Source: Paucibacter sp. B2R-40 (lineage in GTDB: Bacteria; Pseudomonadota; Gammaproteobacteria; Burkholderiales; Burkholderiaceae_C). From it: a DNA stretch of 64,000 bases. This document shows, piece after piece, positions 1 through 64,000 of the stretch; the stretch's first letter is position 1, and every line of letters starts with the position of its first letter. The translations under genes were made by a program, and so were the position numbers. Where the stretch lies: NCBI RefSeq assembly GCF_025717555.1, contig NZ_JAJIRP010000001.1, positions 809,400 to 873,399 on the forward strand. Reading direction: 5' to 3'. The notes under the pieces were generated by a model. It was not told the origin of the DNA, did not search any database, and saw only the letters and a program-made list of their open reading frames with translations.

Positions 1-636
1 CAGGCCACGGCGGTGCAAGCGGTCGCGCCATCCCTGGTGCTGCGCCCAGACCGCCAGCACGGAAGCGCCGGCCAAAGCAACTTCGTACTTGGCCAGGGCG
101 CCCAGCCCGAGCAGCAGGCCCAAGGCGATCCAGGCCCGCCAACTCCGGTGGGCAAAGGCTCGCCAGCAACAGGCCGCAGCCGCCGCGACGCACAAAAGCA
201 AAGCGACGTCATGGTTGAAATAGGACAGGCGCTGCGTGTAGAAGCCTATGCACAACGTGCCCAGCAGTGCCAGATTGGCGCGCTGCTTGCCCAGCAGTTC
301 TTGCACTAGGCGGTGGCTGCACAACAGGGCCAAGCCGGTCACCGCGCCGGCGGCAAGATAGCTGACCCATTCATGCAGGCCGAGCAGTTGCACCAGCGGC
401 CACAGCAGGGCTGTAGGCAGCGGCGGATGTTTGTAATAGCCCCACTCGAGCGAGCGCACCCAGCTCAGTTGCTCGGCGTTGTCCACCGGGGGCGAGCTGC
501 TGCTGAGCCACAAGAGTGTCAGCCAGGTCAAGGCCCAGAGCGCCAGCCAGGCCGCCACTGGGACGGCCCGCAAGCGCTGCGCCAAGGCTGTGCTGGAGCG
601 CGTGAATGGGTCGAGAAGGCTGTAGGTTTTGCTCAA
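1..636 (-). CDS. Glycosyltransferase family 39 (ArnT/PMT-like) membrane protein, partial
   Basis: The frame reads 212 codons without a stop and runs off the left edge, so the C-terminus is missing. The protein has a hydrophobic N-terminal segment and then a GT39 signature: an acidic D-N-A-E-Q loop followed by W-G-Y-Y-K-H-P-P-L-P, the periplasmic loop that binds the lipid-linked sugar donor in dolichyl-phosphate-mannose transferase relatives. Several membrane segments follow, including a second loop with Y-F-N-H-D. I start it at a TTG (634-636) because no ATG or GTG lies between it and the in-frame upstream stop. It is divergent from the GT39 gene at 1059 and may serve the same glycan pathway. 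Donor and acceptor cannot be told from sequence. Confidence 0.8.
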   Translation of the reverse strand, partial: MSKTYSLLDPFTRSSTALAQRLRAVPVAAWLALWALTWLTLLWLSSSSPPVDNAEQLSWVRSLEWGYYKHPPLPTALLWPLVQLLGLHEWVSYLAAGAVTGLALLCSHRLVQELLGKQRANLALLGTLCIGFYTQRLSYFNHDVALLLCVAAAAACCWRAFAHRSWRAWIALGLLLGLGALAKYEVALAGASVLAVWAQHQGWRDRLHRRGL

Positions 637-1058
637 GATGGGGCAATCCGGCCGGGCGCGCAGGATGTTTGGCTGGTCACTAAGGGGACTGAGAGACGAA
701 GGGCGTGGTCAACGCTTGCTTGACAGTCACCCGTCACGGCGATCGAAATTCAATCTGCCCTTGACCAAACCTGAGTAAAGCTGGCTAGAAAGCTATCCAC
801 CTATGCAAGGCCTGGACCTTCCTGAGCGTGGATGGGTGATTTTACGAGGCGCACCAGCAAGGTGCCGCAGTGAATACCCAGCCTCGAATGGCCAAGTGGC
901 GCAGTCTTACCGAAATGCGGACATTGTTGCGTCCGGTCTTGGCCTGTCTTGCCTTGCCTCCATGACAGTCGATTGATCCATCTCAACGCACCTGGACTTG
1001 CCACACCTGTGTCGCAGTTGCGATGGCATGATGCCGCCATCCCTAGAGGTTTTCCCTT
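637..1058. other. Divergent intergenic region without a supported gene
   Basis: These 422 bases separate two divergent GT39 genes and should hold both promoters. A TTGACA-like box is present at 720-725 but I see no convincing -10 partner. A 79-codon frame on the minus strand (801-1040) has no recognisable domain and odd composition, so I do not call it. Confidence 0.4.
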
Positions 1059-2549
1059 ATGTCATCTGAACACAAGCGCTCAAGGCCCGATCGAATTCCT
1101 TTAGAAGGCAGCCATCGACCTTGGCTTTACTTGCTGGGCTTGATCTTGCTGCTGCGCCTGCTGACCTTGGCCAGCCTCCCGCTGACCGATCACACCGAGG
1201 CCCGTTACGCCGAGATCGCGCGCCTGATGCTGCAGTTGCAAGATTGGATCAGCCCCCACATCACGCCCTCGGAAGTGTTCTGGGCCAAGCCACCCTTGTC
1301 GACTTGGTCGCAGGCGCTGTCCATGACTGTATTCGGCGTCAGTCCCTGGGCGGCCCGCCTTCCCGCCGTACTTTGGAGTTCCGTTGCCTTGGGCGCTGCG
1401 GGCTGGATGCTCAAGGGCAGCTTGAGCCGGCTGCAGACGCTGGTCGTTTTGGTGGCGCTGGCGCTGAGCCCCTTGTTCTTCATTGCGGCGGGGGCGGTGA
1501 TGACCGATGCCACGCTGGCCGCCACGACGCTATTCGTGCAGGCAGCCTGGTGGCGGGTCTTGCGCTCGCACAGCGCGCCCGAGCGTTTGCGCGTGGCGCG
1601 CTGGCTGGGTTTCGGGGTGGGCTTGGCGCTGTTGACCAAGGGGCCGGCCGCCGTAGTCTTGACCTTGTTGCCGATCTTTATGCACGCTGCCTGGCGGCGG
1701 CATTGGCCGTCCATTCGGGCGGTGGCGAGTGATCCTTGGGTGTGGTTGATCTGTCTGGGCGTGGCGCTGCCCTGGTATGTGGTGGCCGAACTCAAGACGC
1801 CCGGCTTTATCGAGTATTTCGTCTTGGGCGAGCATGTGATGCGCTTCTTGCAGCCCGGCTGGAGCGGTGACCTCTATGGCTTCGCGCATGCGCAGCCGCT
1901 GGGCATCATCTGGCCCTATACCTTTGTCGCTGCCTTGCCGGCGGCCTTGATCTTGTTGCTGCGCCTGCCCTATTTGCGCATCCGCCAAGGCGCCGGCGCT
2001 TTGCGCGCGCAGTTCCAGCAAGTGAATAACGGCTTGGACCTTGCCTGCTATGCGCTGTGCATTGCTCTCGCACCGCTGCTGCTGTTTTCGGCCGCTAGAA
2101 ATCTGATTTGGACCTACGCGATGACAGCATTGCCGGGCCTGGCAATTCTCGCCGTGATGGCCTGCCCGCAAGCCTGGTTTCAACGTGCCATCAGTTGGGG
2201 CCTGGGTCTGGCTTTGCTGCTGCTGTATGGCTGGGCCTTTGTTTTCAAGCTGCCGCAAGAGGCGGCCAAGCATTCCGACCTGCCCCTGATATCGGCCTAC
2301 ACCCAAGCTTGTGGCGCGCAAGACTGCCGCTTGAGCTATGCGAGCAAGCCCGACTACTCGGCCTACTTCTATTCTGCCGGGCGGCTCTATACCGGCATGC
2401 CGGGGCAGGCCTCGGCTCCCGCTTTCAAAGTCATTCATCTGGAGAAAAATTCTCCGCTGCGGGCCGGCGCCCTGGCCTGCAATAACGAACAATGCCTGTT
2501 GCGTGATTCCGATCGCGTCGCCGAAAATTCTGCCCACCCAGCGCATTGA
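1059..2549 (+). CDS. Glycosyltransferase family 39 protein (ArnT-like)
   Basis: A 496-residue polytopic membrane protein. The first membrane segment is followed by L-P-L-T-D-H-T-E-A-R-Y-A-E-I-A-R, the conserved acidic loop of ArnT-type glycosyltransferases, and then F-W-A-K-P-P-L-S-T-W, the second family signature. About ten to twelve further hydrophobic segments and a periplasmic C-terminal domain follow, as in ArnT. Such enzymes move a sugar from undecaprenyl phosphate to lipid A or another envelope acceptor at the periplasmic face. The ATG has an AGAGGT ribosome site. The stop overlaps the TTG start of the GT2 gene by 4 bases, so the two are translationally coupled and that gene probably makes the donor lipid. 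The exact sugar is unknown. Confidence 0.88.
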   Translation: MSSEHKRSRPDRIPLEGSHRPWLYLLGLILLLRLLTLASLPLTDHTEARYAEIARLMLQLQDWISPHITPSEVFWAKPPLSTWSQALSMTVFGVSPWAARLPAVLWSSVALGAAGWMLKGSLSRLQTLVVLVALALSPLFFIAAGAVMTDATLAATTLFVQAAWWRVLRSHSAPERLRVARWLGFGVGLALLTKGPAAVVLTLLPIFMHAAWRRHWPSIRAVASDPWVWLICLGVALPWYVVAELKTPGFIEYFVLGEHVMRFLQPGWSGDLYGFAHAQPLGIIWPYTFVAALPAALILLLRLPYLRIRQGAGALRAQFQQVNNGLDLACYALCIALAPLLLFSAARNLIWTYAMTALPGLAILAVMACPQAWFQRAISWGLGLALLLLYGWAFVFKLPQEAAKHSDLPLISAYTQACGAQDCRLSYASKPDYSAYFYSAGRLYTGMPGQASAPAFKVIHLEKNSPLRAGALACNNEQCLLRDSDRVAENSAHPAH

Positions 2550-3583
2550 CTCAATTGACTACAAACACCTCCGTCGGTCCAGTCAGGTCACCGCAGCCCT
2601 TGCTGCGCGAGCGGCCCGGATTGTTGTCCGTCGTTTTGCCGGCCTTCAATGAAGCTCTCAATTTGGTCGTGTTATTGCCCGAACTTAACCGAGTCATGGC
2701 CGACCAGGCCGAGCAGCTGGAGTTGCTCGTCGTCGATGATGGCAGCAGTGATGACACCGCCTTGGTGGTGCAAAGCTTGATTCAGCAGGGTTTGCCGTTG
2801 CGCTTGCTGCGTTTGTCGCGCAACTTCGGCAAGGAAGCCGCGCTATGTGCAGGGCTGGACACGGCGGATGGTGATGTGGTCCTCATCATGGACGCTGACG
2901 GCCAGCACCCGATCGCAACAGCGCTGCAAATGATCGACGAGTGGCGCCATGGCTTTGACGTGGTGTACGGCGTGCAAAAAGGGCGCAGCGAGACGCAGTC
3001 CTTGGCCAGGCGCAGTTGCACCCGGCTGTTCTATTGGCTGATCCACCATGGTTCGCGCATCAATATGCCGCCCAACGCCGGCGACTTCCGCCTGCTCGAC
3101 CGGCGAGTGGTGCTGGCGTTGCGCACGCTGCCCGAACGGGCCCGCTATATGAAGGGGCTGTTCGCCTGGGTCGGCTTCAAGGCACATGCGATTGAATATG
3201 TGCCGCACAGCCGCGAGCATGGTGTGTCCAGCTATGGGCTGCTGCAACTGCTGTCGTTTGCCTTGGTCGGGTTGACCGCCTTCACAAAAATGCCGCTGCG
3301 CCTGGTGTCCGTGCTGGGGCTGCTGGTGTCGGTCTTGTCCTTGGTCTTTGGCGCGTGGGTCGTACTTGAAAAGACCTTGTTCGGCCAACCGGTCTCGGGC
3401 TTCACCACCTTGGCGGCGTCGATCACCTTCTTGGCCGGTGTGCAGCTGCTTTGCCTGGGCATCATTGCCGAATATCTGGGGCGGGTGTTTGACGAGGTCA
3501 AGCATCGCCCGATCTATCTGCTGCAAGACCTGACCCCGCCGATGTCTGGGGGCGGGGGTGAGCAAGGTGAAGGCGGGACATGA
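2546..3583 (+). CDS. Glycosyltransferase family 2, polyprenyl-phosphate sugar transferase (ArnC/GtrB-like)
   Basis: A 345-residue GT-A fold transferase. S-V-V-L-P-A-F-N-E opens the nucleotide-sugar fold near residue 29. V-V-D-D-G-S-S-D-D-T and M-D-A-D-G-Q-H-P are the metal and nucleotide binding motifs. The C-terminal quarter has two membrane helices and ends with the I-A-E-Y-L-G-R stretch typical of ArnC, GtrB and DPM1-like enzymes. Proteins of this type load a sugar onto undecaprenyl phosphate at the inner leaflet. The TTG start overlaps the GT39 stop, and the gene overlaps gtrA-like by 4 bases, giving a loading, flipping and transfer order. An alternative TTG lies nine bases downstream. 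Confidence 0.9.
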   Translation: MTQLTTNTSVGPVRSPQPLLRERPGLLSVVLPAFNEALNLVVLLPELNRVMADQAEQLELLVVDDGSSDDTALVVQSLIQQGLPLRLLRLSRNFGKEAALCAGLDTADGDVVLIMDADGQHPIATALQMIDEWRHGFDVVYGVQKGRSETQSLARRSCTRLFYWLIHHGSRINMPPNAGDFRLLDRRVVLALRTLPERARYMKGLFAWVGFKAHAIEYVPHSREHGVSSYGLLQLLSFALVGLTAFTKMPLRLVSVLGLLVSVLSLVFGAWVVLEKTLFGQPVSGFTTLAASITFLAGVQLLCLGIIAEYLGRVFDEVKHRPIYLLQDLTPPMSGGGGEQGEGGT

Positions 3584-3969
3584 GTTCCTTGCTTTGGTTC
3601 GGCCTGGTGGGCGCCAGCGCCGCAGCCGTGCATCTCAGCGTGGTCTGGTTGCTGGTTTCGAAGTGTCAGATGGCAGCCTTGTTGGCCAATGTGCTGGGAT
3701 TCGTGCTGGCCTTTGGCGTCAGCTTTGTCGGCCACCATCGTTTGAGCTTCGGCGCGCAGCAAGCCAGGGCGCTGCAGGCGTTGCCGCGCTTTGCCTTGGT
3801 TGCGCTGCTGGGCTTTGCAGTCAATGAGCTGCTTTATGCCTTACTCTTGGCGGCCGGCCTCGACTACCGCTTGGCGCTGTTTTTGGTCTTGTTGGCGGTG
3901 GCGGCGATGACCTGGATGCTGAGCCGCTTTTGGGCATTTCGCTCGACTCGAACGCCCCCCCGAACATGA
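3580..3969 (+). CDS. GtrA-like four-helix membrane protein
   Basis: A 129-residue protein with four hydrophobic segments, matching the size and topology of the GtrA/DPMS family (PF04138). Typical features are the start L-L-W-F-G-L-V-G, the basic F-V-G-H-H-R-L-S-F loop after helix two, and the terminal S-R-F-W-A-F-R. GtrA-type proteins are thought to move polyprenyl-phosphate-linked sugars across the inner membrane. It sits between a polyprenyl-phosphate sugar transferase and a deacetylase with 4-base overlaps on both sides, which supports that role. Substrate identity is not readable. Confidence 0.85.
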   Translation: MSSLLWFGLVGASAAAVHLSVVWLLVSKCQMAALLANVLGFVLAFGVSFVGHHRLSFGAQQARALQALPRFALVALLGFAVNELLYALLLAAGLDYRLALFLVLLAVAAMTWMLSRFWAFRSTRTPPRT

Positions 3970-4766
3970 AACGAATCCAGATCTGTGCCGATGACTACGG
4001 TTTTGATACGGCGATCAGCCAAGGAATTTTGGAATGCGTCGATGCCGGCCGCATCAGCGCGACCGGCTGCATGGTCTTGTCGCCTGCCTGGCCAGATTGG
4101 GCGCCGGCGCTGCGCGAGCGCCACGGTCTGGCCGACTATGGCCTGCACCTGGATCTGAACGAATTCGCCCCCTATGCCCAAGGCCGCAGTCTGTCCGGCT
4201 GGATCGCCATCAGCTACCAGCGTCGATTGGATGTGACGGCGCTCAGCACCTGGGTGAATCAGCAGCTGGACGCTTTTGAGTCGGCCATGTTCGCAGCGCC
4301 CGCCTTCGTGGATGGCCACCAGCACCTGCATCAATTGCCGCTGGTTCGTGATGCCTTGCTGGCCGCTGTGAATCGGCGCTATGGGAAAAGCTGCGCCTTG
4401 CGATCAACGCGCGCCCTGTGCTGGCGCGGTAGCAAGGCGCGCGTGATAGCGGCTTTGGGGGAAGACGCTTTGCGGCGAGGAGCTCGAGCAGGGGGCCTGC
4501 ACATGAACAGCGACTTCGCCGGGGTCTACGACTTTTCACCGGCCGCCGACTACGCCCAGTTGATGACTGCCTGGCTCACGAGCTTGGCCGATGGCGGCCT
4601 GCTGATGACTCATCCGGGGCGAAGCGGTGGCACCGAAACCCGGCCAGATGCCATCCGCCCAGCGCGCGCACGTGAGCGCGCCTTCTGGCTCAGCGCCGAG
4701 GCTGGCGAGATGCTGGCCAGCCTCGGCGTGCAGCTCGGGCTTTGCGAGGACTGGCCGCTTGCTTAA
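3966..4766 (+). CDS. ChbG/HpnK (YdjC-like) family carbohydrate deacetylase
   Basis: 266 residues from the ATG at 3966, which overlaps the upstream stop as ATGA. A longer frame begins at 3930 but lies inside gtrA-like. The start K-R-I-Q-I-C-A-D-D-Y-G-F carries the family metal-binding Asp pair, and F-V-D-G-H-Q-H-L-H-Q-L-P carries the metal-binding histidines. The family includes ChbG (diacetylchitobiose deacetylase) and HpnK of hopanoid clusters. Here the neighbours suggest it deacetylates or deformylates a lipid-linked or transferred sugar, by loose analogy with ArnD, which belongs to a different fold family. It converges on the RND permease gene with a few bases of overlap. Confidence 0.85.
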   Translation: MKRIQICADDYGFDTAISQGILECVDAGRISATGCMVLSPAWPDWAPALRERHGLADYGLHLDLNEFAPYAQGRSLSGWIAISYQRRLDVTALSTWVNQQLDAFESAMFAAPAFVDGHQHLHQLPLVRDALLAAVNRRYGKSCALRSTRALCWRGSKARVIAALGEDALRRGARAGGLHMNSDFAGVYDFSPAADYAQLMTAWLTSLADGGLLMTHPGRSGGTETRPDAIRPARARERAFWLSAEAGEMLASLGVQLGLCEDWPLA

Positions 4767-7700
4767 GTCTGCTGAACCACCCGCATGTCCGGTCCGTTGC
4801 CGCTGAAGCGGTCCAGCGCCAGATAGATCACCGGCGTGATGTAGAGCGTCACCGCCTGCGACAGGATCAGCCCGCCGACCACCGCCAGGCCCAGCGGCTG
4901 GCGCAATTCAGCCCCGGCGCCCAGGCCCAGCGCGATCGGCAAAGCCCCCATCAAGGCCGCCAGCGTCGTCATCAGGATGGGCCGGAAACGCAGAATGCAG
5001 GCCTCGCGGATCGCTTGTTCGGGTGTCATGCCGCCATGGCGCTGCGCTTCGAGTGCGAAGTCGATCATCATGATGGCGTTCTTCTTGACGATGCCGATCA
5101 GCATCAGGATGCCGATGGTGGCGATCAGGGTCAGGTCCATGCCGAAGATTTGCAGGGTTAGCAAGGCGCCGACCGCCGCCGAGGGCAGGCCGGCCAGAAT
5201 CGTCAGCGGGTGGATGAAGCTCTCGTACAAGACGCCCAAGAGCACATAGATCACCGCGACGGCCAGGCCTATCAGCAGCAGTTGACCGCCTTGCGAATCC
5301 TGGAACACCGCCGCATCACCGCCATAGCTGGTAATGATGCTGGCCGGCAGTTGCAGCTGCTTGACATAGCCATCAAGCTTGGCGGTCGCGTCACCGAGTG
5401 GCACATCGGGCGCCAGATTGAAGGCCAGCGTGATGGCCTGCAACTGGCCTTGGTGGTTGATCGAGGTCGGCCCCAGGCCGCGCTGCACAGTGGCAAAGGC
5501 CGTCAACGGCACCAAGGCGCCGCCTTTGCCGCGCAGCTGGATCTTGGCGAAGGCATCTTCGGTCTGGCGCTCGCTGTCATTGGCCTCCATGATCACCTGA
5601 TAGGTATTGCTCTCGGCGTAGATGCTGGAGACCTGGCGTTCTCCGAAGGCGTCGTACAGCGCGCTGCGCAGGTCTTGCATCTGCACGCCCAGCACGCCGG
5701 CGCGTTCGCGGTCGATGATCAAATTGGCCTGCAGACCGCGCAGCTGCGAGTCGCTGGTGACGTCGCGGAACAGCGGGTCGGCGCGCAGCTTCTCCTGCAG
5801 CTTGCCGGCCCAAAGATTCAAGTCGGCGGCGGCCACCGATTGCAGCGTGTACTGATAGCGACTCTTGCTTTGGCGCCCGCCCAATTGCAGGTTCTGCACC
5901 GGGCGCAAATAGACGGCCAGCCCCGGCACCGCACGCAAGTCTTTGCGCAGGCTCTCCAGCACGGCCTTCATCGGCGGGCGCTGGTCGCGTGGCTTCAAGT
6001 TGATGAACATGCGGCCGCTGTTGCCGGCATTGCCGCCGCCCCCACCGCCGCCGACCGCCGCAGACACGCTGGCGACGGCCGGGTGATCCTTGACGATGGC
6101 CGCCGCGCGCTCCTGCAAGACCGTCATCGCGTTGAAGGAAATATCCTCGGCCGCCTCGGTGCTGGCCTGGATCTGGCCGATATCTTCTTCGGGGAAAAAG
6201 CCCTTGGGGATGGCGATATAGAGCCAGATGGTGGCCGCGAAGCTGGCCACGGCCACGCCCAGCACCCAATTGCGATGCTTCAAGGCCAGATCCAGGCTGC
6301 GGGTGTAGCTGTCCAGCACGGCGTTGAAAGCGCGCTCGAAGCTGCGGCCCAAGGCGCTTTCTTCATGTTCAGCATGGGGCTTGAGGAAGCGGCTGCACAA
6401 CATGGGCACCAGGCTCAGCGACACCCCGGCCGAGACCAGGATGGAGAGGCCGACGATGACCGCGAACTCGTGGAACAGCAGGCCGATCACGCCCGGCATG
6501 AAGAAGATAGGGATCAAGACCGCGACCAGCGAAATCGAGATCGAAACAATCGTGAAGGCCATTTCGCGTGCGCCCCGTACCGCCGCCGAAAAAGGCTCCA
6601 TACCGTCTTCGATATGACGGTGAATGTTCTCCAGCATCACGATTGCATCGTCCACCACCAGGCCGACGGCCAGCGTGATGCCCAGCAGCGAAATATTGTC
6701 CAGGCTGTAACCCAGCGCGTACAAGAGGGTCAGCGCGCCAATCAGCGAGATCGGCAGCGACAGCGTCGGGATCAGCGTCGCCACCGCGCGGCGCAGGAAC
6801 AAGAAGATCACCAGCACCACCAAGGTGACGGTCAAGGCCAGCGTGAAGTACACGTCGTGCAGCGACTCGCGCACCGATACCGATCTGTCGTTGAAGGTTG
6901 TCATCTGCACCGAGGCCGGCAACTGCGCCGCAAAGCGCGGCAGCATGGCCTTCACCGCATCGACCACCTTGACCGTGTTGGCGTCCGGCTGGCGCTGCAC
7001 GGCCAGCACGATGGAGCGCTCGCCGTTGAAATTGGAAAAAGACTTGGTGGTCTCGAAGCTGTCTTGCACCTCGGCCACATCGCGCAAAAAGATGGGCGCG
7101 CCGTTGCGGCTGGCCACCACAATGCCGCCGAACTCCTTGGCATTGCGTAACTGCTTGTTCGCCTGGATGGTGAGGGTCTGGCGGTTGCCGTCCAGCACGC
7201 CGACCGGCGTGTTGGCATTGGCGCCGCGAATCGCCGTCTGTAGCTCTTCCAGCGTGATATTGCGCTGGCCGAGCAAATCGTTGTTGACCTTGATGCGCAC
7301 GGCAAAGCGCTTTTGCCCATAGATGGCAACCTGCGCGACGCCGTCTATGGTGGATAGGCTGGGCGTCAGCAGGTTCTCGGCGAAGTCATTCAGCTCCGAC
7401 AGATTGATGGCCGGCGAAGTCAGCGCGATCAGCAGCACCGGCGCATCGGCCGGGTTGACCTTGCGATAGCTGGGTGGCGAGGTCATCTCGGTTGGCAGCG
7501 AGCGCAGGGCGCGGAACAGCGCCGCCTGCACATCCACCGCCGCCGCATCGATATTGCGCGAAGACTCGAACTCCAGCGTCAAGGAGGTGCTGCCCAGAAT
7601 GCTGGTGCTTGAGATCGTCGCCAGGCCGGCAATGGTGGAGAACTGCTTTTCCAGCGGCAAGGCCACCGAGGACGCCATGGTCTCTGGCGAAGCGCCGGGC

Positions 7701-7852
7701 AGCGAGGCCTGCACATTGATAACCGGCGTGTTGTAAGAAGGCAGCGCCGCGACTGGGATCTTGCTCCAAGCCGCCAGCCCGGCAATGATGAGGGCCAGGT
7801 TCAGCAGCACGGTCATGACCGGGCGGCGGATGAAAAGCTCGGTAATACTCAT
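4763..7852 (-). CDS. RND multidrug efflux permease (HAE1 family, MdtB/MdtC-like)
   Basis: A 1029-residue inner-membrane proton antiporter, the usual length for this family. It begins with S-I-T-E-L-F-I-R-R-P-V-M-T, the standard RND amphipathic N-terminus. The proton-relay motif V-G-L-V-V-D-D-A-I-V with E-N-I-H-R-H is in the first membrane domain and G-I-V-K-K-N-A-I-M-M-I-D-F is in the second. The two large periplasmic loops are present. The periplasmic porter domain contains an odd run of seven glycines before N-A-G-N-S-G-R-M-F. The gene overlaps the adaptor gene by 4 bases. No outer-membrane TolC-type channel gene is adjacent, so the pump probably uses one encoded elsewhere. Likely substrates are hydrophobic drugs or detergents. 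Confidence 0.93.
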   Translation of the reverse strand: MSITELFIRRPVMTVLLNLALIIAGLAAWSKIPVAALPSYNTPVINVQASLPGASPETMASSVALPLEKQFSTIAGLATISSTSILGSTSLTLEFESSRNIDAAAVDVQAALFRALRSLPTEMTSPPSYRKVNPADAPVLLIALTSPAINLSELNDFAENLLTPSLSTIDGVAQVAIYGQKRFAVRIKVNNDLLGQRNITLEELQTAIRGANANTPVGVLDGNRQTLTIQANKQLRNAKEFGGIVVASRNGAPIFLRDVAEVQDSFETTKSFSNFNGERSIVLAVQRQPDANTVKVVDAVKAMLPRFAAQLPASVQMTTFNDRSVSVRESLHDVYFTLALTVTLVVLVIFLFLRRAVATLIPTLSLPISLIGALTLLYALGYSLDNISLLGITLAVGLVVDDAIVMLENIHRHIEDGMEPFSAAVRGAREMAFTIVSISISLVAVLIPIFFMPGVIGLLFHEFAVIVGLSILVSAGVSLSLVPMLCSRFLKPHAEHEESALGRSFERAFNAVLDSYTRSLDLALKHRNWVLGVAVASFAATIWLYIAIPKGFFPEEDIGQIQASTEAAEDISFNAMTVLQERAAAIVKDHPAVASVSAAVGGGGGGGNAGNSGRMFINLKPRDQRPPMKAVLESLRKDLRAVPGLAVYLRPVQNLQLGGRQSKSRYQYTLQSVAAADLNLWAGKLQEKLRADPLFRDVTSDSQLRGLQANLIIDRERAGVLGVQMQDLRSALYDAFGERQVSSIYAESNTYQVIMEANDSERQTEDAFAKIQLRGKGGALVPLTAFATVQRGLGPTSINHQGQLQAITLAFNLAPDVPLGDATAKLDGYVKQLQLPASIITSYGGDAAVFQDSQGGQLLLIGLAVAVIYVLLGVLYESFIHPLTILAGLPSAAVGALLTLQIFGMDLTLIATIGILMLIGIVKKNAIMMIDFALEAQRHGGMTPEQAIREACILRFRPILMTTLAALMGALPIALGLGAGAELRQPLGLAVVGGLILSQAVTLYITPVIYLALDRFSGNGPDMRVVQQT

Positions 7853-9099
7853 GTGCCGGATGCCGCTGAAGCTGCACGTTTTGGTGCTGCGGGGTTCAAG
7901 GCGGCGGCTTGCTCCTTCACCGCCGTGCCGGGTCGCAGATTCTGCTTGCCGTCCAGCACCACCTTGTCGCCGGGCTTGATCCCTTCAACGACGGCCATCT
8001 CGCCGAAGCTATGGCGAATCTGCACCGGCAGCTGCTGGGCCAGCTTGTCGGCGTCGACGACAAAGACCGAGCGCTCATTGCCGCGCTGAATGATGGCGGC
8101 GACCGGGATTACGGTCGCGTCCTTGATGACGCGCAGCTGCAGGCGCACGCGCACATACTGGCCGGGCCAGAGCAGTTGCTGCTCATTGTCGAACTCGGCC
8201 TTGGCCTTGATGGTGCCGCTGGCGGCATCGACCAAGTTGTCGACGAAGCTGATGCGGCCTTGCGGGGGGGGCGCGGCCTCTTCGCCTTTGGCGGCTTTCA
8301 TCCCGGCGCGCGCGCCGGGCATCAGCACTTGCGCCATCAAGGGCTCAGCCTTGGTATTGCGCGTCGCTTGCAACAAGGCGCTCAGCTGCGTTTCGGGCAA
8401 GGTGAAACCGACCGCAATCGGGTTGATCTGCGCGATGCTGACCAAGGGCAGGGCGGTCGAGTTGGCCTGCACCAAGCTGCCGGCCACCACATTCACATTG
8501 CCGGCGCGGCCGGCCATCGGCGAGCGAATTTCGTTGTAGCTGAGCGCCACTTGCGCGGCCTGCACGGCGGCTTCGTCCAGTTGCAGCAGCGAGCGTTGCG
8601 CCTCCAAATTGCTCAAAGCGGTGTCGACGGCACTTTGAGCCACGAAGTTCTGCGCCCGCAATTCGACCGCGCGCTGATGCTGGCGCTGCAGGTCGGCCAG
8701 GTTGCTGCGGTCACGCGCCAGTTGGGCGCGGGCCTTGTCCAGGTCGGCGCGGGCTGCGCGATCGTCAAAGCGGAACAGCAAGTCGCCCTTGCGCACGGTC
8801 TGACCGTCTTTGATCAACACGTCTTTGACGATGCTGGTGGTCTGCGCGCGGATGTCCAGCAGATTCAGGGCCGCGACGGTACCGCTGGCCTCTAAAGTAA
8901 CCGGCACATCCTGTTTGAGGGCGCTGAAGACGCCGACCGTCTGTGGGCCGCCTTTGGGGGCAGCCGATGCCGCCTGTGCCGGCGCGGCGCCCGACGCGCT
9001 TTCAGGCCCAGTAGCGCGAGTTTGCTGACGCCAGATCCACCAGCCCCCAGAGGCGAGCAGGGCAGCGACGATCAGGGCAAGGGACGACTTGCGAAGCAT
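7849..9099 (-). CDS. RND efflux periplasmic adaptor subunit (membrane fusion protein)
   Basis: 416 residues. An N-terminal signal or anchor segment is followed by an alanine-rich linker, then the lipoyl/barrel half-motif V-T-L-E-A-S-G-T-V-A-A-L-N near residue 70. A coiled-coil hairpin spans roughly residues 120-190 (A-R-A-Q-L-A-R-D-R-S-N-L region). The second lipoyl half includes S-Y-N-E-I-R-S-P-M-A-G-R-A-G, a hallmark of AcrA/MdtA proteins. The protein bridges the permease to an outer-membrane channel. It is the first gene of the two-gene operon, and its ATG is preceded by about 130 bases shared with the divergent MOSC gene. Confidence 0.92.
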   Translation of the reverse strand: MLRKSSLALIVAALLASGGWWIWRQQTRATGPESASGAAPAQAASAAPKGGPQTVGVFSALKQDVPVTLEASGTVAALNLLDIRAQTTSIVKDVLIKDGQTVRKGDLLFRFDDRAARADLDKARAQLARDRSNLADLQRQHQRAVELRAQNFVAQSAVDTALSNLEAQRSLLQLDEAAVQAAQVALSYNEIRSPMAGRAGNVNVVAGSLVQANSTALPLVSIAQINPIAVGFTLPETQLSALLQATRNTKAEPLMAQVLMPGARAGMKAAKGEEAAPPPQGRISFVDNLVDAASGTIKAKAEFDNEQQLLWPGQYVRVRLQLRVIKDATVIPVAAIIQRGNERSVFVVDADKLAQQLPVQIRHSFGEMAVVEGIKPGDKVVLDGKQNLRPGTAVKEQAAALNPAAPKRAASAASGT

Positions 9100-9229
9100 G
9101 GATCCAACTTTCTTGTTTGACGGGGTGCGACCCTGGGGCGCAAGTGCAGAGCTTAATGGATAGGCTTGACATCAAGGCGCTGGGCAAGGGCTGGCTAAGA
9201 TGCGCGATCTTTGCCATCCGACCCGCGCT

Positions 9230-9772
9230 ATGTCTTCGATTGTCTTCGCCCTGCACAAAGACCACGTTCACCGTTTCAGCAAACTGCCTGCCCCGCGCCT
9301 GTTGCTGATCAAGGGCCAGGGCATCGAAGGTGACGCGCATTGCGGCGAGACGGTGCAGCACCGCTCGCGCGTGGCGGTGGACCCGACCCAAGCCAATCTG
9401 CGCCAGGTGCATCTGCTTCAGGCGGAGCTGTTTGACGAGCTGGCCGGTCGCGGCCTGAGTGTCGCGCCGGGTCAGATGGGCGAGAACATCACGACCCGGG
9501 GCATCGATCTGTTGAGCCTGCCGCAAGGCACCAAGCTGATGATCGGCGCCGAGGCCGTCGTCGAGCTGACCGGCTTGCGCAACCCCTGCGGGCAGATCGA
9601 AAACTTCTTGCCCGGCCTCTTGGCCGCCGTGTTGGACCGCGGCCTCGAGGGCCAACTGATCCGAAAAGCCGGCGTGATGGGCATCGTGCTGGCGGGCGGC
9701 GAAGTCAAGCCCGCGGATCAAATCCGGATCGAGTTACCGCTGGGTGAACAGCGGCCGCTCGAGCGGGTTTAA
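9230..9772 (+). CDS. MOSC domain-containing protein
   Basis: A compact MOSC (molybdenum cofactor sulfurase C-terminal) domain protein. H-R-F-S-K near the start, G-I-E-G-D-A-H-C-G-E-T, the M-G-E-N-I-T-T-R-G block and L-T-G-L-R-N-P-C all match the stand-alone bacterial MOSC family. The conserved Cys is the one in R-N-P-C. Members bind or deliver sulfur or reduce N-hydroxylated compounds, but the role of this subgroup is not settled. I chose the ATG at 9230 because homologous domains begin just before H-x-F-S-K. An in-frame ATG at 9200 has a weak AAGGG upstream and cannot be excluded. Confidence 0.85.
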   Translation: MSSIVFALHKDHVHRFSKLPAPRLLLIKGQGIEGDAHCGETVQHRSRVAVDPTQANLRQVHLLQAELFDELAGRGLSVAPGQMGENITTRGIDLLSLPQGTKLMIGAEAVVELTGLRNPCGQIENFLPGLLAAVLDRGLEGQLIRKAGVMGIVLAGGEVKPADQIRIELPLGEQRPLERV

Positions 9773-9779
9773 CCTAGGC

Positions 9780-10703
9780 TCAGCGGACCTGATTCAAGGC
9801 GGCAGCCAAACGCGCGCCGGCCCTGGCGTTGTTTTTCACCAGCGCGATATTGGTGGCCAGGCTGCGGCCCACGGTCAAGGCCTTGATGCGCGCCAGCAAG
9901 AAAGGTGTGACTGCCTTGCCTTGAATGCCTTGCTCGCTTGCTTCCAACAAGGCCTGTGCGGTGATGCGCTCAATCTCCTCGCGCGGCATCGCCTCTTCGG
10001 CTGGCACTGGGTTGCTGATCACCACACCGCCCGCCAGTCCCAAGGCCCATTTCGTACGCAAAAAGGCGGCCTGCTCAGCGGCCGAGTCGAGGCGGAAGTC
10101 CGCCTTGAAGCCGCTGTCCGGCGTGTAGAAGGCGGCGAAGTTGGCCTGGCCTATGCTGAGCACCGGCACGCCCTGCGTCTCCAGGTATTCCAGCGTCAGG
10201 CCAATGTCCAGGATCGACTTGGCGCCGGCGCAGACCACTGCCACCGATGTTTGTGCCAGCTCCTGCAGGTCGGCCGAGATATCGAAGGAAGTCTCGGCTC
10301 CCCGGTGCACGCCGCCGATGCCGCCGGTAACGAAGACGTGGATGTCGGCCAGCGCCGCGCAGATCATCGTCGCGGCCACGGTCGTGGCGCCGATCCTGTG
10401 CGTGCTCAGCACATAGGGCAGGTCGCGGCGGCTGACCTTCATCGCGTCGGGCGATTGGCCCAGCAGCTCCAGTTCATCGTTGGAGAGTCCGATGCGAATC
10501 TTGCCGTCCAGCACCGCGATGGTGGCCGGCACGGCGCCGCCGGCGCGGATGATGGCCTCGACCTCGCGCGCCGTCTGCACATTCTGAGGGTACGGCATGC
10601 CGTGCGAAATGATGGTGCTCTCCAGCGCCACGATGGGCGCCCCGGCAGCGCGGGCGGCGGCCACTTCGGCCGAGAAACACAGGAATTCGGAGGCGTTTTT
10701 CAT
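9780..10703 (-). CDS. psuG: Pseudouridine-5'-phosphate glycosidase
   Basis: 307 residues, the normal PsuG length. The start reads V-A-L-E-S-T-I-I-S-H-G-M-P-Y-P-Q-N, the family signature, with the catalytic Lys and substrate loops following (G-G-I-G-G-V-H-R-G region). PsuG splits pseudouridine 5'-phosphate into uracil and ribose 5-phosphate in the cytosol. It overlaps the upstream pseudouridine kinase gene by 4 bases (ATGA), giving the complete two-step salvage pathway for modified RNA nucleosides. It converges on the MOSC gene. A dedicated pseudouridine transporter is not visible next to it. Confidence 0.95.
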   Translation of the reverse strand: MKNASEFLCFSAEVAAARAAGAPIVALESTIISHGMPYPQNVQTAREVEAIIRAGGAVPATIAVLDGKIRIGLSNDELELLGQSPDAMKVSRRDLPYVLSTHRIGATTVAATMICAALADIHVFVTGGIGGVHRGAETSFDISADLQELAQTSVAVVCAGAKSILDIGLTLEYLETQGVPVLSIGQANFAAFYTPDSGFKADFRLDSAAEQAAFLRTKWALGLAGGVVISNPVPAEEAMPREEIERITAQALLEASEQGIQGKAVTPFLLARIKALTVGRSLATNIALVKNNARAGARLAAALNQVR

Positions 10704-11788
10704 AGGGTTTGTAACAGCGCAGGGCTGAGTTCGGGTGAGACAGTGCGCTCGGATTGCAGCGTCAGTCGGGCCAGGCTGATGCCTAATCGGCAGGCGCCGG
10801 CCAGGTCCTCGGGCGCCTGGCTTAAGCCCGCGCAGACCCCGGCGGCAAAAGCGTCACCGGCGCCGGTCACGTCCACGACCTTGGCGCGTTTGGGTTTGAG
10901 GGATTGCAGCGCCTCGCCGGCCGTGCCAAACCAAAGGGCATCGGCGCCTTGCGTGACGATCAGGCGGCGCAGGCCGCGCGCGCTCAGGCGCTGGTGGGCC
11001 AGCGCGAGATCGGCGTCGCGGTCGATGGCGATGCCGGCGCAGGCCGCCAGCTCATCGCGGTTCAGCATCAGCAGGCTCAGACCACGCAGATCAAGCGGCA
11101 GGCGCGTCATCTTCGGTGCCGACACCGCCACCGCGGCCAGCGCTGGGCTGCCCTCGGCTAGGGCCTCAAGCAGCAGTTGTTGAATGCTTTCGGTGGGCAG
11201 GTTGAGGTCGATCAGAAGCAGCCCGGCTTGCGCGCGCTGTGACGCACATTGCCGCAAGAAGTCCGGCGTCATGCGCTCACACAAGTCCATTTGAGCCAGG
11301 CCCAATGCCAGGCTGCCGTCGGGATTCAATACCGCCGTGTAGCTGCCGGTCGGCGCGTCGGCGGCGATCAGGCTGGCGCTGCAGTCCACGCCCAAACTGT
11401 TCGCCTGCGCCAAGAGCGCGCGCCCGGCGGCGTCTTCGCCGAAGGCGCTCAACAGATGCACGGGCAGGCCCAGTCGGGCCAGGTTCTCGGCCACATTGCG
11501 CGCCACGCCGCCGGGGCTTTCGCTTGAAACTGCCGGGTTGGAATTGCCCATCTGCAAGCTGGCCAGGCTGCGCAGCTTGCGGTCGATATTGCTGCCGCCA
11601 ATGCAGACGATGGGGCGGCGCTGCGGCATGACATAGGCGCGGCCGAGGATGCGCCGCTCGCGCGTCAGTGCGGCGATATGTCCGGCGACGGCCGAGCGCG
11701 ACAGGCCCAAGCGCTCGGCCAGATCTTGCTGGCTGATGAAGGGGTTGTGCTGAACCAGGCCCAGCAACTGCTCTTTTTTAGAGTCCAT
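10700..11788 (-). CDS. psuK: Pseudouridine kinase fused to an N-terminal winged-helix DNA-binding domain
   Basis: About 362 residues. Residues 1-60 form a winged helix (Q-Q-D-L-A-E-R-L-G-L-S-R-S-A-V-A-G-H-I), and the rest is a PfkB carbohydrate kinase with P-G-G-V-A-R-N-V-A-E-N-L-A-R-L-G near residue 90 and the catalytic D-V-T-G-A-G-D-A-F-A-A-G near the end. The kinase makes pseudouridine 5'-phosphate for PsuG. The fused domain suggests the enzyme also regulates its own operon, and a matching inverted repeat lies just upstream (11800-11833). I use the ATG at 11788, because kin begin just before this helix. An in-frame TTG at 11804-11806 follows GAGG closely and is an alternative. Confidence 0.9.
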   Translation of the reverse strand: MDSKKEQLLGLVQHNPFISQQDLAERLGLSRSAVAGHIAALTRERRILGRAYVMPQRRPIVCIGGSNIDRKLRSLASLQMGNSNPAVSSESPGGVARNVAENLARLGLPVHLLSAFGEDAAGRALLAQANSLGVDCSASLIAADAPTGSYTAVLNPDGSLALGLAQMDLCERMTPDFLRQCASQRAQAGLLLIDLNLPTESIQQLLLEALAEGSPALAAVAVSAPKMTRLPLDLRGLSLLMLNRDELAACAGIAIDRDADLALAHQRLSARGLRRLIVTQGADALWFGTAGEALQSLKPKRAKVVDVTGAGDAFAAGVCAGLSQAPEDLAGACRLGISLARLTLQSERTVSPELSPALLQTL

Positions 11789-11799
11789 CGGCGCATCAT

Positions 11800-11833
11800 A
11801 AGACAAATGTCCTCTTTATTAAACACTTGTCTT
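11800..11833. promoter_or_regulatory. Inverted repeat, candidate operator for psuKG
   Basis: AAGACAAATGT (11800-11810) and ACACTTGTCTT (11823-11833) form an inverted repeat matching at 10 of 11 positions, with a 12-bp AT-rich spacer. The spacer contains the proposed -10 box of the psuKG promoter, so a protein bound to both arms would block transcription. The winged-helix domain of PsuK itself is the obvious candidate ligand, which is inference. Confidence 0.55.
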
Positions 11834-11846
11834 GAGGGCCGATCAA
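11817..11846 (-). promoter_or_regulatory. Candidate sigma-70 promoter of psuKG
   Basis: Read on the minus strand, TTGATC (11846-11841) and TTAATA (11822-11817) are separated by 18 bases. The -35 box overlaps the last codons of the upstream DUF2059 gene and the -10 box lies between the operator arms. Predicted transcription start is near 11810, leaving a short leader before the ATG at 11788. Confidence 0.4.
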
Positions 11847-12400
11847 GGTGCAATCGATGCGGCGCGCAGCTTCAGGCCCACCGCCTGCGTCATCGTTTGC
11901 AGTTTGGGATTGATGGCCGGGCCGCTGTCTTCGGCGACTTTTTCGCCCAAGCTTCGCTCGAGTTCCGGCGCCAGCTTCTCGAACTTCTTCTTCACCGGCG
12001 ACTCCAGCAGCGCAATGATCTGGCGCAACTCCTCGTCGGTGAACTGCTGCAGCAGCACGGGGCTCAGCGTCGGTTTGAGCAGGCGCTGCGCGCTCTGGCG
12101 CGCCAAGGGCGTGGCCTCATCGACATAGGTCTGCACGTCGACGCTGATGTCCTTGAGCGTGCGGTCGCGCTTCTCGGCGCTGACGCGGCCCTGCAGCGCG
12201 ATGCGGGCCTGCTCCATCGCGCTGGCCGCCGGGCGCTGCACCATCACCACCGCCACATCATCGACATGCCAGAGCGTCAGCAGCTTGTCGACCAGCGGCT
12301 GGCGGGGGTCGGTGCTGGCTTGGGCCTGGGCCGCGCCGCACAAGAAGCTGGCGCACAAGGTGAGGGCGGTCAGGCCAAGGGTTTGCTTGAGAGTTTTCAT
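11843..12400 (-). CDS. DUF2059 domain-containing exported protein
   Basis: 185 residues from the ATG at 12400. A clean signal peptide ends in A-Q-A near residue 27. The helical C-terminal half matches DUF2059: P-T-L-S-P-V-L-L-Q-Q-F-T-D-E-E-L-R-Q-I-I-A-L-L-E-S-P is the typical block where the helix pair around Y/F-x-S-P is conserved. The family is periplasmic and of unknown function. It lies 22 bases downstream of the FadL-like gene in the same direction, so it may be the last gene of the C39/FapF-like operon. The psuKG promoter starts inside its 3' end. Confidence 0.8.
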   Translation of the reverse strand: MKTLKQTLGLTALTLCASFLCGAAQAQASTDPRQPLVDKLLTLWHVDDVAVVMVQRPAASAMEQARIALQGRVSAEKRDRTLKDISVDVQTYVDEATPLARQSAQRLLKPTLSPVLLQQFTDEELRQIIALLESPVKKKFEKLAPELERSLGEKVAEDSGPAINPKLQTMTQAVGLKLRAASIAP

Positions 12401-12422
12401 GGTGAAGTAGGCAACAAGGGGC

Positions 12423-14045
12423 TCAGAAATCATGGGACATCGTCACGCCGGCATAGCGGATGCGGATGCCGCCATTGATGTCCAGGCCGGCATAGGGGTT
12501 GTAAATGACGTTGAAAAAGTTATTGCAGTTGAGCTTGCAGCTGGTGTTGGCCGGCAGGTCGAACTTGCCATGCGCATAACTGGCGGCCACATCGAAGCGG
12601 GTGCCGCCTTTGGTCGTGTAGCCCAGGCCCAGGCTGTTGATGGCCAGGTCCGGCATCGGCGCGATCAGGTCCAGCGCCGAGCGCGGAATCGAGCTCTTGC
12701 GCGGCTCGTAGCCGGCGCGCACGACGATGCTTTTGCCCACGCTCAACTCCATGCCGTAGCCAAAATGGACCGGGCTTTTGTAGTCCCTGGGAATGATCAG
12801 CTTGCTGGCATCGGCCTGGCCGAACAGGCGCGCCATTTGCAGCAACGCGATCTGCTGGTCGAACTGGAAGGTCATCTTGTCCCAGCGCTTCCAGTTGGTC
12901 CAGTTGGCGTCGATATTGAACTGCAAAAAGGACAAGGGCTTGACCTTGATGCCGACCTGCGCATGCTCGGGGAAAGGCAGCACCAAGGTCACATTGCCGC
13001 TTTGCACCTCGGGGATGGAGGTCGGCATGCCGAACGTGGCCGCAAGAATTGGCCCCTGCAGACTGTTGTACAAACCTTCGACGAACTTGCGCAGCATGGG
13101 CTCGGCGCTGAAAGTGAAGCGCCCCGTCATTGCGGTCTTGGAGCCGAACTGGTAGCTGGCGCCAAAAGCGAACCAGTCCTTGGGTTCCCACAGCATGCCG
13201 ATATTGAGCGTCGGGTCGACCGGCGCGGTCAGCTCAAAGTCCATATTGCCGGCCTTGCCAAATGGCCGCACACGCCCTTCTTTGCCGCCGCCGCAGAGGC
13301 CGAAGGCCAAGGTATCGAGCGGGTTGCCGTTGTCGCCGCACCAGGCGTCTTGCAGCTTGCCGATGGTGCCGAGTAACTCATTGGGCATGCGCATATCGGT
13401 GTTGAGCGCAAAGCCCTGGTGCGCGATCGGCACGCCCAGGCCGAAGCTCAGAGAGTCGCTGAACTTGTAGGCGGCGGTGGGCGACAAATAGACCAGGCGC
13501 TGAATCACCACTTTGCGGCCGTCAAAGCGCGCTGGGTCATTGGGGTCCTTGGTGCGGTCAATGCCCACCGCCATTGGCACATAGGAGGCGGTGGCGAAAG
13601 TCCATTTCGACTCGGCCTCGTGAAAGGCCAGGCCCAGGCCGGCGCCGATCGCGCTGGGCATGGGCACGGGCACCGGGCCGTAGATGGGCAGGAACAGCGA
13701 ACTGCGCACGTTGTCGCCGGTGTGGGTATTGTTGAGCGGGTCTTCCTTGAAGCCGCCGATGTCAAAGCCCTCCGGCTGATGAAAGCTGGCATAGGGCTTG
13801 ATGCTGGCACCGAAGATCGAATCCTGCTTGCGGTCGTGCTTGATCCGGGTCAGACCGGCCGGGTTGAAATGGATGGCGTCAATGCCCGGCGGATCGGCCA
13901 CCACCGCATTGCCCAAAGACATGGCTACGACGCTGGCGCCGAGGTTGTCGGTCAAGGCAGCCTGACCGGGCTTGGCCAGCACCAAGACCAAGACGAGCGC
14001 GAACAGTTTGCTGGGCCGACAAGGGCCCACCCTAACGCTGATCAT
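12423..14045 (-). CDS. OmpP1/FadL-family outer-membrane beta-barrel protein
   Basis: 540 residues with a signal peptide ending near residue 29 (P-G-Q-A-A). The mature N-terminus has the FadL hatch signature: N-L-G-A-S-V-V-A-M-S-L-G-N-A-V-V-A-D-P-P-G-I-D-A-I-H with F-N-P-A-G-L-T. Alternating strands end in M-S-H-D-F, a terminal Phe as required by the BAM machinery. A long cysteine-containing loop near residue 230 (W-C-G-D-N-G-N and F-G-L-C-G-G-G-K) is unusual for FadL. FadL proteins import hydrophobic compounds. Here it lies 7 bases after the FapF-like gene, so it may instead serve the secretion locus, as an equivalent barrel seems to in Acinetobacter fil-type loci. Confidence 0.85.
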   Translation of the reverse strand: MISVRVGPCRPSKLFALVLVLVLAKPGQAALTDNLGASVVAMSLGNAVVADPPGIDAIHFNPAGLTRIKHDRKQDSIFGASIKPYASFHQPEGFDIGGFKEDPLNNTHTGDNVRSSLFLPIYGPVPVPMPSAIGAGLGLAFHEAESKWTFATASYVPMAVGIDRTKDPNDPARFDGRKVVIQRLVYLSPTAAYKFSDSLSFGLGVPIAHQGFALNTDMRMPNELLGTIGKLQDAWCGDNGNPLDTLAFGLCGGGKEGRVRPFGKAGNMDFELTAPVDPTLNIGMLWEPKDWFAFGASYQFGSKTAMTGRFTFSAEPMLRKFVEGLYNSLQGPILAATFGMPTSIPEVQSGNVTLVLPFPEHAQVGIKVKPLSFLQFNIDANWTNWKRWDKMTFQFDQQIALLQMARLFGQADASKLIIPRDYKSPVHFGYGMELSVGKSIVVRAGYEPRKSSIPRSALDLIAPMPDLAINSLGLGYTTKGGTRFDVAASYAHGKFDLPANTSCKLNCNNFFNVIYNPYAGLDINGGIRIRYAGVTMSHDF

Positions 14046-14052
14046 GCTCGGC

Positions 14053-15069
14053 TCAGAAATTCAGCGGGATATTGCAACCCAAGGTGAAGGCCGGCGCATC
14101 CGGCCCCAGGCCGACGCCGACCGACACATTGACGGTCGTCTGTGGCGAGGCGCGCACCCCCAGGCCAAAGCTCAGCAGGCCCGAGGTCTGGGTGGAGGTA
14201 TCACTGGTCTTGCCGTCGGCCAGGATCAGCCTGGTCTTGGCCGAGATGGTTTCCTGGAAGGACACCGTGGTCGAGACCTTGTAGGACAGCGCATAGGCAA
14301 AGCCCATGCCGAAGCCGAAGCTGGCGCCCGGGTCGACGCCGGTCAGCGTGGCGCTGTTCAACTGCTGGCTCAGATGGCGCACCGGCGCGCCCAGCGTCAG
14401 CGAGACCGAACCGAACAAGGCCACTGGGTCCATCACCTTGGAGGTGTTGGCACCCAGGGTCAGCGCGGTGAAGCCCGAGCCGGTGCTCAAGCCCTGGCCG
14501 GCGGTGACCTTGAAGGGGCTGCGTCCGGTCGGCAGGCGCAGCGAGGTGGAGGTCGTGAAGGAGGGCATGTCGCGGCTCAAGGCCAGTGGCTGCCAGCGCA
14601 TGCCGAGGCTGATGTCGCCGAAGCCATTGCTCATGCCGGAGTAGGTCTCCGACTCGGAAAACTTGCTGACCAGGGGCACGACGACATTGGCGGTCATGTT
14701 GTCGCGCAGGCCGTAGTCGGCCGAGAAGCTGTTGGTGACGGTGTGCGAGCGGGTGTTCTGGATGCTGAACAGCGTCAGCGTCGAATCGGCGAACCTGGCG
14801 TTGATCTGCTGCGCGCCGATATAGGCATAGCCGAAGTCATAGGTCAGGGCCATCTTGCCCTTGCGGATCAGCGAATACTGCTTGTCCTGCGCACTCAGTG
14901 CGGCTTTGAGAATGGCGGTCTGGTCGGTGTCGCTGTCTTGCTTGGCCAAGGCCTCGCGGGCGGCGTCTTTGCTGTCGGTACTTTGGGCTTGGGCGGGTGC
15001 GTGGGCAGCGGAGAGCAAAAGCACAGCGATGGAGACGATACGGGTGGGGGAAGAGAGCAGGGATTTCAT
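14053..15069 (-). CDS. FapF-like outer-membrane beta-barrel with N-terminal helical segment
   Basis: 338 residues. A signal peptide ends near residue 29 (A-Q-A). Residues 31-70 are polar and helix-forming (D-S-K-D-A-A-R-E-A-L-A-K and A-A-L-S-A-Q-D-K-Q-Y), then K-M-A-L-T-Y-D-F-G-Y-A-Y-I-G begins a barrel of about 12 strands ending in P-L-N-F. A periplasmic helical plug before a 12-strand barrel is the architecture of FapF, the export pore for Pseudomonas functional amyloid. The barrel also resembles the generic transporter family PF13557. It starts 2 bases after the C39 peptidase gene, the same pairing as fapD and fapF. I infer that it exports the neighbouring motif-bearing proteins. A solute porin is the alternative. 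Confidence 0.75.
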   Translation of the reverse strand: MKSLLSSPTRIVSIAVLLLSAAHAPAQAQSTDSKDAAREALAKQDSDTDQTAILKAALSAQDKQYSLIRKGKMALTYDFGYAYIGAQQINARFADSTLTLFSIQNTRSHTVTNSFSADYGLRDNMTANVVVPLVSKFSESETYSGMSNGFGDISLGMRWQPLALSRDMPSFTTSTSLRLPTGRSPFKVTAGQGLSTGSGFTALTLGANTSKVMDPVALFGSVSLTLGAPVRHLSQQLNSATLTGVDPGASFGFGMGFAYALSYKVSTTVSFQETISAKTRLILADGKTSDTSTQTSGLLSFGLGVRASPQTTVNVSVGVGLGPDAPAFTLGCNIPLNF

Positions 15070-15071
15070 GG

Positions 15072-15839
15072 TCAGCGTCGGAGATTGAAAATGCCAAAGT
15101 TGGCTTGGACCGCGTTGCGCAAGGCTTCGCTGTTGTCCGGCAGGGGAAGACTGGCGTGGCGGCGCACCAGGTCGTCATCGATGACGCCCAGTTCTTCGTC
15201 GCCAATCGCCAGCAGGGAAAGGGTCTTCTGGCCCTGGGCTTTGCCCGGGGTCAGTAGAAATAAGGTGTTGCGGTCCCAGAGTTCTTCGAATTCCTGGGTC
15301 GAGAAGACGATGTGGCCCATCGCCGGGTCGGCCAAAAAGACGCGGCCATTGCGGATGCCGCGCAAGACCACGAAGTGTTTGAAGCCGGCATAGTCGATCG
15401 GCACGATGGCCGGCTGGTTCAACTCAGTCAGGTCCTTCATGGAGGCGCGAAAACCGGCACCCTCGGCGCCCAGGCTGACGACATAGCGCTTCATGTCCAA
15501 GAGCGAGAAGCCGCGCCGCTCGATGATCTTGTCGCGCTCGCCGAAGGCCAGCATGCCTTCCATCGCTTGCTGCTCATTGACCTTGATGCCGAGATAGTTG
15601 TTGATCACGGTCACCAGCGCGGCCGAGCCGCAGCTGTAGTCATAGGCCTGGTGGACGATGTTGCGGAATTTGATTTCCGACAGCGGCTCAATCTGCACCG
15701 ACAGCGGCGACACGCCGCCACCCACTTGCGCCATTGGCAAAGCGATCCGGTCCTCCGGCTGGTCTTGGAACGGATGTTGGGTATTCACCGTCGCGCCGCC
15801 AATCAACGCCGCCACCGCGCCGAGCAAAATCATCCACAT
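15072..15839 (-). CDS. Stand-alone periplasmic C39-family cysteine peptidase (FapD/FilB-like)
   Basis: 255 residues. An N-terminal hydrophobic segment (1-18) acts as signal or anchor, so the enzyme faces the periplasm. The C39 fold is complete: Q64 as oxyanion Gln six residues before C70 in Y-D-Y-S-C-G-S-A-A-L, H155 in F-K-H-F-V-V-L, and D171 in L-A-D-P-A-M-G. C39 peptidases cut double-glycine leader peptides and are normally fused to ABC exporters. This one has no transporter domain, like FapD. It directly follows five genes whose products carry a leader-like motif after their signal peptides, so those are its likely substrates (inference). About 70 residues beyond the Asp are extra and unassigned. 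Confidence 0.88.
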   Translation of the reverse strand: MWMILLGAVAALIGGATVNTQHPFQDQPEDRIALPMAQVGGGVSPLSVQIEPLSEIKFRNIVHQAYDYSCGSAALVTVINNYLGIKVNEQQAMEGMLAFGERDKIIERRGFSLLDMKRYVVSLGAEGAGFRASMKDLTELNQPAIVPIDYAGFKHFVVLRGIRNGRVFLADPAMGHIVFSTQEFEELWDRNTLFLLTPGKAQGQKTLSLLAIGDEELGVIDDDLVRRHASLPLPDNSEALRNAVQANFGIFNLRR

Positions 15840-15864
15840 ATCAGTAACCTCAAAATCTTCATGC

Positions 15865-16326
15865 TTACTTGGCCCAGAGCAAGACCTGACCCTGCATTTG
15901 CACCGTGCCGTTCAACTGGATCTGACCCAGGCTGGCCGCGATCGGCGCCAGCGGATCGCTTTGCACGGCTATCGCCTTGACGCCGAAGTCCTTGAAGCCC
16001 ACAAAGGTCGGCAGCGTCAGCTGAATCACGTCACCGATCTCCGCCGGCCCGGCCACGGCCTGCAGCGTCAGGCCCAGCAAGTCCAGCGTGCCGCTGAGTT
16101 TGTGCAGCAGCAAATAGCTGGTGTTGCCGCCGACCTGAAACCCCAGGCTGACGCGGTTCTCGGACGTGGCACCGGTGTTGAGCTCCAAATGGGCGTTCAA
16201 GACAATGCCGCCCCGCCCCGACACGCCGCCCAGCTCCTCATCGCTCAAGGGATTGGCGGCCTGAACGCCAAGTGGCAGCAGGCAGGCTGTGTGTAAAACG
16301 AGGCCAAGCAGAAAACGAGTATTCAT
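15865..16326 (-). CDS. Exported C39-locus substrate candidate, paralog E (153 aa)
   Basis: Signal peptide to about residue 23 (V-Q-A), then L27-S-D-E-E-L-G-G-V-S-G-R-G-G40, the closest of the five paralogs to a true double-glycine leader because it ends in G-R-G-G. The rest is a small strand-rich domain with few charged residues. It ends N-G-T-V-Q-M-Q-G-Q-V-L-L-W-A-K, like the W-A-R and W-A-H ends of the paralogs at 18077 and 18731. It is the last substrate gene, 25 bases before the C39 peptidase. I relate it to DUF6160/FilA-like proteins with moderate certainty. The function is unknown. Confidence 0.75.
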   Translation of the reverse strand: MNTRFLLGLVLHTACLLPLGVQAANPLSDEELGGVSGRGGIVLNAHLELNTGATSENRVSLGFQVGGNTSYLLLHKLSGTLDLLGLTLQAVAGPAEIGDVIQLTLPTFVGFKDFGVKAIAVQSDPLAPIAASLGQIQLNGTVQMQGQVLLWAK

Positions 16327-16329
16327 CGC

Positions 16330-17256
16330 TCAGGGTCCCGTCTTCAGCCGTATATCGAGGTACTGGATTTGCATGCTGCCGATACGGCTGCTGCCCAGAT
16401 CAAGGCTGGGGCCGACATCGCTTTTGAAAGCGATGTTGTCAATCAGCAAACTGCCGGTCGGCGCCTGACCTTGGCTGGGCCAGGCCAGATTCAGATGCAG
16501 GAAGCCGCCGCTCTCGGGGCTGCTGATGGCGTTGAGCAACAGCGGCTGGCGGTCCAGATCGGCGATGCGCCAGAGGCTGCTGCCGAGTTGGCCGTCGGCC
16601 GTCGCTGCGGCCAGGTGGATGCCGCGCAGGCTGAATTGCTCGGCCGCACCGGGGCTGTCAAACAGCGCCGTGTCGGCACGCCCGCGCGGACGCAGCAGCA
16701 GGGCGCCCACGTCCAGGCGCAGGCCCAGGCCGAAGGCAATGCCCTGCTCATTCGGGTCGGCGCTGGGCGCCAGGCTCAAGCTGCCGCCATAGCTGCGCAG
16801 GTCTTGCAGCAGCAGTGCGCCGGCATTGAAGTTCGGCGCCGCGCTATTGTTCTTGTCGATCAGGCTCAGGTCGGCGGCAAACTGCCAGCTCAAGGCTCCG
16901 TTGAGATTGAGCGGCTCGCTCAGCACGACCCGGTCCGGCATGCCGACGGCCGGCGCCTTGATCAGGCTGAGCTGATAGGGGTCGGAGAAGGTGGCGGCGA
17001 GATCGTCCGAGCGCGACAGCGCAAAGTTGGACAGCGCCAGGCCGGAGCCGTCCGCCGCGCCCAGTCGCAGCGTCAGCGGGCCTTGCAGCGCAAAGCCGCG
17101 CAGATTGAATGCAAAGCCGTCACGGCCCTGGACACGGGCCAACTCGTCATCGGAGATCGGCGTCAGCGCCAGGGCCGCCGATGCAAATGCCAGCCCAACA
17201 AACGCCAACAGAGCCCGGCTGGCTCTGGTGTTTTGCTTCGGCGTCAGGGCGTGCAT
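16330..17256 (-). CDS. Exported C39-locus substrate candidate, paralog D (308 aa)
   Basis: I start at the ATG at 17256. The frame stays open to 17523, but that extension overlaps the upstream gene. A signal peptide ends near residue 30 (A-L-A), followed by I34-S-D-D-E-L-A-R-V-Q-G-R-D-G47. The remaining 260 residues are rich in Leu, Asp and Gly and strand-forming, with repeated L-x-L-x patterns that suggest a beta-solenoid or jellyroll-like surface protein. The end, M-Q-I-Q-Y-L-D-I-R-L, corresponds to the last strand of the shorter paralogs but lacks their Trp. There are 3 bases between its stop and the next gene. Confidence 0.75.
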   Translation of the reverse strand: MHALTPKQNTRASRALLAFVGLAFASAALALTPISDDELARVQGRDGFAFNLRGFALQGPLTLRLGAADGSGLALSNFALSRSDDLAATFSDPYQLSLIKAPAVGMPDRVVLSEPLNLNGALSWQFAADLSLIDKNNSAAPNFNAGALLLQDLRSYGGSLSLAPSADPNEQGIAFGLGLRLDVGALLLRPRGRADTALFDSPGAAEQFSLRGIHLAAATADGQLGSSLWRIADLDRQPLLLNAISSPESGGFLHLNLAWPSQGQAPTGSLLIDNIAFKSDVGPSLDLGSSRIGSMQIQYLDIRLKTGP

Positions 17257-17261
17257 GAGAC

Positions 17262-18077
17262 TCAACCACCCGGCTTGACGAGTTGCAGCGGCAAATTGGG
17301 GGGCAGGACGGCGTTCAGATTGCCGGCGCTGAGCTTGTCGCGCCAGTTCATCCAGATGCCGGCCTGCGCCAGATCGGGTGCGGCCATGCCGGCCACGGCC
17401 GCCGGGAACTGCACTGCACTTTTCAGCACCGCCAAAAAGAGATCGCGGCTGGGCCCGGCCGCGTCGCCGGCCTGCAGGCTGCCAATCTGCGCCAGGCTGA
17501 AGGGGCAGGCTGCGACCGCGCAAGTGCTGCCGTCCCAGCGCTTGCCGCCCAGCGGGTCTTGACGCGAGTCGAGGATATTGGCGCTTTGGCTGTCGGCAAT
17601 CGCCAGCGAGCCGCTGAGGGTCTTGGCGTTCAGGCCGAAGGCGCCGCTGACGCCCTCGAAGCCCAGGCGCATGCCGACGATTTCACGCTCACCGGCAGCG
17701 CTGGCCGGGCGGTAAACCAGTTCGAAGTAAGGGTTGCTCAGGGCGACGGTGCGCTGCGCATCGCCCAGATCGCTGCGGCCAAATTGCAGCCGCGCGATGT
17801 CGATATCGGCGCCGCTGCCATTGCGCGGGGCATAGTTGTATTCGCCCAGGCGCAGATTGGAGAAATTGGCGCTCAGCTTCAGATCGGCGTTCAGCGTCAG
17901 GCGCGAAAAGTCCAAGCCGTTCGAGCTGGTGTTGCTGATGGCGACCATCGCCTGACCCCAGACGCGCGCCAACTCGGCGTCCGGCAGCGGCGCCAATTGG
18001 GCTTGCGCGGCGGCGCTGCCGAGCAGCGTCAGCCAGAGCAGCACACTTCGAATGCTGGCGGGCCGGATGCTCATCAT
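17262..18077 (-). CDS. Exported C39-locus substrate candidate, paralog C (271 aa)
   Basis: The start ATG at 18077 shares one base with the upstream stop (TGATG). A signal peptide runs to about residue 27 (A-Q-A), then L31-P-D-A-E-L-A-R-V-W-G-Q-A-M44: the leader-like motif is kept but the final D-G is replaced by A-M. The early mature part (F-S-R-L-T-L-N-A-D-L-K-L-S-A-N-F-S-N-L) is strand-rich. A possible disulfide pair is C-A-V-A-A-C near residue 190. It lacks the W-A-x end of its paralogs. If the C39 enzyme cuts after G-R/Q, this protein would still be a substrate. Confidence 0.72.
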   Translation of the reverse strand: MMSIRPASIRSVLLWLTLLGSAAAQAQLAPLPDAELARVWGQAMVAISNTSSNGLDFSRLTLNADLKLSANFSNLRLGEYNYAPRNGSGADIDIARLQFGRSDLGDAQRTVALSNPYFELVYRPASAAGEREIVGMRLGFEGVSGAFGLNAKTLSGSLAIADSQSANILDSRQDPLGGKRWDGSTCAVAACPFSLAQIGSLQAGDAAGPSRDLFLAVLKSAVQFPAAVAGMAAPDLAQAGIWMNWRDKLSAGNLNAVLPPNLPLQLVKPGG

Positions 18078-18613
18078 CACCGCGCCCACATCCAGATTTT
18101 CGAGCCTTGCAGATCGATATTGGTGAAGGCAAAGCTGCCGAAGGAGGCGCTGCTATTGCCCATGGTCACCGAGCCTATGGCCAGGCTGGGGCTCAGCCTG
18201 TGGTCGAGCCCGGCATTGGGCAGCGCGAACTGGATCACATCGCTTCGGCCGTCGTAGGTGCCGCTGCTCAGCAAGCGGCTGATGCCGGCCGCACCGTCGG
18301 CGCCGTAAGCAGCCATCGAGTTACTCATCGCCGTGCCGAAGCTGGCCGAGTTCAGCAGGTCCACCGTCATCACGAACATGCCGCGCAGCGTGATGTTGTT
18401 GAAGGAGATGCTGCCGCCATCGGGGTTGGCGGCACTTTTGTTGCTGTAGCTGAACGAGCCGATTTTGATGTCCAGGTCGGCTGCCAGCGTGACGCCGTCG
18501 CGGCCGTGCACCTCGGCCAGGTCCGCGTCATCCAGGCTGCTCATAGCGCGCGCCGCATTGCTCAGCAAGAGCAGCGCGAAGGCGACGAGCATCAGCAGAT
18601 GGCAGCGGGGCAT
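18077..18613 (-). CDS. Exported C39-locus substrate candidate, paralog B (178 aa)
   Basis: Signal peptide to about residue 23 (A-R-A), then L27-D-D-A-D-L-A-E-V-H-G-R-D-G40. The mature part aligns closely with paralog A: D-L-D-I-K-I-G-S-F, then S-I-S-F-N-N-I-T-L-R-G-M-F-V-M-T, then S-D-V-I-Q-F-A-L-P-N-A, ending L-Q-G-S-K-I-W-M-W-A-R. B therefore looks like a shortened duplicate of A without the roughly 35-residue glycine-rich insert. It is separated from A by a terminator-like hairpin, so it is probably expressed less. Family naming as DUF6160-like is from memory and moderately certain. Confidence 0.78.
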   Translation of the reverse strand: MPRCHLLMLVAFALLLLSNAARAMSSLDDADLAEVHGRDGVTLAADLDIKIGSFSYSNKSAANPDGGSISFNNITLRGMFVMTVDLLNSASFGTAMSNSMAAYGADGAAGISRLLSSGTYDGRSDVIQFALPNAGLDHRLSPSLAIGSVTMGNSSASFGSFAFTNIDLQGSKIWMWAR

Positions 18614-18640
18614 GTGAATTTGGTGTTAGGTCAATTCAGT

Positions 18641-18681
18641 CTTTAGAAAAATTCGGCCCGGCAAACAGTCGCCGGGCCGAA
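18641..18681 (-). terminator. Rho-independent terminator between paralogs A and B
   Basis: TTCGGCCCGGC (18652-18662) and GCCGGGCCGAA (18671-18681) form a perfect 11-bp GC-rich stem with an 8-base loop. On the minus strand the stem is followed by TTTTTCT. It lies inside the operon after the first gene, so it should end most transcripts there and let a fraction read through. Confidence 0.82.
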
Positions 18682-18690
18682 CATTTCTGC

Positions 18691-18710
18691 TTTCCTAATT
18701 GCTTAGGAAA
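18691..18710. repeat. Perfect 8-bp inverted repeat before the terminator
   Basis: TTTCCTAA and TTAGGAAA flank a TTGC loop. It sits 20 bases downstream of the paralog A stop, just before the terminator hairpin. An mRNA 3'-end stabilising stem or a protein site are both possible. There is no U-tract after it. Confidence 0.5.
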
Positions 18711-18730
18711 ATTTCAAGTCAAGCAGTGAC

Positions 18731-19372
18731 TCAATGTGCCCAGATCCAGAACTTGGAGCCTTGCAGGTCCATGTTGTTGATGGCGATGCTGCCGAAGGAC
18801 TTGTTGCCCACGCTATTGCCCAGGGTGATGCCGGCGACGGTGACGCTTGGGCTCAGCTTGGAATCCAGCTTGGCGTTAGGGAAGGCGAACTGAACGATGT
18901 CGCTGGCGCCGTCATAGATGGCCGCGCCGGTTTGTGCGCCGAAAGTGTCAAAGCTGGCCGAGGTCAGTGCCTTCAGTTGACCAGCGACTGCAACGCCACC
19001 TGCGGTTGTGCCTGCGCCAGGAGGAACGCCGGCTGCCAATGACTTGCCGCTGTCCGCATCGGCTTGGTTGAAGCCCATGTGGGTCGCAATGGAATCAGCC
19101 ACATTGCTGACGAAGGCACCCTTGTTCAGGATGTCCAAGGTCATCACGAACATGCCCTTGATGCCGATGTTGTTGAAGGAGACCGAACCGCCGTTGGTGT
19201 CCGTGTCGGTGTACTTGAACGAACCGATATTGATGTTCAGGTCACCGGCGATCGAGACACCGTCCTGGCCGCTGACTTGCGCCAAGGCGCCGTCATCAAT
19301 AGCGGTCATGGCGGAAGCCGACAGGGAAGCGGCGAGCAGAGCTGCGACGGCGGAAAGTTTGAATGCGTTCAT
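18731..19372 (-). CDS. Exported C39-locus substrate candidate, paralog A, probable major product (213 aa)
   Basis: The ATG at 19372 has a strong GGAG ribosome site eight bases upstream, and a signal peptide ends near residue 21 (A-S-A). The motif is I25[13 protein letters not shown]38. Then come [26 protein letters not shown], a Gly/Ala-rich insert (about residues 115-145), [14 protein letters not shown], and the end [12 protein letters not shown]. It is first in the operon, is followed directly by a terminator, and has an AT-rich untranslated leader, all signs of an abundant structural or surface protein. It resembles DUF6160/FilA-like proteins. A pilus or fibre role is inference. Confidence 0.8.
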
Positions 19373-19682
19373 TTGAATATCTCCAGAATTGATTAATTGA
19401 TTAATTGAATGATTGAAAAACTGCTTTGAAACTTCTCTCTTGCACGCGCCGCCCATGGTCTCTAGTCACGGGTTTGGCTCATTGCAGCGCGGGTGCTTGT
19501 GGGCTCTCTGGCTGCGCCGAGTTGTCTGCGGCGTGGACGAATGATGCGGATTAGTTGGCAAAAACTAGTGACTTTGCGAGCCATGCTCTTGGCTTTGCGT
19601 GCCCTCCGTTCGGTGGGGAGGAGGAACCATTAGAGGGTTTCTATGCTGTCTCAATCATCAGTTAGGGGCGCGCACTTGCGCT
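19373..19682. other. Leader and promoter region of the C39-locus operon
   Basis: These 310 bases between the araC-type gene and paralog A hold no gene. Near the coding start the leader is AT-rich, with an 8-bp unit AATTGATT repeated in tandem (19388-19405). Farther upstream are the 21-bp-spaced direct repeats listed separately. I could not fix a -10/-35 pair with confidence. Confidence 0.5.
19572..19603. promoter_or_regulatory. Direct repeats spaced 21 bp, candidate AraC-family operator
   Basis: CTTTGCGAGCC (19572-19582) and CTTTGCGTGCC (19593-19603) differ at one position and start exactly 21 bases apart, two helical turns. AraC-family regulators bind direct repeats with this spacing. The repeats sit between the AraC-type gene and the operon, 200 bases ahead of the paralog A start. 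Confidence 0.5.
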
Positions 19683-20753
19683 TCAGACGGGGCTGCGCAG
19701 ACGGCTCGGCGAATGGCCAAACCAGCGTTTGCAAGCGCGGTAGAAATTGCTCGGATCGGCGAATCCCAGCGCGAAGCTCATCTCGGTGGCGGTGATGCAG
19801 CCGCGGTTCAAATAGCGCGCGGCCAACTCGCGGCGGGTCTCGTCCAGCAGCTTGTTGAAGCTGGTGCTTTCTTCCAGCAAGCGGCGCTGCAGCGTGCGCT
19901 CGCTCATATGCAGTTGCGCGGCAATGGTCTCGCGCTTGGGGTCGCCCTTGGACAGTTCCTGGGTCAGCAATTGCCGCACCCGCACCTGGATGCTGCCACC
20001 GCGTTGCAGCATCGCCTGGCTGGCGCTGCGCTCACACAGCGCCGCGACGCTGGCATTGGCCGTGGGGATGGGGGTGCGCAGGTCGGCGCTGTCAAAGACG
20101 ATGCAAAAATGTTCTGCGTTGAATTCGAGTTCGCAGCCAAAGACCTCGATCCAGCGCCCGAGTTCAAGCGGGGCCGCAAAGGGGTAGCTGATTCTGAGTG
20201 GCCGCACCCGCCGGGCGGTGGCCCAGTTGAGCGACTGCAAGACCACATTGGCGATGAAGTCATAGCGCTGCAGCGGGGTGGTCCGCAGGCCTTTGAGGAT
20301 GTCGACGCGGAGCTGGGTCTGGGCGCCGTCCTGGCTCAATTCCATGCAGACCGCTGGCGACAGCAGGGCCGAAAAACGCAGCAGGTATTGCAGCGCGTCG
20401 CCCAGATCATGGGCCGCCAGCACCAGATGCGCCAGCAGGCCAAGCGCAATCAGCGGATGTGCCGGCACACTCAGGCCTATGGCTGCATCGCCGGTACGCG
20501 CGGCGGCCAATTCCCAAGCGCCGCTGTAGGCGTCAGACAAGACCCGGGGGTCGGACTCCTCGGGGTCAAGCCCTTGTTGATCAAGCAGGCTCTGCAGACA
20601 CAGACCGCGCCCGGCAAAGGCCTGCGCCATCGCCTTGTGCCAGCTATTCGTCAGGCCTGCCGCGCCGGCGGGCTTGTACTCCTGTGCGCGCGGTGCCGCC
20701 TGCGCTGTATCTTGGCGCTGTGACATCGCTGCGAACTGGCCGGCGTTTTGCAT
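19683..20753 (-). CDS. AraC-family transcriptional regulator (OruR-like, PF12625 N-terminus)
   Basis: 356 residues. The N-terminal 200 residues match the arabinose-binding-type domain of OruR/ArgR-like AraC proteins (V-P-A-H-P-L-I-A-L-G-L-L-A-H-L, L-G-D-A-L-Q-Y-L-L-R-F). The C-terminal 100 residues carry the double helix-turn-helix: I-A-A-Q-L-H-M-S-E-R-T-L-Q-R-R-L and E-M-S-F-A-L-G-F-A-D-P-S-N-F-Y-R-A-C-K-R-W-F-G, ending S-P-S-R-L-R. It is the gene directly upstream of the C39-locus operon and reads in the same direction, making it the likely regulator. The ATG at 20751-20753 is used; an internal Met at 20726 is possible. Confidence 0.88.
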   Translation of the reverse strand: MQNAGQFAAMSQRQDTAQAAPRAQEYKPAGAAGLTNSWHKAMAQAFAGRGLCLQSLLDQQGLDPEESDPRVLSDAYSGAWELAAARTGDAAIGLSVPAHPLIALGLLAHLVLAAHDLGDALQYLLRFSALLSPAVCMELSQDGAQTQLRVDILKGLRTTPLQRYDFIANVVLQSLNWATARRVRPLRISYPFAAPLELGRWIEVFGCELEFNAEHFCIVFDSADLRTPIPTANASVAALCERSASQAMLQRGGSIQVRVRQLLTQELSKGDPKRETIAAQLHMSERTLQRRLLEESTSFNKLLDETRRELAARYLNRGCITATEMSFALGFADPSNFYRACKRWFGHSPSRLRSPV

Positions 20754-20847
20754 GATTGATTGATCGAAAGAGAGTGTTCGTTGGGCGGAGCCCGCACTCT
20801 AGGGGGCAGCCTCATCCTTGTCGCCGTCCATCCGTCTAGGTCGGGGG

Positions 20848-20885
20848 CTATCCCAAGGGATAGTGCTAGCTGACCGAAGGGATAG
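20848..20885. promoter_or_regulatory. Palindrome plus direct half-site upstream of araC-type and LRR-kinase genes
   Basis: CTATCCCAAGGGATAG (20848-20863) is a perfect palindrome, and AAGGGATAG occurs again at 20877-20885, exactly 22 bases after its first copy. The arrangement lies in the 228-base divergent region between the AraC-type regulator and the LRR-kinase gene. An autoregulatory AraC site is plausible. Confidence 0.45.
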
Positions 20886-20981
20886 GTTGAGGGCGGGGCA
20901 GGGCTAGGTGCTGCGAATTTGTGCTTGCAGCTTCGGCGCGACAATGCCGAGCCTCCCGCCTCCTCCTATTTCCAATTGCCC

Positions 20982-22292
20982 ATGCACACCCTGGCTCAAT
21001 TACGCTCCGGCGAACTCGCCGGCATCAGCCGGCTCGATCTGTCTTGCGGCCTGACCGAGTTGCCGCCCGAAGTCTTCACCCTGGCAGATAGCCTGGAAGT
21101 GCTCAATCTATCGGGCAACGCGCTCAGCAGCCTGCCCGCTGATTTGCCGCGTTTGCACAAGCTCAAGGTGCTGTTTTGCGCGGAGAACCGTTTCACCGAA
21201 GTACCCGAGGTGCTCGGCGATTGCGCGTCCTTGAGCATGGTTGGCTTCAAATCCAACCAGCTGACGAAGCTGCCCGCCGCGGCCCTGCCGGCCAAGCTGC
21301 GCTGGTTGATCCTGACCGATAACGAGTTGCGTGAACTGCCCGGTGAACTGGGCGAGCGGCCGCATCTGCAAAAGCTGGCCTTGGCCGGCAATCAATTGAG
21401 CCAGTTGCCGGACTCGATGGTGCAATGCCGGCGCTTAGGCTTGCTGCGCATGTCGGCCAATCGCTTCGAGCAGATCCCGCCCTGGCTGTTGGACTTGCCC
21501 AACTTGGCCTGGCTGGCCGTCGGCGGCAACCCCTGGGGCGCGCAGCGCGAGTCACGCGTGCTGGAGCAGTCGGCTTTGCCCGATCTCGATTGGGCGGCGC
21601 TGCAGATGGGCGGGCTGCTCGGGCAGGGCGCGTCCGGCGTGATCCATGCGGCGCATTGGCCTGCCGGTCCGGCGGATGGGCGTGAGTTGGCCGTCAAGGT
21701 TTTCAAGGGCGAGGTCACCAGCGATGGCTGGCCGCACAGCGAATGGGCGGCCAGTCTGGCGGCCGGCCTGCATCCGCACCTGATCTCGGCCAGCGCGCGC
21801 CTGACGGCTCATCCGCTGGGCGCCGAGGGCCTGGTGATGCCGCGCATAGCGCCGGAGTTCAGCACGCTGGCCGGCCCACCCAGCCTGAGCTCCTGTACCC
21901 GCGATGTCTACCCGGCCGCAACGCGGATTGACGCTGAGGTCTTGCAGCGCATGGCGAGCGGCGTGGTCGATGCTGCTCGCCACTTGCACCACCAAGGCAT
22001 CTCGCATGGCGATCTCTATGCGCACAATCTGCTCTGGAACGGCAAAGGCGACATCTGGCTGGGCGACTTCGGCGCCGCCAGCCTCTTGCCCGAGCAGCTC
22101 AGCCGGGCCGAGCGGCAGGGCTATGAGCGGCTCGAAGTCTTGGCCTTCGGCCATCTGCTGGAAGAATGGCTGAGCCGCTGCCCGGATGCGCCGCCCGTCG
22201 TGCAACAGTTGCAAACAGCTTGTGTGAGCCCTGAGCCGAAAGAGAGGCCGCTGTTTGCGGAAGTGGCCGCCGCGCTGGGCTCAAAAACATGA
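20982..22292 (+). CDS. Leucine-rich-repeat protein kinase (eukaryotic-like)
   Basis: 436 residues from the ATG at 20982. Residues 15-185 hold about seven LRRs of the bacterial L-x-x-L-P type (for example S-L-E-V-L-N-L-S-G-N-A-L-S-S-L-P). Residues 205-436 form a protein kinase fold: a glycine loop G-Q-G-A-S-G-V (about 213-219), K238 in L-A-V-K-V-F, the catalytic loop H-G-D-L-Y-A-H-N (342-349, with HGD in place of HRD) and D362-F-G. No membrane segment is seen, so it should be cytosolic. LRRs probably select a partner and the kinase phosphorylates Ser/Thr, or it acts as a pseudokinase-like sensor. The target is unknown. Its stop abuts the convergent LuxR gene. Confidence 0.88.
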   Translation: MHTLAQLRSGELAGISRLDLSCGLTELPPEVFTLADSLEVLNLSGNALSSLPADLPRLHKLKVLFCAENRFTEVPEVLGDCASLSMVGFKSNQLTKLPAAALPAKLRWLILTDNELRELPGELGERPHLQKLALAGNQLSQLPDSMVQCRRLGLLRMSANRFEQIPPWLLDLPNLAWLAVGGNPWGAQRESRVLEQSALPDLDWAALQMGGLLGQGASGVIHAAHWPAGPADGRELAVKVFKGEVTSDGWPHSEWAASLAAGLHPHLISASARLTAHPLGAEGLVMPRIAPEFSTLAGPPSLSSCTRDVYPAATRIDAEVLQRMASGVVDAARHLHHQGISHGDLYAHNLLWNGKGDIWLGDFGAASLLPEQLSRAERQGYERLEVLAFGHLLEEWLSRCPDAPPVVQQLQTACVSPEPKERPLFAEVAAALGSKT

Positions 22293-22293
22293 G

Positions 22294-24981
22294 TTAGCTG
22301 ACCCAGCCGCGCTCGCGTGCGATGAACACGGCATGCGTGCGGTTGCGCGCATCCAGCTTGTGGTTGACGTTGCGCAGATGGAACTTGACCGTCGGCTCGG
22401 AGATTTGCAAGCTGTTGGCGATCTGCTTATTGGGCATGCCGGCAGACAGGCATTGCAGGATTTGCAATTCACGCGGCGACAAACCGCATTCGCCGCGCGG
22501 CGCCGTGACTGCCAGCAGCGCCGTCGCCGCCGGCGCCTCAGCAATGGCCGGCACCGGCATCAAAGCCTGACCATCGGCCGGTCCCAGCACGCGCTCCAGC
22601 ACCGCCTGCAGACGCGGCGCGGCGCCTGCGCGCAGCGCTTCCAGCATCGCGATCAGGCGCGGGCCTTCTTCCAGATAGCTGGCACGCAGGCCCAACTCGG
22701 CCTCGCTCAGCAGCAACTCGCTCAGCAGCAGCCGCGCTTCGGCTTCGCGGCCCAGCTGTTGCAAGGCTTGCGCCTGCAGCAGCCCGAGCTTGAGTTGCCG
22801 GCGCCGCCGGCCCAGGTTCCTTGCCTTCACCCGCTTGACCGAGCAGGCCTCCAGTACCTGCTCGGCGCGGCCCTCGCGCAGGCCCAGGCGCAGGCCGGCC
22901 AAGGCCTGGTCCTCCACATCATTGATGGGCGTCATGCGGTCGGCGGCAAAGTCCCAGGCCGCCGGCAACAGGCTCAGTCGCTCCGGCGCCATCGGGTGGC
23001 CATGATCGAATTGATGCAGCACTTGGTACTGCTGCTCCAGCCGCATCGGCGCCACGATGCGCGCCAGGCCGAGCGAGCGGCCCAGCTCGATGCCGGCATG
23101 GATCAATGCCGCGGCTTCCGCATATTGGCCGGCTCGGCACAGCGCGCGCGACAGGATCCGGTGCGTGATGACGATGGCGTCCAAGAAGACCAGCTCACCC
23201 GACAAGTCCAGGTATTCGCGCGCCAACACCTCGGCCCGCTCGAACTCGCCCAGCTCGTACAGCGCACCGGCCAAGTAAACGCCCACGTAAGCAGTACTGG
23301 CGCTGTGGCGTCCGCTGATGCGGCTCAGCTCGGCCAAGGCCGGCTCCAGCCTGGTCACCACTTCCAGCGCGCGGCCCTGGGCCAGCAAGGTGTAGGTGCT
23401 GATGCCGTAACTGAAGGTGGTGCCGTAGACGCTGCCAATGCGTTTGAACAGCGCCAGGCCTCGGTCAGAGCTCTCCAGCGCCGCGTCAAAGCGGTGTGAA
23501 CAGAGGTCCACATAGGCATGAATGCTGCGAAAGGTCGCCTCGCTCAGCCCGCTCAGGGTCAGGTCTTGATATTGCTTGAGTGCCAACTCGCATTCGCCCA
23601 GCCGGTCCATCAAGACCAGCGACAAGGGCCCCAGCATCCGGTACTCGGCCATGCTCTGTACGCTGGGCACTTGTTTGAGTTGCTCGGCCAACTGGCCGGC
23701 CAGGCTGTATTCGTAGCTGAAGATATGGATCCAGCACAGCGCGACCTGCAAGTTTGGGTGGCGCTTGAGTACCGGCTCGGGCATTTGCCCCAGCCAATGC
23801 CGGCAGCTGCTGATGTGGCCGCGCGCCAGCGCCTGCCAGATATGGTTGATCAGAATGGCGCAGGCTTGCTCATGGTTGCCGGCGGTCAGCGCATGCTCGA
23901 TGGCCGCATCGGGGTCACCCGACTGCAAGAACCAGTCGGCCGCGCGCTGATGCAGATCGGCCAGCCAATCCGGATAGTCCTCACGCAGCTTGCGTTGCAA
24001 GAACTCGGCAAACAGCGGGTGGTAACGAAACTCGGTGCCGGCGGCACCCATGCGCAAGACGAACAGGCTCTGCGCCTCAAGCTGGCGCAAGAGCGTGGCC
24101 GCATTGGCGATCTGGCCGACGGCATTGCAGATGCCGGGGCCGAGTTGCTTGACAAAGCTGGTGCGCAGCAAAAAGTTCTTGATCTCTTCCGACTGATCCC
24201 AGAACACTTCTTCATACAAGTAGCGGCCAATGTCGGCGGTCTGCTCGCAGAAGTTTTCGATGAAGCCGGGCTTGTCGCCGCGCCCTTTGAGCGCCAGCGC
24301 GGCCAGCTGCAGGCCGGCCGGCCAGCCCTCGGTGGCGTGCAGCAAGCGGCGCACACTGGGCGCGTCGAGCTGCAACTGGTGACGCTGGTTCAGAAACAGC
24401 TCGGCCTGCTCGAAGTCAAAGCTCAACTCCGCCATGCCGATCTGCAACAGCCGGCCCTGTGCCTTGAGCTTGTACAAGCGCAGCAGCGGCGCGTTGCGCG
24501 CGGTGATGAAGAGCTTGCAATGAGGCGGCAAGCGTTCGATCAGCCGCTGCATCAAATCGACCGCGCGGGCCTCGCGCAGATGGTCAAAGTCGTCCAGAAA
24601 GATCGCGGTCGGCTGCTGAATGGCGGCGACGGCGTCGAGCACGTCCTGGCCCAGGCGCGAGCCGGTGTAGCGCGCGTCCATCAAGCTTGGCGCTGGCGCG
24701 GCCGAATCGCCTGCGTCGGCGGGGGGCGTCGGCAGCGCCGTCTGCAGCAAAGCGCAGAGCCGCTCCACATGGTTGTCGTCGGCGCTCAGTTGCAGCCAGG
24801 CGGTGGCGAAGCCTTTGGCCCGCAGGCGCTCGTGCAGGCACAGCATGGCGGTGGTTTTGCCGAAGCCGGCCGGTGCAATCGCCAGCACCAAGGCCACCTC
24901 GGCACATTCTTCCAGCCAGGCGCCGAGATTGGGGTTGTCGACCAGATGGCGACTGAGTTGGGGAGCGACGAGAGGGGACAT
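22294..24981 (-). CDS. MalT/AlkS-type LuxR-family transcriptional regulator (STAND ATPase)
   Basis: 895 residues. A P-loop (A-P-A-G-F-G-K-T-T) spans about 36-44. Walker B is T-A-I-F-L-D-D-F-D near residue 125. A winged-helix/NB-ARC region and a long TPR-like helical stretch (about 400-800) follow. The last 65 residues are a LuxR helix-turn-helix (L-S-P-R-E-L-Q-I-L-Q-C-L-S-A-G-M-P-N-K-Q-I-A). Proteins of this class bind an inducer through the TPR region, oligomerise with ATP and activate transcription. The inducer here is unknown. The class often controls degradation genes, and the alpha/beta hydrolase and esterase genes downstream are possible but unproven targets. Confidence 0.9.
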   Translation of the reverse strand: MSPLVAPQLSRHLVDNPNLGAWLEECAEVALVLAIAPAGFGKTTAMLCLHERLRAKGFATAWLQLSADDNHVERLCALLQTALPTPPADAGDSAAPAPSLMDARYTGSRLGQDVLDAVAAIQQPTAIFLDDFDHLREARAVDLMQRLIERLPPHCKLFITARNAPLLRLYKLKAQGRLLQIGMAELSFDFEQAELFLNQRHQLQLDAPSVRRLLHATEGWPAGLQLAALALKGRGDKPGFIENFCEQTADIGRYLYEEVFWDQSEEIKNFLLRTSFVKQLGPGICNAVGQIANAATLLRQLEAQSLFVLRMGAAGTEFRYHPLFAEFLQRKLREDYPDWLADLHQRAADWFLQSGDPDAAIEHALTAGNHEQACAILINHIWQALARGHISSCRHWLGQMPEPVLKRHPNLQVALCWIHIFSYEYSLAGQLAEQLKQVPSVQSMAEYRMLGPLSLVLMDRLGECELALKQYQDLTLSGLSEATFRSIHAYVDLCSHRFDAALESSDRGLALFKRIGSVYGTTFSYGISTYTLLAQGRALEVVTRLEPALAELSRISGRHSASTAYVGVYLAGALYELGEFERAEVLAREYLDLSGELVFLDAIVITHRILSRALCRAGQYAEAAALIHAGIELGRSLGLARIVAPMRLEQQYQVLHQFDHGHPMAPERLSLLPAAWDFAADRMTPINDVEDQALAGLRLGLREGRAEQVLEACSVKRVKARNLGRRRRQLKLGLLQAQALQQLGREAEARLLLSELLLSEAELGLRASYLEEGPRLIAMLEALRAGAAPRLQAVLERVLGPADGQALMPVPAIAEAPAATALLAVTAPRGECGLSPRELQILQCLSAGMPNKQIANSLQISEPTVKFHLRNVNHKLDARNRTHAVFIARERGWVS

Positions 24982-25139
24982 GTGAGAGGGCTGGGAATTG
25001 TCCGGTGGTGATGGGGTCTGGCCTGGGCGGCGCCAAGCGTAGCCGATCTTGGGACCGGCGCTACTGCGTGAAAGTCCCGAGACTCAGTGGCTGCACGGTT
25101 GGAATCAGCGGCAGGTTTGACGCCGAGCGAAGCTGCGGT

Positions 25140-25898
25140 TCACGCCTCGGCACTGGCGGTTCGCAACTTGGCCAGTTCGCTCAAACGCTGATGAGCGGGG
25201 CTGTCCCAGGCGATCGGCCATTGGTTTTTGGCCTGCAGATAATGGTGGGTAAAGACGTCCAAGTAAGTCTCCAGCGTTTGCGCGGCCAACTCCTCGCCGG
25301 CCAGGCTCAGGCATAGCGAGGCGACCTCGCTGGTGCAGAAATGATCATCCCGGCGCGAGCGTCGCAGCTTGTATTGCGAGATCTGCGCCAGCTCCAGGCT
25401 GAGCACCGGCAAGGTGTCCAGATAGGGGCTCTTGCGGAACATCTTGCGGGCCTCGCTCCAGGTACCGTCCAGCAAGATGAAGAGCGGGCGCTTGGTAGTC
25501 TGCGTTGCGCAAGCGTCAGGCAAGGGCACGCTGTGTACCACCCGTTCAGGCTCAACAAACTCGCCCGGGAACACCACGAAAGGCTGCCACTGTGGGTCCT
25601 TCAAAAGTTCCAGCAGCGCCGGGTCGGTCTCGGTGCGGGCCCAGCCGAAAGCAAAGGTATCGGCCACCATATCGGCAATCAGCCAGCCGGTGTTGCTGGG
25701 CTTGAGCGGCTCGACATCGGCCATCAAGAGGCAGATGCCGGCGCGTGTCGGCACCGACGGGCGCAGCGCGCACATGCAGTGGCCGATGTTCAGCCGGCAG
25801 TCGGCGCAGCGATCGCGCTTGAAGCCGCCACGGGCCAAGAAAGGTTTGCTGCTGCGCGCCAAACGGGCGGCGCGTAAAAGGGAGACGGCGTGGGGCAT
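25140..25898 (-). CDS. DTW domain protein, tRNA-uridine aminocarboxypropyltransferase
   Basis: 252 residues. An N-terminal zinc-type cluster, C-A-D-C-R-L-N-I-G-H-C-M-C (about 32-44), precedes the domain, and the D-G-T-W motif near residue 145 gives the family its name (S-x-x-x-P-x-x-x-L-D-G-T-W-S-E-A-R-K-M). The family includes TapT/TuaA, which adds the acp group from SAM to a tRNA uridine (acp3U) in the cytosol. Length and both motifs fit. The gene stands alone, with about 180 bases to the divergent SGNH gene. Confidence 0.88.
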   Translation of the reverse strand: MPHAVSLLRAARLARSSKPFLARGGFKRDRCADCRLNIGHCMCALRPSVPTRAGICLLMADVEPLKPSNTGWLIADMVADTFAFGWARTETDPALLELLKDPQWQPFVVFPGEFVEPERVVHSVPLPDACATQTTKRPLFILLDGTWSEARKMFRKSPYLDTLPVLSLELAQISQYKLRRSRRDDHFCTSEVASLCLSLAGEELAAQTLETYLDVFTHHYLQAKNQWPIAWDSPAHQRLSELAKLRTASAEA

Positions 25899-26080
25899 GG
25901 GTGAGTGGGTGAACGGGCGATCTGAGCGCTGACGCGCATGCAGCAGTGCAGGCAGTGTCGCATCTCGCGAACTGCCGCCCGGCCGCTGCCATCCGTTCGA
26001 GAACGCACAGACCCGGCCGCGCGGCGGGCTCAGGCTCCAGCTTCCACCTTGTCAGCGAGGTTCACGCACGAGGCGCATCC

Positions 26081-26884
26081 ATGCACGCACACCGCAAGAC
26101 CCGCCCGGCCGCCAGCCTCAGCCCCTGGCGGCGCCTGCTCCTGCTCTGGCTGCTCGGGCCGCTGCTGTGGCTGCAGGCCCGCCATGTGCGCCGCATCACG
26201 CCGCGCATGCCCGAGCCGCCTGGGCAGCGTGCCGGCAGCGCCGGCCAGGGGTCACTGATCCGGCTCTTGGTGGCGGGTGACTCAGGCGCTGCGGGTGTCG
26301 GCGCGCCGACGCAGGAGCAAGCGCTCTGTGGCCAACTGGTGCGCCGCCTGAGCCGGCATCACCGAGTCGAGTGGTGCGTGCTGGCGGTCAATGGGCTGGA
26401 CTCGCCGGGGCTGCACCAACTGCTGCTGGATGCACCCAAGGCGAGCTTCGATGTGGTGGTGCTGTCCATGGGCGCCAATGACGCCACCGCCCTGTGCGCG
26501 CCCTTGCTATGGGCGCGCTGGCAGAGTCGTTTGGCCGAACTGATTGCCTTGCGCTTCGCGCCGGCCTTGCTGGTACACAGCGCCGTGCCGCCCATGCATG
26601 CTTGCCTGGCATTGCCGCAGCCGCTGCGCTGGTTCATGGGCCGCTGGGCGCAACAGATGAACCTCAGCTTGGCCGCGCTGCTGATCGAAGAAGTGGGGCG
26701 CAGCATGCATTGGCATCCCAGCACGACGACCACGGCCGGCATGGCCGCCGATGGTTTCCACCCCAGCCCGGAGGGCTATGCGGTCTGGGCCGAGGGCTTG
26801 AGCCAGCATATTCTGGCGGCGCAGATTCCCTCACGGCATTACCCGGACCTCGAGCCCTGCAGCGCAGCGGCTATTGCTCATTGA
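26081..26884 (+). CDS. SGNH/GDSL hydrolase with N-terminal membrane anchor
   Basis: 267 residues from the ATG at 26081. The frame is open from 25946, but the extension is Arg/Pro-rich with no homology sense. Residues 17-34 form one hydrophobic segment flanked by arginines. The SGNH blocks are all present: G-D-S (V-A-G-D-S-G-A-A-G), the Gly block, G-A-N-D (M-G-A-N-D-A-T) and D-x-x-H (D-G-F-H-P-S). It is an esterase or lipase-like enzyme acting in the periplasm or at the membrane. The substrate is unknown. Confidence 0.85.
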   Translation: MHAHRKTRPAASLSPWRRLLLLWLLGPLLWLQARHVRRITPRMPEPPGQRAGSAGQGSLIRLLVAGDSGAAGVGAPTQEQALCGQLVRRLSRHHRVEWCVLAVNGLDSPGLHQLLLDAPKASFDVVVLSMGANDATALCAPLLWARWQSRLAELIALRFAPALLVHSAVPPMHACLALPQPLRWFMGRWAQQMNLSLAALLIEEVGRSMHWHPSTTTTAGMAADGFHPSPEGYAVWAEGLSQHILAAQIPSRHYPDLEPCSAAAIAH

Positions 26885-26938
26885 AAGCCGCTGCGAGCGC
26901 GCCGAGCCCAGTAGGTGAGCGGGTGGGAAGCCCCCGCC

Positions 26939-28300
26939 TTAAGGTCCTCGATTTCCCCCAGCCGGCATCTCGATGAACATCCCAGCTGCAGGAAGCTTCT
27001 GCCCTTTGATCCAGTCGGCAGCCACGTCGAACAGCTTCGCGGAATAGGCCATTGCCACACCGTCTGCGGTTTGGATCGGCTCGATCAAGCCATGGTCGGC
27101 TCGCGGGAAGAGCACTACGGCGATATTCGGTCGCTGCAGCTGAATCTGGCGCAGGATGGCTTGAGTGCTGGCGTTAGGTGCCTGCCGGTCGCTGCCGCCC
27201 AGCAGCCAAAGCTGGCGCGATTTGACCGCCTCGATCACGGGGCGGGGCTCATAGTCGAAGCTCAAGCCCTGCGCCAAGGCGGGGCCCTTGGTCTTGATGT
27301 CCTCGGAGCTGAATTTCAAAAAGATGCCGGTGTAGGAGCGTGGCTGTATGGCCTCCAGCCAGGGCGCGCCGGCATGATTGGCTTTGAAAGCATCCAGCGC
27401 CGCAAAGCCGTCGCGCAGATTGGAGCGCACGATGTTTTCGGTAATCACTGTCAGCGCCTTGGCCTCGGCCAGCACGGCCGCATCGAAGCTCGCCTCCCGG
27501 ACTTGCTGCTCCACCAGCGCCCGGTCCTGGGCGATCGGGCCCTCGGCCATGGCGAAGGCAGCAATGACGAAATCCAGCTCGACCAGCGTCGCGGTCAGTG
27601 GCGCCACCCAGCCGCCCTGGCTCGCGCCAATCACACCGACTGAGCGGATGTCCGGCGCCAGGCGCCGCGCCGCCTGGACTGCGGCCGCTGTGTCGCGTGC
27701 GCGGGCGTGGAAGTCGGACAGCGGGGCGCCAGCGGACGCGCCAGTCCCGCGCTTGTCATACACAAAGACGGCAATACCCCGGCGGGCGAGCTCGTACTGC
27801 CAGACGCTGTCATCGGTGGAAGGGTCGTTGTTGGAACCCTCGACCCACACGGCCAGCGACTGAGCGCGGCCACCCGGCGGCAGCACCAGCTTGCCGTGCA
27901 GCTTGACGCCGTCGCTGAAGAAGCTTGTTTCTTTCTCGAGCAGGGGCAAACGAAGTGCCTGTTCGGCAAGCTGGCCTTGTTTCATCGCCAAGGTCATCGT
28001 GCCGACGCTGCAAGGCTCGAACTTGATCTGTAGGCCCGCAGCGCCGAACGTGCCGTCCTCTGCCTCCTGCAGGTTCCCGAATTGGCCGTTCGAGAGGCTG
28101 TATTGCAGGCCGCGCGGCTGGCCACCGAAGCCGGTGATCGTCACCGACCGGCCCGCTGGCAGGGCGTAGACACCCAAGAGGCAGCGCAGTTCGGCATCCA
28201 GCCGGGTTTGCGGCAGTGCGTCCAGCGGCGCGACAGCTGCCGTTGCAGCGGTCGTCACAGTTGCCGCAGCAAGGAGCGCCGCAGTAAGAAAGCTCAGCAT
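26939..28300 (-). CDS. Exported alpha/beta hydrolase (serine esterase/peptidase-like)
   Basis: 453 residues from the ATG at 28300, which has a strong AGGAG site. The frame stays open to 28561 but that part overlaps the divergent ureD. A signal peptide covers residues 1-22. Residues 130-450 are an alpha/beta hydrolase: oxyanion region V-W-V-E-G-S-N-N-D, Y-D-K-R-G-T-G-A-S, nucleophile elbow G-A-S-Q-G-G-W, a late Asp (L-G-G-S-D-R-Q-A-P) and His in P-R-A-D-H-G-L-I. It should hydrolyse an ester or amide in the periplasm. The N-terminal 100 residues are an unassigned domain. It is divergent from ureD and not obviously part of urea use. Confidence 0.85.
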   Translation of the reverse strand: MLSFLTAALLAAATVTTAATAAVAPLDALPQTRLDAELRCLLGVYALPAGRSVTITGFGGQPRGLQYSLSNGQFGNLQEAEDGTFGAAGLQIKFEPCSVGTMTLAMKQGQLAEQALRLPLLEKETSFFSDGVKLHGKLVLPPGGRAQSLAVWVEGSNNDPSTDDSVWQYELARRGIAVFVYDKRGTGASAGAPLSDFHARARDTAAAVQAARRLAPDIRSVGVIGASQGGWVAPLTATLVELDFVIAAFAMAEGPIAQDRALVEQQVREASFDAAVLAEAKALTVITENIVRSNLRDGFAALDAFKANHAGAPWLEAIQPRSYTGIFLKFSSEDIKTKGPALAQGLSFDYEPRPVIEAVKSRQLWLLGGSDRQAPNASTQAILRQIQLQRPNIAVVLFPRADHGLIEPIQTADGVAMAYSAKLFDVAADWIKGQKLPAAGMFIEMPAGGNRGP

Positions 28301-28538
28301 GTCCAACTCCTGGGTTTTGATCTGGCGAACGAGCGGCTTAAGGCCAGATGGCGAAAACCTCGTTCTCGTGAAGACCCCCATGCTGAGCGCCTGGCTCGAT
28401 CGACACCAGCCACATGCGACACGCTGCATATTGCCTGGGATCGTCGGTAGAGCAGCGCCAGCGACAATGGCGCAAGGCCGCGCTGGCCCTTGATTTTTCT
28501 GCCGGTGGCCGGGCGCGGATCTTGCATATAAGCATTCC

Positions 28539-29417
28539 ATGAATAGTTTGACCCCTTGCACCCCGACAAGTTCGCCCCCCGGCTCGAATTGGCGCGCCGA
28601 CTTGTCGATTGCTTATGCCTGCGAGCATGGCCGCAGCGTGGCGCGCTATGAACACAGCGGGCCACTGCGCATCCTCAAAAGCCTCTACCCCGAAGGCGAG
28701 GCGGTCTGCCATAACGTCTTGGTTCATCCGCCTGGCGGTTTGGTCGGCGGCGACACCCTGGCGGTTTCTTTGCAAGTGGGCGAGGGCGCGCATGGCCTCG
28801 TCACCACGCCGGGTGCCACACGCTTTTATCGCAGCGAAGTGGGCGCCGTCGCCACACAGGCGGTGCGCGCCACGCTGGCTGCGGGCGCGCGGCTCGAGTG
28901 GCTGCCGCTGGAGGCCTTGGCCTATCCCGGCTGCGAGGCGCGCAACGAGGCCCGTTTTGCGTTGGCGCCGGGGGCCGAGATGATGTGTTGGGACATCACC
29001 GCTTTAGGCCTGCCCGCTGCCGGCCAGGCCTTTGATCGCGGGCGCTTCGCTCAGCATTTGGAGGTCGAAGGCGTTTGGCTGGAACAAGGCGTGATTGCGG
29101 CCGATGACGCTTTGCTGATGAATGGCCTGCTCGGTTTGGCGGGGCGGCGTTGCCTGGCCACCTTGGTGTTTGCGGCCGGCTCAGGGATTAGTCGCACTCG
29201 TCAAGAGCGGGCGCTTGATGCGGTGCGTGAGCTGATCGAGACCCATGCTTTGCGTGAGTTTGCCGGCGTCACCGCGCCCCATGGGCAGGTGCTGGTCTTG
29301 CGTGCCTTGAGCGAGTTGACGGAACCTAGCCTGGATCTGCTGCGGCAGGCTTGGGCCCTGTGGCGGCACGAGCTCTGGGGCATGGCGGCCACGCCGCCGC
29401 GCCTGTGGTCCATGTGA
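28539..29417 (+). CDS. ureD: Urease accessory protein UreD
   Basis: 292 residues, the usual length. Markers are L-R-I-L-K-S-L-Y-P-E-G, V-L-V-H-P-P-G-G-L-V-G-G-D-T-L and T-P-G-A-T-R-F-Y-R-S, the core UreD/UreH strand motifs. UreD binds apo-urease and, with UreF and UreG, forms the scaffold for nickel delivery and lysine carbamylation in the cytosol. Unusually it is separated from ureABC by about 15 kb that holds the convergent urea transporter operon and inserted genes. The end sits 20 bases from the end of urtE. Confidence 0.95.
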   Translation: MNSLTPCTPTSSPPGSNWRADLSIAYACEHGRSVARYEHSGPLRILKSLYPEGEAVCHNVLVHPPGGLVGGDTLAVSLQVGEGAHGLVTTPGATRFYRSEVGAVATQAVRATLAAGARLEWLPLEALAYPGCEARNEARFALAPGAEMMCWDITALGLPAAGQAFDRGRFAQHLEVEGVWLEQGVIAADDALLMNGLLGLAGRRCLATLVFAAGSGISRTRQERALDAVRELIETHALREFAGVTAPHGQVLVLRALSELTEPSLDLLRQAWALWRHELWGMAATPPRLWSM

Positions 29418-29437
29418 ATGGCGATGTAGACAAGAAA

Positions 29438-30142
29438 CTAAATCGACACGATCTGCCGCACGCCCTTGGCTACCATCTCGCTGCGCGAGCCCTGTGAGAT
29501 CACTGCGCCGCGCTCCAGCACCAGATAGTCATCGGCCAGCTCTTCGGCAAAGTCGTAATACTGCTCGCACAGCAGCACCGCCATGCGCTGACCGTTCAAG
29601 CCATGGTCGGCCAATTGGCGAATGATGCGGCCGATGTCTTTGATGATATTGGGCTGTATGCCTTCGGTCGGCTCATCCAGGATCAGCAACTTCGGGCCGG
29701 CCGCCAGCGCTCGCGCGATGGCGAGCTGCTGCTGCTGGCCGCCCGACAGATCGCCGCCGCGCCGCTGCAGCATTTGCTTGAGCACCGGGAACAGCTCAAA
29801 CAAATGCGGCGGAATCGGCGTGCCACCGGGCAGCGTGGCCAGACCCATGCGCAGGTTTTCTTCCACCGTCAAGCGGGCAAAAATTTCGCGGCCCTGGGGC
29901 ACATAGCCGATGCCGGCGCGGGCCCGCTCATAGGGAGCCAGCTTGGTGATGTTGCGCCCGTCGAAAAGCACCTCGCCGTTCTTGATCGGCACCAAGCCCA
30001 TCAGCGACTTCAGCAGCGAGGTCTTGCCCACGCCGTTGCGGCCCAAGAGCACGGTGATGCGGCCGGGGCTGGCGCTCACGCTGACATCGCGCAGGATGTG
30101 CGAGCCGCTGTAATACTGATGAATGTTTTTGGCTTGCAGCAT
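29438..30142 (-). CDS. urtE: Urea ABC transporter ATP-binding protein UrtE
   Basis: 234 residues with a complete ABC ATPase: Walker A G-R-N-G-V-G-K-T-S, signature D-L-S-G-G-Q-Q-Q-Q-L and Walker B L-L-I-L-D-E-P-T-E-G-I-Q-P. The phrase E-P-T-E-G-I-Q-P-N-I-I and the start Y-Y-S-G-S-H-I-L are typical of UrtE within the branched-chain/urea subfamily. It powers urea uptake with UrtD. It is the last gene of urtABCDE, 12 bases after urtD, and converges with ureD. Confidence 0.95.
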   Translation of the reverse strand: MLQAKNIHQYYSGSHILRDVSVSASPGRITVLLGRNGVGKTSLLKSLMGLVPIKNGEVLFDGRNITKLAPYERARAGIGYVPQGREIFARLTVEENLRMGLATLPGGTPIPPHLFELFPVLKQMLQRRGGDLSGGQQQQLAIARALAAGPKLLILDEPTEGIQPNIIKDIGRIIRQLADHGLNGQRMAVLLCEQYYDFAEELADDYLVLERGAVISQGSRSEMVAKGVRQIVSI

Positions 30143-30154
30143 GATGCTTCTCTC

Positions 30155-31024
30155 CTATCTCCCGAGGTAGACCTCGATCACCCGCTCGTCGGCCTGCACC
30201 TGCGCCAAAGTGCCCTGGGCCAGCACCGCGCCCTCGCAAAGCACGGTGACGATCTCGGAGATGCGGGCAATGAAGCTCATGTCATGCTCGACGACGATCA
30301 GCGAATGCTTGCCCTTCAGCGTCAAAAACAGCTCCGCCGTGCGTTCGGTTTCCTGGTCCGTCATGCCCGCCACCGGCTCGTCCAGCAGCAGCAATTTGGG
30401 CTCCTGCATCAAGAGCATGCCGATCTCCAGCCATTGCTTCTGGCCATGGCTGAGCAGGCCGGCCGGGCGCTGCCACTCGTCGCGTAATTGAATCAGCGTC
30501 AACACCTCGCCGAGCCGGTCACGCTGCACGCCGCTGAGCCGGTGCCATAGCGCCGACGCTACGCCGCGCGGCGACTTGAGCGCCAGCTCCAGGTTCTCGA
30601 ACACGCTCAGCGCCTCGAACACCGTCGGCTTTTGGAATTTGCGTCCTATGCCCAGACCGGCGATCTCGGCCTCGCTGTGGCGCAGCAGGTCTATGGTGCT
30701 GCCGAAGAAAACTTGCCCGGCGTCGGGGCGGGTCTTGCCGGTGATGATGTCCATCATCGTGGTCTTGCCGGCGCCATTGGGCCCGATGATGCAGCGCAGC
30801 TCGCCGGGTGCGATGTCCAGCGACAGCTTGTTGATGGCGCGAAAGCCGTCGAAGGAGACGCTGACGTCTTCCAGGTAGAGGATGCGGCCATGCGCCAGAT
30901 CCAAGGCGCCGGGCTCATGCACACGCGAATAGCCAGCGTTGCGGCCGCCCGAGCTGCCCTGTTCTTGCACTTCCTTTTTGTGCTGCAGCCGCTCGCTGCC
31001 TTGCTCCATCAGATCGGGGGTCAT
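30155..31024 (-). CDS. urtD: Urea ABC transporter ATP-binding protein UrtD
   Basis: 289 residues from the ATG at 31024, which overlaps the urtC stop as ATGA. A longer frame to 31126 lies inside urtC. A roughly 50-residue charged N-terminal extension (E-V-Q-E-Q-G-S-S-G-G) precedes the ATPase. Walker A is G-P-N-G-A-G-K-T-T-M, the signature loop reads L-L-S-H-G-Q-K-Q-W-L-E, and Walker B is L-L-L-L-D-E-P-V-A-G-M. The S-H-G-Q-K-Q variant of the signature is usual in UrtD and LivG relatives. It couples ATP hydrolysis to urea import. Confidence 0.95.
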   Translation of the reverse strand: MTPDLMEQGSERLQHKKEVQEQGSSGGRNAGYSRVHEPGALDLAHGRILYLEDVSVSFDGFRAINKLSLDIAPGELRCIIGPNGAGKTTMMDIITGKTRPDAGQVFFGSTIDLLRHSEAEIAGLGIGRKFQKPTVFEALSVFENLELALKSPRGVASALWHRLSGVQRDRLGEVLTLIQLRDEWQRPAGLLSHGQKQWLEIGMLLMQEPKLLLLDEPVAGMTDQETERTAELFLTLKGKHSLIVVEHDMSFIARISEIVTVLCEGAVLAQGTLAQVQADERVIEVYLGR

Positions 31025-32166
31025 GATGTCTTGCCTTTGGATTTGATTTGCCCGACCAGACCGGCCAAGCCATGCGGCAGGAACAGCGTGACCGCAATGA
31101 ACAGCGCGCCCAGAAAATACAGCCAAATCTCAGGCGCGCTGACCGTCAACCAGCTCTTGGCGCCGTTGACCAGGAAGGCGCCGACGATGGGGCCCAGCAA
31201 GGTGCCGCGCCCGCCGACCGCTGCCCACACCGCGATCTCGATCGAATTGGCCACGCTCATCTCGCTCGGGTTGATGATGCCGACCTGCGGCACATAGAGC
31301 GCACCGGCCACGCCGCACATCACGGCAGACAGCGTCCAGATGGCCAGCTTGTAGGCAAACGGCGAGTAGCCGCAGAACATCAGCCGGGATTCGGCGTCAC
31401 GCACCGCTTGCAGCACGCGGCCGAACTTGCTGCGTGTCAACCAGCGCGCCAGCAAATAGCAGCCCAGCAGCGCCAGGCCGCTCATGACGAACAGCAGCAT
31501 GCGCATCTGCGGTGTCGCAATCGTCAGGCCGGCAATGCGCTTGAAATCGGTGAAGCCGTTATTGCCGCCGAAGCCGGTCTCGTTGCGGAAGAACAGCAGC
31601 ATCGCCGCATAGGTCAGCGCCTGCGTGATGATGGAAAAGTAAACGCCCTTGATGCGCGAGCGAAAGGCAAAGAAGCCGAATACAAAAGCCACCAGGCCAG
31701 GCACCAGCACGATCAAGATAACGGTGGCCGCGAAGCTGTCGCTCAAAGCCCAATGCCAGGGCAGCGTCTTCCAGTCCAAAAACACCATGAAGTCGGGCAG
31801 CGCACTTTGGTATTGCCCGTCGCTGCCGATCTGGCGCATCAGATACATGCCCATCACATAGCCGCCGAGCGCAAAGAACAGGCCGTGGCCCAGGCTCAGG
31901 ATGCCGGCAAAGCCCCAGATCAGATCCATCGCCAGCGCGCAGATCGCGTAGCACATGAACTTGCCCAGTAGGCCCACCGCATAGTCGCTCAGATGCAAGA
32001 CCTGACCCTCGGGCACCCAGAGGTTCAGCACAGGGGCCAGCAGGCAGATGATCAGCAGCGCCGTGGCGAAGCTGAGCCAGCCTTTGGGGCTGAGCAGTTG
32101 TGAGTGTGGATTCGGTGTCATGTCGAGTGGCTGGACAGATGCTCTTGCTTGCGGTGCGTCACTCAT
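31021..32166 (-). CDS. urtC: Urea ABC transporter permease UrtC
   Basis: 381 residues with about nine to ten membrane segments of the LivM type. Markers are G-F-A-G-I-L-S-L-G-H-G-L-F-F-A-L-G-G-Y, the branched-chain permease motif, and R-D-A-E-S-R-L-M-F-C-G-Y, the cytoplasmic coupling loop. It forms the inner-membrane channel with UrtB. The gene overlaps both urtB and urtD by 4 bases. Confidence 0.95.
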   Translation of the reverse strand: MSDAPQARASVQPLDMTPNPHSQLLSPKGWLSFATALLIICLLAPVLNLWVPEGQVLHLSDYAVGLLGKFMCYAICALAMDLIWGFAGILSLGHGLFFALGGYVMGMYLMRQIGSDGQYQSALPDFMVFLDWKTLPWHWALSDSFAATVILIVLVPGLVAFVFGFFAFRSRIKGVYFSIITQALTYAAMLLFFRNETGFGGNNGFTDFKRIAGLTIATPQMRMLLFVMSGLALLGCYLLARWLTRSKFGRVLQAVRDAESRLMFCGYSPFAYKLAIWTLSAVMCGVAGALYVPQVGIINPSEMSVANSIEIAVWAAVGGRGTLLGPIVGAFLVNGAKSWLTVSAPEIWLYFLGALFIAVTLFLPHGLAGLVGQIKSKGKTS

Positions 32167-33761
32167 GCTTCAACTGCCCGCCCCTTCACCGCGAAGATGC
32201 CTTGCGGGCGCTTCTGGATGAAGATGATGATGAAGATCAGCACAGCGATCTTGGCCAGCACGGCGCCGACATAGCCTTCCAGCAGCTTGTTCAACATCCC
32301 CAAGCCCAGTGCCGCGTAGACGGTACCGGCCAACTGCCCGACGCCGCCCAGCACCACCACCATGAAGGCGTCAACGATATAGCTCTGGCCCAGGTCTGGC
32401 CCGACATTGCCGACCTGGCTCAAGGCGCAGCCGGCCAGACCCGCGATGCCGGAGCCCAGCGCAAAAGCATAGGTGTCGACGCGGGCGGTGTTGACGCCCA
32501 TGCAAGAGGCCATAGGCCGGTTCTGCGTCACGCCGCGTACGAACAACCCCAAGCGCGTGCGCTTGATCAGCAGCGTCATGCCGCCCAGCACCAGGCCGGC
32601 AAAGAGGATGATCATCAAGCGGTTATAGGGCAGGCTCAGATTCGGCAAGACCTGCCAGCCGCCGCTCATCCAGGCCGGGTTTTCGACGCCGACGTTTTGC
32701 GCGCCGAACAGGCTGCGCACGGTCTGCATCAACATCAGGCTCAGGCCCCAGGTCGCCAGCAGCGACTCCAGCGGCCGCCCGTAGAGCCAGCGCAGCACCA
32801 GCCGCTCCATCAGCGCACCCACGGCAGCAGCAGCAAGGAAAGCGGCCGGCAGCGCCAGCACCAGGTAATAGTCAAACCAGCTCGGCGGCAACCATTGGCG
32901 AAAGGCCAGGTGCACCAGATAGGTGGCGTAGGCGCCGATCATCATCAGCTCGCCATGCGCCATATTGATCACGCCCATCAGCCCGTAGGTGATGGCAAGG
33001 CCCAGCGCCACCAGCAACAAGATGCTGCCCAGGCTCAGGCCGGTGAACAAGGCGCCCAGGCGCTCGCCCAGGGCCAGCGTCGATTCCAGGCTGCGCAGCG
33101 AATTCTTCAAGGCGCTCTTGACGTCAGGGTCGGTTTCTTCCGCCAGGCGCTGGTTCAAGAGCAATTGGGTGGCCGGGCTGCGCGAGGCACCGAGCAGCTT
33201 GGCCGCTAGCAGACGCTGCTCCACGACCGGGCTGAAGGACAGCGCAGCGGCTCTTGCCAGCGTCAATTCTGTACGGACTGCAGCGTCGGCTTCTTTGGCC
33301 AGCGCCATGTCCAGCATAGGCAGGTAGTCGATCTTGGCGTCCTGCTGCAAGGACCGAGCAGCAGTCAGTCGCTCAGCAGGAGTCGCCGGCGCGAACAACT
33401 GCAAAACGGCCAGCGCTTGATCCAGCTCGCCACGCAGGCGGTTGTTCAGCATCACGTCGTCCAGCGCGGCTGGCGGCTGGGCCAGCACTTGGCCGCTCAG
33501 CGCGTCCTGCATCTGGCCCTTCTCGTCAACGATGATCAAAAGTTGGCGGGCGGGGTCCAGCTTCACTTGTTCGGCCTTCATGGCCAGCAGCAGCCTTGTG
33601 CTGCGTTCGTCCGGCGTGGCGACGATCGCTTGCAGCACAGCGCTGCGCTCGTCGCCGTCGCCAGTCGCCAGCGCAAGCGCCTGCTGAGGCGTCATCAAGG
33701 CCTGTGTGACGCAAGGCCACAAGAGCAGACCACATAACAATGAATTCAGCAGGCGCTTCAT
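32163..33761 (-). CDS. urtB: Urea ABC transporter permease UrtB with N-terminal extension
   Basis: 532 residues. A signal peptide (1-21) is followed by about 210 residues of helical, HEAT-like periplasmic sequence with L-L-A-M-K-A-E and R-L-T-A-A-R-S-L-Q repeats. The LivH-type permease begins near residue 235 (G-L-S-L-G-S-I-L-L-L-V-A-L-G-L-A-I-T-Y). The M-G-V-I-N-M-A-H-G-E-L motif confirms the family. The N-terminal extension is usual for UrtB and absent from LivH. It overlaps urtC by 4 bases and lies 28 bases after urtA. Confidence 0.95.
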   Translation of the reverse strand: MKRLLNSLLCGLLLWPCVTQALMTPQQALALATGDGDERSAVLQAIVATPDERSTRLLLAMKAEQVKLDPARQLLIIVDEKGQMQDALSGQVLAQPPAALDDVMLNNRLRGELDQALAVLQLFAPATPAERLTAARSLQQDAKIDYLPMLDMALAKEADAAVRTELTLARAAALSFSPVVEQRLLAAKLLGASRSPATQLLLNQRLAEETDPDVKSALKNSLRSLESTLALGERLGALFTGLSLGSILLLVALGLAITYGLMGVINMAHGELMMIGAYATYLVHLAFRQWLPPSWFDYYLVLALPAAFLAAAAVGALMERLVLRWLYGRPLESLLATWGLSLMLMQTVRSLFGAQNVGVENPAWMSGGWQVLPNLSLPYNRLMIILFAGLVLGGMTLLIKRTRLGLFVRGVTQNRPMASCMGVNTARVDTYAFALGSGIAGLAGCALSQVGNVGPDLGQSYIVDAFMVVVLGGVGQLAGTVYAALGLGMLNKLLEGYVGAVLAKIAVLIFIIIFIQKRPQGIFAVKGRAVEA

Positions 33762-33789
33762 ACGGCTAGCTCTTCTCTCAATGACTTAC

Positions 33790-35064
33790 TTACTTCTTCA
33801 CCGGCTCATCGGGCTTGACGTCATTGCCTGCGATGAAGGGGCTCCAAGGCTTGGCCTTGACCGGGGCCGGTGTCTTCCAGACCACATTGAACTGACCGTC
33901 GGCCTTGATCTCGCCGATGAACACCGACTTGTGCAGATGGTGGTTCTTCTCATCCATCTTGGAAGTGATGCCGCTCGGTGCGGTGAAGGTCTGGCCGGCC
34001 ATGGCGGCGATGACCTTGTCCACATCGGTGCTCTTGGCTTTTTCAACCGCCTGCTTCCACATATTGATGCCGATGTAAGTCGCCTCCATCGGGTCATTGG
34101 TCAGCGGCCGGTCCTTGTGGCCGGGCAGGTTCTTGGCCTTGGCGTAAGCGGTCCACTTACTGATGAAGTCGGCATTGGCCGGGTTCTTCAGCGACATGAA
34201 ATAGTTCCAGGCAGCCAAGTGGCCGACCAGTGGTTTCGTGTCCACGCCGCGCAGCTCCTCTTCACCGACCGAGAAGGCCACCACCGGCACATCCTTGGCC
34301 TTCAGGCCGGCATTGCCCAGCTCTTTGTAGAAGGGCACGTTGGAGTCGCCATTGATGGTGGACACCACGGCGGTTTTGCCACCGGCCGAGAACTTCTTGA
34401 TGTCGGCGACGATGGTCTGGTAATCGCTGTGGCCGAACGGGGTGTACTTCTCGTCGATGTCCGAATCCTTCACGCCCTTGCTGTTCAGGTAGGCGCGCAG
34501 GATCTTGTTGGTCGTGCGGGGGTAGACATAGTCGGTGCCCAGCAGCACCCAGCGCTTGGCCGCGCCGCCGTCCTTGCTCATCAGGTAGTCCACCGCAGGG
34601 ATGGCCTGCTGGTTAGGCGCGGCGCCGGTGTAGAACACGTTCTTGCTCAGCTCTTCGCCTTCGTACTGCACCGGGTAGAACAGCAGGCCGTTGAGTTCTT
34701 CCAGCACCGGCAGCGCCGATTTGCGCGACACGGAGGTCCAGCAGCCGAAGATCACGGCCACCTTGTCTTGGGTCAGCAGTTGCTTGGTCTTTTCGGCAAA
34801 CAGCGGCCAGTTAGAGGCCGGGTCCACGACCACGGGCTCGAGCTTTTTGCCCAGCACGCCGCCCTTGGCATTGATCTCGTCGATGGCCATCAAGACGGTG
34901 TCCTTGAGGACGGTCTCCGAGATCGCCATCGTGCCGGACAGGCTGTGCAGAACGCCGACCTTGATGGTGTCGGCGGCCTGGACGTTGAGGCCGGTGAAGC
35001 TCAGGCCGGCGACGGCGCTGGCGACGGCCAAGGTCTTGAGGGAGAAGTTGCGGCGTTGCATCAT
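33790..35064 (-). CDS. urtA: Urea ABC transporter substrate-binding protein UrtA
   Basis: 424 residues from the ATG at 35064, which has AGGAG ten bases upstream (a second ATG follows directly). The signal begins Q-R-R-N-F-S-L-K, a twin-arginine-like motif, and is cut after V-Q-A. The mature protein starts D-T-I-K-V-G-V-L-H-S-L-S-G-T-M-A-I-S-E, the amide-urea binding family signature. It captures urea in the periplasm for UrtBCDE. It heads the operon, and candidate regulatory repeats lie about 100 bases upstream. Confidence 0.96.
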   Translation of the reverse strand: MMQRRNFSLKTLAVASAVAGLSFTGLNVQAADTIKVGVLHSLSGTMAISETVLKDTVLMAIDEINAKGGVLGKKLEPVVVDPASNWPLFAEKTKQLLTQDKVAVIFGCWTSVSRKSALPVLEELNGLLFYPVQYEGEELSKNVFYTGAAPNQQAIPAVDYLMSKDGGAAKRWVLLGTDYVYPRTTNKILRAYLNSKGVKDSDIDEKYTPFGHSDYQTIVADIKKFSAGGKTAVVSTINGDSNVPFYKELGNAGLKAKDVPVVAFSVGEEELRGVDTKPLVGHLAAWNYFMSLKNPANADFISKWTAYAKAKNLPGHKDRPLTNDPMEATYIGINMWKQAVEKAKSTDVDKVIAAMAGQTFTAPSGITSKMDEKNHHLHKSVFIGEIKADGQFNVVWKTPAPVKAKPWSPFIAGNDVKPDEPVKK

Positions 35065-35166
35065 GGTCGATGTGCTCCTGGGAAGGGGGTCTGGTCGGTG
35101 TTGGGGGGGCAGGCTTGCCGCAATCGATCTCATTGCGGACGTCCCCAATGTAGGCAGCGCTGGCCC

Positions 35167-35196
35167 AATGGCATATACGGCGAATGGCGTATGCGG
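35167..35196. promoter_or_regulatory. Tandem direct repeat upstream of urtA
   Basis: AATGGCATATACGG (35167-35180) and AATGGCGTATGCGG (35183-35196) match at 12 of 14 positions with a 16-base period. They lie about 100 bases upstream of the urtA start in a 208-base region shared with the divergent VgrG-tip gene. This is a plausible activator site for the urea operon. Confidence 0.4.
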
Positions 35197-35272
35197 GTGG
35201 CTGTGTTGCTGTGTTGTTGTGCTGCTGTCCGCTATCCTTCGCTAGCCACAGCTACAGATGAGGAGCCTCGCC

Positions 35273-35563
35273 ATGTCCAGAGAACGAGCCGCCATGCCGC
35301 TATCCATTGATCGCGTTGTCGTGATCGACGGGCAAGACCGTTTGACGGTGGGCAAGGACTTGAGCATCCAGGTCGGCAAGAAGCTGCGCATCGAGGCGGG
35401 CGATTCGCTGGAGCTGGTGGTGGGCCAGGCGAGCTTGCTGATGAAGAAAGACGGCAGCATCGTCATCAAGGGGCGCAGGCTGAGCTTCGAGGCCAGTGAG
35501 GCCGTGGACGTCAAGGCTAGTGGCGATGTGGTGCTTAAGGGCGGGAAGATTTCGGAGAACTGA
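35273..35563 (+). CDS. Orphan VgrG-tip-like beta-repeat protein (96 aa)
   Basis: The ATG at 35273 has GAGGAG placed 8 bases upstream. The protein is built of short strands: L-T-V-G-K-D-L-S-I-Q-V-G-K-K-L-R-I-E-A-G, then M-K-K-D-G-S-I-V-I-K-G, and V-K-A-S-G-D-V-V-L-K-G-G-K-I. This is the pattern of the C-terminal triple-stranded beta-prism of type VI secretion VgrG spike proteins (DUF2345-like region). No gp27 or gp5 domains and no type VI genes are nearby, so it is either a remnant or a stand-alone protein using the same fold. The clean ribosome site and intact frame argue against simple decay. Confidence 0.6.
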   Translation: MSRERAAMPLSIDRVVVIDGQDRLTVGKDLSIQVGKKLRIEAGDSLELVVGQASLLMKKDGSIVIKGRRLSFEASEAVDVKASGDVVLKGGKISEN

Positions 35564-35622
35564 TGGTCTGGTCCAGAGCCAGGCTCGGTGCGAGGGCTGG
35601 TTTCGCTTGTATTGCTCTATCG

Positions 35623-35965
35623 GCACGATGCCGGGAGTTCGTCCCGGCGGCCGACCTCCTTCTCTTGTCTCGCCAAGAGAAGGAGGCAAGAGAAGGCGAC
35701 CCTGCCGCATGGCCCTACGGGTCCGCTCAGATGCTCAAATTTGCCGGGCCGCGCCCAACTCACTGCGCTACGCTCCGTTCAAACAAGGGGCGCGAAGCCA
35801 GTTCTTGAAGTCGCTGCGCGACGCCCGACAAATTCTGCGCTCCTCGCCCATGCAGAAGGGGAATTCACAAGAACACGGCTCGCTGCGCGTCGCCTCGATG
35901 GGTGCAGCGCTGCGCGCAGGCACCTCGCAAGTCGACTTTTTTTGGGGTCAGGTTATCCGCTTAAA
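35623..35965 (+). repeat. Long dispersed repeat, left inverted arm
   Basis: This non-coding stretch recurs as its reverse complement at about 37490-37842. Shared blocks include GCACGATGCCGGGAGTTCGT, a perfect 13-bp hairpin (CCTCCTTCTCTTG, 35655-35667, with CAAGAGAAGGAGG, 35674-35686), CTTGAAGTCGCTGCGCGACG and CTCGCCCATGCAGAAGGGG. The copies are not identical, with small differences throughout. Similar hairpin-bearing repeats are scattered in Burkholderiales and Xanthomonadales genomes, as I recall. Together the arms bracket the low-GC SEFIR module. Confidence 0.8.
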
Positions 35966-36039
35966 ATGAAAGTAACGACTGCGGCCGGAGCTTCCTTTTT
36001 GCCAGCGGGGAAAACATGCATCTAAAGGCGGGAAGGCCT

Positions 36040-36819
36040 TTATATTTGAGACCTGACCCCGGCCTTTGTTTCCATTTTTCCCTGACTCTCAAGCCTTATG
36101 AGAAACGATCGGCCTGCCTCCTGCACCCAGATGGTCTGCTTGTCTGGACTGGTGCCTACGTAGCCCAGAGAGATCGCTTGGTCGCAGGCATGGTCATAGA
36201 AGAGCTTCGATGAATTCATCACCGAACGAATCCATTCAGAGCGCAGCGCTCCGGCATCGCTGGATTTGTCATAGACGGCCGCTACTGCTTGCATGAATTG
36301 AACAACTGGCGACGGATTGCTTGGCTCCGGCGCTTGAGCGGACTGAAGAGGGTCGGAGCCAATCGGGGGCTTGACAAATAGTGGCGCATTCAACAGCTCC
36401 CGGAGTAGTTGATCCATTCCCGTCTCAAATCGATCGTCAGTGGAAAGATCAATGTATAGCTTCGAACCTAGAAAGGTAGGCAATTGAACCGATCCACCTT
36501 GGCGAACGATGGGAATGATTCGATTGGAGCCAATCTGCTTAAGCAAATCCGCAGTGACGATCATTTTCTCGTAGCCGACACCTCCGACGCCCGCATTGGC
36601 CTTTTCCACATATCGCTCAGTACAGATCATTAAGACACGAGCAGAGCGAGCGATGCTTTGCTCCATGAAATGTGGCAGATCGCCGCCGGGACCTATTTCC
36701 CACTGATCAAGAATTGCGTCGATTCCACTTTGGCGAAGTCGAGTGGCTAGTTCTAACACCCATCGCTTGTGTTCCTGGGAGTCGTGCGAGTACGAAACAA
36801 AGACAATGGGCGACGTCAA
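36040..36819 (-). CDS. SEFIR/TIR-like domain protein, probable immunity effector
   Basis: 259 residues from the TTG at 36817-36819, which has GGAG six bases upstream. The frame continues to 36888 but without a better start. Residues 4-110 are a SEFIR-type domain: I-V-F-V-S-Y-S-H-D-S near 5-14, I-D-A-I-L-D-Q-W-E-I at 33-42 with G-D-L-P-H-F-M-E, and the R-V-L-M-I-C-T-E-R-Y strand. Residues 165-245 form a second, unassigned domain. SEFIR and TIR domains in bacteria are often signalling or NAD-consuming effectors in anti-phage systems. Local GC is about 43% in one 60-base sample, against 68% in urtB, so transfer is likely. It follows the Trypco2-like gene by 117 bases. Confidence 0.78.
   Translation of the reverse strand: MTSPIVFVSYSHDSQEHKRWVLELATRLRQSGIDAILDQWEIGPGGDLPHFMEQSIARSARVLMICTERYVEKANAGVGGVGYEKMIVTADLLKQIGSNRIIPIVRQGGSVQLPTFLGSKLYIDLSTDDRFETGMDQLLRELLNAPLFVKPPIGSDPLQSAQAPEPSNPSPVVQFMQAVAAVYDKSSDAGALRSEWIRSVMNSSKLFYDHACDQAISLGYVGTSPDKQTIWVQEAGRSFLIRLESQGKMETKAGVRSQI
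36048..36068. repeat. Short repeat, left inner copy (CCTGACCCCGGCC type)
   Basis: GAGACCTGACCCCGGCCTTTG here matches, in reverse complement, the element at 37465-37487. It encodes the last residues of the SEFIR protein and sits at the inner edge of the left arm, so the module is flanked by nested inverted repeats. Confidence 0.65.
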
Positions 36820-36936
36820 GATGTACTCCAGGTTAGCGTTGATAGTGGCAGTTGCGCCGCGAGCGGCGGCTGGACGCAGAAGGCCCAAAATGAAATGGGG
36901 ATATGTAGAGACCAGCCGTTGCGAGGCGGCTCAGGG

Positions 36937-37281
36937 TTAGCTCGCATCGCCGGGAAAGATGATTGGAACTGAAAATTTGATCCGGGAATTCGATGACGAC
37001 TCACCATGCGAAGCTCCCTGGGAACCCAGCCCCACCGCACCGAGAAAGACACCAATGCCGCCTTTCGTATCGGTTGCCTTGGCCTCTGCAAGTGCAATAT
37101 CAAACTCGACGCGAGACACCGGTTTGCCATCGTTGTCCGTGACGATCTGGGCTTCCTTGAGGTGCCCATAGACCGCGTTTGAACCAATACTTGCACCGTG
37201 CTTTTTACACTCTTCCCTAGCCTCAGCGACACCAGCGACGATCTCGGTTAGTGCTGTTTTGATGAATTCTTGAAGATTCAC
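36937..37281 (-). CDS. Trypco2-like small protein paired with SEFIR gene
   Basis: 114 residues from a GTG with AGGAG eight bases upstream. It begins N-L-Q-E-F-I-K-T-A-L-T-E-I-V-A-G-V-A-E-A, an amphipathic helix, then V-S-R-V-E-F-D-I-A-L and a Gly-rich turn (K-G-G-I-G-V-F-L-G-A-V-G-L-G). It ends S-R-I-K-F-S-V-P-I-I-F-P. This layout, a helix followed by a V-x-F-D-V/I strand and a final R-I-x-F-x-V-P strand, resembles the Trypsin-co-occurring domain 2 family of predicted conflict systems. I am moderately sure of the family. It is first in a two-gene unit with the SEFIR protein and may sense or restrain it. Confidence 0.65.
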   Translation of the reverse strand: MNLQEFIKTALTEIVAGVAEAREECKKHGASIGSNAVYGHLKEAQIVTDNDGKPVSRVEFDIALAEAKATDTKGGIGVFLGAVGLGSQGASHGESSSNSRIKFSVPIIFPGDAS

Positions 37282-37464
37282 TGCTTCTCCTTCTGTCGAT
37301 AGACCTGTATTGGCAAACCCTTCCGGCGTATTTTTGCTGGCAACGTTCGAGCTCAGGGGCAGGAGTCAGCTGGCCGCGAAGCTGGAAATATACAGGCAGC
37401 GTAGCGCGGCCAGCTGGCGGAAGGCCACTCGCGCGCTTGGTCAACGTTGAAGCTAACCGTCCTG

Positions 37465-37487
37465 CAAAAGGCCGGGGTCAGGTCTTG
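37465..37487. repeat. Short repeat, right inner copy
   Basis: CAAAAGGCCGGGGTCAGGTC and three following bases form the reverse complement of the 36048-36068 element. A degenerate third copy, GACTTGACCC, follows at 37501-37510, and GGGGTCAGG occurs in the left arm near 35943, so the motif is part of the larger repeat family. Confidence 0.6.
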
Positions 37488-37489
37488 AA

Positions 37490-37842
37490 TCTGAAGGCAA
37501 GACTTGACCCTAAAGCCATCGGCTTGCGCGGTGTATGCGCGCAGCGCAGCACCCATCGAGGCGAAGCGCAGCGAGCCGAGTTCTTTTGAGTTCACCCCTT
37601 CTGCATGGGCGAGGAGCGCAGAATTTGCCGGGCGTCGCGCAGCGACTTCAAGAACTGACTTCGCGCCCCCTGTCTGAGCGAAGCGGCCGTTAGGGCGCGA
37701 AGTGAGTTGGGCGCGGCCCGGCAAATTCGAGCATCCGAGCGGACCCGCAGGGCCATGCGGCAGGGTCGCCTTCTCTTGCCTCCTTCTCTTGGCGAGACAA
37801 GAGAAGGAGGTCGGCCGCCGGGACGAACTCCCGGCATCGTGC
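37490..37842 (-). repeat. Long dispersed repeat, right inverted arm
   Basis: The reverse complement of the 35623-35965 element, with the same 13-bp hairpin (37779-37791 with 37798-37810). No gene is supported between 37282 and 37929. Several frames of 70-170 codons cross it but read through the repeat in both arms and have no domain sense. The arms are about 1.5 kb apart, head to head around the SEFIR/Trypco2-like pair. Confidence 0.8.
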
Positions 37843-37929
37843 TCGGCAAGCAAATGAGCCGAAGGCTGTGCATTTTTTCAGTAGGTCCTGCCATCCAAGC
37901 CCAAAAGCTGCGCTCAGCACCGCCAACAA

Positions 37930-38955
37930 TCAAGGCGCCGAGATCAATCGATCCACCATGCTCTTGACCGCATGCAACTGCGCCCCACCCCGCACCTGAA
38001 AATTCAACCCCGAGTAACCCCACCAATCCCAACACCCCTTGGGGTTCAGCGGCAACTCGGTGGCCACCACTTGCGGATACAACACGATGACCTGATTGGC
38101 ATCGGCCCAGCGGTTGTAGCCGACCTTGCTGTAGACATCGCTGCCGACCGCCGCCGCACCCTGCTCACAGCCGTGGAACACCACATGCACCGCGCAATGG
38201 CTAGATTTGTCGGCAGCACAGGCTTTGGGCAGGTAATAGAAGCCGACATTGTCCAGCCCCGTGTCGGCCGCAGCGAACTCGCGCTGATCAAACGGCCGCA
38301 CCGTGGACGACAGCGACATAACAGCCGGCTTGAGCGGCCCATAGATTTGACTGAGGATGGCCTTGGCCTGGTCATAGGGCGAGCCCTTCACCTTGCATTG
38401 GGCGATGTAGGGCGATTCGGTGACCTTGCAGGCGTTGCCGAAGTCCGGCGAAATGAACGCATGGCCCGAGGGCAAAGTGCTGACAAACGCCAGATTCTTC
38501 TTGGCGACGCCGCCGGCGGTGTAGAAGTCTTTGGTGGCCTTCACCACGCTGGGGTGCACCACGGTGTCTTTCTTGCCCCCGTAGACATAGACCTTGAACT
38601 TGCTGATGGCAGCGACCGGGTCAATCTGCCCGAATGAGGCAAAGCCCTGGGCGGCTTCCCATGAGACCTCGCCCGACGGCGCCCCGCTCATGCAAGTCAG
38701 AATCCCACCCAGATTCACATAGGCACAGTTGTAAGGCCCGCCGGCGACGACCCCGACGCCCATCACGCTGGCCGAATAAGCGGTGCTGTACTGCACCACC
38801 ATAAAGGCCCCGGAAGACAAGCCAGAGATTGACGTGCGGTCGGCTGCAGCTTGTACCGCCGGCAGGCTGTCTGCCGCCCATGCCGAATGCAGGCCAGTCA
38901 ATAGCGTGAGGACGCCGAGCCCTATCCGGGCCAAGTTGCTGATGATGATGCGCAT
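37930..38955 (-). CDS. Exported PHB-depolymerase-like esterase (PhaZd/periplasmic PhaZ type)
   Basis: 341 residues from the ATG at 38955, with GGGAG eight bases upstream. A signal peptide is cut near residue 28 (A-W-A). The lipase box G45-L-S-S-G49 gives nucleophile S47, early in the chain as in amorphous-PHB depolymerases. Other family markers are A-G-G-P-Y-N-C-A, V-Y-G-G-K-K-D-T-V-V-H-P, V-F-H-G-C-E-Q (catalytic His region) and C-W-D-W-W-G-Y. It should degrade poly(3-hydroxybutyrate) or its oligomers outside the cytosol, or another polyester. It stands alone between the repeat-bracketed module and a toxin-antitoxin pair. Confidence 0.88.
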   Translation of the reverse strand: MRIIISNLARIGLGVLTLLTGLHSAWAADSLPAVQAAADRTSISGLSSGAFMVVQYSTAYSASVMGVGVVAGGPYNCAYVNLGGILTCMSGAPSGEVSWEAAQGFASFGQIDPVAAISKFKVYVYGGKKDTVVHPSVVKATKDFYTAGGVAKKNLAFVSTLPSGHAFISPDFGNACKVTESPYIAQCKVKGSPYDQAKAILSQIYGPLKPAVMSLSSTVRPFDQREFAAADTGLDNVGFYYLPKACAADKSSHCAVHVVFHGCEQGAAAVGSDVYSKVGYNRWADANQVIVLYPQVVATELPLNPKGCWDWWGYSGLNFQVRGGAQLHAVKSMVDRLISAP

Positions 38956-39073
38956 GAGGATCTCCCTGGGCAATGTTGCAATGCAGCATAGATGGGCGGC
39001 GGTCTGGGCGATATCCCTAAAGCCGACACTGGCGCTGCAGCTGTAAACAGCTCGCCCGCCCCGGGCCAATAGG

Positions 39074-39102
39074 TTGCGAATGTATTGCAGGCGCAATACA
39101 CT
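39074..39102 (+). promoter_or_regulatory. Promoter of the toxin-antitoxin operon
   Basis: TTGCGA (39074-39079) and TACACT (39097-39102) are separated by 17 bases. Predicted transcription starts near 39109, the first base of the antitoxin ATG, and no ribosome site is visible, so translation may be leaderless. Confidence 0.55.
39081..39100. promoter_or_regulatory. Operator palindrome in the toxin-antitoxin promoter
   Basis: TGTATTGC (39081-39088) and GCAATACA (39093-39100) form a perfect inverted repeat with a 4-base spacer. It lies between the -35 and -10 boxes and overlaps the latter, as expected for autorepression by the antitoxin. Confidence 0.65.
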
Positions 39103-39108
39103 GCCCCT

Positions 39109-39417
39109 ATGAAAACCGCCGTCATCCCGCAAATCCGCGTTGAACCCGAGCTGCGCGCTGATCTCGAGTCAGTGCTGTTGCAGGGCGAAACCCTGACCGA
39201 CTTTGTCGAAGCGACCATGCGCAACGCCATCGCCTTCAGACGCGTACAGACGGCCTTCCATGCGCGGGCGCAGGCCGCATCTGAGGAATACCACCAAACA
39301 GGTGTCGCCGCGCCGGTAGAGACGGTCTTGGCCAAGCTTCAAGCCAAGCTCGACGCCAAGCGCAAAAAACTCGGCAAAGAGCTGGGCGAAGAACTCACCG
39401 GACAGCTCGGCAAATAG
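39109..39417 (+). CDS. Antitoxin of RelE/ParE pair (YlcI/YnfO-like, ribbon-helix-helix)
   Basis: 102 residues from the ATG at 39109. The start K-T-A-V-I-P-Q-I-R-V-E-P-E-L is a ribbon-helix-helix beta strand, followed by L-R-A-D-L-E-S-V-L and T-L-T-D-F-V-E-A-T-M-R-N-A-I. The C-terminal part (L-A-K-L-Q-A-K-L-D-A-K-R-K-K-L-G-K-E-L) is a charged helix that probably wraps the toxin. It binds and neutralises the toxin 8 bases downstream and likely represses the shared promoter through the 39081-39100 palindrome. Confidence 0.85.
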   Translation: MKTAVIPQIRVEPELRADLESVLLQGETLTDFVEATMRNAIAFRRVQTAFHARAQAASEEYHQTGVAAPVETVLAKLQAKLDAKRKKLGKELGEELTGQLGK

Positions 39418-39425
39418 TTCAAGCC

Positions 39426-39740
39426 ATGACCTTCACCGTCGCGTTCGCACCCACAGCCGAAGCTGACCTGGAGCGCTTGTTTGACGACTTGCTTGACCAG
39501 GCCGAAACCAGCGAACAACTCGACGGCGCTCAAGCGGCTATAGCCGCGATCAGAGCATCAGCGCAGCACGGCTTGGCGCTCACACCGTTCAGCTTTCGCA
39601 AGGCGGCCCAGAACCCCGCTCAACGGGAGCTGATCATCCCCTTCGGCAGCACCGGCTACGTGGCGTTGTACGAGATCGTCAGCACATCCAAGGTCGTCGT
39701 GCTGGCCATACGCCACCAGCTCGAAGAGGACTACCACTGA
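39426..39740 (+). CDS. RelE/ParE-family toxin
   Basis: 104 residues with the compact RelE/ParE layout: F-A-P-T-A-E-A-D-L-E-R-L-F-D-D-L helix, then S-F-R-K-A-A, R-E-L-I-I-P-F-G, G-Y-V-A-L-Y-E-I and the final V-V-L-A-I-R-H-Q-L-E-E-D-Y-H. The I-R-H-Q-x-E-D-Y end is the usual ParE/RelE tail. It would poison gyrase or cut ribosome-bound mRNA; which one cannot be read. It is co-transcribed with the antitoxin and ends 21 bases before the convergent response regulator. Confidence 0.88.
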   Translation: MTFTVAFAPTAEADLERLFDDLLDQAETSEQLDGAQAAIAAIRASAQHGLALTPFSFRKAAQNPAQRELIIPFGSTGYVALYEIVSTSKVVVLAIRHQLEEDYH

Positions 39741-39761
39741 CCCCGCATAGGGGTGGCGGGG

Positions 39762-40832
39762 CTACAACTCCCAATGCGGATGCAGCGCCCGAATCCGATT
39801 CAAAGCCATCGCGGCAGCCGAAGTCCTGGTCTCGACCCCTAACTTCGAAAAAACCCGCTCCAGGTGCTTCTTGACCGTCGCCGGGCTGGCGCCCAGGATG
39901 TCGGCAATATCGCGGTTGATCTTGCCCTTGACGACCCAGTACAACACCTCGGCCTCGCGAGCGGTGAGCTTGAAGTTCAGGCCCATAGCTTCGATGAGGC
40001 CCAAGTCCGACACCTCGCGCATCACGATCAGCCAATCGCTGCTTTCGCCGTCGCCGAGGTCCTCCGGCTCAGCGGCGCCAATCTGCTGATGCAGCGCAAA
40101 ACTCAGGCGGCGCGCACCCAGTTCGGCATAAAAACGCGGCGGCTCGATCTGCTGTTCGCGTGCCGCCGGCACATGGCGACGCAACCAGCCCAGCACCGGC
40201 GCCGGCGCAAACACCGGAGAAAACTGGCCGCTCGCGCCGAAATAGGCGGCGAGCAGCTCGCGCGCCAACGGCGTCTGCCACATCAGCCGGCCGTCACTGA
40301 CCCGCACCGTGATGCTGGCGTAGCCAAAAGCGTCGAGCGCTCGGCGGGTCTGCACGGCGCCCTGCGCCTGGCGTGCGCCGCGCAAATGCACTTGCATGCG
40401 CGCCAGCACTTCCTTGGGCTTGATCGGCTTGGTCACGTAGTCGACGCCGCCGGCATCCAGCGCCGCGACCAGATGCTCGGTCTCGGTCAAGCCGGTCATG
40501 AAGACGATCGGGATATGCGCCGTGGCGGTGGCGGCCTTCAGACGGCGCGCTACTTCGAAGCCGTCCATGCCCGGCATCATCGCGTCCAGCAAGATGATGT
40601 CGGGCAGCGCCTGCGTGGCGCGTTGCAGCGCGGACTCGCCATTGGTGGCGACCAGCACGGTGTAGCCGCTTTCGTCCAAGGCGTCATGCAACATCGCGAC
40701 GTTGTCCGGCACGTCGTCGACGATCAGCACCAGGTCGCCGCGCTGACGTTCCAGCCAGTCGGGCGCCTTGCTGATGTTGGCAGGCGCCATGCTTTGCTTG
40801 GGGGTGATGATGAAGGTGGTGTTGTTGTTCAT
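39762..40832 (-). CDS. Response regulator with LuxR-type DNA-binding domain
   Basis: 356 residues. The receiver domain (33-150) has acidic D39-D40, phosphoacceptor D83 (I-I-L-L-D-A-M-M-P-G-M-D) and K in V-T-K-P-I-K. A middle region of about 130 residues (F-G-Y-A-S-I-T-V-R to W-L-I-V-M-R-E) looks like a PAS-type sensor. The C-terminal helix-turn-helix begins L-T-A-R-E-A-E-V-L-Y-W-V. It overlaps the NCS1-histidine kinase gene by 4 bases and is surely its partner. The position next to ureA suggests control of urease and urea transport. The middle domain between receiver and HTH is unusual for NarL-type regulators. Confidence 0.9.
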   Translation of the reverse strand: MNNNTTFIITPKQSMAPANISKAPDWLERQRGDLVLIVDDVPDNVAMLHDALDESGYTVLVATNGESALQRATQALPDIILLDAMMPGMDGFEVARRLKAATATAHIPIVFMTGLTETEHLVAALDAGGVDYVTKPIKPKEVLARMQVHLRGARQAQGAVQTRRALDAFGYASITVRVSDGRLMWQTPLARELLAAYFGASGQFSPVFAPAPVLGWLRRHVPAAREQQIEPPRFYAELGARRLSFALHQQIGAAEPEDLGDGESSDWLIVMREVSDLGLIEAMGLNFKLTAREAEVLYWVVKGKINRDIADILGASPATVKKHLERVFSKLGVETRTSAAAMALNRIRALHPHWEL

Positions 40833-43800
40833 GCAGGGATCTCCGGCCCCAAGATGGCTGTGATCGCTTCGAATTGGTATTGGCGCGCCAGGCCGCGCAA
40901 GCTCTCGACCCAGGCGGCGCTGGCGGCACTTGCGGGCAAGGCGCCGGCGATCAGGTCGAGCTGGGCCTGCACGCCGCGGTAATAGCCCAGGTTCAAGGCT
41001 TCGCGCAGCGGCGTCAGTAGCTCGGGGTCAAGTTCCAAGAAGGGCAACTGGCTTGCGCTGATTCGCGCTTGCGCTGGGGGCGTCTCTTCAGTCTCCGCCC
41101 TCGTGTTCAGCCACTGCAAATCAAGCCTGCGCCCCAGCCAGTCCAGCAGCTCGGCGTGACGCACGGGCTTGGTGATGAAATCGGCCGGCGTGATGCCAAA
41201 AGCGGCGTTGTCCTGGCCTTTCTCAAACGCATTGGCGGAGACGACGGCGATATGGAGCTCGGCGGGCGTGAGCAAGCGCAGGCGGCGAATCGTTTCCCAG
41301 CCGTCTATGCCGGGCATGGCCAGATCCATCAAGACCGCGTCGGGCCGCAAGCCGCCGCTCGCGACCAGGTCCAGCGCATCATGTCCGCTGGCGGCGCTGC
41401 GCAGCTCGAAGCCCAGCGGCTGCAAGAGCTCGCTCAACAGCTGGCGGTCGGCCGCTTCGTTGTCGACGATCAGGATCAGCCGGCGCGGCCCGGCATAGCC
41501 GCGCCGTGGCGCTGCAGTTCTGAGCCGCTCTAACTGATGGGGCGACGCCAAAGCGGGCAAGAACAGCTTGACCCTGAACACCGAGCCCTGGCCGACTTCG
41601 CTGCTGGCGCTCAACTCGCCGCCCATCAACTCGGTCAGCATCTTGGCGATGGTCAGGCCCAAGCCAGCGCCAGGTGCGGCGTCGGTGGCGCGCGTGCTGC
41701 CGCGCGTGAAGGGCTCAAAAATGCGGCCTAGGGCCTCGCTGCTGAGGCCGGGGCCGCTGTCCTCGATCTCGAACAAGGCGATCTCGCGCGCATGGCGCAC
41801 CCGCAGCACGACCTGACCCTGGGGTGTGAACTTCAATGCATTGCCGAGCAGATTGATCAGGATTTGGCGCAGGCGCTTTTCATCCGCCCGCACGCTGCTG
41901 GGCAGCTCGCCGATGACCTCGAAGCGAAAGATGAGACCTTTGGAGGCCGCTTGCAGCTCGAACATTTCGGCCAGCTCATGCATGGCGTCTTCGAACTGCA
42001 TCGTGGCCGGTTCCAGTGACAACTTGCCGGCCTCGATGCGGGCCAAATCCAGCGTGCCGTCAATCAGCTGCAGCAGGTGCTCGCCGCTGCGCTTGATCAC
42101 CTGCACCGCCTGGCGGCGGCGCGGCGGCAACTCGGCATCTTCGGCCATCAGTTGCGCATAGCCGAGGATGCTGTTCAGCGGCGTGCGCAGCTCGTGGCTG
42201 ATGGCGCTGACATAGCGGCTCTTGGCCTGGTTGGCTTGCTCGGCGCTCAGCTGCGCCTGCTCGGCCGCTTGCTTGGCCCTTTGCAAAGCTTCGTCGGTGC
42301 GGGCGTGCGAGGCAATCTCCAGCATCAGCGCCTGGGTCTGGCGATTCGATTCCTCTTGCGCGACTTCGCGGCTCTGGTGCGCCAGCACCAGCCACCAGGC
42401 CGCGATGCCGACGCCAAGGCCCAGCAGCAGATAGGCCTTCACAAAGCCGTTGCGCAGGCTTTGCGCGGCTTCTGGCGCGGTATCCATCAAACCGCGCAGC
42501 TCCTGGTGATAGAGCAGGCCGAACAGCGCGGCCAGCAGCGGCATCAGCACCGCCATCAAAAGCAGAAAGTGGCCCAGGCCGGTGTCCAGCCAGGGCCAGG
42601 TCTTGCGCGGCAGCACCTTGTGCAGCGCCGCCCGCCATTGCGCAGAGAGCTTGGCCTGCGGCTTGCAAAGATCACCGCAGCGCGCGTCCAGCGTGCAGCA
42701 GAGTGAGCAGATCGGGCCCTGGTAGGCGGGGCAATGCGCCATGTCCGGGCCTTCATACTCGCGCTCGCAGATGACGCAGCAGCGGGTTTCCAGGCGCCCG
42801 TATTTGCCCTGCTCTTGATGATCAGGCCGGCGCGCCAGGTAATAGCGGCCACCGGTGGCCCAGGCAATCAAGGGCGCAGTGACGAAGGCAGTGGCCATCG
42901 CGATGACGGCCGAGAAGGCTTGCGCTAGCTCGCCCATCAGGCCCAGATGCGCGCTGACCGAGAGCAGCGAAGCCAGCGCCATCGCGCCGACGCCAACCGG
43001 GTTTATGTCGTACAAATGAGCGCGCTTGAACTCGATGCCCGGCGGCGAAAGGCCCAGCGGCTTGTTGATCACCAGATCGGCCACCACGGCCATGATCCAG
43101 GCGATCGCCACATTGGCATACAGACCCAGCACCTGGCCCAGCGCCTCGAACACATTCATCTCCATCAGCATGAAGGCGATCAAGGTGTTGAACACCACCC
43201 AGACCACGCGGCCGGGGTGGCTGTGGGTCAGTCGGGAAAAAAAGTTACTCCAGGCGAGCGAGCCGGCATAGGCGTTGGTGACATTGATTTTGAGCTGCGA
43301 GATCACCACAAACAAGGCGGTGGCCGCGACCGCCCAGCCGTAGCGCGGGAACACATATTCATAGGCCGCCAGATACATCTGATTCGGGTCGACGGCGCGC
43401 TCGGGCGGCACCATATGTTGCAGCGCCAGCCAGGCCAAGAGCGCGCCGCCCAGCATCTTGGCCACGCCCAGCAGCACCCAGCCCGGCCCGCCTATCAGCA
43501 CGGCGGCCCACCAGCGGCGCTTGTCGGCCGGGCTGGCCTTGTCACTCAGGGCCGGCATGAAGCGCAGATAGTCGGCCTGCTCGCCCATTTGCGTGATCAA
43601 GGCGATGCCCACCGTCAACGCAGCACCAAAGTGGACCAAACTAAACCCGGAATCGTGCGATTGCGAGCCAGCATGGTGCACAACGCCCGCAAACGCGGCA
43701 GGGTCCTTGATCAGCACCACCGCAAAGGGCAGCACCAGCATGAACAGCCACAGCGGCTGGGTGATCAATTGCAGGCGGCTGATGGCCGACACACCGTGGG

Positions 43801-44407
43801 TGACCAGTGGGATGACTACCAGCGCGCAAATCAGATAGCCCCAGCGCGGCGGGATGTCCAGCGCCAGGTCCAGCGCATAGGCCATCACGGCGGCTTCGAG
43901 CGCGAAGAAGATGAAGGTGAAGGACGCGTAGATCAGCGAGGTGAAGGTGGAGCCGATATAGCCAAAGCCCGCGCCGCGGGTCAGCAGATCCATGTCGACG
44001 CCGTAGCGCGCGGCGTAGATGCTGATGGGCAGGCCGGCCAGGAAGATGATCAGGCCGGTGGCCAGGATGGCCCAGAAGGCATTGGCCCAGCCGTACTGGA
44101 CCAGCAAGGTTGCGCCCACGGCCTCCAGGATCAAAAAGGCCGCCGCCCCAAACGCGGTATTGGCGACGCGGAAATTGGACCAGCGCCGAAAGCGCTGCGG
44201 CGTATAGCGCAGCGCGTAGTCTTCCAGCGTTTCGCTCGCCACCCAGGCGTTGTAGTCGCGCCGCACCTTGATCACGCGCTGTGGGGCGGCTGCGGCGTTG
44301 AGGCTTGTTGCTGGCGGGGTTGTGGGCGGCATAGGCATGGCTGAGGGAGAACCGTGCAGTTTCCGTGCCTGCACAGGGCGGCACGGGCCTTGCTTAGAAG
44401 CTCGCAT
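40829..44407 (-). CDS. NCS1-permease/hybrid histidine kinase chimera, probable urea or nitrogen sensor
   Basis: 1192 residues. Residues 50-525 are an NCS1 cytosine/purine-type permease domain with about 12 membrane segments. Residues 543-581 hold a cluster of eleven cysteines, a likely zinc or Fe-S site. Two more membrane helices (613-633 and 655-676) and a coiled coil (690-730) follow. Then come HisKA with H738 (A-I-S-H-E-L-R-T-P), an ATPase domain (N856, D-S-G-P-G, G-A-G-L-G-L) and a receiver with D1028, plus an Hpt-like tail without a clear His. The layout mimics CbrA, which uses an SLC5 transporter. ATG at 44407 has GGGGAG eight bases upstream. The gene is divergent from ureA by 60 bases, so I infer sensing of urea or a related compound. 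Confidence 0.9.
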
Positions 44408-44477
44408 GGAATTGACTCCCCGTGGTCAAGTGCTCCAGCACTTGCGCGCGCTAACTGGAATGGCTTTATGGAATTGA
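44406..44477 (+). other. Short open frame repeating the start of ureA
   Basis: ATGGAATTGACTCCCCG at 44406 matches the first 17 bases of ureA (ATGGAATTGACCCCGCG at 44468) at 15 positions. The frame codes for 23 residues (starting M-E-L-T-P-R) and stops at 44477, inside ureA. It may be a duplication scar or a leader peptide coupled to ureA. On the other strand the same bases form the ribosome site and start codon of the NCS1-kinase gene. Confidence 0.45.
44427..44444. promoter_or_regulatory. 18-bp palindrome between NCS1-kinase and ureA
   Basis: CAAGTGCTCCAGCACTTG is a perfect dyad with a 2-base centre. Dyads of 18-20 bases are typical for LuxR-type dimers, and the cognate LuxR response regulator is encoded next door. 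It could also form an RNA hairpin ahead of the ureA ribosome site. Confidence 0.5.
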
Positions 44478-44770
44478 CCCCGCGCGAAAAAGACAAACTC
44501 CTGATCTTCACCGCCGCCTTGCTGGCCGAGCGCCGCCTGGCGCGTGGGCTCAAGCTCAACTATCCGGAAAGCGTGGCCTTCATCAGCGCTGCGGTGATGG
44601 AAGGCGCACGGGATGGCAAGACCGTCGCGCAGCTGATGAGCGAGGGCCGCAATGTGCTGACTCGCGCCGATGTGATGGACGGCATCGCCGAGATGATTCC
44701 CGACATCCAGGTCGAGGCAACCTTTCCCGATGGCACCAAGCTGGTGACCGTGCATCAACCAATTGTTTGA
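44468..44770 (+). CDS. ureA: Urease subunit gamma
   Basis: 100 residues, the canonical length, beginning [17 protein letters not shown] and ending V-T-V-H-Q-P-I-V. It is the smallest structural subunit of the nickel urease that hydrolyses urea to ammonia and carbamate in the cytosol. First gene of the ureAJBC-GNAT-EFG operon. The open frame extends upstream to 44354 but the canonical start is the ATG at 44468. The region ahead contains a duplicated ureA start and a palindrome. Confidence 0.97.
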
Positions 44771-44785
44771 TCGAGACACCCACCT

Positions 44786-45367
44786 ATGAAACGCATATTT
44801 GTCACCGCCCTATCGGCACTCTTGCCCGTATTGGCCGCTTCCCACACCGGCAGCCTTGAGCATGGCCATGATTTCATCAGCGGCTTTATTCATCCGATGA
44901 CCGGTCCGGACCACCTCGCCGCGATGCTGGCGGTCGGTCTGTGGAGCGGCTTGGCGCTGAGCCGGCCTTGGCATGTGCCGATGGCCTTTGCCTTGATGCT
45001 GCTGGCGGGCGCGCTCGTCGGCATGAGTGGTTTGGCGGGGGTTGGGCTGAGCATGGTTGAACCCATGATCGCGGTCTCGGTGTTGGCTCTGGGCCTGCTG
45101 GCCGCGCTGCGGCAGCAAATGAGCCTGGGCGCGGCGCTGGTGCTGGTGGGCACGTTTGCGTTTTTCCATGGTGTGGCGCATGGCACCGAACTGGACGGCA
45201 GCATCGCCTTGCTGGGTATGGTGCTGGCGACTTGGCTCTTGCACCTGGCCGGCTTGGGGCTAGGCCTGTTGCTGAGGCGCCAAGCGCGGCTACAAGTGGC
45301 GCTGAGCCGCGTGCTCGGCGGCGGCATTGCGCTACTCGGACTAGGTCTGCTCGCCCGGATGGTCTAG
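44786..45367 (+). CDS. ureJ: HupE/UreJ family membrane protein
   Basis: 193 residues with a signal-like first segment and about six membrane helices. The family motif H-D-F-I-S-G-F-I-H-P-M-T-G-P-D-H-L-A-A-M-L-A-V-G is intact and supplies histidine/aspartate nickel ligands, and a second motif F-F-H-G-V-A-H-G-T-E is present. UreJ/HupE proteins are secondary nickel (or cobalt) transporters. Its place between ureA and ureB indicates nickel supply for urease. Confidence 0.92.
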   Translation: MKRIFVTALSALLPVLAASHTGSLEHGHDFISGFIHPMTGPDHLAAMLAVGLWSGLALSRPWHVPMAFALMLLAGALVGMSGLAGVGLSMVEPMIAVSVLALGLLAALRQQMSLGAALVLVGTFAFFHGVAHGTELDGSIALLGMVLATWLLHLAGLGLGLLLRRQARLQVALSRVLGGGIALLGLGLLARMV

Positions 45368-45370
45368 ACC

Positions 45371-45675
45371 ATGACACCCGGTGAACTCTTCACGCCCCCC
45401 GGCGAACATCAACTCAACCCCGGCCGGCGCACGCTCAGCCTGGTGGTGCAAAATGCCGGCGACCGGCCCATCCAGGTCGGCTCGCACTATCACTTTGCCG
45501 AGACCAATGCGGCGCTGAGCTTCGACCGCGCCGCCGCGCGCGGCATGCGTCTGAACATCGCCTCCGGCTTGGCGGTGCGCTTCGAGCCGGGCCAGCAGCG
45601 CACGGTAGAGCTGGTCGATCTGGCCGGCGAGCGCATCGTCTACGGCTTTCGCGGCCTGATCCAGGGAGCTTTGTA

Positions 45676-45676
<1 letters not shown>
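45371..45676 (+). CDS. ureB: Urease subunit beta
   Basis: 101 residues, canonical length. It begins [18 protein letters not shown], with [15 protein letters not shown] as core. It packs against UreC and helps hold the active-site flap. It starts 4 bases after ureJ, and its TAA shares an A with the ureC start. Confidence 0.96.
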
Positions 45677-47406
<1,730 letters not shown>

Positions 47407-47431
47407 CCTCAGTGAATGTTCTTTTTTTCCT

Positions 47432-47923
47432 ATGTCTATCCTTGCTCCCGAACTTTTGATCCGTCTCGACGACTTGAGCGATCCGCGCATCGCCGCTTTT
47501 CTTGAGGAGCACATGCAGGATATGCGTGCCGCATCGCCGCCGGAAAGCGTGCATGCGCTCGATCTGGCGGCCCTGCGCAAGCCCGGCATCAGCTTCTGGT
47601 CGGCTTGGTTTTTGGACGAGTCAGGTGTTGAGACCTTGGTCGGCACGGCGGCGCTGAAACGTCTGGATGACAGTCATGCCGAGCTGAAGTCCATGCGCAC
47701 CGCCGCTGCGCTGCGCGGCCGCGGGCTGGCGCGTGCCATGCTCGCTCATGTGCTGAGTCAAGCGCGCCTGCAAGGTTTCAGCCGCCTGAGCCTGGAGACC
47801 GGTACGCAGGACTTCTTTGCGCCGGCGCGTGGCCTGTATCAGCGCGAGGGCTTTTTGCCTTGCGCACCGTTTGGCAGTTATGTGGAAGATCCGTATAGCT
47901 TCTTCATGAGCATCGAACTGTGA
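47432..47923 (+). CDS. GNAT-family N-acetyltransferase within the urease operon
   Basis: 163 residues with GNAT motifs: L-K-S-M-R-T in strand four, then the acetyl-CoA loop A-L-R-G-R-G-L-A-R-A-M-L, and the L-Y-Q-R-E-G-F motif near residue 138. The substrate is unknown; small PaiA/YafP-like amines or amino acids are typical. It lies between ureC and ureE, overlapping the ureE start (GTGA), so it is co-translated with urease maturation genes. Similar insertions occur in other Burkholderiales urease operons, as I recall. Confidence 0.88.
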   Translation: MSILAPELLIRLDDLSDPRIAAFLEEHMQDMRAASPPESVHALDLAALRKPGISFWSAWFLDESGVETLVGTAALKRLDDSHAELKSMRTAAALRGRGLARAMLAHVLSQARLQGFSRLSLETGTQDFFAPARGLYQREGFLPCAPFGSYVEDPYSFFMSIEL

Positions 47924-48462
47924 GCGCCGCGATGCTGCAAGTCTCAAAGTTGCTGCCGCAGGGCCAGGGCTTGGCGCCCGTGCTGCTCAAGCGCGCCGCC
48001 GAGTTGGTGCTGGACTGGGATGCGCGGCAAAAAAGCCGCATCCAGGCGACGGACAGCCTGGGGCGTGAGCTGGGTATCTTTTTGCCACGCGGCACGCAGC
48101 TGCGCGGCGGCGATGTGCTGGTGGCCGAAGACGGCAGCCTCATTCGCGTGCTCGCTGCGCCGCAAGCGCTCTTGCGCATCAGCGCCTGCAGCAGCCATGG
48201 CTCGCCTTTCGATCTGACCCGCGCGGCCTACCACCTGGGCAATCGCCATGTGCCGATTGAGCTGCGGCCCGACTACCTACAAATTGAGCCCGACCATGTG
48301 CTGGCCGCCATGTTGCGCGCTCAGCATCTGACGGTCACCGAAGTGGACGCGCCCTTCGAGCCTCAAGGTGGGGCTTATGGAGCTGGACATGGGGCCGGGC
48401 ACGGGCACGGGCATGACCACGACCATGCGCATGCCCACGACCACGGCCATAGCCACACATGA
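47920..48462 (+). CDS. ureE: Urease nickel metallochaperone UreE
   Basis: 180 residues. The N-terminal peptide-binding domain is followed by the metal-binding domain ([12 protein letters not shown]) with the conserved interface His. The last 20 residues are His/Asp/Gly-rich with about ten histidines in H-x repeats, a strong nickel-binding tail. It passes nickel to UreG. The GTG at 47920 overlaps the GNAT stop. An ATG at 47932 is an alternative start. Confidence 0.95.
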
Positions 48463-49136
48463 GTGCGCTGCTGCAACTGATCTGGCTGGCCTCGCCCGCG
48501 CTGCCGATTGGTGGTTTTTCTTATTCCGAGGGCCTGGAGTCGGCGATCGAGCATGGCCTGGTGCGCGACGAGGCTTCGGCCGCCGAATGGCTGTCGCAGC
48601 AATTGGCACTGACGCAGACGCGCGGCGACTTGGCCCTGGCTGCGCGCGCGCTGCCGGCCTGGCGCGAAGGCGATCTGCCCGCCTTGAAGGTACTGAATGA
48701 CTGGGTGCTGCAGACCCGCGAGACGGCCGAAATGCGCCTGCAGACCGAGCAAATGGGGCGCTCACTCTTGGACTGGCTGCGCAATCACCACACCGCCAGC
48801 TCCGAGCAGATCGCGCAATGCCAGGCCCTGGGTCAGCCGACCTATCCGCTGGTGATGGCCTTGGCGCTCGCCGGCAGCGGCGCCGCGCTGGCCGATGGCT
48901 TGCTGGCCTATGCCTTTGGCTGGGCGGAGAACATGGTGGGTGCTGCGATCAAGTCGGTGCCGCTGGGCCAGAGCGCCGGTCAGCGCATGCTGGCCCGCTT
49001 GGCGGCCGAAATCCCCGCCGCCGTGGCGCAGGCGATGGCGCTGGCCGAGCGTGATCAGCGTCAGGCTTTTTCTCCGATGCTGGCGATTTTGTCGGCGCGC
49101 CATGAAACCCAATACTCACGTCTATTCCGATCATGA
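48459..49136 (+). CDS. ureF: Urease accessory protein UreF
   Basis: 225 residues, all-helical. Markers are [21 protein letters not shown] at the start and [16 protein letters not shown] in the middle. UreF bridges UreD and UreG on apo-urease and gates UreG GTPase activity. It overlaps ureE and ureG by 4 bases each. Confidence 0.95.
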
Positions 49137-49777
49137 GCTCAGCACTTCACCACATCCCCCATCGCACCAAGAAGCTGCCGCCGCTGCGGGTCGGCATCGG
49201 CGGCCCGGTCGGCTCGGGCAAGACCACCTTGTTGGAGATGCTCTGCAAGGCCATGCGCGAGCGCTGGGACCTGGTCGCCATCACCAACGACATTTACACC
49301 AAGGAAGATCAGCGACTGCTGACCGTCAGCGGCGCGCTGCCGGCCGAGCGCATCCTGGGCGTGGAGACCGGCGGCTGCCCGCATACGGCCATCCGTGAAG
49401 ATTGCTCGATCAACCTCGAAGCGATTGACCGCATGCTGGCCGAGTTCCCGGATGCCGATGTCGTGTTCATCGAATCCGGCGGCGACAACCTGGCCGCCAC
49501 CTTCAGCCCCGAGTTGAGCGATCTGACGATTTATGTGATCGACGTCGCGGCCGGTGAAAAGATCCCGCGCAAGGGCGGCCCCGGCATCACCAAGAGCGAC
49601 CTGTTCGTCATCAACAAGACCGATCTGGCCCCCTATGTGGGCGCAAATCTGGACGTGATGGAGGCCGACACCAAGCGCATGCGCGCAGCCAAGCCCTATG
49701 TGATGACGAACCTGAAGACGCAAGCCGGCGTGGCCGAGGTGGTGGACTTCATCAAGCAGCGTGGCATGTTGGCCTGA
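49133..49777 (+). CDS. ureG: Urease accessory GTPase UreG
   Basis: 214 residues. The P-loop [13 protein letters not shown] is near residue 22. The nickel-binding C-P-H of the G2 region is in [12 protein letters not shown], and the G4 motif is N-K-T-D-L. UreG dimerises with nickel and GTP and delivers the metal to urease. Last gene of the urease operon. Confidence 0.97.
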
Positions 49778-49843
49778 TCGCGCTGAACTTCATCGCTGTC
49801 CGAGCGCATCAGAGTTCCGGCAAACCGAAGCGGCCGGCGCAGT

Positions 49844-50878
49844 TTATTCGTCGGCCAGCCGAATGATCAGCTTGCCAAAGTTCTTGCCCTCCAGCAGGCC
49901 GATGAAGGCTTCGGGCGCATGCTCCAGACCGAAGACGATGTCCTCACGAACTTTGACCTTGCCTTCTTGCACCCATGCGCCCATGGCGCCGGCGAACTCG
50001 CTCCAGCGCGCGCCGTAGTCATCGAAGATGATGAAGCCCTGCATCTTGATGCGCTGGCGCAGCAGCGTGCCGACCAGCATACTCAAGCGGTCCGGGCCGG
50101 GCGGCAAGTCGGTGTTGTTGTAGGCCGCGATCAGCCCGCAGACCGGAATGCGGGCTTTGGCATTCAGCAGCGGCAGCACGGCGTCGAACACGGCACCACC
50201 AACGCTTTCGAAGTAGACGTCGATGCCGCTCGGGCAGGCGGCGGCCAGGTGGCCGGGCAGATCCTCGACGTGGTGGTCAACGCAGAAGTCAAAGCCCAGC
50301 TCCTCCATCACATAACGGCATTTATCCTTGCCGCCGGCAATGCCGATGACGGTGCAGCCCTTGAGCTTGGCGATCTGGCCGACCACGGAGCCCACGGCGC
50401 CGCTGGCTGCGGCAACGACAACGGTTTCGCCGGCGACGGGTTTGCCAATGTCCAGCAAGCCCATATAGGCGGTAAAGCCTGTCATACCCAGCACGCCCAG
50501 GGCCCGCGAGACATGGGGGTCGTCCGGATAGAGAGGGGTCAGACCGATGCCGTCGGACAGCGCATAGTCCTGCCAGCCGCTGTAGCCCAGCACCAGCGCG
50601 CCGACCTTGAAGTCGGGATGCTTAGACACCTCGACCCGCGAGACCGTGCCGCCGACCATCACCGCGCCTAGCTCCACCGGCGCGGCGTAGGACGGGCCCG
50701 CGCTCATGCGGCCGCGCATATAGGGGTCGAGCGACAGGTAGAGGGTGCGCAGCAGCAGCTGGCCGTGTTCGGCTTGCGGGACGGCACCTTGTTCGATGCG
50801 GAAGTCGTCGACGGTCGGCGCGCCAAGCGGCCTCGCGTTCAGGACGATGCGGCGATTGACGGTGGGGGATTGCGGCAT
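49844..50878 (-). CDS. NADP-dependent MDR oxidoreductase (CurA/YncB-like enone reductase)
   Basis: 344 residues of the zinc-free medium-chain family. D-P-Y-M-R-G-R-M-S marks the substrate domain, and A-A-S-G-A-V-G-S-V-V-G-Q-I-A-K is the nucleotide fold with G-I-A-G-G-K-D-K after it. R-I-P-V-C-G-L-I-A-A-Y-N closes the core. Relatives reduce alpha,beta-unsaturated ketones or aldehydes with NADPH. It lies 23 bases after the molybdopterin hydroxylase gene in the same direction, so it may act in the same pathway, reducing an enal or enone produced or consumed there. Confidence 0.88.
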   Translation of the reverse strand: MPQSPTVNRRIVLNARPLGAPTVDDFRIEQGAVPQAEHGQLLLRTLYLSLDPYMRGRMSAGPSYAAPVELGAVMVGGTVSRVEVSKHPDFKVGALVLGYSGWQDYALSDGIGLTPLYPDDPHVSRALGVLGMTGFTAYMGLLDIGKPVAGETVVVAAASGAVGSVVGQIAKLKGCTVIGIAGGKDKCRYVMEELGFDFCVDHHVEDLPGHLAAACPSGIDVYFESVGGAVFDAVLPLLNAKARIPVCGLIAAYNNTDLPPGPDRLSMLVGTLLRQRIKMQGFIIFDDYGARWSEFAGAMGAWVQEGKVKVREDIVFGLEHAPEAFIGLLEGKNFGKLIIRLADE

Positions 50879-50901
50879 GGTGCAGGTTCCTCGGCGACAA
50901 G

Positions 50902-53226
50902 TCAGCTGGTTTTCAACGCGGCCAGCAGGTCTGCCGGGCGCATCGGTAAGTGGCGCAGGCGCACGCCCACGGCGGCGAAGATCGCGTTGGCGATGGCCGG
51001 CGCAATGACGGTGGTGGCCGGTTCGCCCAAACCGGTGGGCGGCTCGGTGCTGGCAATGAACTCGATCTCCAGCGGCGGCACGTCGCGCATGCGCAGCGGC
51101 GTGTAGGTGTTGAGATTGCTGTCCCGCACCTGACCATTGACGAATTCTGTGCCCTCATGCAAGGCCATGCTCAGGCCCCACAGCGAGGCACCCTCGACTT
51201 GCGCGAGCGCGCCGTCCGGGTGAACGATGGTGCCGGCATCGACAACGACGGTGAGCTGCTCGACCTTGATGACACCGCTGCGGCGATCAACCCGCACGCG
51301 CGCCACGCAGGCGCACCAGGTCGGCATGTCGCGCTCCTGGCCAAAGCTGGTGGCCAGACCCAAGCCCGTGTCTGTCGGCATCTTGCTGCCCCAGCCGGCC
51401 TTGGCGGCGGCGCGCTGCAAGACTTGCGCTTGGCGTTGCGCACTGTCCACGCCATTCTTGTCGACGCCGTTCTTGCCCACGCTTTGACCATTGCCGGCGA
51501 GCAGGTGCAAGCGGAAGGCGAGCGGGTCCACGCCCGCCGCGCGGGCCGCTTCGTCCATGAAGGATTCCAGCGCCCAGTTGGTCCAGCCCGGCCCCACCGA
51601 GCGCAGCCAGCCGGGGCGGAACGTGCTGTTGGCCAGATCGTTGGAGACGGCCCGCACGCGCTGTGCGCCGACCGTGTACCAATGGTCCGCGCCGGAGATC
51701 GCGAAGGGGTCATAGGGCGCGCCATTCTTGCCTTTGGGCATGAAGGTCGGCACCATCACCTGCGTGGGCCAGCCAGCGCTGGCATGGTGCTGCATGCCGG
51801 TGACTTCGCCGACGGGGCCAAAGGCCATGCGCAGGCGCTGCATCGAGGGTGAGCGCGGCGAGTCGAAGCGCATATCATCGGCGCGTGTCCACACCAGCTT
51901 CACCGGGCGGCCCAGGGCCTGGGCAGCCAGCGCCGCCGGCACCGCGTAGTCACCGTTCAGGCGCCGCCCGAAGCCGCCGCCGATCAAATAGGTGCGCATC
52001 AGCACCTGCTTTTCCTCCACGCCCAGCGCCTTGGCCAGGGTCGGCAGGATCAGCGACTGCCATTGGTTGCCGGTGTGGATCTCCCAGCGCCCGTCTTTGT
52101 GCAGGGCCAGCGCGTTCAGCGGCTCAAGCTGGAAGTGCAGCACGGTGGCAGTCGTGTAGTCGCGCTCCAGCGTTGATGTGGCCGCCGTGAAGGCGGCATC
52201 GACACCCGCGTCCTCGACCACCAGCGATCCAGCGGCTTTGTCGGTAATCAGCTTGAGTCCATGGGCTTGGATGTCGGCTTCGGACACGCTGGCGGCGGCA
52301 CTGCTGCTCCAAGTGACCTTGACCAGATCGGCGGCGCGGCTGGCGGCGACGAAGGACTCGGCACATACCACCACCCAACCCGGCACGGTGCCCGAGGGGT
52401 CCTTGAGCACCAGGCTTTTCAGGTAGCCAGGGATGGCGCGCGCCGCGCTGTCATCGATCGCCGTCACTGTGCAACCGTTGCGCGTCGGCGGCAGCTTGGG
52501 CCGCGCATAGACCATGCCCGGCACCTCGGCATCGAGACCATAGCGTGCCGCGCCAGTGGTCTTGGCCGGGATGTCGATGGCCGAGGTCGGCTGGCCGATC
52601 AAGCGCCGCTCGGCCGCCGGCTTGATGGGCATCGCCTTCAGTTCCTCGGCGCTGTAGCTGCGTGCGAGTTGGCCGCGCCGCACGATCTCGGCATAGCTGA
52701 TTGAGCGGCCGCCACCGCTGACGACGCCCAGGCGCGCCGTGCACGCGGCCCGCCCGACGCGCAGCAACTTGGCGCCCTCATCGAGCAAGGCCATGCGCCC
52801 GGCCGCGCCGGCTTGGCTGAGATAAGGGAAGCTTTGCCATACCGACCAGCTGCCGCCGGTGACCATGGTGCCCCATTTGGGGTCGGTGTCGACATAGCGC
52901 AGCCGTACCGAGCCCCAATCAAGCTCCAACTCCTCGGCCACGATGCGCGCCAGCGCCGTGCCCACATGCTGCCCCATCTCGGCACGGATGATGTTGACGG
53001 TGACGATGCCTTCGCGGTCGATGTCATACCAGATGGTGGGCTCAAAGCCTGCCGCTGCGCCGTTTGCCGCGCCCTTCGCAGCGCCGTTCGCAGCGTCAGC
53101 TGCCAGCGCAGGCTCCGCCAACGTGTAGGCCATCGCGAAGCCGGCGCTGGTGGCGCTGATCAGAAAACCGCGCCTGGTCGGGCCTGGCGCGGGCGACGGT
53201 GCTGACGCTGTTGGAGCTTCACGCAT
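50902..53226 (-). CDS. Periplasmic molybdopterin-binding hydroxylase subunit (xanthine dehydrogenase family, IorB-like)
   Basis: 774 residues from the ATG at 53226 with GGGAG upstream. The signal carries a twin-arginine motif, T-R-R-G-F-L, so the folded cofactor-bound enzyme is exported. The protein has two repeated halves, as in isoquinoline oxidoreductase IorB and membrane-bound aldehyde dehydrogenases: [19 protein letters not shown], and the C-terminal [10 protein letters not shown] active-site Glu region. It oxidises an aldehyde or N-heterocycle using water, passing electrons to the [2Fe-2S] subunit and the cytochrome. It overlaps the upstream gene by 8 bases. Confidence 0.92.
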
Positions 53227-53704
53227 GGGGCGCTCCCGCTTGCACTTCGGCCGCCGCAATCTTGATCGCCTGGCGGATGCGCACATAGGCCATGCAACGG
53301 CAGAGGTTGCCGTTCATCACCGAGTCAATGTCTGCGTCGCTGGGCTTGGGGAAGCGCCGGATCAAGGCCGCCGCCTGCATGATCTGGCCCGACTGGCAGT
53401 AGCCGCATTGCGGCGCTTGGGTCTGCACCCAGGCCTTTTGCAGCGGGTGCTGCCCGTCGGCTGACAGGCCTTCGATGGTGGTGATCTGGGCTCCGGCGAC
53501 GGCGCTGATCGGGGTGATGCAGGAACGCACCGCGCGCCGGCCCATGTGCACCGTGCAGGCACCGCACAGGCCAATGCCGCAGCCGAACTTGGTGCCGGTC
53601 AGCTTGGCCATGTCGCGGATCACCCAGAGCAGCGGGGTGTCGGGGCTGACGTCGACGCTCAAGGCTTGACCGTTCAATTTGAAGCTTATGTTTGCTGTAT
53701 TCAT
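53219..53704 (-). CDS. [2Fe-2S] subunit of the periplasmic hydroxylase (IorA-like)
   Basis: 161 residues from the ATG at 53704, which overlaps the cytochrome stop (ATGA). The frame extends to 54433 inside the cytochrome gene and that part is not coding. Plant-type cluster ligands are C42, C47, C50 and C62, and the second cluster ligands are C100, C103, C135 and C137. There is no signal peptide, so it must ride to the periplasm with the twin-arginine-tagged large subunit. It relays electrons from molybdenum to the triheme cytochrome. Confidence 0.95.
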
Positions 53705-54990
53705 GGCGTCGTGGTGTTCGGTGGGCGGCGTGCCGCAATGGCTGCGGGCAGATTGGCCCAGGCGGGTTGGTCGCTGCGCGTGCGGCGCAGGTAAGTGGCC
53801 AGTTGGGCAATGTCGGCATCGGTGAGGGCCTGGGCAAAGCCGGGCATATAGGGCCCGGGCAAGCCGGTGCCACCAACGCCATGCATCACGGTCTGGATGA
53901 AGTTGCTCGGGTCGTCCGATGTGATGGCGGTGCTCAAGGCCAGGCTGCCCTGGACGGCCGGCGGCTGAGCGGCGGGGCTGTAGTGGCAGGCTGCACAGGC
54001 GGCCAGATAGAGATTGGCACCCGGCTCGGTCTCCCGGCCTGCGTCGACCAAGCGGCGCGACATCGCCAGGCTCAGGGCCGCCGCCGCAGTGGGCGCCCGG
54101 GCGGCCGAGCCGTTGTTGTCGGCAAAATAGGTCGCCAAGGCCTGTAGGTCGGCATCGGGCAACTTGGCCAGGCCGTCGTGCACGACGCTGGCCATCACGC
54201 CCGCCGCTACACCATGCGCCTCGGACTCGCCGCTGCGCAGATAGTCGTACAGATCCTGCTGTGTCCACGGCATCGGTGCCGGATTGGCCGCATTCAGCGG
54301 CGGCGCGAACCAGCCATCGAAAGGCGCGCCCGCATAGGCCGCCTTGGCTTGCTCGGCACCGAAGCGGTTGCGCGGCGTGTGGCAGGCCGCGCAATGGGTG
54401 ATGCCTTCGGCAAGATAGGCGCCGCGGTTCCATGTGACGCTCTTGGCGGCGCCGGTTTGGTACACACCGGCGTCGAAGTACAGCAACTTCCAGCCGCCCT
54501 GCAAGGCGCGCACGTTGTAGGGGAAGCCTATCGTGTTCACCCGGTCCTCAGCGACCACGGCAGGGCGCGTCATGAAGAAGGCGTAGAGCGCGCGCACATC
54601 GTCGTCGCTCAGCTTGGTGAAGTGGGTGTAGGGGAAAACCGGCAGCAGGTGCGAGCCGTCGCGGGCCACGCCCTCGCGCATCGCACGGCTGAATGCAGCC
54701 TCCGACCAATTGCCTATGCCGGTTGCCGGATCCGGCGAAATATTCGTGCTGTAGGCCAGGCCGAAACCGGTCTCAAAGCCCAGACCGCCTCCGTAAGCCG
54801 GGCCACCCGGGGCGCTGTGGCAACTGGCGCAATTGCCGGCAGCGGCGAGTAGCGCGCCTTGCGCCACTTGCGTGGGCGTAAAGCTATCGGCCTTTGGCGG
54901 CGCGATCGGCGTCACGGCCGGCCGCCAGCTCAGGCCAAAGCAGCCCGCCAGCAGCAGCACGGCCAAGCCGATCAAGATACGTTTGATCAT
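53701..54990 (-). CDS. Triheme c-type cytochrome lipoprotein
   Basis: 429 residues from the ATG at 54990; a TTG directly before it is less likely. A lipobox L-L-A-G-C17 ends the signal, so the protein is probably membrane-tethered in the periplasm. Three heme sites are present: C54-A-S-C-H58, C200-A-A-C-H204 and C332-A-A-C-H336, each with a distal Met candidate. This is the cytochrome subunit layout of alcohol/aldehyde dehydrogenase complexes and accepts electrons from the Mo/[2Fe-2S] subunits for the respiratory chain. It starts 16 bases after the oleate hydratase gene. Confidence 0.93.
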
Positions 54991-55006
54991 CAAGTGCCTT
55001 CTCCTG

Positions 55007-56578
55007 CTACTTCAAGGCCTTGACCAAGGCTTCGAACTGCGCATGCAGCGACTTGTCGTGCGGGGTCACGGCGGGAATCGGCTTGCTCAGGCCGAGCAAC
55101 TGATAGACCGCCAACTGCGCGGCGCGCACCGAGAACTCCACCGTGAAAACGGTATCCTGCGGGATCTCGACGAACTGGCTGATGAAGGCGAAATGCTTGG
55201 TGTCGGGGGGCACCGGCAGCGGCCGATCACCGGGCGCACGCGGCATGAACATGCTGGTGATGTAAGGCATGCGGCAGGGGATGCAGTTGGCGCTGGCCAC
55301 GCTCTCCGGGTCGAAGCGCAGATGGCCGCAAAGTTCTAGCAGCAGTTCCGCCCCGTTGCAATCGGCCATCGCCTTGGGCACGAAGTTGCCGATGCGGTCG
55401 GGGAACAGGCCGTAGCCCCAGAACACCTGCACATCGGCCGGCTGGTTGGCAAAGTGTGGCTGATGCGCCAAGACGATGGACATCAGCCAGTTCGAGTCCT
55501 TGAAGGTCACCAGCCCGCCGGTGCCGGCCTCGTTGCCGCTGAATTTCTCCATCAGGTCGAAGAAGAGCGGGTCCTTCAGCGTGACCGTGAACGAGGCCCA
55601 GTCCGATTGCGCGACGCAGCTGTTGAAGGCGCCCGGCTTGCCAAACGAGGGGCGCCCTTCAGCCAACTTCTCCCACAGCGTCCAGCTGCCATGGGCTGTC
55701 TTTTTCAACTTGGCCGGCGCCATGCTCATCGAGCCCAGGCTGGAGGCATCGGTCATCGAGCCGTTTTGCAGAAAGACCAGGTCGCCGTCTTCCAATTGCA
55801 GGATCTCGGCTTGCCCCTTGCGGGTGCAGTGCAGCGCGATCACTTCGAAAATGCCGTCCACGGTTTTGTGGTCGAGGTCGGTCACCGTGCAGTCGGTGAG
55901 CAGGCGAACGCCTTGCCCCTCCAACCAGCGCTGCAAGGGCACGACCAGCGAGTCGTACTGGTTCAGCACGGTGCGCTTGACGCCGGCCAGCGTTTCGATG
56001 CGCGAGAACTCCAGCATGAAGCGGTGCAGGTAACGCCTGAATTCGACGGCGCTGTGCCAGGGCTGGAAGGCAAAGGTGGTGACCCACATGAACCAGAACT
56101 CGGTCTGGAAGAAGGCCGGCGACAGGTGATCGGTGATGCAACTCGCGCCCAGCGTGTCCTCGTCGGCATTGGCGAGTTTGAGCAACTCCACCCGGTCATG
56201 CATGGTGAAGCCCATCGAGGCCACCGGCACCTTGGCGCGCCGGCTGTCGACCAGGCGTGCCATCGCCTTGGAGACATGCTTTTCGTTGAAGGCCAGCGTC
56301 TCCTCGAAGACGCTCAAGCCGGGCTGGGCCAGCGAGGGGATGGACTTGAACAGATCCCAGGTGCACTCGTAGTTGTCGGTGGTCAGCATGCGGCCACCGC
56401 GCATCGAATAGCCGCGCTCGGCATCCCCCGCGCCGTCCAGGCTGCCGCCCATCACCAGGCCCGCATCCAGGATGCTGATCTGGGCGCCGGGCATGCCACC
56501 ATCGCGGATCAGGAAGGCGGCGCCGGCCAAAGAGCCTATGCCCCCGCCGATGAAATAGGCCTTGTGTGCTGAAGTCAT
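55007..56578 (-). CDS. ohyA: Oleate hydratase
   Basis: 523 residues from the ATG at 56578. The FAD fold opens at once with A-Y-F-I-G-G-G-I-G-S-L-A-G-A-A-F-L, then R-G-G-R-M-L, followed by Y-E-C-T-W-D-L, the hallmark of bacterial oleate hydratases (MCRA family). N-E-K-H-V-S-K-A-M-A-R-L and W-F-M-W-V-T-T-F-A-F-Q-P-W-H-S-A are further family blocks. The enzyme adds water to the cis-9 double bond of oleate to give 10-hydroxystearate. This can detoxify unsaturated fatty acids. Being first in line with a redox operon suggests a fatty-acid modification pathway, which is inference. Confidence 0.93.
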   Translation of the reverse strand: MTSAHKAYFIGGGIGSLAGAAFLIRDGGMPGAQISILDAGLVMGGSLDGAGDAERGYSMRGGRMLTTDNYECTWDLFKSIPSLAQPGLSVFEETLAFNEKHVSKAMARLVDSRRAKVPVASMGFTMHDRVELLKLANADEDTLGASCITDHLSPAFFQTEFWFMWVTTFAFQPWHSAVEFRRYLHRFMLEFSRIETLAGVKRTVLNQYDSLVVPLQRWLEGQGVRLLTDCTVTDLDHKTVDGIFEVIALHCTRKGQAEILQLEDGDLVFLQNGSMTDASSLGSMSMAPAKLKKTAHGSWTLWEKLAEGRPSFGKPGAFNSCVAQSDWASFTVTLKDPLFFDLMEKFSGNEAGTGGLVTFKDSNWLMSIVLAHQPHFANQPADVQVFWGYGLFPDRIGNFVPKAMADCNGAELLLELCGHLRFDPESVASANCIPCRMPYITSMFMPRAPGDRPLPVPPDTKHFAFISQFVEIPQDTVFTVEFSVRAAQLAVYQLLGLSKPIPAVTPHDKSLHAQFEALVKALK

Positions 56579-56826
56579 ATGGAAGCTTTCTGATGAGTTG
56601 CGCTCGCTGCTGAGGAACCCCCGATCACGTGAATGGCGACCGTGCATCGGCGGACTGATGCGTCGAAATTACGCGGAGGATGCTGTGCGGTCTGTGCGCT
56701 AGGCCACAGTGGGGCTTCACTCAAAGCCCGTGGCGATTGAATGGGGCTTCGGATGTGCGGCAGGAGACAGACAAGGCTGCTGCGAGCTGCCAGTCTCAAG
56801 GCTTGATCCAATCCCAGGAGCTCCTC

Positions 56827-57069
56827 ATGTTTGCTCAAACGACCCAAGCGCGGCCCTCGGCCTTGGCCCCCTGCATCAGCACCGCTCAGGTGCCGAACTC
56901 TGCGGGCCAGGCCTTCCTCGCCATGCCCTTCGACGCCATGCGCTTTCACTACGCCAGCGTCGTTGCCGCGGGCTTGGCGCAGCGCTCCCTCCTCGCTTCG
57001 GGCCAGTTCGAGCGTGCGCTGGACACCTTGGAGAAACTCATCTTGGGGCCGCTGGCCCGCCAACGTTGA
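56827..57069 (+). CDS. Small hypothetical protein (80 aa)
   Basis: From the ATG at 56827, with a strong AGGAGC site seven bases upstream. The frame is open from 56680, but the ribosome site favours the inner start. The N-terminal 35 residues are Ala/Pro/Thr-rich. Then comes a predicted helix pair (F-D-A-M-R-F-H-Y-A-S-V-V-A-A-G-L-A-Q-R-S-L-L and F-E-R-A-L-D-T-L-E-K-L-I-L-G). No family is recognised; a phasin-like or regulatory helix bundle is conceivable. It is divergent from oleate hydratase and upstream of an SDR gene. Confidence 0.5.
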   Translation: MFAQTTQARPSALAPCISTAQVPNSAGQAFLAMPFDAMRFHYASVVAAGLAQRSLLASGQFERALDTLEKLILGPLARQR

Positions 57070-57234
57070 CGCGTCCGGGGCGGCCGCTCGATGCAAGTTT
57101 TGAGTGCGCTATCCAACAGACGCGGCACACCCTGCCGCGCAGGCTCAGCGTTCGCGCAAATCAGGTCTTGCTGGCAGCGCCTTGTTCAAGCAAGCCGCAG
57201 CATTGCTTGTTTCCAATTTTCCAAAGGAAATCCC

Positions 57235-58098
57235 ATGAATTCATCCCCTAGCAAATCCCTCATCACCGAGCCGCCGGTCTGGTTCATCACCGGTTGTTCC
57301 ACCGGCTTTGGCCAAGAGCTCGCCAAGCAAGCCATCCAACACGGTTATCGCACGGTGGTGACCGCACGCGATCCGTCCAAGCTGGAAGGCTTCGGCGCGA
57401 CCGACAATGTGCTGGTGCTCGAGCTCGACGTGACCCAGCCGGAGCAGGTCGGCGCTGCCGTCGAGGCGGCCGAGGCCCGCTTTGGTGGCATCGATGTGTT
57501 GGTCAACAACGCCGGCATCGGCTACTTTGCCGCCATTGAAGAAGGCGAAGTGGCCGAAGTACGCAAGATGTTCGAGGTCAATGTGTTTGGCCTCACGGCC
57601 ATGATCCAGGCGGTGCTGCCGGGCATGCGCAAACGCCGCAGCGGCTGCATCGTCAACTTCGCCTCGCTGGCAGGCATTCGCGGCATGCCGGCGCTGGGCC
57701 AGTACAACGCCACCAAGTTTGCGGTCGAAGGGCTGTCGGAGGCTTTGTGGCGAGAGGTCGAGCCGCTGGGTCTGCGGGTGATGGTGGTCGAGCCCAGTGG
57801 CTTTCGCACCGATTGGGCCGGACGCTCAGCTCATGAGAGTGCAAAGCAGATCGACGACTACATGGCAAGCGCGGGCGCGGTGCGCAATGCGGTGCGGGCC
57901 TCGTCCGGCAAACAGCCGGGGGATCCCGTGCGTGCGGTCCAGGCCATCATCAAGGCCGTCGCGTCCGGCACCCCGCCGCATCACCTGCTGCTTGGCAACG
58001 ATGCCTTCGAAGGTGCGATGGCCAAGCTGGAAGACTTGCGCCGGGACTTCACGGCGGCCGAAGCCGTCGCTCGCGGCGCTGATTTCCCCAAACCCTAG
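57235..58098 (+). CDS. Short-chain dehydrogenase/reductase
   Basis: 287 residues from the ATG at 57235 with AAAGGAAA upstream. Classical SDR: T-G-C-S-T-G-F-G near residue 20, N-N-A-G-I-G, active-site Ser in F-A-S-L-A-G, and Y-N-A-T-K as Tyr-x-x-x-Lys. The A-R-D-P-S-K segment after strand two suggests NADP. Substrate unknown. It resembles the many oxidoreductases that act on ketones or hydroxy compounds, and a link to the nearby oleate hydratase product is possible. Confidence 0.92.
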   Translation: MNSSPSKSLITEPPVWFITGCSTGFGQELAKQAIQHGYRTVVTARDPSKLEGFGATDNVLVLELDVTQPEQVGAAVEAAEARFGGIDVLVNNAGIGYFAAIEEGEVAEVRKMFEVNVFGLTAMIQAVLPGMRKRRSGCIVNFASLAGIRGMPALGQYNATKFAVEGLSEALWREVEPLGLRVMVVEPSGFRTDWAGRSAHESAKQIDDYMASAGAVRNAVRASSGKQPGDPVRAVQAIIKAVASGTPPHHLLLGNDAFEGAMAKLEDLRRDFTAAEAVARGADFPKP

Positions 58099-58207
58099 CC
58101 GACCCGCCCGTTGACAGGCAAATCCTAAGTTCGCTTTCGCACAGACCCTGCGACGGGCCATGACTCAAGATCAGCTCCAGCAATCGACCCACTTCAAGGA
58201 CAAGACC

Positions 58208-58771
58208 ATGACTTCATCACGACGCGGTATTCACAAGTTGCTGCTGGCGACGGCAGCGACATTGCTGCTTGGCGGCCTGGGCGGCCAGGCCAGCGCGGCG
58301 ACTGCCGAAGACCTCGACCATGACGCTGCACAGGCCTTGCAGGCGCTGTACAAGCTCAACCCCACGGCCGAGCTGATCTCGAAGACAGCCAAGGCCATCC
58401 TTGTCTTCCCGCGGGTGGTGAAGGCCGGCTTGGTTTTCGGCGGCAGCTACGGGGAGGGTGTGCTGATGCGGGGGACCAAGGTCAGCGAGTATTACAACTC
58501 GGTGTCGGCCTCCTGGGGCTGGCAGGCGGGCGCGGAGAGCTACGCCTATGTCGTCTTCCTGATGAGCGACAAGGCCGTCAGCTACCTGGAAAAGTCCAAG
58601 GGCTGGGAATTCGGTGTCGGCCCGACCGTGGTCGCAGTCAACGAAGGCCTCGCCAAAAATCTGTCCACCTCCACGCTGAAGGACGATGCCTATGCCTTCA
58701 TTACCGATCAGCAAGGTCTGATGGCCAGCCTGAGCATCGAGGGCACGAAGATCAGTCGTATCAAGCGATAA
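58208..58771 (+). CDS. SYLF/YSC84-domain exported lipid-binding protein
   Basis: 187 residues from the ATG at 58208 with AAGGA ten bases upstream. A signal peptide ends near residue 30 (A-S-A). The mature part matches the SYLF domain: A-K-A-I-L-V-F-P-R-V-V-K-A-G-L-V-F-G-G-S-Y-G-E-G-V-L and Y-N-S-V-S-A-S-W-G-W-Q-A-G, with a final D-Q-Q-G-L-M-A-S-L-S-I-E-G-T-K-I-S-R. Bacterial members are periplasmic or membrane-peripheral, probably bind phospholipid, and are often stress-induced. Confidence 0.92.
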   Translation: MTSSRRGIHKLLLATAATLLLGGLGGQASAATAEDLDHDAAQALQALYKLNPTAELISKTAKAILVFPRVVKAGLVFGGSYGEGVLMRGTKVSEYYNSVSASWGWQAGAESYAYVVFLMSDKAVSYLEKSKGWEFGVGPTVVAVNEGLAKNLSTSTLKDDAYAFITDQQGLMASLSIEGTKISRIKR

Positions 58772-58854
58772 AGACGCCGGCTTGAGCTGAATGACGCCGC
58801 CAGCAACGCAGACTCTGTCTCTTCAACGCAGCATCGACCTCGCAAGGATCAAGC

Positions 58855-59379
58855 ATGCCCATGCCGGCGCTCGAAGGCCCACTGCTGATTCAGCAGGCGA
58901 TACAGCTGTCGGTGGCGCCTGTGTTTCTGTTGACGGGCATCGCCAGCCTGCTCGGCGTGATGGCGACCCGACTGGCCCGCATCATCGACCGGGCACGCGA
59001 GGTCGGCAGGGGCAGGGGAGCGTTGGATGCAGAAGCCGTCGCCTTGGCACGTTTGGAGCTCGCCGGCCTCGAACGCCGGCGCCACTTGGCCAGCTGGGCT
59101 ATCAACTGCTGCGCCGGCGCCGCGCTGCTGGTCTGCACGGTCATCGTGACCTTGTTCATCGAGGAGTTCTTGGGCGCCGATCTGAAGTGGCTGGCCGGCG
59201 TGCTGTTCATCGCCACCATGATGTCGGTGATTGCCGGCCTGTCCTGCTTCTTGGCCGAGGTCTATATCGCCACGCACAGCTTGTTCATCGATGCTCAATC
59301 CTTCGATGGCCAGGCAGCGCAGCTGAGCATGTTCGGCACGCCACAGTCGAAGCTTGCGCGTCACGAGAAAATGCCCTGA
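58855..59379 (+). CDS. DUF2721 membrane protein
   Basis: 174 residues with three membrane segments. The start I-Q-Q-A-I-Q-L-S-V-A-P-V-F-L-L-T-G-I-A-S-L-L and the loop M-A-T-R-L-A-R-I-I-D-R-A-R are the DUF2721 signature. Function unknown. It shares one base with the SOUL-domain gene that follows, so the two are coupled. A second ATG lies 6 bases downstream. Confidence 0.88.
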   Translation: MPMPALEGPLLIQQAIQLSVAPVFLLTGIASLLGVMATRLARIIDRAREVGRGRGALDAEAVALARLELAGLERRRHLASWAINCCAGAALLVCTVIVTLFIEEFLGADLKWLAGVLFIATMMSVIAGLSCFLAEVYIATHSLFIDAQSFDGQAAQLSMFGTPQSKLARHEKMP

Positions 59380-60041
59380 TGCAGATCCAAGCCCTGCGCA
59401 AGCTTCACCGTCCCAGCATGGCCCTCAGTGCGGTGCTGTTCTCAACCCTGATGCTGAGTACCTTTGCCATGCCCAGTCACGCCACCGAAGAGCCCGAGTA
59501 CCAGGTCGTTCGCGAACTCGACGGTATCGAGTTGCGCCAGTACGCCGCCTATGCGGTGGCAGAAGTCATCGTCGCCGGCCCTGCCAGCGAGGCCGGCAAC
59601 CAGGCCTTCCCGATTCTGGCGGGCTATATCTTTGGCAAGAACAAAGGCGAGCGCAAGTTCGCCATGACGGCCCCGGTGACGCAGGTTGCCGTGCCGGTGA
59701 AGCTGGAGATGAGCGCGCCGGTCACCCAGAGCGCCGCGCCTGGCGGCTTCCTGGTGCAATTCGTCTTGCCCAATGGCATCACGGCGGCCAGCGCGCCCGA
59801 ACCACTGGACGCACGCGTGCAGGTTCGCGATTTGCCGCCCAGCCGGTTGGCCGTGATCCGCTACTCGGGCCTATGGTCAGAGTCGAACTACGCGGAGCAT
59901 CTGGCGAAGCTGCAGGCAGCCTTGCTTGCCGCCCACTTGAAATGGGAGGGCGAAGCGGTGTATTCGCGCTACAACGCGCCCTACACGCCCTGGTTCATGC
60001 GGCGCAACGAGATCTGGTTGCGGCTGGTCAAGCAATCTTGA
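59379..60041 (+). CDS. SOUL-family heme-binding protein, exported
   Basis: 220 residues from the ATG at 59379. A signal peptide is cut near residue 35 (S-H-A). The SOUL/HBP domain is complete: E-Y-Q-V-V-R-E-L-D-G-I-E-L-R-Q-Y, I-F-G-K-N-K-G-E-R-K-F-A-M-T-A-P-V, and the C-terminal Y-N-A-P-Y-T-P-W-F-M-R-R-N-E-I-W. Members bind heme or tetrapyrroles. In the periplasm it could carry or buffer heme. The frame stays open far upstream (58791) but that part overlaps the DUF2721 gene. Confidence 0.9.
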   Translation: MQIQALRKLHRPSMALSAVLFSTLMLSTFAMPSHATEEPEYQVVRELDGIELRQYAAYAVAEVIVAGPASEAGNQAFPILAGYIFGKNKGERKFAMTAPVTQVAVPVKLEMSAPVTQSAAPGGFLVQFVLPNGITAASAPEPLDARVQVRDLPPSRLAVIRYSGLWSESNYAEHLAKLQAALLAAHLKWEGEAVYSRYNAPYTPWFMRRNEIWLRLVKQS

Positions 60042-60178
60042 ATCAGCATCACCGATAGACGCGGCATTGGGCCGCTGTGCTTGTGTACGGCAAGTAACAG
60101 ACTCCAAAGGGCGCGCCGGCGCATATTGACCGATGAACTTGCGCCCGAGATTCAAAGTCTGCGCTGGTTTTCGACTGC

Positions 60179-60203
60179 GGCCCGCGCCGCAAAGATGCGG
60201 GCC
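60179..60203. repeat. GC-rich hairpin upstream of the 60235 gene
   Basis: GGCCCGC (60179-60185) and GCGGGCC (60197-60203) form a perfect 7-bp stem with an 11-base loop. No T-run follows, so it is at best a weak terminator for the SOUL gene or a leader structure. Confidence 0.35.
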
Positions 60204-60234
60204 ACCCTATTCAATCTAAAAGAGGAGCCAGACC

Positions 60235-60585
60235 ATGACTTACCAAGGTGAACGTGCTCGTTCGATGGAAAGCGAAAACGGCCGATTTTTCGAAGTCTCA
60301 AAGGTGCGCATCGGCCCCGACGGTCACGTCAGTGATGTGCTCTGGGGCGAAGTCAAGGCCGACGCGGACAAGGCGGTCGGCACGAGCGTGCTGGCAACGG
60401 CGCTTGAGGTGGTGGACGCGATCCATGCCGGAGCGCATGTGGCGGCGGTGTTCCCGTCCAAGGACAGGCGTGCAGAGCGCGCCTTGGTGGTTGTCGAGCA
60501 TCTGGACGGCAGGCAATGCATCGCCTTTGACGGCCAGCCGTCACCGGGTCGAAACCTCAGCGATCTGGACCGCCTGGCTGATTGA
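60235..60585 (+). CDS. Hypothetical protein (116 aa)
   Basis: A GAGGAG site sits eight bases before the ATG. No signal peptide or membrane segment. The sequence is an alpha/beta type soluble protein: F-F-E-V-S-K-V-R-I-G-P-D-G-H-V-S-D-V-L-W-G-E-V then a helix with A-T-A-L-E-V-V-D-A-I-H-A-G, then V-A-A-V-F-P-S. I do not recognise the family. Codon use matches its neighbours and the gene is very likely real. Confidence 0.6.
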   Translation: MTYQGERARSMESENGRFFEVSKVRIGPDGHVSDVLWGEVKADADKAVGTSVLATALEVVDAIHAGAHVAAVFPSKDRRAERALVVVEHLDGRQCIAFDGQPSPGRNLSDLDRLAD

Positions 60586-60827
60586 TTCATTGATTTTTTG
60601 AATTGGCCAGACTCTGGCTCGGTGCTTTCTCTGCGTGCTGCTTGCCGGCGCTACGCCAGCTTCTTGCTGTCGTAGCGTTGCTGCGCGCCAAGGCCATGTT
60701 TGTCGATGCGGGCCTCGGGCTTGCGTGCGCTATCGAACAGTCAAGCCTGCGGCTGAGGCCTACAACGAGGGGGTACAGACACCCGCCGCCACTGACTTGG
60801 CGGCACCACTTCCAAAGGATCCAAATC

Positions 60828-61517
60828 ATGAAGCACAAGGCTCTTTCAAACCTGTCGGTCGCCGCCCTTATTCTGTTCGGCGCGCTGTGCAGCGCTGGCC
60901 CGGCGGCGGCCCAGATCGCTGGCGGCACCACCACCGTGGAAGCCAGCGTCACCGAATCCACGTTGCTGGCGATGGGCTGGAGCGTCAAGAAGACGCTGCT
61001 GGGCAAGACCATTTACAACGACGCCGGCCAAAAAGTGGGCAAGGTGGAAGACCTGATCATCTCCCCAGACAAGAACCTGTCCTACGTCATTGTCGGCGCC
61101 GGCGGCTTCGTCGGCATCGGCAGGCATGACGTGGCCATTGCGGTCAACCAGATCCAGGACAAGGGGGGCAAGCTGGTGATGGCAGGGGCGAGCAAGGAGA
61201 TGATGAAAGCCATGCCCGAGTTCACCTACGCCACCGACACCAGCAAGCGCGATGCCTTCGTCGCCACGGCGGACGCGGACATCGCCAAGGGCAAAGTTGC
61301 GCTGGCCGGTCTGGAGAAGAAGGCCGGTGCTGCCGCTGCCGATGCCAAAGCCAAAATCGACGCCGACGTCACCACCCTGCGGTCGGACCTGAAATCGGCC
61401 GAGACCAAGCTGGCCGAGCTCAAGCAGGCCAGCGCCGCACGCTGGCGCGAGTTTGAGGGCGACGTCAGCTCGGCCACAGCGCGTCTGCGCAAGTCGGTCG
61501 AGAAGGCCGCCGGTTGA
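60828..61517 (+). CDS. Exported PRC-barrel protein with C-terminal coiled coil
   Basis: 229 residues from the ATG at 60828 with AAAGGA upstream. The open frame from 60603 is not used. A signal peptide ends near residue 25 (A-A-A). A PRC-barrel (about 45-110) contains I-Y-N-D-A-G-Q-K-V-G-K-V-E-D-L-I-I-S-P-D, and the last 90 residues are an Ala/Lys/Glu coiled coil. PRC-barrels bind proteins or RNA, and exported ones are linked to envelope stress. It completes a group of four envelope proteins from 58208 onwards. Confidence 0.85.
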   Translation: MKHKALSNLSVAALILFGALCSAGPAAAQIAGGTTTVEASVTESTLLAMGWSVKKTLLGKTIYNDAGQKVGKVEDLIISPDKNLSYVIVGAGGFVGIGRHDVAIAVNQIQDKGGKLVMAGASKEMMKAMPEFTYATDTSKRDAFVATADADIAKGKVALAGLEKKAGAAAADAKAKIDADVTTLRSDLKSAETKLAELKQASAARWREFEGDVSSATARLRKSVEKAAG

Positions 61518-61873
61518 ATCTGGGGTGGGGCCCGGCTACCGCCCAAGCCTGATGCGCCGCACACACTTATGGGTCAATTGCAGGCGCCGGGTGTTCCGCA
61601 GTCGATCCATGGGGCTGTGCATGAAGCAGGCCTATCGGATCGGCAAACATCGTCACGGATTGCCCCTTGGCCGCACCACCCAGCATGAGTAAGACCAGCA
61701 GTAGGGCACGGCACATCGAATCATTCGACCATAACTGCGCTAGTTCGCGCAAGCTTCCGGCGCCAAAGTCTGGCATCGAGCAAAGTCAGATATCCGCTCC
61801 AGTGAACTTGCAGCCCGCAGCCACAGTCGGGATCGTGCCCGAAGCCGAGTTTCGCGGGTTGGCCAAATTGCTG
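61518..61873. other. Intergenic region with a possible small secreted protein
   Basis: 356 bases between the PRC-barrel and histidine kinase genes. The only candidate is a minus-strand frame of 49 codons at 61567-61716. It encodes a convincing signal peptide (M-C-R-A-L-L-L-V-L-L-M-L-G-G-A-A-K-G) and a His/Pro-containing 31-residue remainder. No ribosome site is visible, so I leave it as a possibility only. Confidence 0.3.
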
Positions 61874-62992
61874 TCACGGGGGCAATGTGAAGTGGAACTT
61901 GGAGCCCTCGCCCAGCACACTGTTCAGGCTAATGCTGCCGTCGTGCGCTTCGATGAAGGACCTCACGATGGCCAAGCCCAGGCCAAGGCCAGATCCGGAA
62001 TCGGCCTCGCCGCCGGATTCACCCTTGTCGAAGACCCTTTCAATCATGTCGGCGGCAATGCCTTGGCCGTTGTCGCTGACCCAGCATTCAACGATTCCCT
62101 GGCCCGCCGCGACCTGCGCGCCGACAATCACTTCGCCACCCGGCGAGAACTGGATCGCATTTGCGATCAGATTTTGAAACGCTCTCCTGAGCAATCTGGC
62201 GTCTGCAAACACGACCAGATCGACGGGCACCTGATTGACTAGCTTCGTATTTGCTTGGGCCGCTATCGTCCCAAGATCGTCGAGAAGGGACTCCACCAGC
62301 GGCCACAGGTCGAATCGGCGCCGTTCGACCTTGACGCCGACGACCTCGAGCAAATTCGTGTTCTCTTCGAGCACTCTGCCAATCAAGTCCTGGAGCTGCT
62401 GCACGTTGCGGCGCAACGATTGCAAGATACGCTGGGAATCAGCGCCGAGAACTTGCCCGGACAGACTCTTCTCGAGCGACCGACCCGTGAGCGAGATCGC
62501 AAACAGCGGCGTGCGCAGATCGTGCGCAACGAAGGAGAGGTACTCCTCCCTGCGCTGCTTCACCTCGAGTGCTTGCTGGGCTGCAAATGTCTGCACGGCT
62601 TGGCCGATTGCATGGTCGAAGATGCGATTGATCACATGGAATGGCCGGCCTTGAAGCGCAACGTCATGCTCGGTCGCCAGGTCGTGGATGCATCCACGCA
62701 TGATGTTGTACTCTGCCACCACCTCCTCGATATCGAATTCATCCTTCAGCCGCTGCAGCCCGTGGGCCGCTGGGCTGGCCTCGGCAAGCGCCTCGGGAAT
62801 CGTCTGTCGGGGATTGGTTTCGAGCGCTGCCGCCAACTCTTTGAGCAGATCCGGGATGTGGTCGTTGAGTACCGGTGTGGCGAGATGGCTCGCCGAAGGC
62901 AGATTCCTGACCTGCGTTCGCCAAGCAAGCAAAAGCACCTCGCCGTTCGCTCTGACCAGATTGGCCAGTAGCTGCAAATTACTCACTGTCAT
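61874..62992 (-). CDS. Cytosolic sensor histidine kinase with RsbRD-type N-terminus
   Basis: 372 residues from the ATG at 62992. Residues 1-140 form a helical domain like the RsbRD N-terminal sensor (PF14361), with no membrane segment. HisKA carries H157 in F-V-A-H-D-L-R-T-P. The ATPase domain shows the N box (N-L-I-A-N-A-I-Q), D-N-G-Q-G-I and G-L-G-L-G-L. No response regulator gene is adjacent, so it is an orphan kinase. The signal is unknown; relatives respond to light, redox or general stress. Confidence 0.9.
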   Translation of the reverse strand: MTVSNLQLLANLVRANGEVLLLAWRTQVRNLPSASHLATPVLNDHIPDLLKELAAALETNPRQTIPEALAEASPAAHGLQRLKDEFDIEEVVAEYNIMRGCIHDLATEHDVALQGRPFHVINRIFDHAIGQAVQTFAAQQALEVKQRREEYLSFVAHDLRTPLFAISLTGRSLEKSLSGQVLGADSQRILQSLRRNVQQLQDLIGRVLEENTNLLEVVGVKVERRRFDLWPLVESLLDDLGTIAAQANTKLVNQVPVDLVVFADARLLRRAFQNLIANAIQFSPGGEVIVGAQVAAGQGIVECWVSDNGQGIAADMIERVFDKGESGGEADSGSGLGLGLAIVRSFIEAHDGSISLNSVLGEGSKFHFTLPP

Positions 62993-63160
62993 TTGATATG
63001 TCTCATCGTTTGTGTGCAAAACACGGCTGAGTTTGCAAAAGCGTGCGCCCGCTAGGCACGGTGACAGCCGCGAGTCGAGCATGGTGCTCTGCGCAGAGCC
63101 GGACGGTAGCATGGCCGCCGAGCGCCGATTCGATCACCAGGCAACTCGTGATGACACGTC

Positions 63161-63460
63161 ATGAAGAGTCTCCCATCTGCGGGTTTGCTCTTCCCCAGTC
63201 GCATGCGTGACCCACCGCATTTTGGGACGCGCCAGTACGCCCGGATCCATGCGGGCTGGGTGGAGGAGTTTGGCCTTGACCCCGCCTATTGCGGTACGCA
63301 CTCCATGCGACGCACCAAGGTAACGTTGATCTACAGGCGAACCAAGAACTTGCGTGCGGTGCAGCTGTTGCTTGGCCACGCCAAGTTGGAGGCGACAGTG
63401 CGCCACCTGGGTATCGAGGTAGAAGTTGCTTTGGAAATTGCGGAGCAAACTGAAGTCTGA
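63161..63460 (+). pseudogene. Tyrosine recombinase C-terminal fragment, inactivated
   Basis: 99 residues corresponding only to the last third of a phage-type integrase. H-S-M-R-R-T-K gives the His-x-x-Arg motif and L-L-G-H the next His, but the nucleophile position reads V-R-H-L-G-I-E where active relatives have V-R-Y-L-G-I-E, so the catalytic Tyr is replaced by His. The N-terminal DNA-binding part is missing. It is a remnant of an integrase and may mark an old integration site. Confidence 0.75.
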
Positions 63461-63800
63461 TCGATGTGAATGGCGCTTGGCGTCTGTCCAAGAGAAGGAG
63501 TTGTCGGGCGACGGTTCCAGCAATACAACTGGGACCGTCGTCATGCCGAGTCGATGCCGAGATCGACCGAGCGGCAACTTTATGGCAAAGGAGTGATCTC
63601 ACGGTCGACGCCATGTTCTACATGTGCAGGGGCACATACGGCGAGTCGGGTCGGTGGCCGGAAAGTAAGTTCACCAAAATTCAGTTTTCGGCTGAGCTAC
63701 AGACGCTCCTTTTCGCCTATCTAGTGCGGCAACATCAACATCAGCTTGTCATGCGCTCTGCCTACAGTCGCCTGTCCCTACCCATACTAGGAGTTGATCC
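63461..63800. other. Region after the integrase fragment, no gene supported
   Basis: 340 bases between the recombinase remnant and the phosphodiesterase gene. Two overlapping frames of 84 and 112 codons cross it but have neither a domain nor a clear ribosome site. It probably contains decayed mobile-element sequence and the promoter of the next gene. Confidence 0.4.
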
Positions 63801-64000
63801 ATGACCGTCTACAAATATCAGGCGCTTGCCCTGGCCCTCGCCGCTTGCTTCGCACAACAGGCGGATGCGACCACCCTCAACACATTGAATGGGCAGGCCC
63901 CGCTGGTGATCGCCCACCGCGGCGCCAGTGGTTACCTACCCGAGCACACACTGGCGGGCTACGAGCTGGCGGTCAAATTGGGCGCCGACTACATCGAGCC
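63801..64000 (+). CDS. Glycerophosphodiester phosphodiesterase, exported, 5' part
   Basis: Starts at ATG 63801 with TAGGAG eight bases upstream and runs off the right edge after 66 codons. A signal peptide ends near residue 23 (A-D-A). The family opening [17 protein letters not shown] and [15 protein letters not shown] is intact, including the catalytic His and Arg and the Glu of the metal site. It should release glycerol 3-phosphate from deacylated phospholipids in the periplasm, like GlpQ. The symbol is not certain. Confidence 0.88.

Follow-up and report, generated by a model that had tools for sequence, protein, structure and literature searches.

A putative Sec-plus-C39 pilus secretion operon with five leader-bearing DUF6160-type proteins in Paucibacter sp. 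B2R-40

What does a stand-alone C39 peptidase do beside five exported proteins and a FapF-like outer-membrane barrel, and what do the five proteins build? In the 64,000-nucleotide stretch of DNA analysed here (the window), these genes lie on the minus strand between positions 11843 and 20753, in the order AraC, S1, S2, S3, S4, S5, C39, FapF-like barrel, FadL-like barrel and DUF2059; the genes from S2 to DUF2059 are close-set, no gap exceeding about 25 bases. We consider it highly probable that the cluster is a Sec-plus-C39 pilus secretion operon, in which the FilB-like C39 peptidase (FilB) trims, the FapF-like barrel (FilC) exports and S1 polymerises.

Gene content and relation to Fil

An earlier note on this DNA had listed an AraC regulator, five exported proteins sharing a short motif, a C39 peptidase, two barrels and a DUF2059 protein. 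All were recovered on the minus strand, and the substrate lengths of 153 to 308 aa that it gave hold with the likely starts (213, 178, 270, 308 and 153 aa for S1 to S5), the start codons of S1 (19372), S3 (18074) and S4 (17256) being those taken as likely. The features are as follows.

19683..20753, minus strand: AraC-family regulator, Arabinose_bd plus HTH_18 (PF12625, E 4.5e-30)
18731..19372, minus strand: S1, 213 aa, DUF6160 protein and probable main subunit of the filament (family match; relative of PDB 9XFV)
19265..19309, minus strand: S1 leader, 15 residues right behind the signal peptide, predicted cut Q36/D37 (leader register; 9XFV chain start aligned to S1 37)
18651..18682, minus strand: terminator-like hairpin, 14-bp, just 3' of S1 (hairpin search)
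18077..18613, minus strand: S2, DUF6160 protein, 178 aa, pilin-like (family match)
18500..18544, minus strand: S2 leader, MSSLDDADLAEVHGR (leader register)
17262..18074, minus strand: S3, exported, DUF6160-related, 270 aa (family match, sub-gathering)
17952..17996, minus strand: S3 leader, LAPLPDAELARVWGQ (leader register)
16330..17256, minus strand: S4, exported, DUF6160-related, 308 aa, predicted mostly beta (family match, sub-gathering; structure model)
17122..17166, minus strand: S4 leader, LTPISDDELARVQGR (leader register; short helix 36-41 in the S4 model)
15865..16326, minus strand: S5, exported, DUF6160-related, 153 aa (family match, sub-gathering)
16213..16257, minus strand: S5 leader, ANPLSDEELGGVSGR (leader register)
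15072..15839, minus strand: FilB-like stand-alone C39 peptidase with N-terminal hydrophobic anchor and Q64, C70, H155, D171 (Pfam/NCBIfam, alignment)
14053..15069, minus strand: FilC-like or FapF-like outer-membrane barrel (NCBIfam, match to solved FapF)
12423..14045, minus strand: FilD-like FadL-family barrel (Pfam/NCBIfam)
11843..12433, minus strand: DUF2059 exported protein (Pfam, E 5.3e-6)

The ten window proteins were scanned with Pfam and NCBIfam models. A search of the five substrates for DUF6160 and Fap families had been proposed earlier; DUF6160 (PF19657) was matched by all five (E 5.5e-21, 2.2e-18, 3.6e-4, 5.1e-3 and 1e-3 for S1 to S5), with S1 and S2 above the gathering score and S3, S4 and S5 below it, and FapB and FapC were matched by none. 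An alignment of the S4 family with the S1 family reached a probability of 97% and ran over the signal peptide, the leader and the start of the mature part. The C39 protein matched PF03412 (1.9e-19), FilB (4.1e-75) and FapD (5.4e-38), the FapF-like barrel matched FilC (1e-79) and FapF (3.7e-21), and the FadL-like protein matched Toluene_X (2.6e-38) and FilD (9.2e-123). All five DUF6160 genes of the host genome sit inside this cluster. A sixth match (E 0.97), in a frame named by eye as peptide-deformylase-like, was rejected.

The fil genes of Acinetobacter, annotated as a 'putative pilus system' (NCBIfam FilA-FilD) and represented among the loci compared by L114 and L128, similarly cluster a homologous C39 peptidase, a FapF-like barrel, a FadL-like barrel and a DUF6160 substrate. 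The NCBIfam bit scores of the present proteins lie far below the curated cut-offs (252.7 against 475 for FilB, 268.7 against 630 for FilC and 410.4 against 970 for FilD). On these scores the cluster is homologous to Fil without being curated Fil itself; unlike Acinetobacter fil, it holds five DUF6160 genes, AraC and DUF2059 together. The species scan described below found fil genes in both Acinetobacter and Pseudomonas. Acinetobacter FilF has been discussed as a vaccine antigen, and we found no biochemistry of a Fil peptidase in the literature searched.

The leader behind the signal peptide and the adjoining peptidase

Each of S1 to S5 carries a 15-residue segment directly after the signal peptide, as called by a crude in-house rule rather than SignalP. 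Counted back from its end, the segment has hydrophobic residues at -15, -12, -7 and -4 (S5 is the exception, with Ala at -15), Gly at -2 and Gln, Arg or Gly at -1. In the accounts of C39 recognition in PMC10885120 and PMC6363468, the recognition residues for ComA are Phe-15, Ile-12, Leu-7 and Ile-4, and the co-crystal of LahT with a leader has pockets for -12, -7 and -4. Judged by sequence, the short motif that the five substrates had been said to share is a C39 leader of the double-glycine type, sitting behind a Sec signal peptide, and its register is the one that C39 peptidases recognise.

To avoid circularity, only the post-leader parts of the substrates were used as queries in a homologue search. 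This gave 215 homologues, and in 169 a canonical leader stood at the start of that part (within 10 residues either way), 163 of these at an offset of 0 or -1. The other 46 comprised 7 with a canonical leader and a late alignment start, 9 with Ala at -2, 25 fusion proteins with a leader-like motif (mostly with Ala at -2), 4 that were cut or unmapped and 1 that was masked. Among the 126 distinct leaders, -12 was Leu, Ile or Met in all, -15 was Met or Leu in 101, and -10 was Asp, Glu or Asn in all 126, though the filter did not demand it; at -1 we counted Q 69, R 36, G 12, A 8 and S 1. The register is fixed by a literal GG in 12 orthologues, nine belonging to S5 and three to S4 (for example in loci L058, L059 and L078). 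In 80 related loci the motif occurred in 135 of 317 signal-peptide ORFs matched by any of nine fil models, a set that includes barrels, C39 and AraC. Of the 893 signal-peptide ORFs in these loci that belong to no fil family, 8 carried it, 4 of these being fusions of the same family. The motif is not a product of chance, since its spacing and position are fixed in homologues that were found without using it.

The adjoining peptidase has the features expected of its family: the catalytic Cys, His and Asp and the oxyanion-site Gln with conserved spacing. Q64, C70, H155 and D171, named in the earlier note, are invariant in an alignment of eight FilB-type proteins. Among PDB entries it is matched best by LahT147 (6MPZ, E 8e-8), narrowly ahead of the next C39 domain (2.5e-7), and its Gln-Cys spacing of 6 residues and His-Asp spacing of 16 residues equal those named for LahT147. 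FilB shares the family and catalytic residues of the LahT, ComA and PCAT1 peptidase domains, and the substrates adjoining it present the same leader anchors at -4, -7 and -12 together with Gly at -2, with -1 usually Gln or Arg. Unlike those PCAT exporters, the 255-aa protein yielded only C39 families and no ABC domain in the Pfam scan, as had been stated from the sequence; it has an N-terminal hydrophobic stretch and would act after Sec. The leaders differ from substrates of the LahT and ComA type at the cleavage end, being mostly Gln or Arg at -1 and not GG, GA or GS. The C39 enzymes treated in PMC10885120 cleave after GG, GA or GS, and PMC6363468 explains the small residues at this end by a narrow pocket.

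We infer that FilB is the putative cutter of the S1 to S5 leaders; another periplasmic protease is a possible cutter in its place. A further alternative takes the motif as a docking or secretion signal for the FilC barrel or a periplasmic chaperone, removed by a general protease or during export, with FilB acting otherwise, for example on FilC. It draws on the putative status of the FilB cut, on the Gln or Arg ahead of the cut, atypical for C39 (PMC10885120), and on FapF cleavage, an option raised in PMC5557850. We regard it as unlikely: the motif holds the -12/-7/-4/-2 register of C39 leaders, motif and C39 genes are paired across distant taxa, and, according to PMC5557850, secretion, including that of FapC, requires FapD and its catalytic Cys.

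S1, the 9XFV filament and a proposed route

PDB entry 9XFV, a 'pilus-like-alpha' filament from an environmental sample, shares about 70% of its residues with S1 across 171-177 aligned positions (E 7e-74). Residue 1 of its chain corresponds to S1 37 and its final residue to S1 213, the C-terminus, so that S1 and 9XFV share the span from +1 to the C-terminus. In subunit sequence and fold S1 belongs with this type of filament, and S1 is the probable main filament subunit of the cluster. The numbering of the entry runs from 38 to 210. Of two orthologues in L152, one has 210 aa with a 37-residue prepeptide, as have those in L050 and L153, and the other has 211 aa with a 38-residue prepeptide; these closest orthologues indicate that the 37 residues absent from 9XFV are the signal peptide plus the leader.

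The deposited chain start could simply mark the start of density, in which case the leader would be disordered or unmodelled and would stay on the filament subunit. Disordered ends are often missing from cryo-EM models, and 9XFV is an environmental deposition for which we found no accompanying paper. Retention of the leader nevertheless seems improbable to us: the chain starts at the exact bond that had been predicted, the prediction having been recorded before the match to 9XFV was found, and the chain sequence listed in the entry starts there as well. In addition, the structure model of S1, of middling confidence (pLDDT 70.5, pTM 0.54), has its first strand from residue 39.

Because 9XFV begins behind a C39-type leader and the C39 peptidase of the operon has a hydrophobic anchor and no ABC domain, processing outside the cytosol, as proposed in the earlier note, is supported. 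The same note had suggested a multi-component extracellular fibre or surface layer. The extracellular fibre gains support from 9XFV as a relative of S1, and the earlier reading is partly supported; 9XFV resembles S1 only, not S2 to S5, and a single fibre holding all five proteins, or a surface layer, is a possibility.

A route through trimming by FilB and export through FilC would run as follows. AraC would probably control expression. Sec would deliver S1 to S5 to the periplasm, and signal peptidase would cut ahead of the 15-residue pro-leader. FilB, anchored in the membrane and facing the periplasm, would dock the leader and cut after -1; removal of the leader may free an N-terminal strand and license export through FilC. 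The trimmed subunits would then leave through the FapF-like FilC barrel, S1 would assemble into a 9XFV-type, pilus-like filament, S2 to S5 would probably supply minor, base or tip parts, and FilD and DUF2059 would be accessory. We infer the exit through FilC, the sequence of steps and the parts that S2 to S5 play. Neither the title nor the molecule name of 9XFV gives a gene cluster or secretion route; the leader register found here ties this solved environmental filament to a cluster and to a proposed route of export. That the operon, with its FadL-type and uptake-type barrels, serves mainly lipid or hydrocarbon uptake and that the DUF6160 proteins are lipid-handling periplasmic proteins is very improbable, as a close relative of S1 was solved as a filament, the FilC-like barrel matches solved FapF, and the pairing of C39 with leaders would be left without explanation.

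Likeness to Fap and distribution

The Fap system of Pseudomonas (FapABCDEF), a functional amyloid among the well-known biofilm fibre systems, also has a periplasmic C39 peptidase, FapD, adjoining the FapF barrel. The present cluster has this pairing by homology, both proteins being below the NCBIfam FapD and FapF cut-offs, and the FapF-like barrel matched solved FapF with E 2e-19 over aligned residues 147-337 only. Run at E up to 1, the FapB and FapC models matched nothing in the ten window proteins; the same models detect the fap locus L137 (1.2e-120 and 1.1e-82). By these matches the likeness to Fap is one of machinery, not of fibre: unlike in Fap, the putative fibre subunit falls in DUF6160.

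Like S1 to S5, FapE has the leader register right behind its signal peptide. In the seven fap loci with FapE above the NCBIfam cut-off (L130-L134, L137 and L138), the sequence ...[IV]ELKD.E[ML]A.LRG[RK]/[YF]VMPG directly follows the signal peptide (the slash marks the predicted cut), with Leu at -12, Met or Leu at -7, Leu at -4, Gly at -2 and Arg or Lys at -1; an eighth, L135, has a FapE below the cut-off with EVPEHELAEMRGR/YALPN. FapA, assigned by family (below the cut-off in L135), has a leader-like stretch in L135, L137 and L138 and, by the pattern used, none in L130-L134. Among the FapD-like C39 genes of the survey, 30 of 39 had a neighbour encoding a signal-peptide protein with a strict leader, against 0.84 expected from shuffles; counted by protein in the FapD-like loci, the strict leader was present in 36 of 115, against 0.85 expected from shuffles. 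Some of these leaders end in RGG. The nine genes without such a neighbour are in L035, L040, L043, L044, L045, L143 (two), L145 and L146; L035 and L043 show a leader missed by the later filter and the L143 pair has Gln at -4, and all were kept as misses. An extra counted match, VTYWKLVGLLGG in L141, lies beside a good leader and is probably due to chance. A FapF/FilC-type barrel was present in 37 of 37 FapD-like loci, weakest in L144-L146.

According to PMC5557850, Fap proteins lack canonical C39 sequences and the target of FapD is unclear; its mass spectra are described without FapA processing and with no peptides within the first ~70 residues of FapE. The predicted FapE cut, near residue 40, is compatible with these spectra and does not alone account for the 70-residue gap. 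FapD's substrate was 'yet to be determined' in PMC6173800 (2018), and the December 2025 review PMC12822426 names the FapE N-terminus and FapF as what FapD is 'thought' to process. FapE had therefore been suspected before; new, as far as the literature searched shows, are the recognition register and the precise bond for FapD. We lean towards one widespread secretion class of Sec, a periplasmic C39 and a FapF/FilC-type barrel, in which a bacteriocin-type double-glycine leader behind a Sec signal would be a periplasmic sorting and activation signal and FapE (perhaps also FapA) would be the FapD substrate, cut at RG[RK]/[YF]; the Fil pilus and the Fap amyloid would be two fibre types made by this class. 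If right, this gives FapD an exact, testable bond in FapE, and likewise one in Fil pilins, and defines a periplasmic use of double-glycine leaders.

The FilB alignment was used to scan one genome per species in 84,980 species, giving at least 593 matched stretches and at least 586 relatives, of which the best 80 were analysed. These 80 include Roseateles, Aquabacterium, Ideonella, Duganella, Massilia and Rugamonas as well as Marinobacter, Pseudomonas, Acinetobacter, Hahella, Bermanella and others. A FilC homologue occurs in every one of the 80, and FilD in 78, the two without it being contigs of 3.9 and 7.2 kb. Thirty-four of them (L050-L083) are Burkholderiales by record title, with L054 labelled only 'Proteobacteria'. 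Substrates were present in 34/34 of these, an AraC homologue in 29 (those without are L050, L053, L057, L068 and L082, of which the first four lie on contigs that are short or cut) and a DUF2059 homologue in 32, against 0 of the 46 other loci (L084-L129) in the stretches examined, where AraC was also absent. In those 46, one substrate stood beside FilB in 20, and in 26 no substrate homologue turned up in the 9-kb flanks of FilB; in survey genomes of this kind the substrates are located elsewhere in the genome. Pseudomonas-type genomes have the parts dispersed: one group is substrate-FilB-FilC-FilD, another cluster resembles S3 to S5, and a DUF6160 gene lies close to a homologue of the same AraC; those in the survey have 3-6 DUF6160 matches each, at several sites. 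The large, length-diverse substrate set, earlier described as unlike Fap, is not confined to the window: four or five substrates also occur in 28 of the 34 Burkholderiales-type loci, and 3-6 DUF6160 matches in the Pseudomonas-type genomes of the survey.

FilB, FilC and DUF6160 co-occur both in the phylum survey and in the locus comparison. That FilB homologues might never stand with motif-bearing genes, the outcome named beforehand as speaking against the reading, was not observed: in 398 genomes of the phylum, strong FilB (E < 1e-70) was found in 9, all of them within the 11 with DUF6160 (E <= 0.01). In the host's family a C39 of the FilB/FapD kind occurred in 30 of 299 genomes (9 of them at E < 1e-60), and S1-type genes were found in 9 of the 18 genomes of the host's genus. 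From the scan and the phylum-, family- and genus-level counts, the fil-type system is widespread yet patchy. Finally, among 53 S1/S2-type genes only 5 are followed by a hairpin similar to the one behind S1, and among 91 other substrate genes none is, a hint of possible attenuation giving an excess of S1.

Fusion proteins with a c-di-GMP-binding domain

Near the fil operons of two related loci, L071 and L080, we found proteins in which an MshE-type c-di-GMP-binding domain is fused to a DUF6160-like C-terminus by way of a hydrophobic segment and a leader-like motif:

L071:14086-14928, c-di-GMP-binding/DUF6160-like fusion
L080:11987-12814, c-di-GMP-binding/DUF6160-like fusion

NF053729 (MshE-type c-di-GMP-binding) was run on these two fusions and matched both (E 3.9e-17 and 6.7e-16, respectively); by script labelling, equivalents are present in 25 of the 26 loci L058-L083, mostly in Oxalobacteraceae. 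In the genome of the window there are three NF053729 matches, none of which is a DUF6160 fusion. The fusion near the fil operon suggests that the pilus is under c-di-GMP control.

Shared C-termini and candidate substrates

A C-terminal stretch resembling FGS.aI.nIDLqG is common to these fusions and to the exported proteins S1 and S2; it may be a second export or assembly signal.

Window 18734-18799, S1 C-terminal end
Window 18080-18145, S2 C-terminal end

Two more signal-peptide ORFs with the leader motif, close to fil operons, are possible additional substrates:

L052:10602-11165, opposite strand, signal-peptide ORF with leader motif
L055:13149-13592, opposite strand, signal-peptide ORF with leader motif

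Fap-like loci and the AraC neighbor

Among loci with a FapD-like C39, leader-like stretches (IEPLGDADFARVSGG; AELSDSDFAGVTSG) occur in three FapA proteins:

L135:11669-12205, FapA with leader-like stretch
L137:11792-12898, FapA with leader-like stretch
L138:11843-12322, FapA with leader-like stretch

One genome carries a tandem duplication of a Fap-like cassette (L047:7931-13367) comprising an Asn-rich protein, a short leader-like protein, C39 and a FapE-like protein.

In the window, the AraC gene is adjoined by an ORF whose translation was inspected by eye:

Window 20919-22292, + strand, leucine-rich repeats, then a protein-kinase-like part
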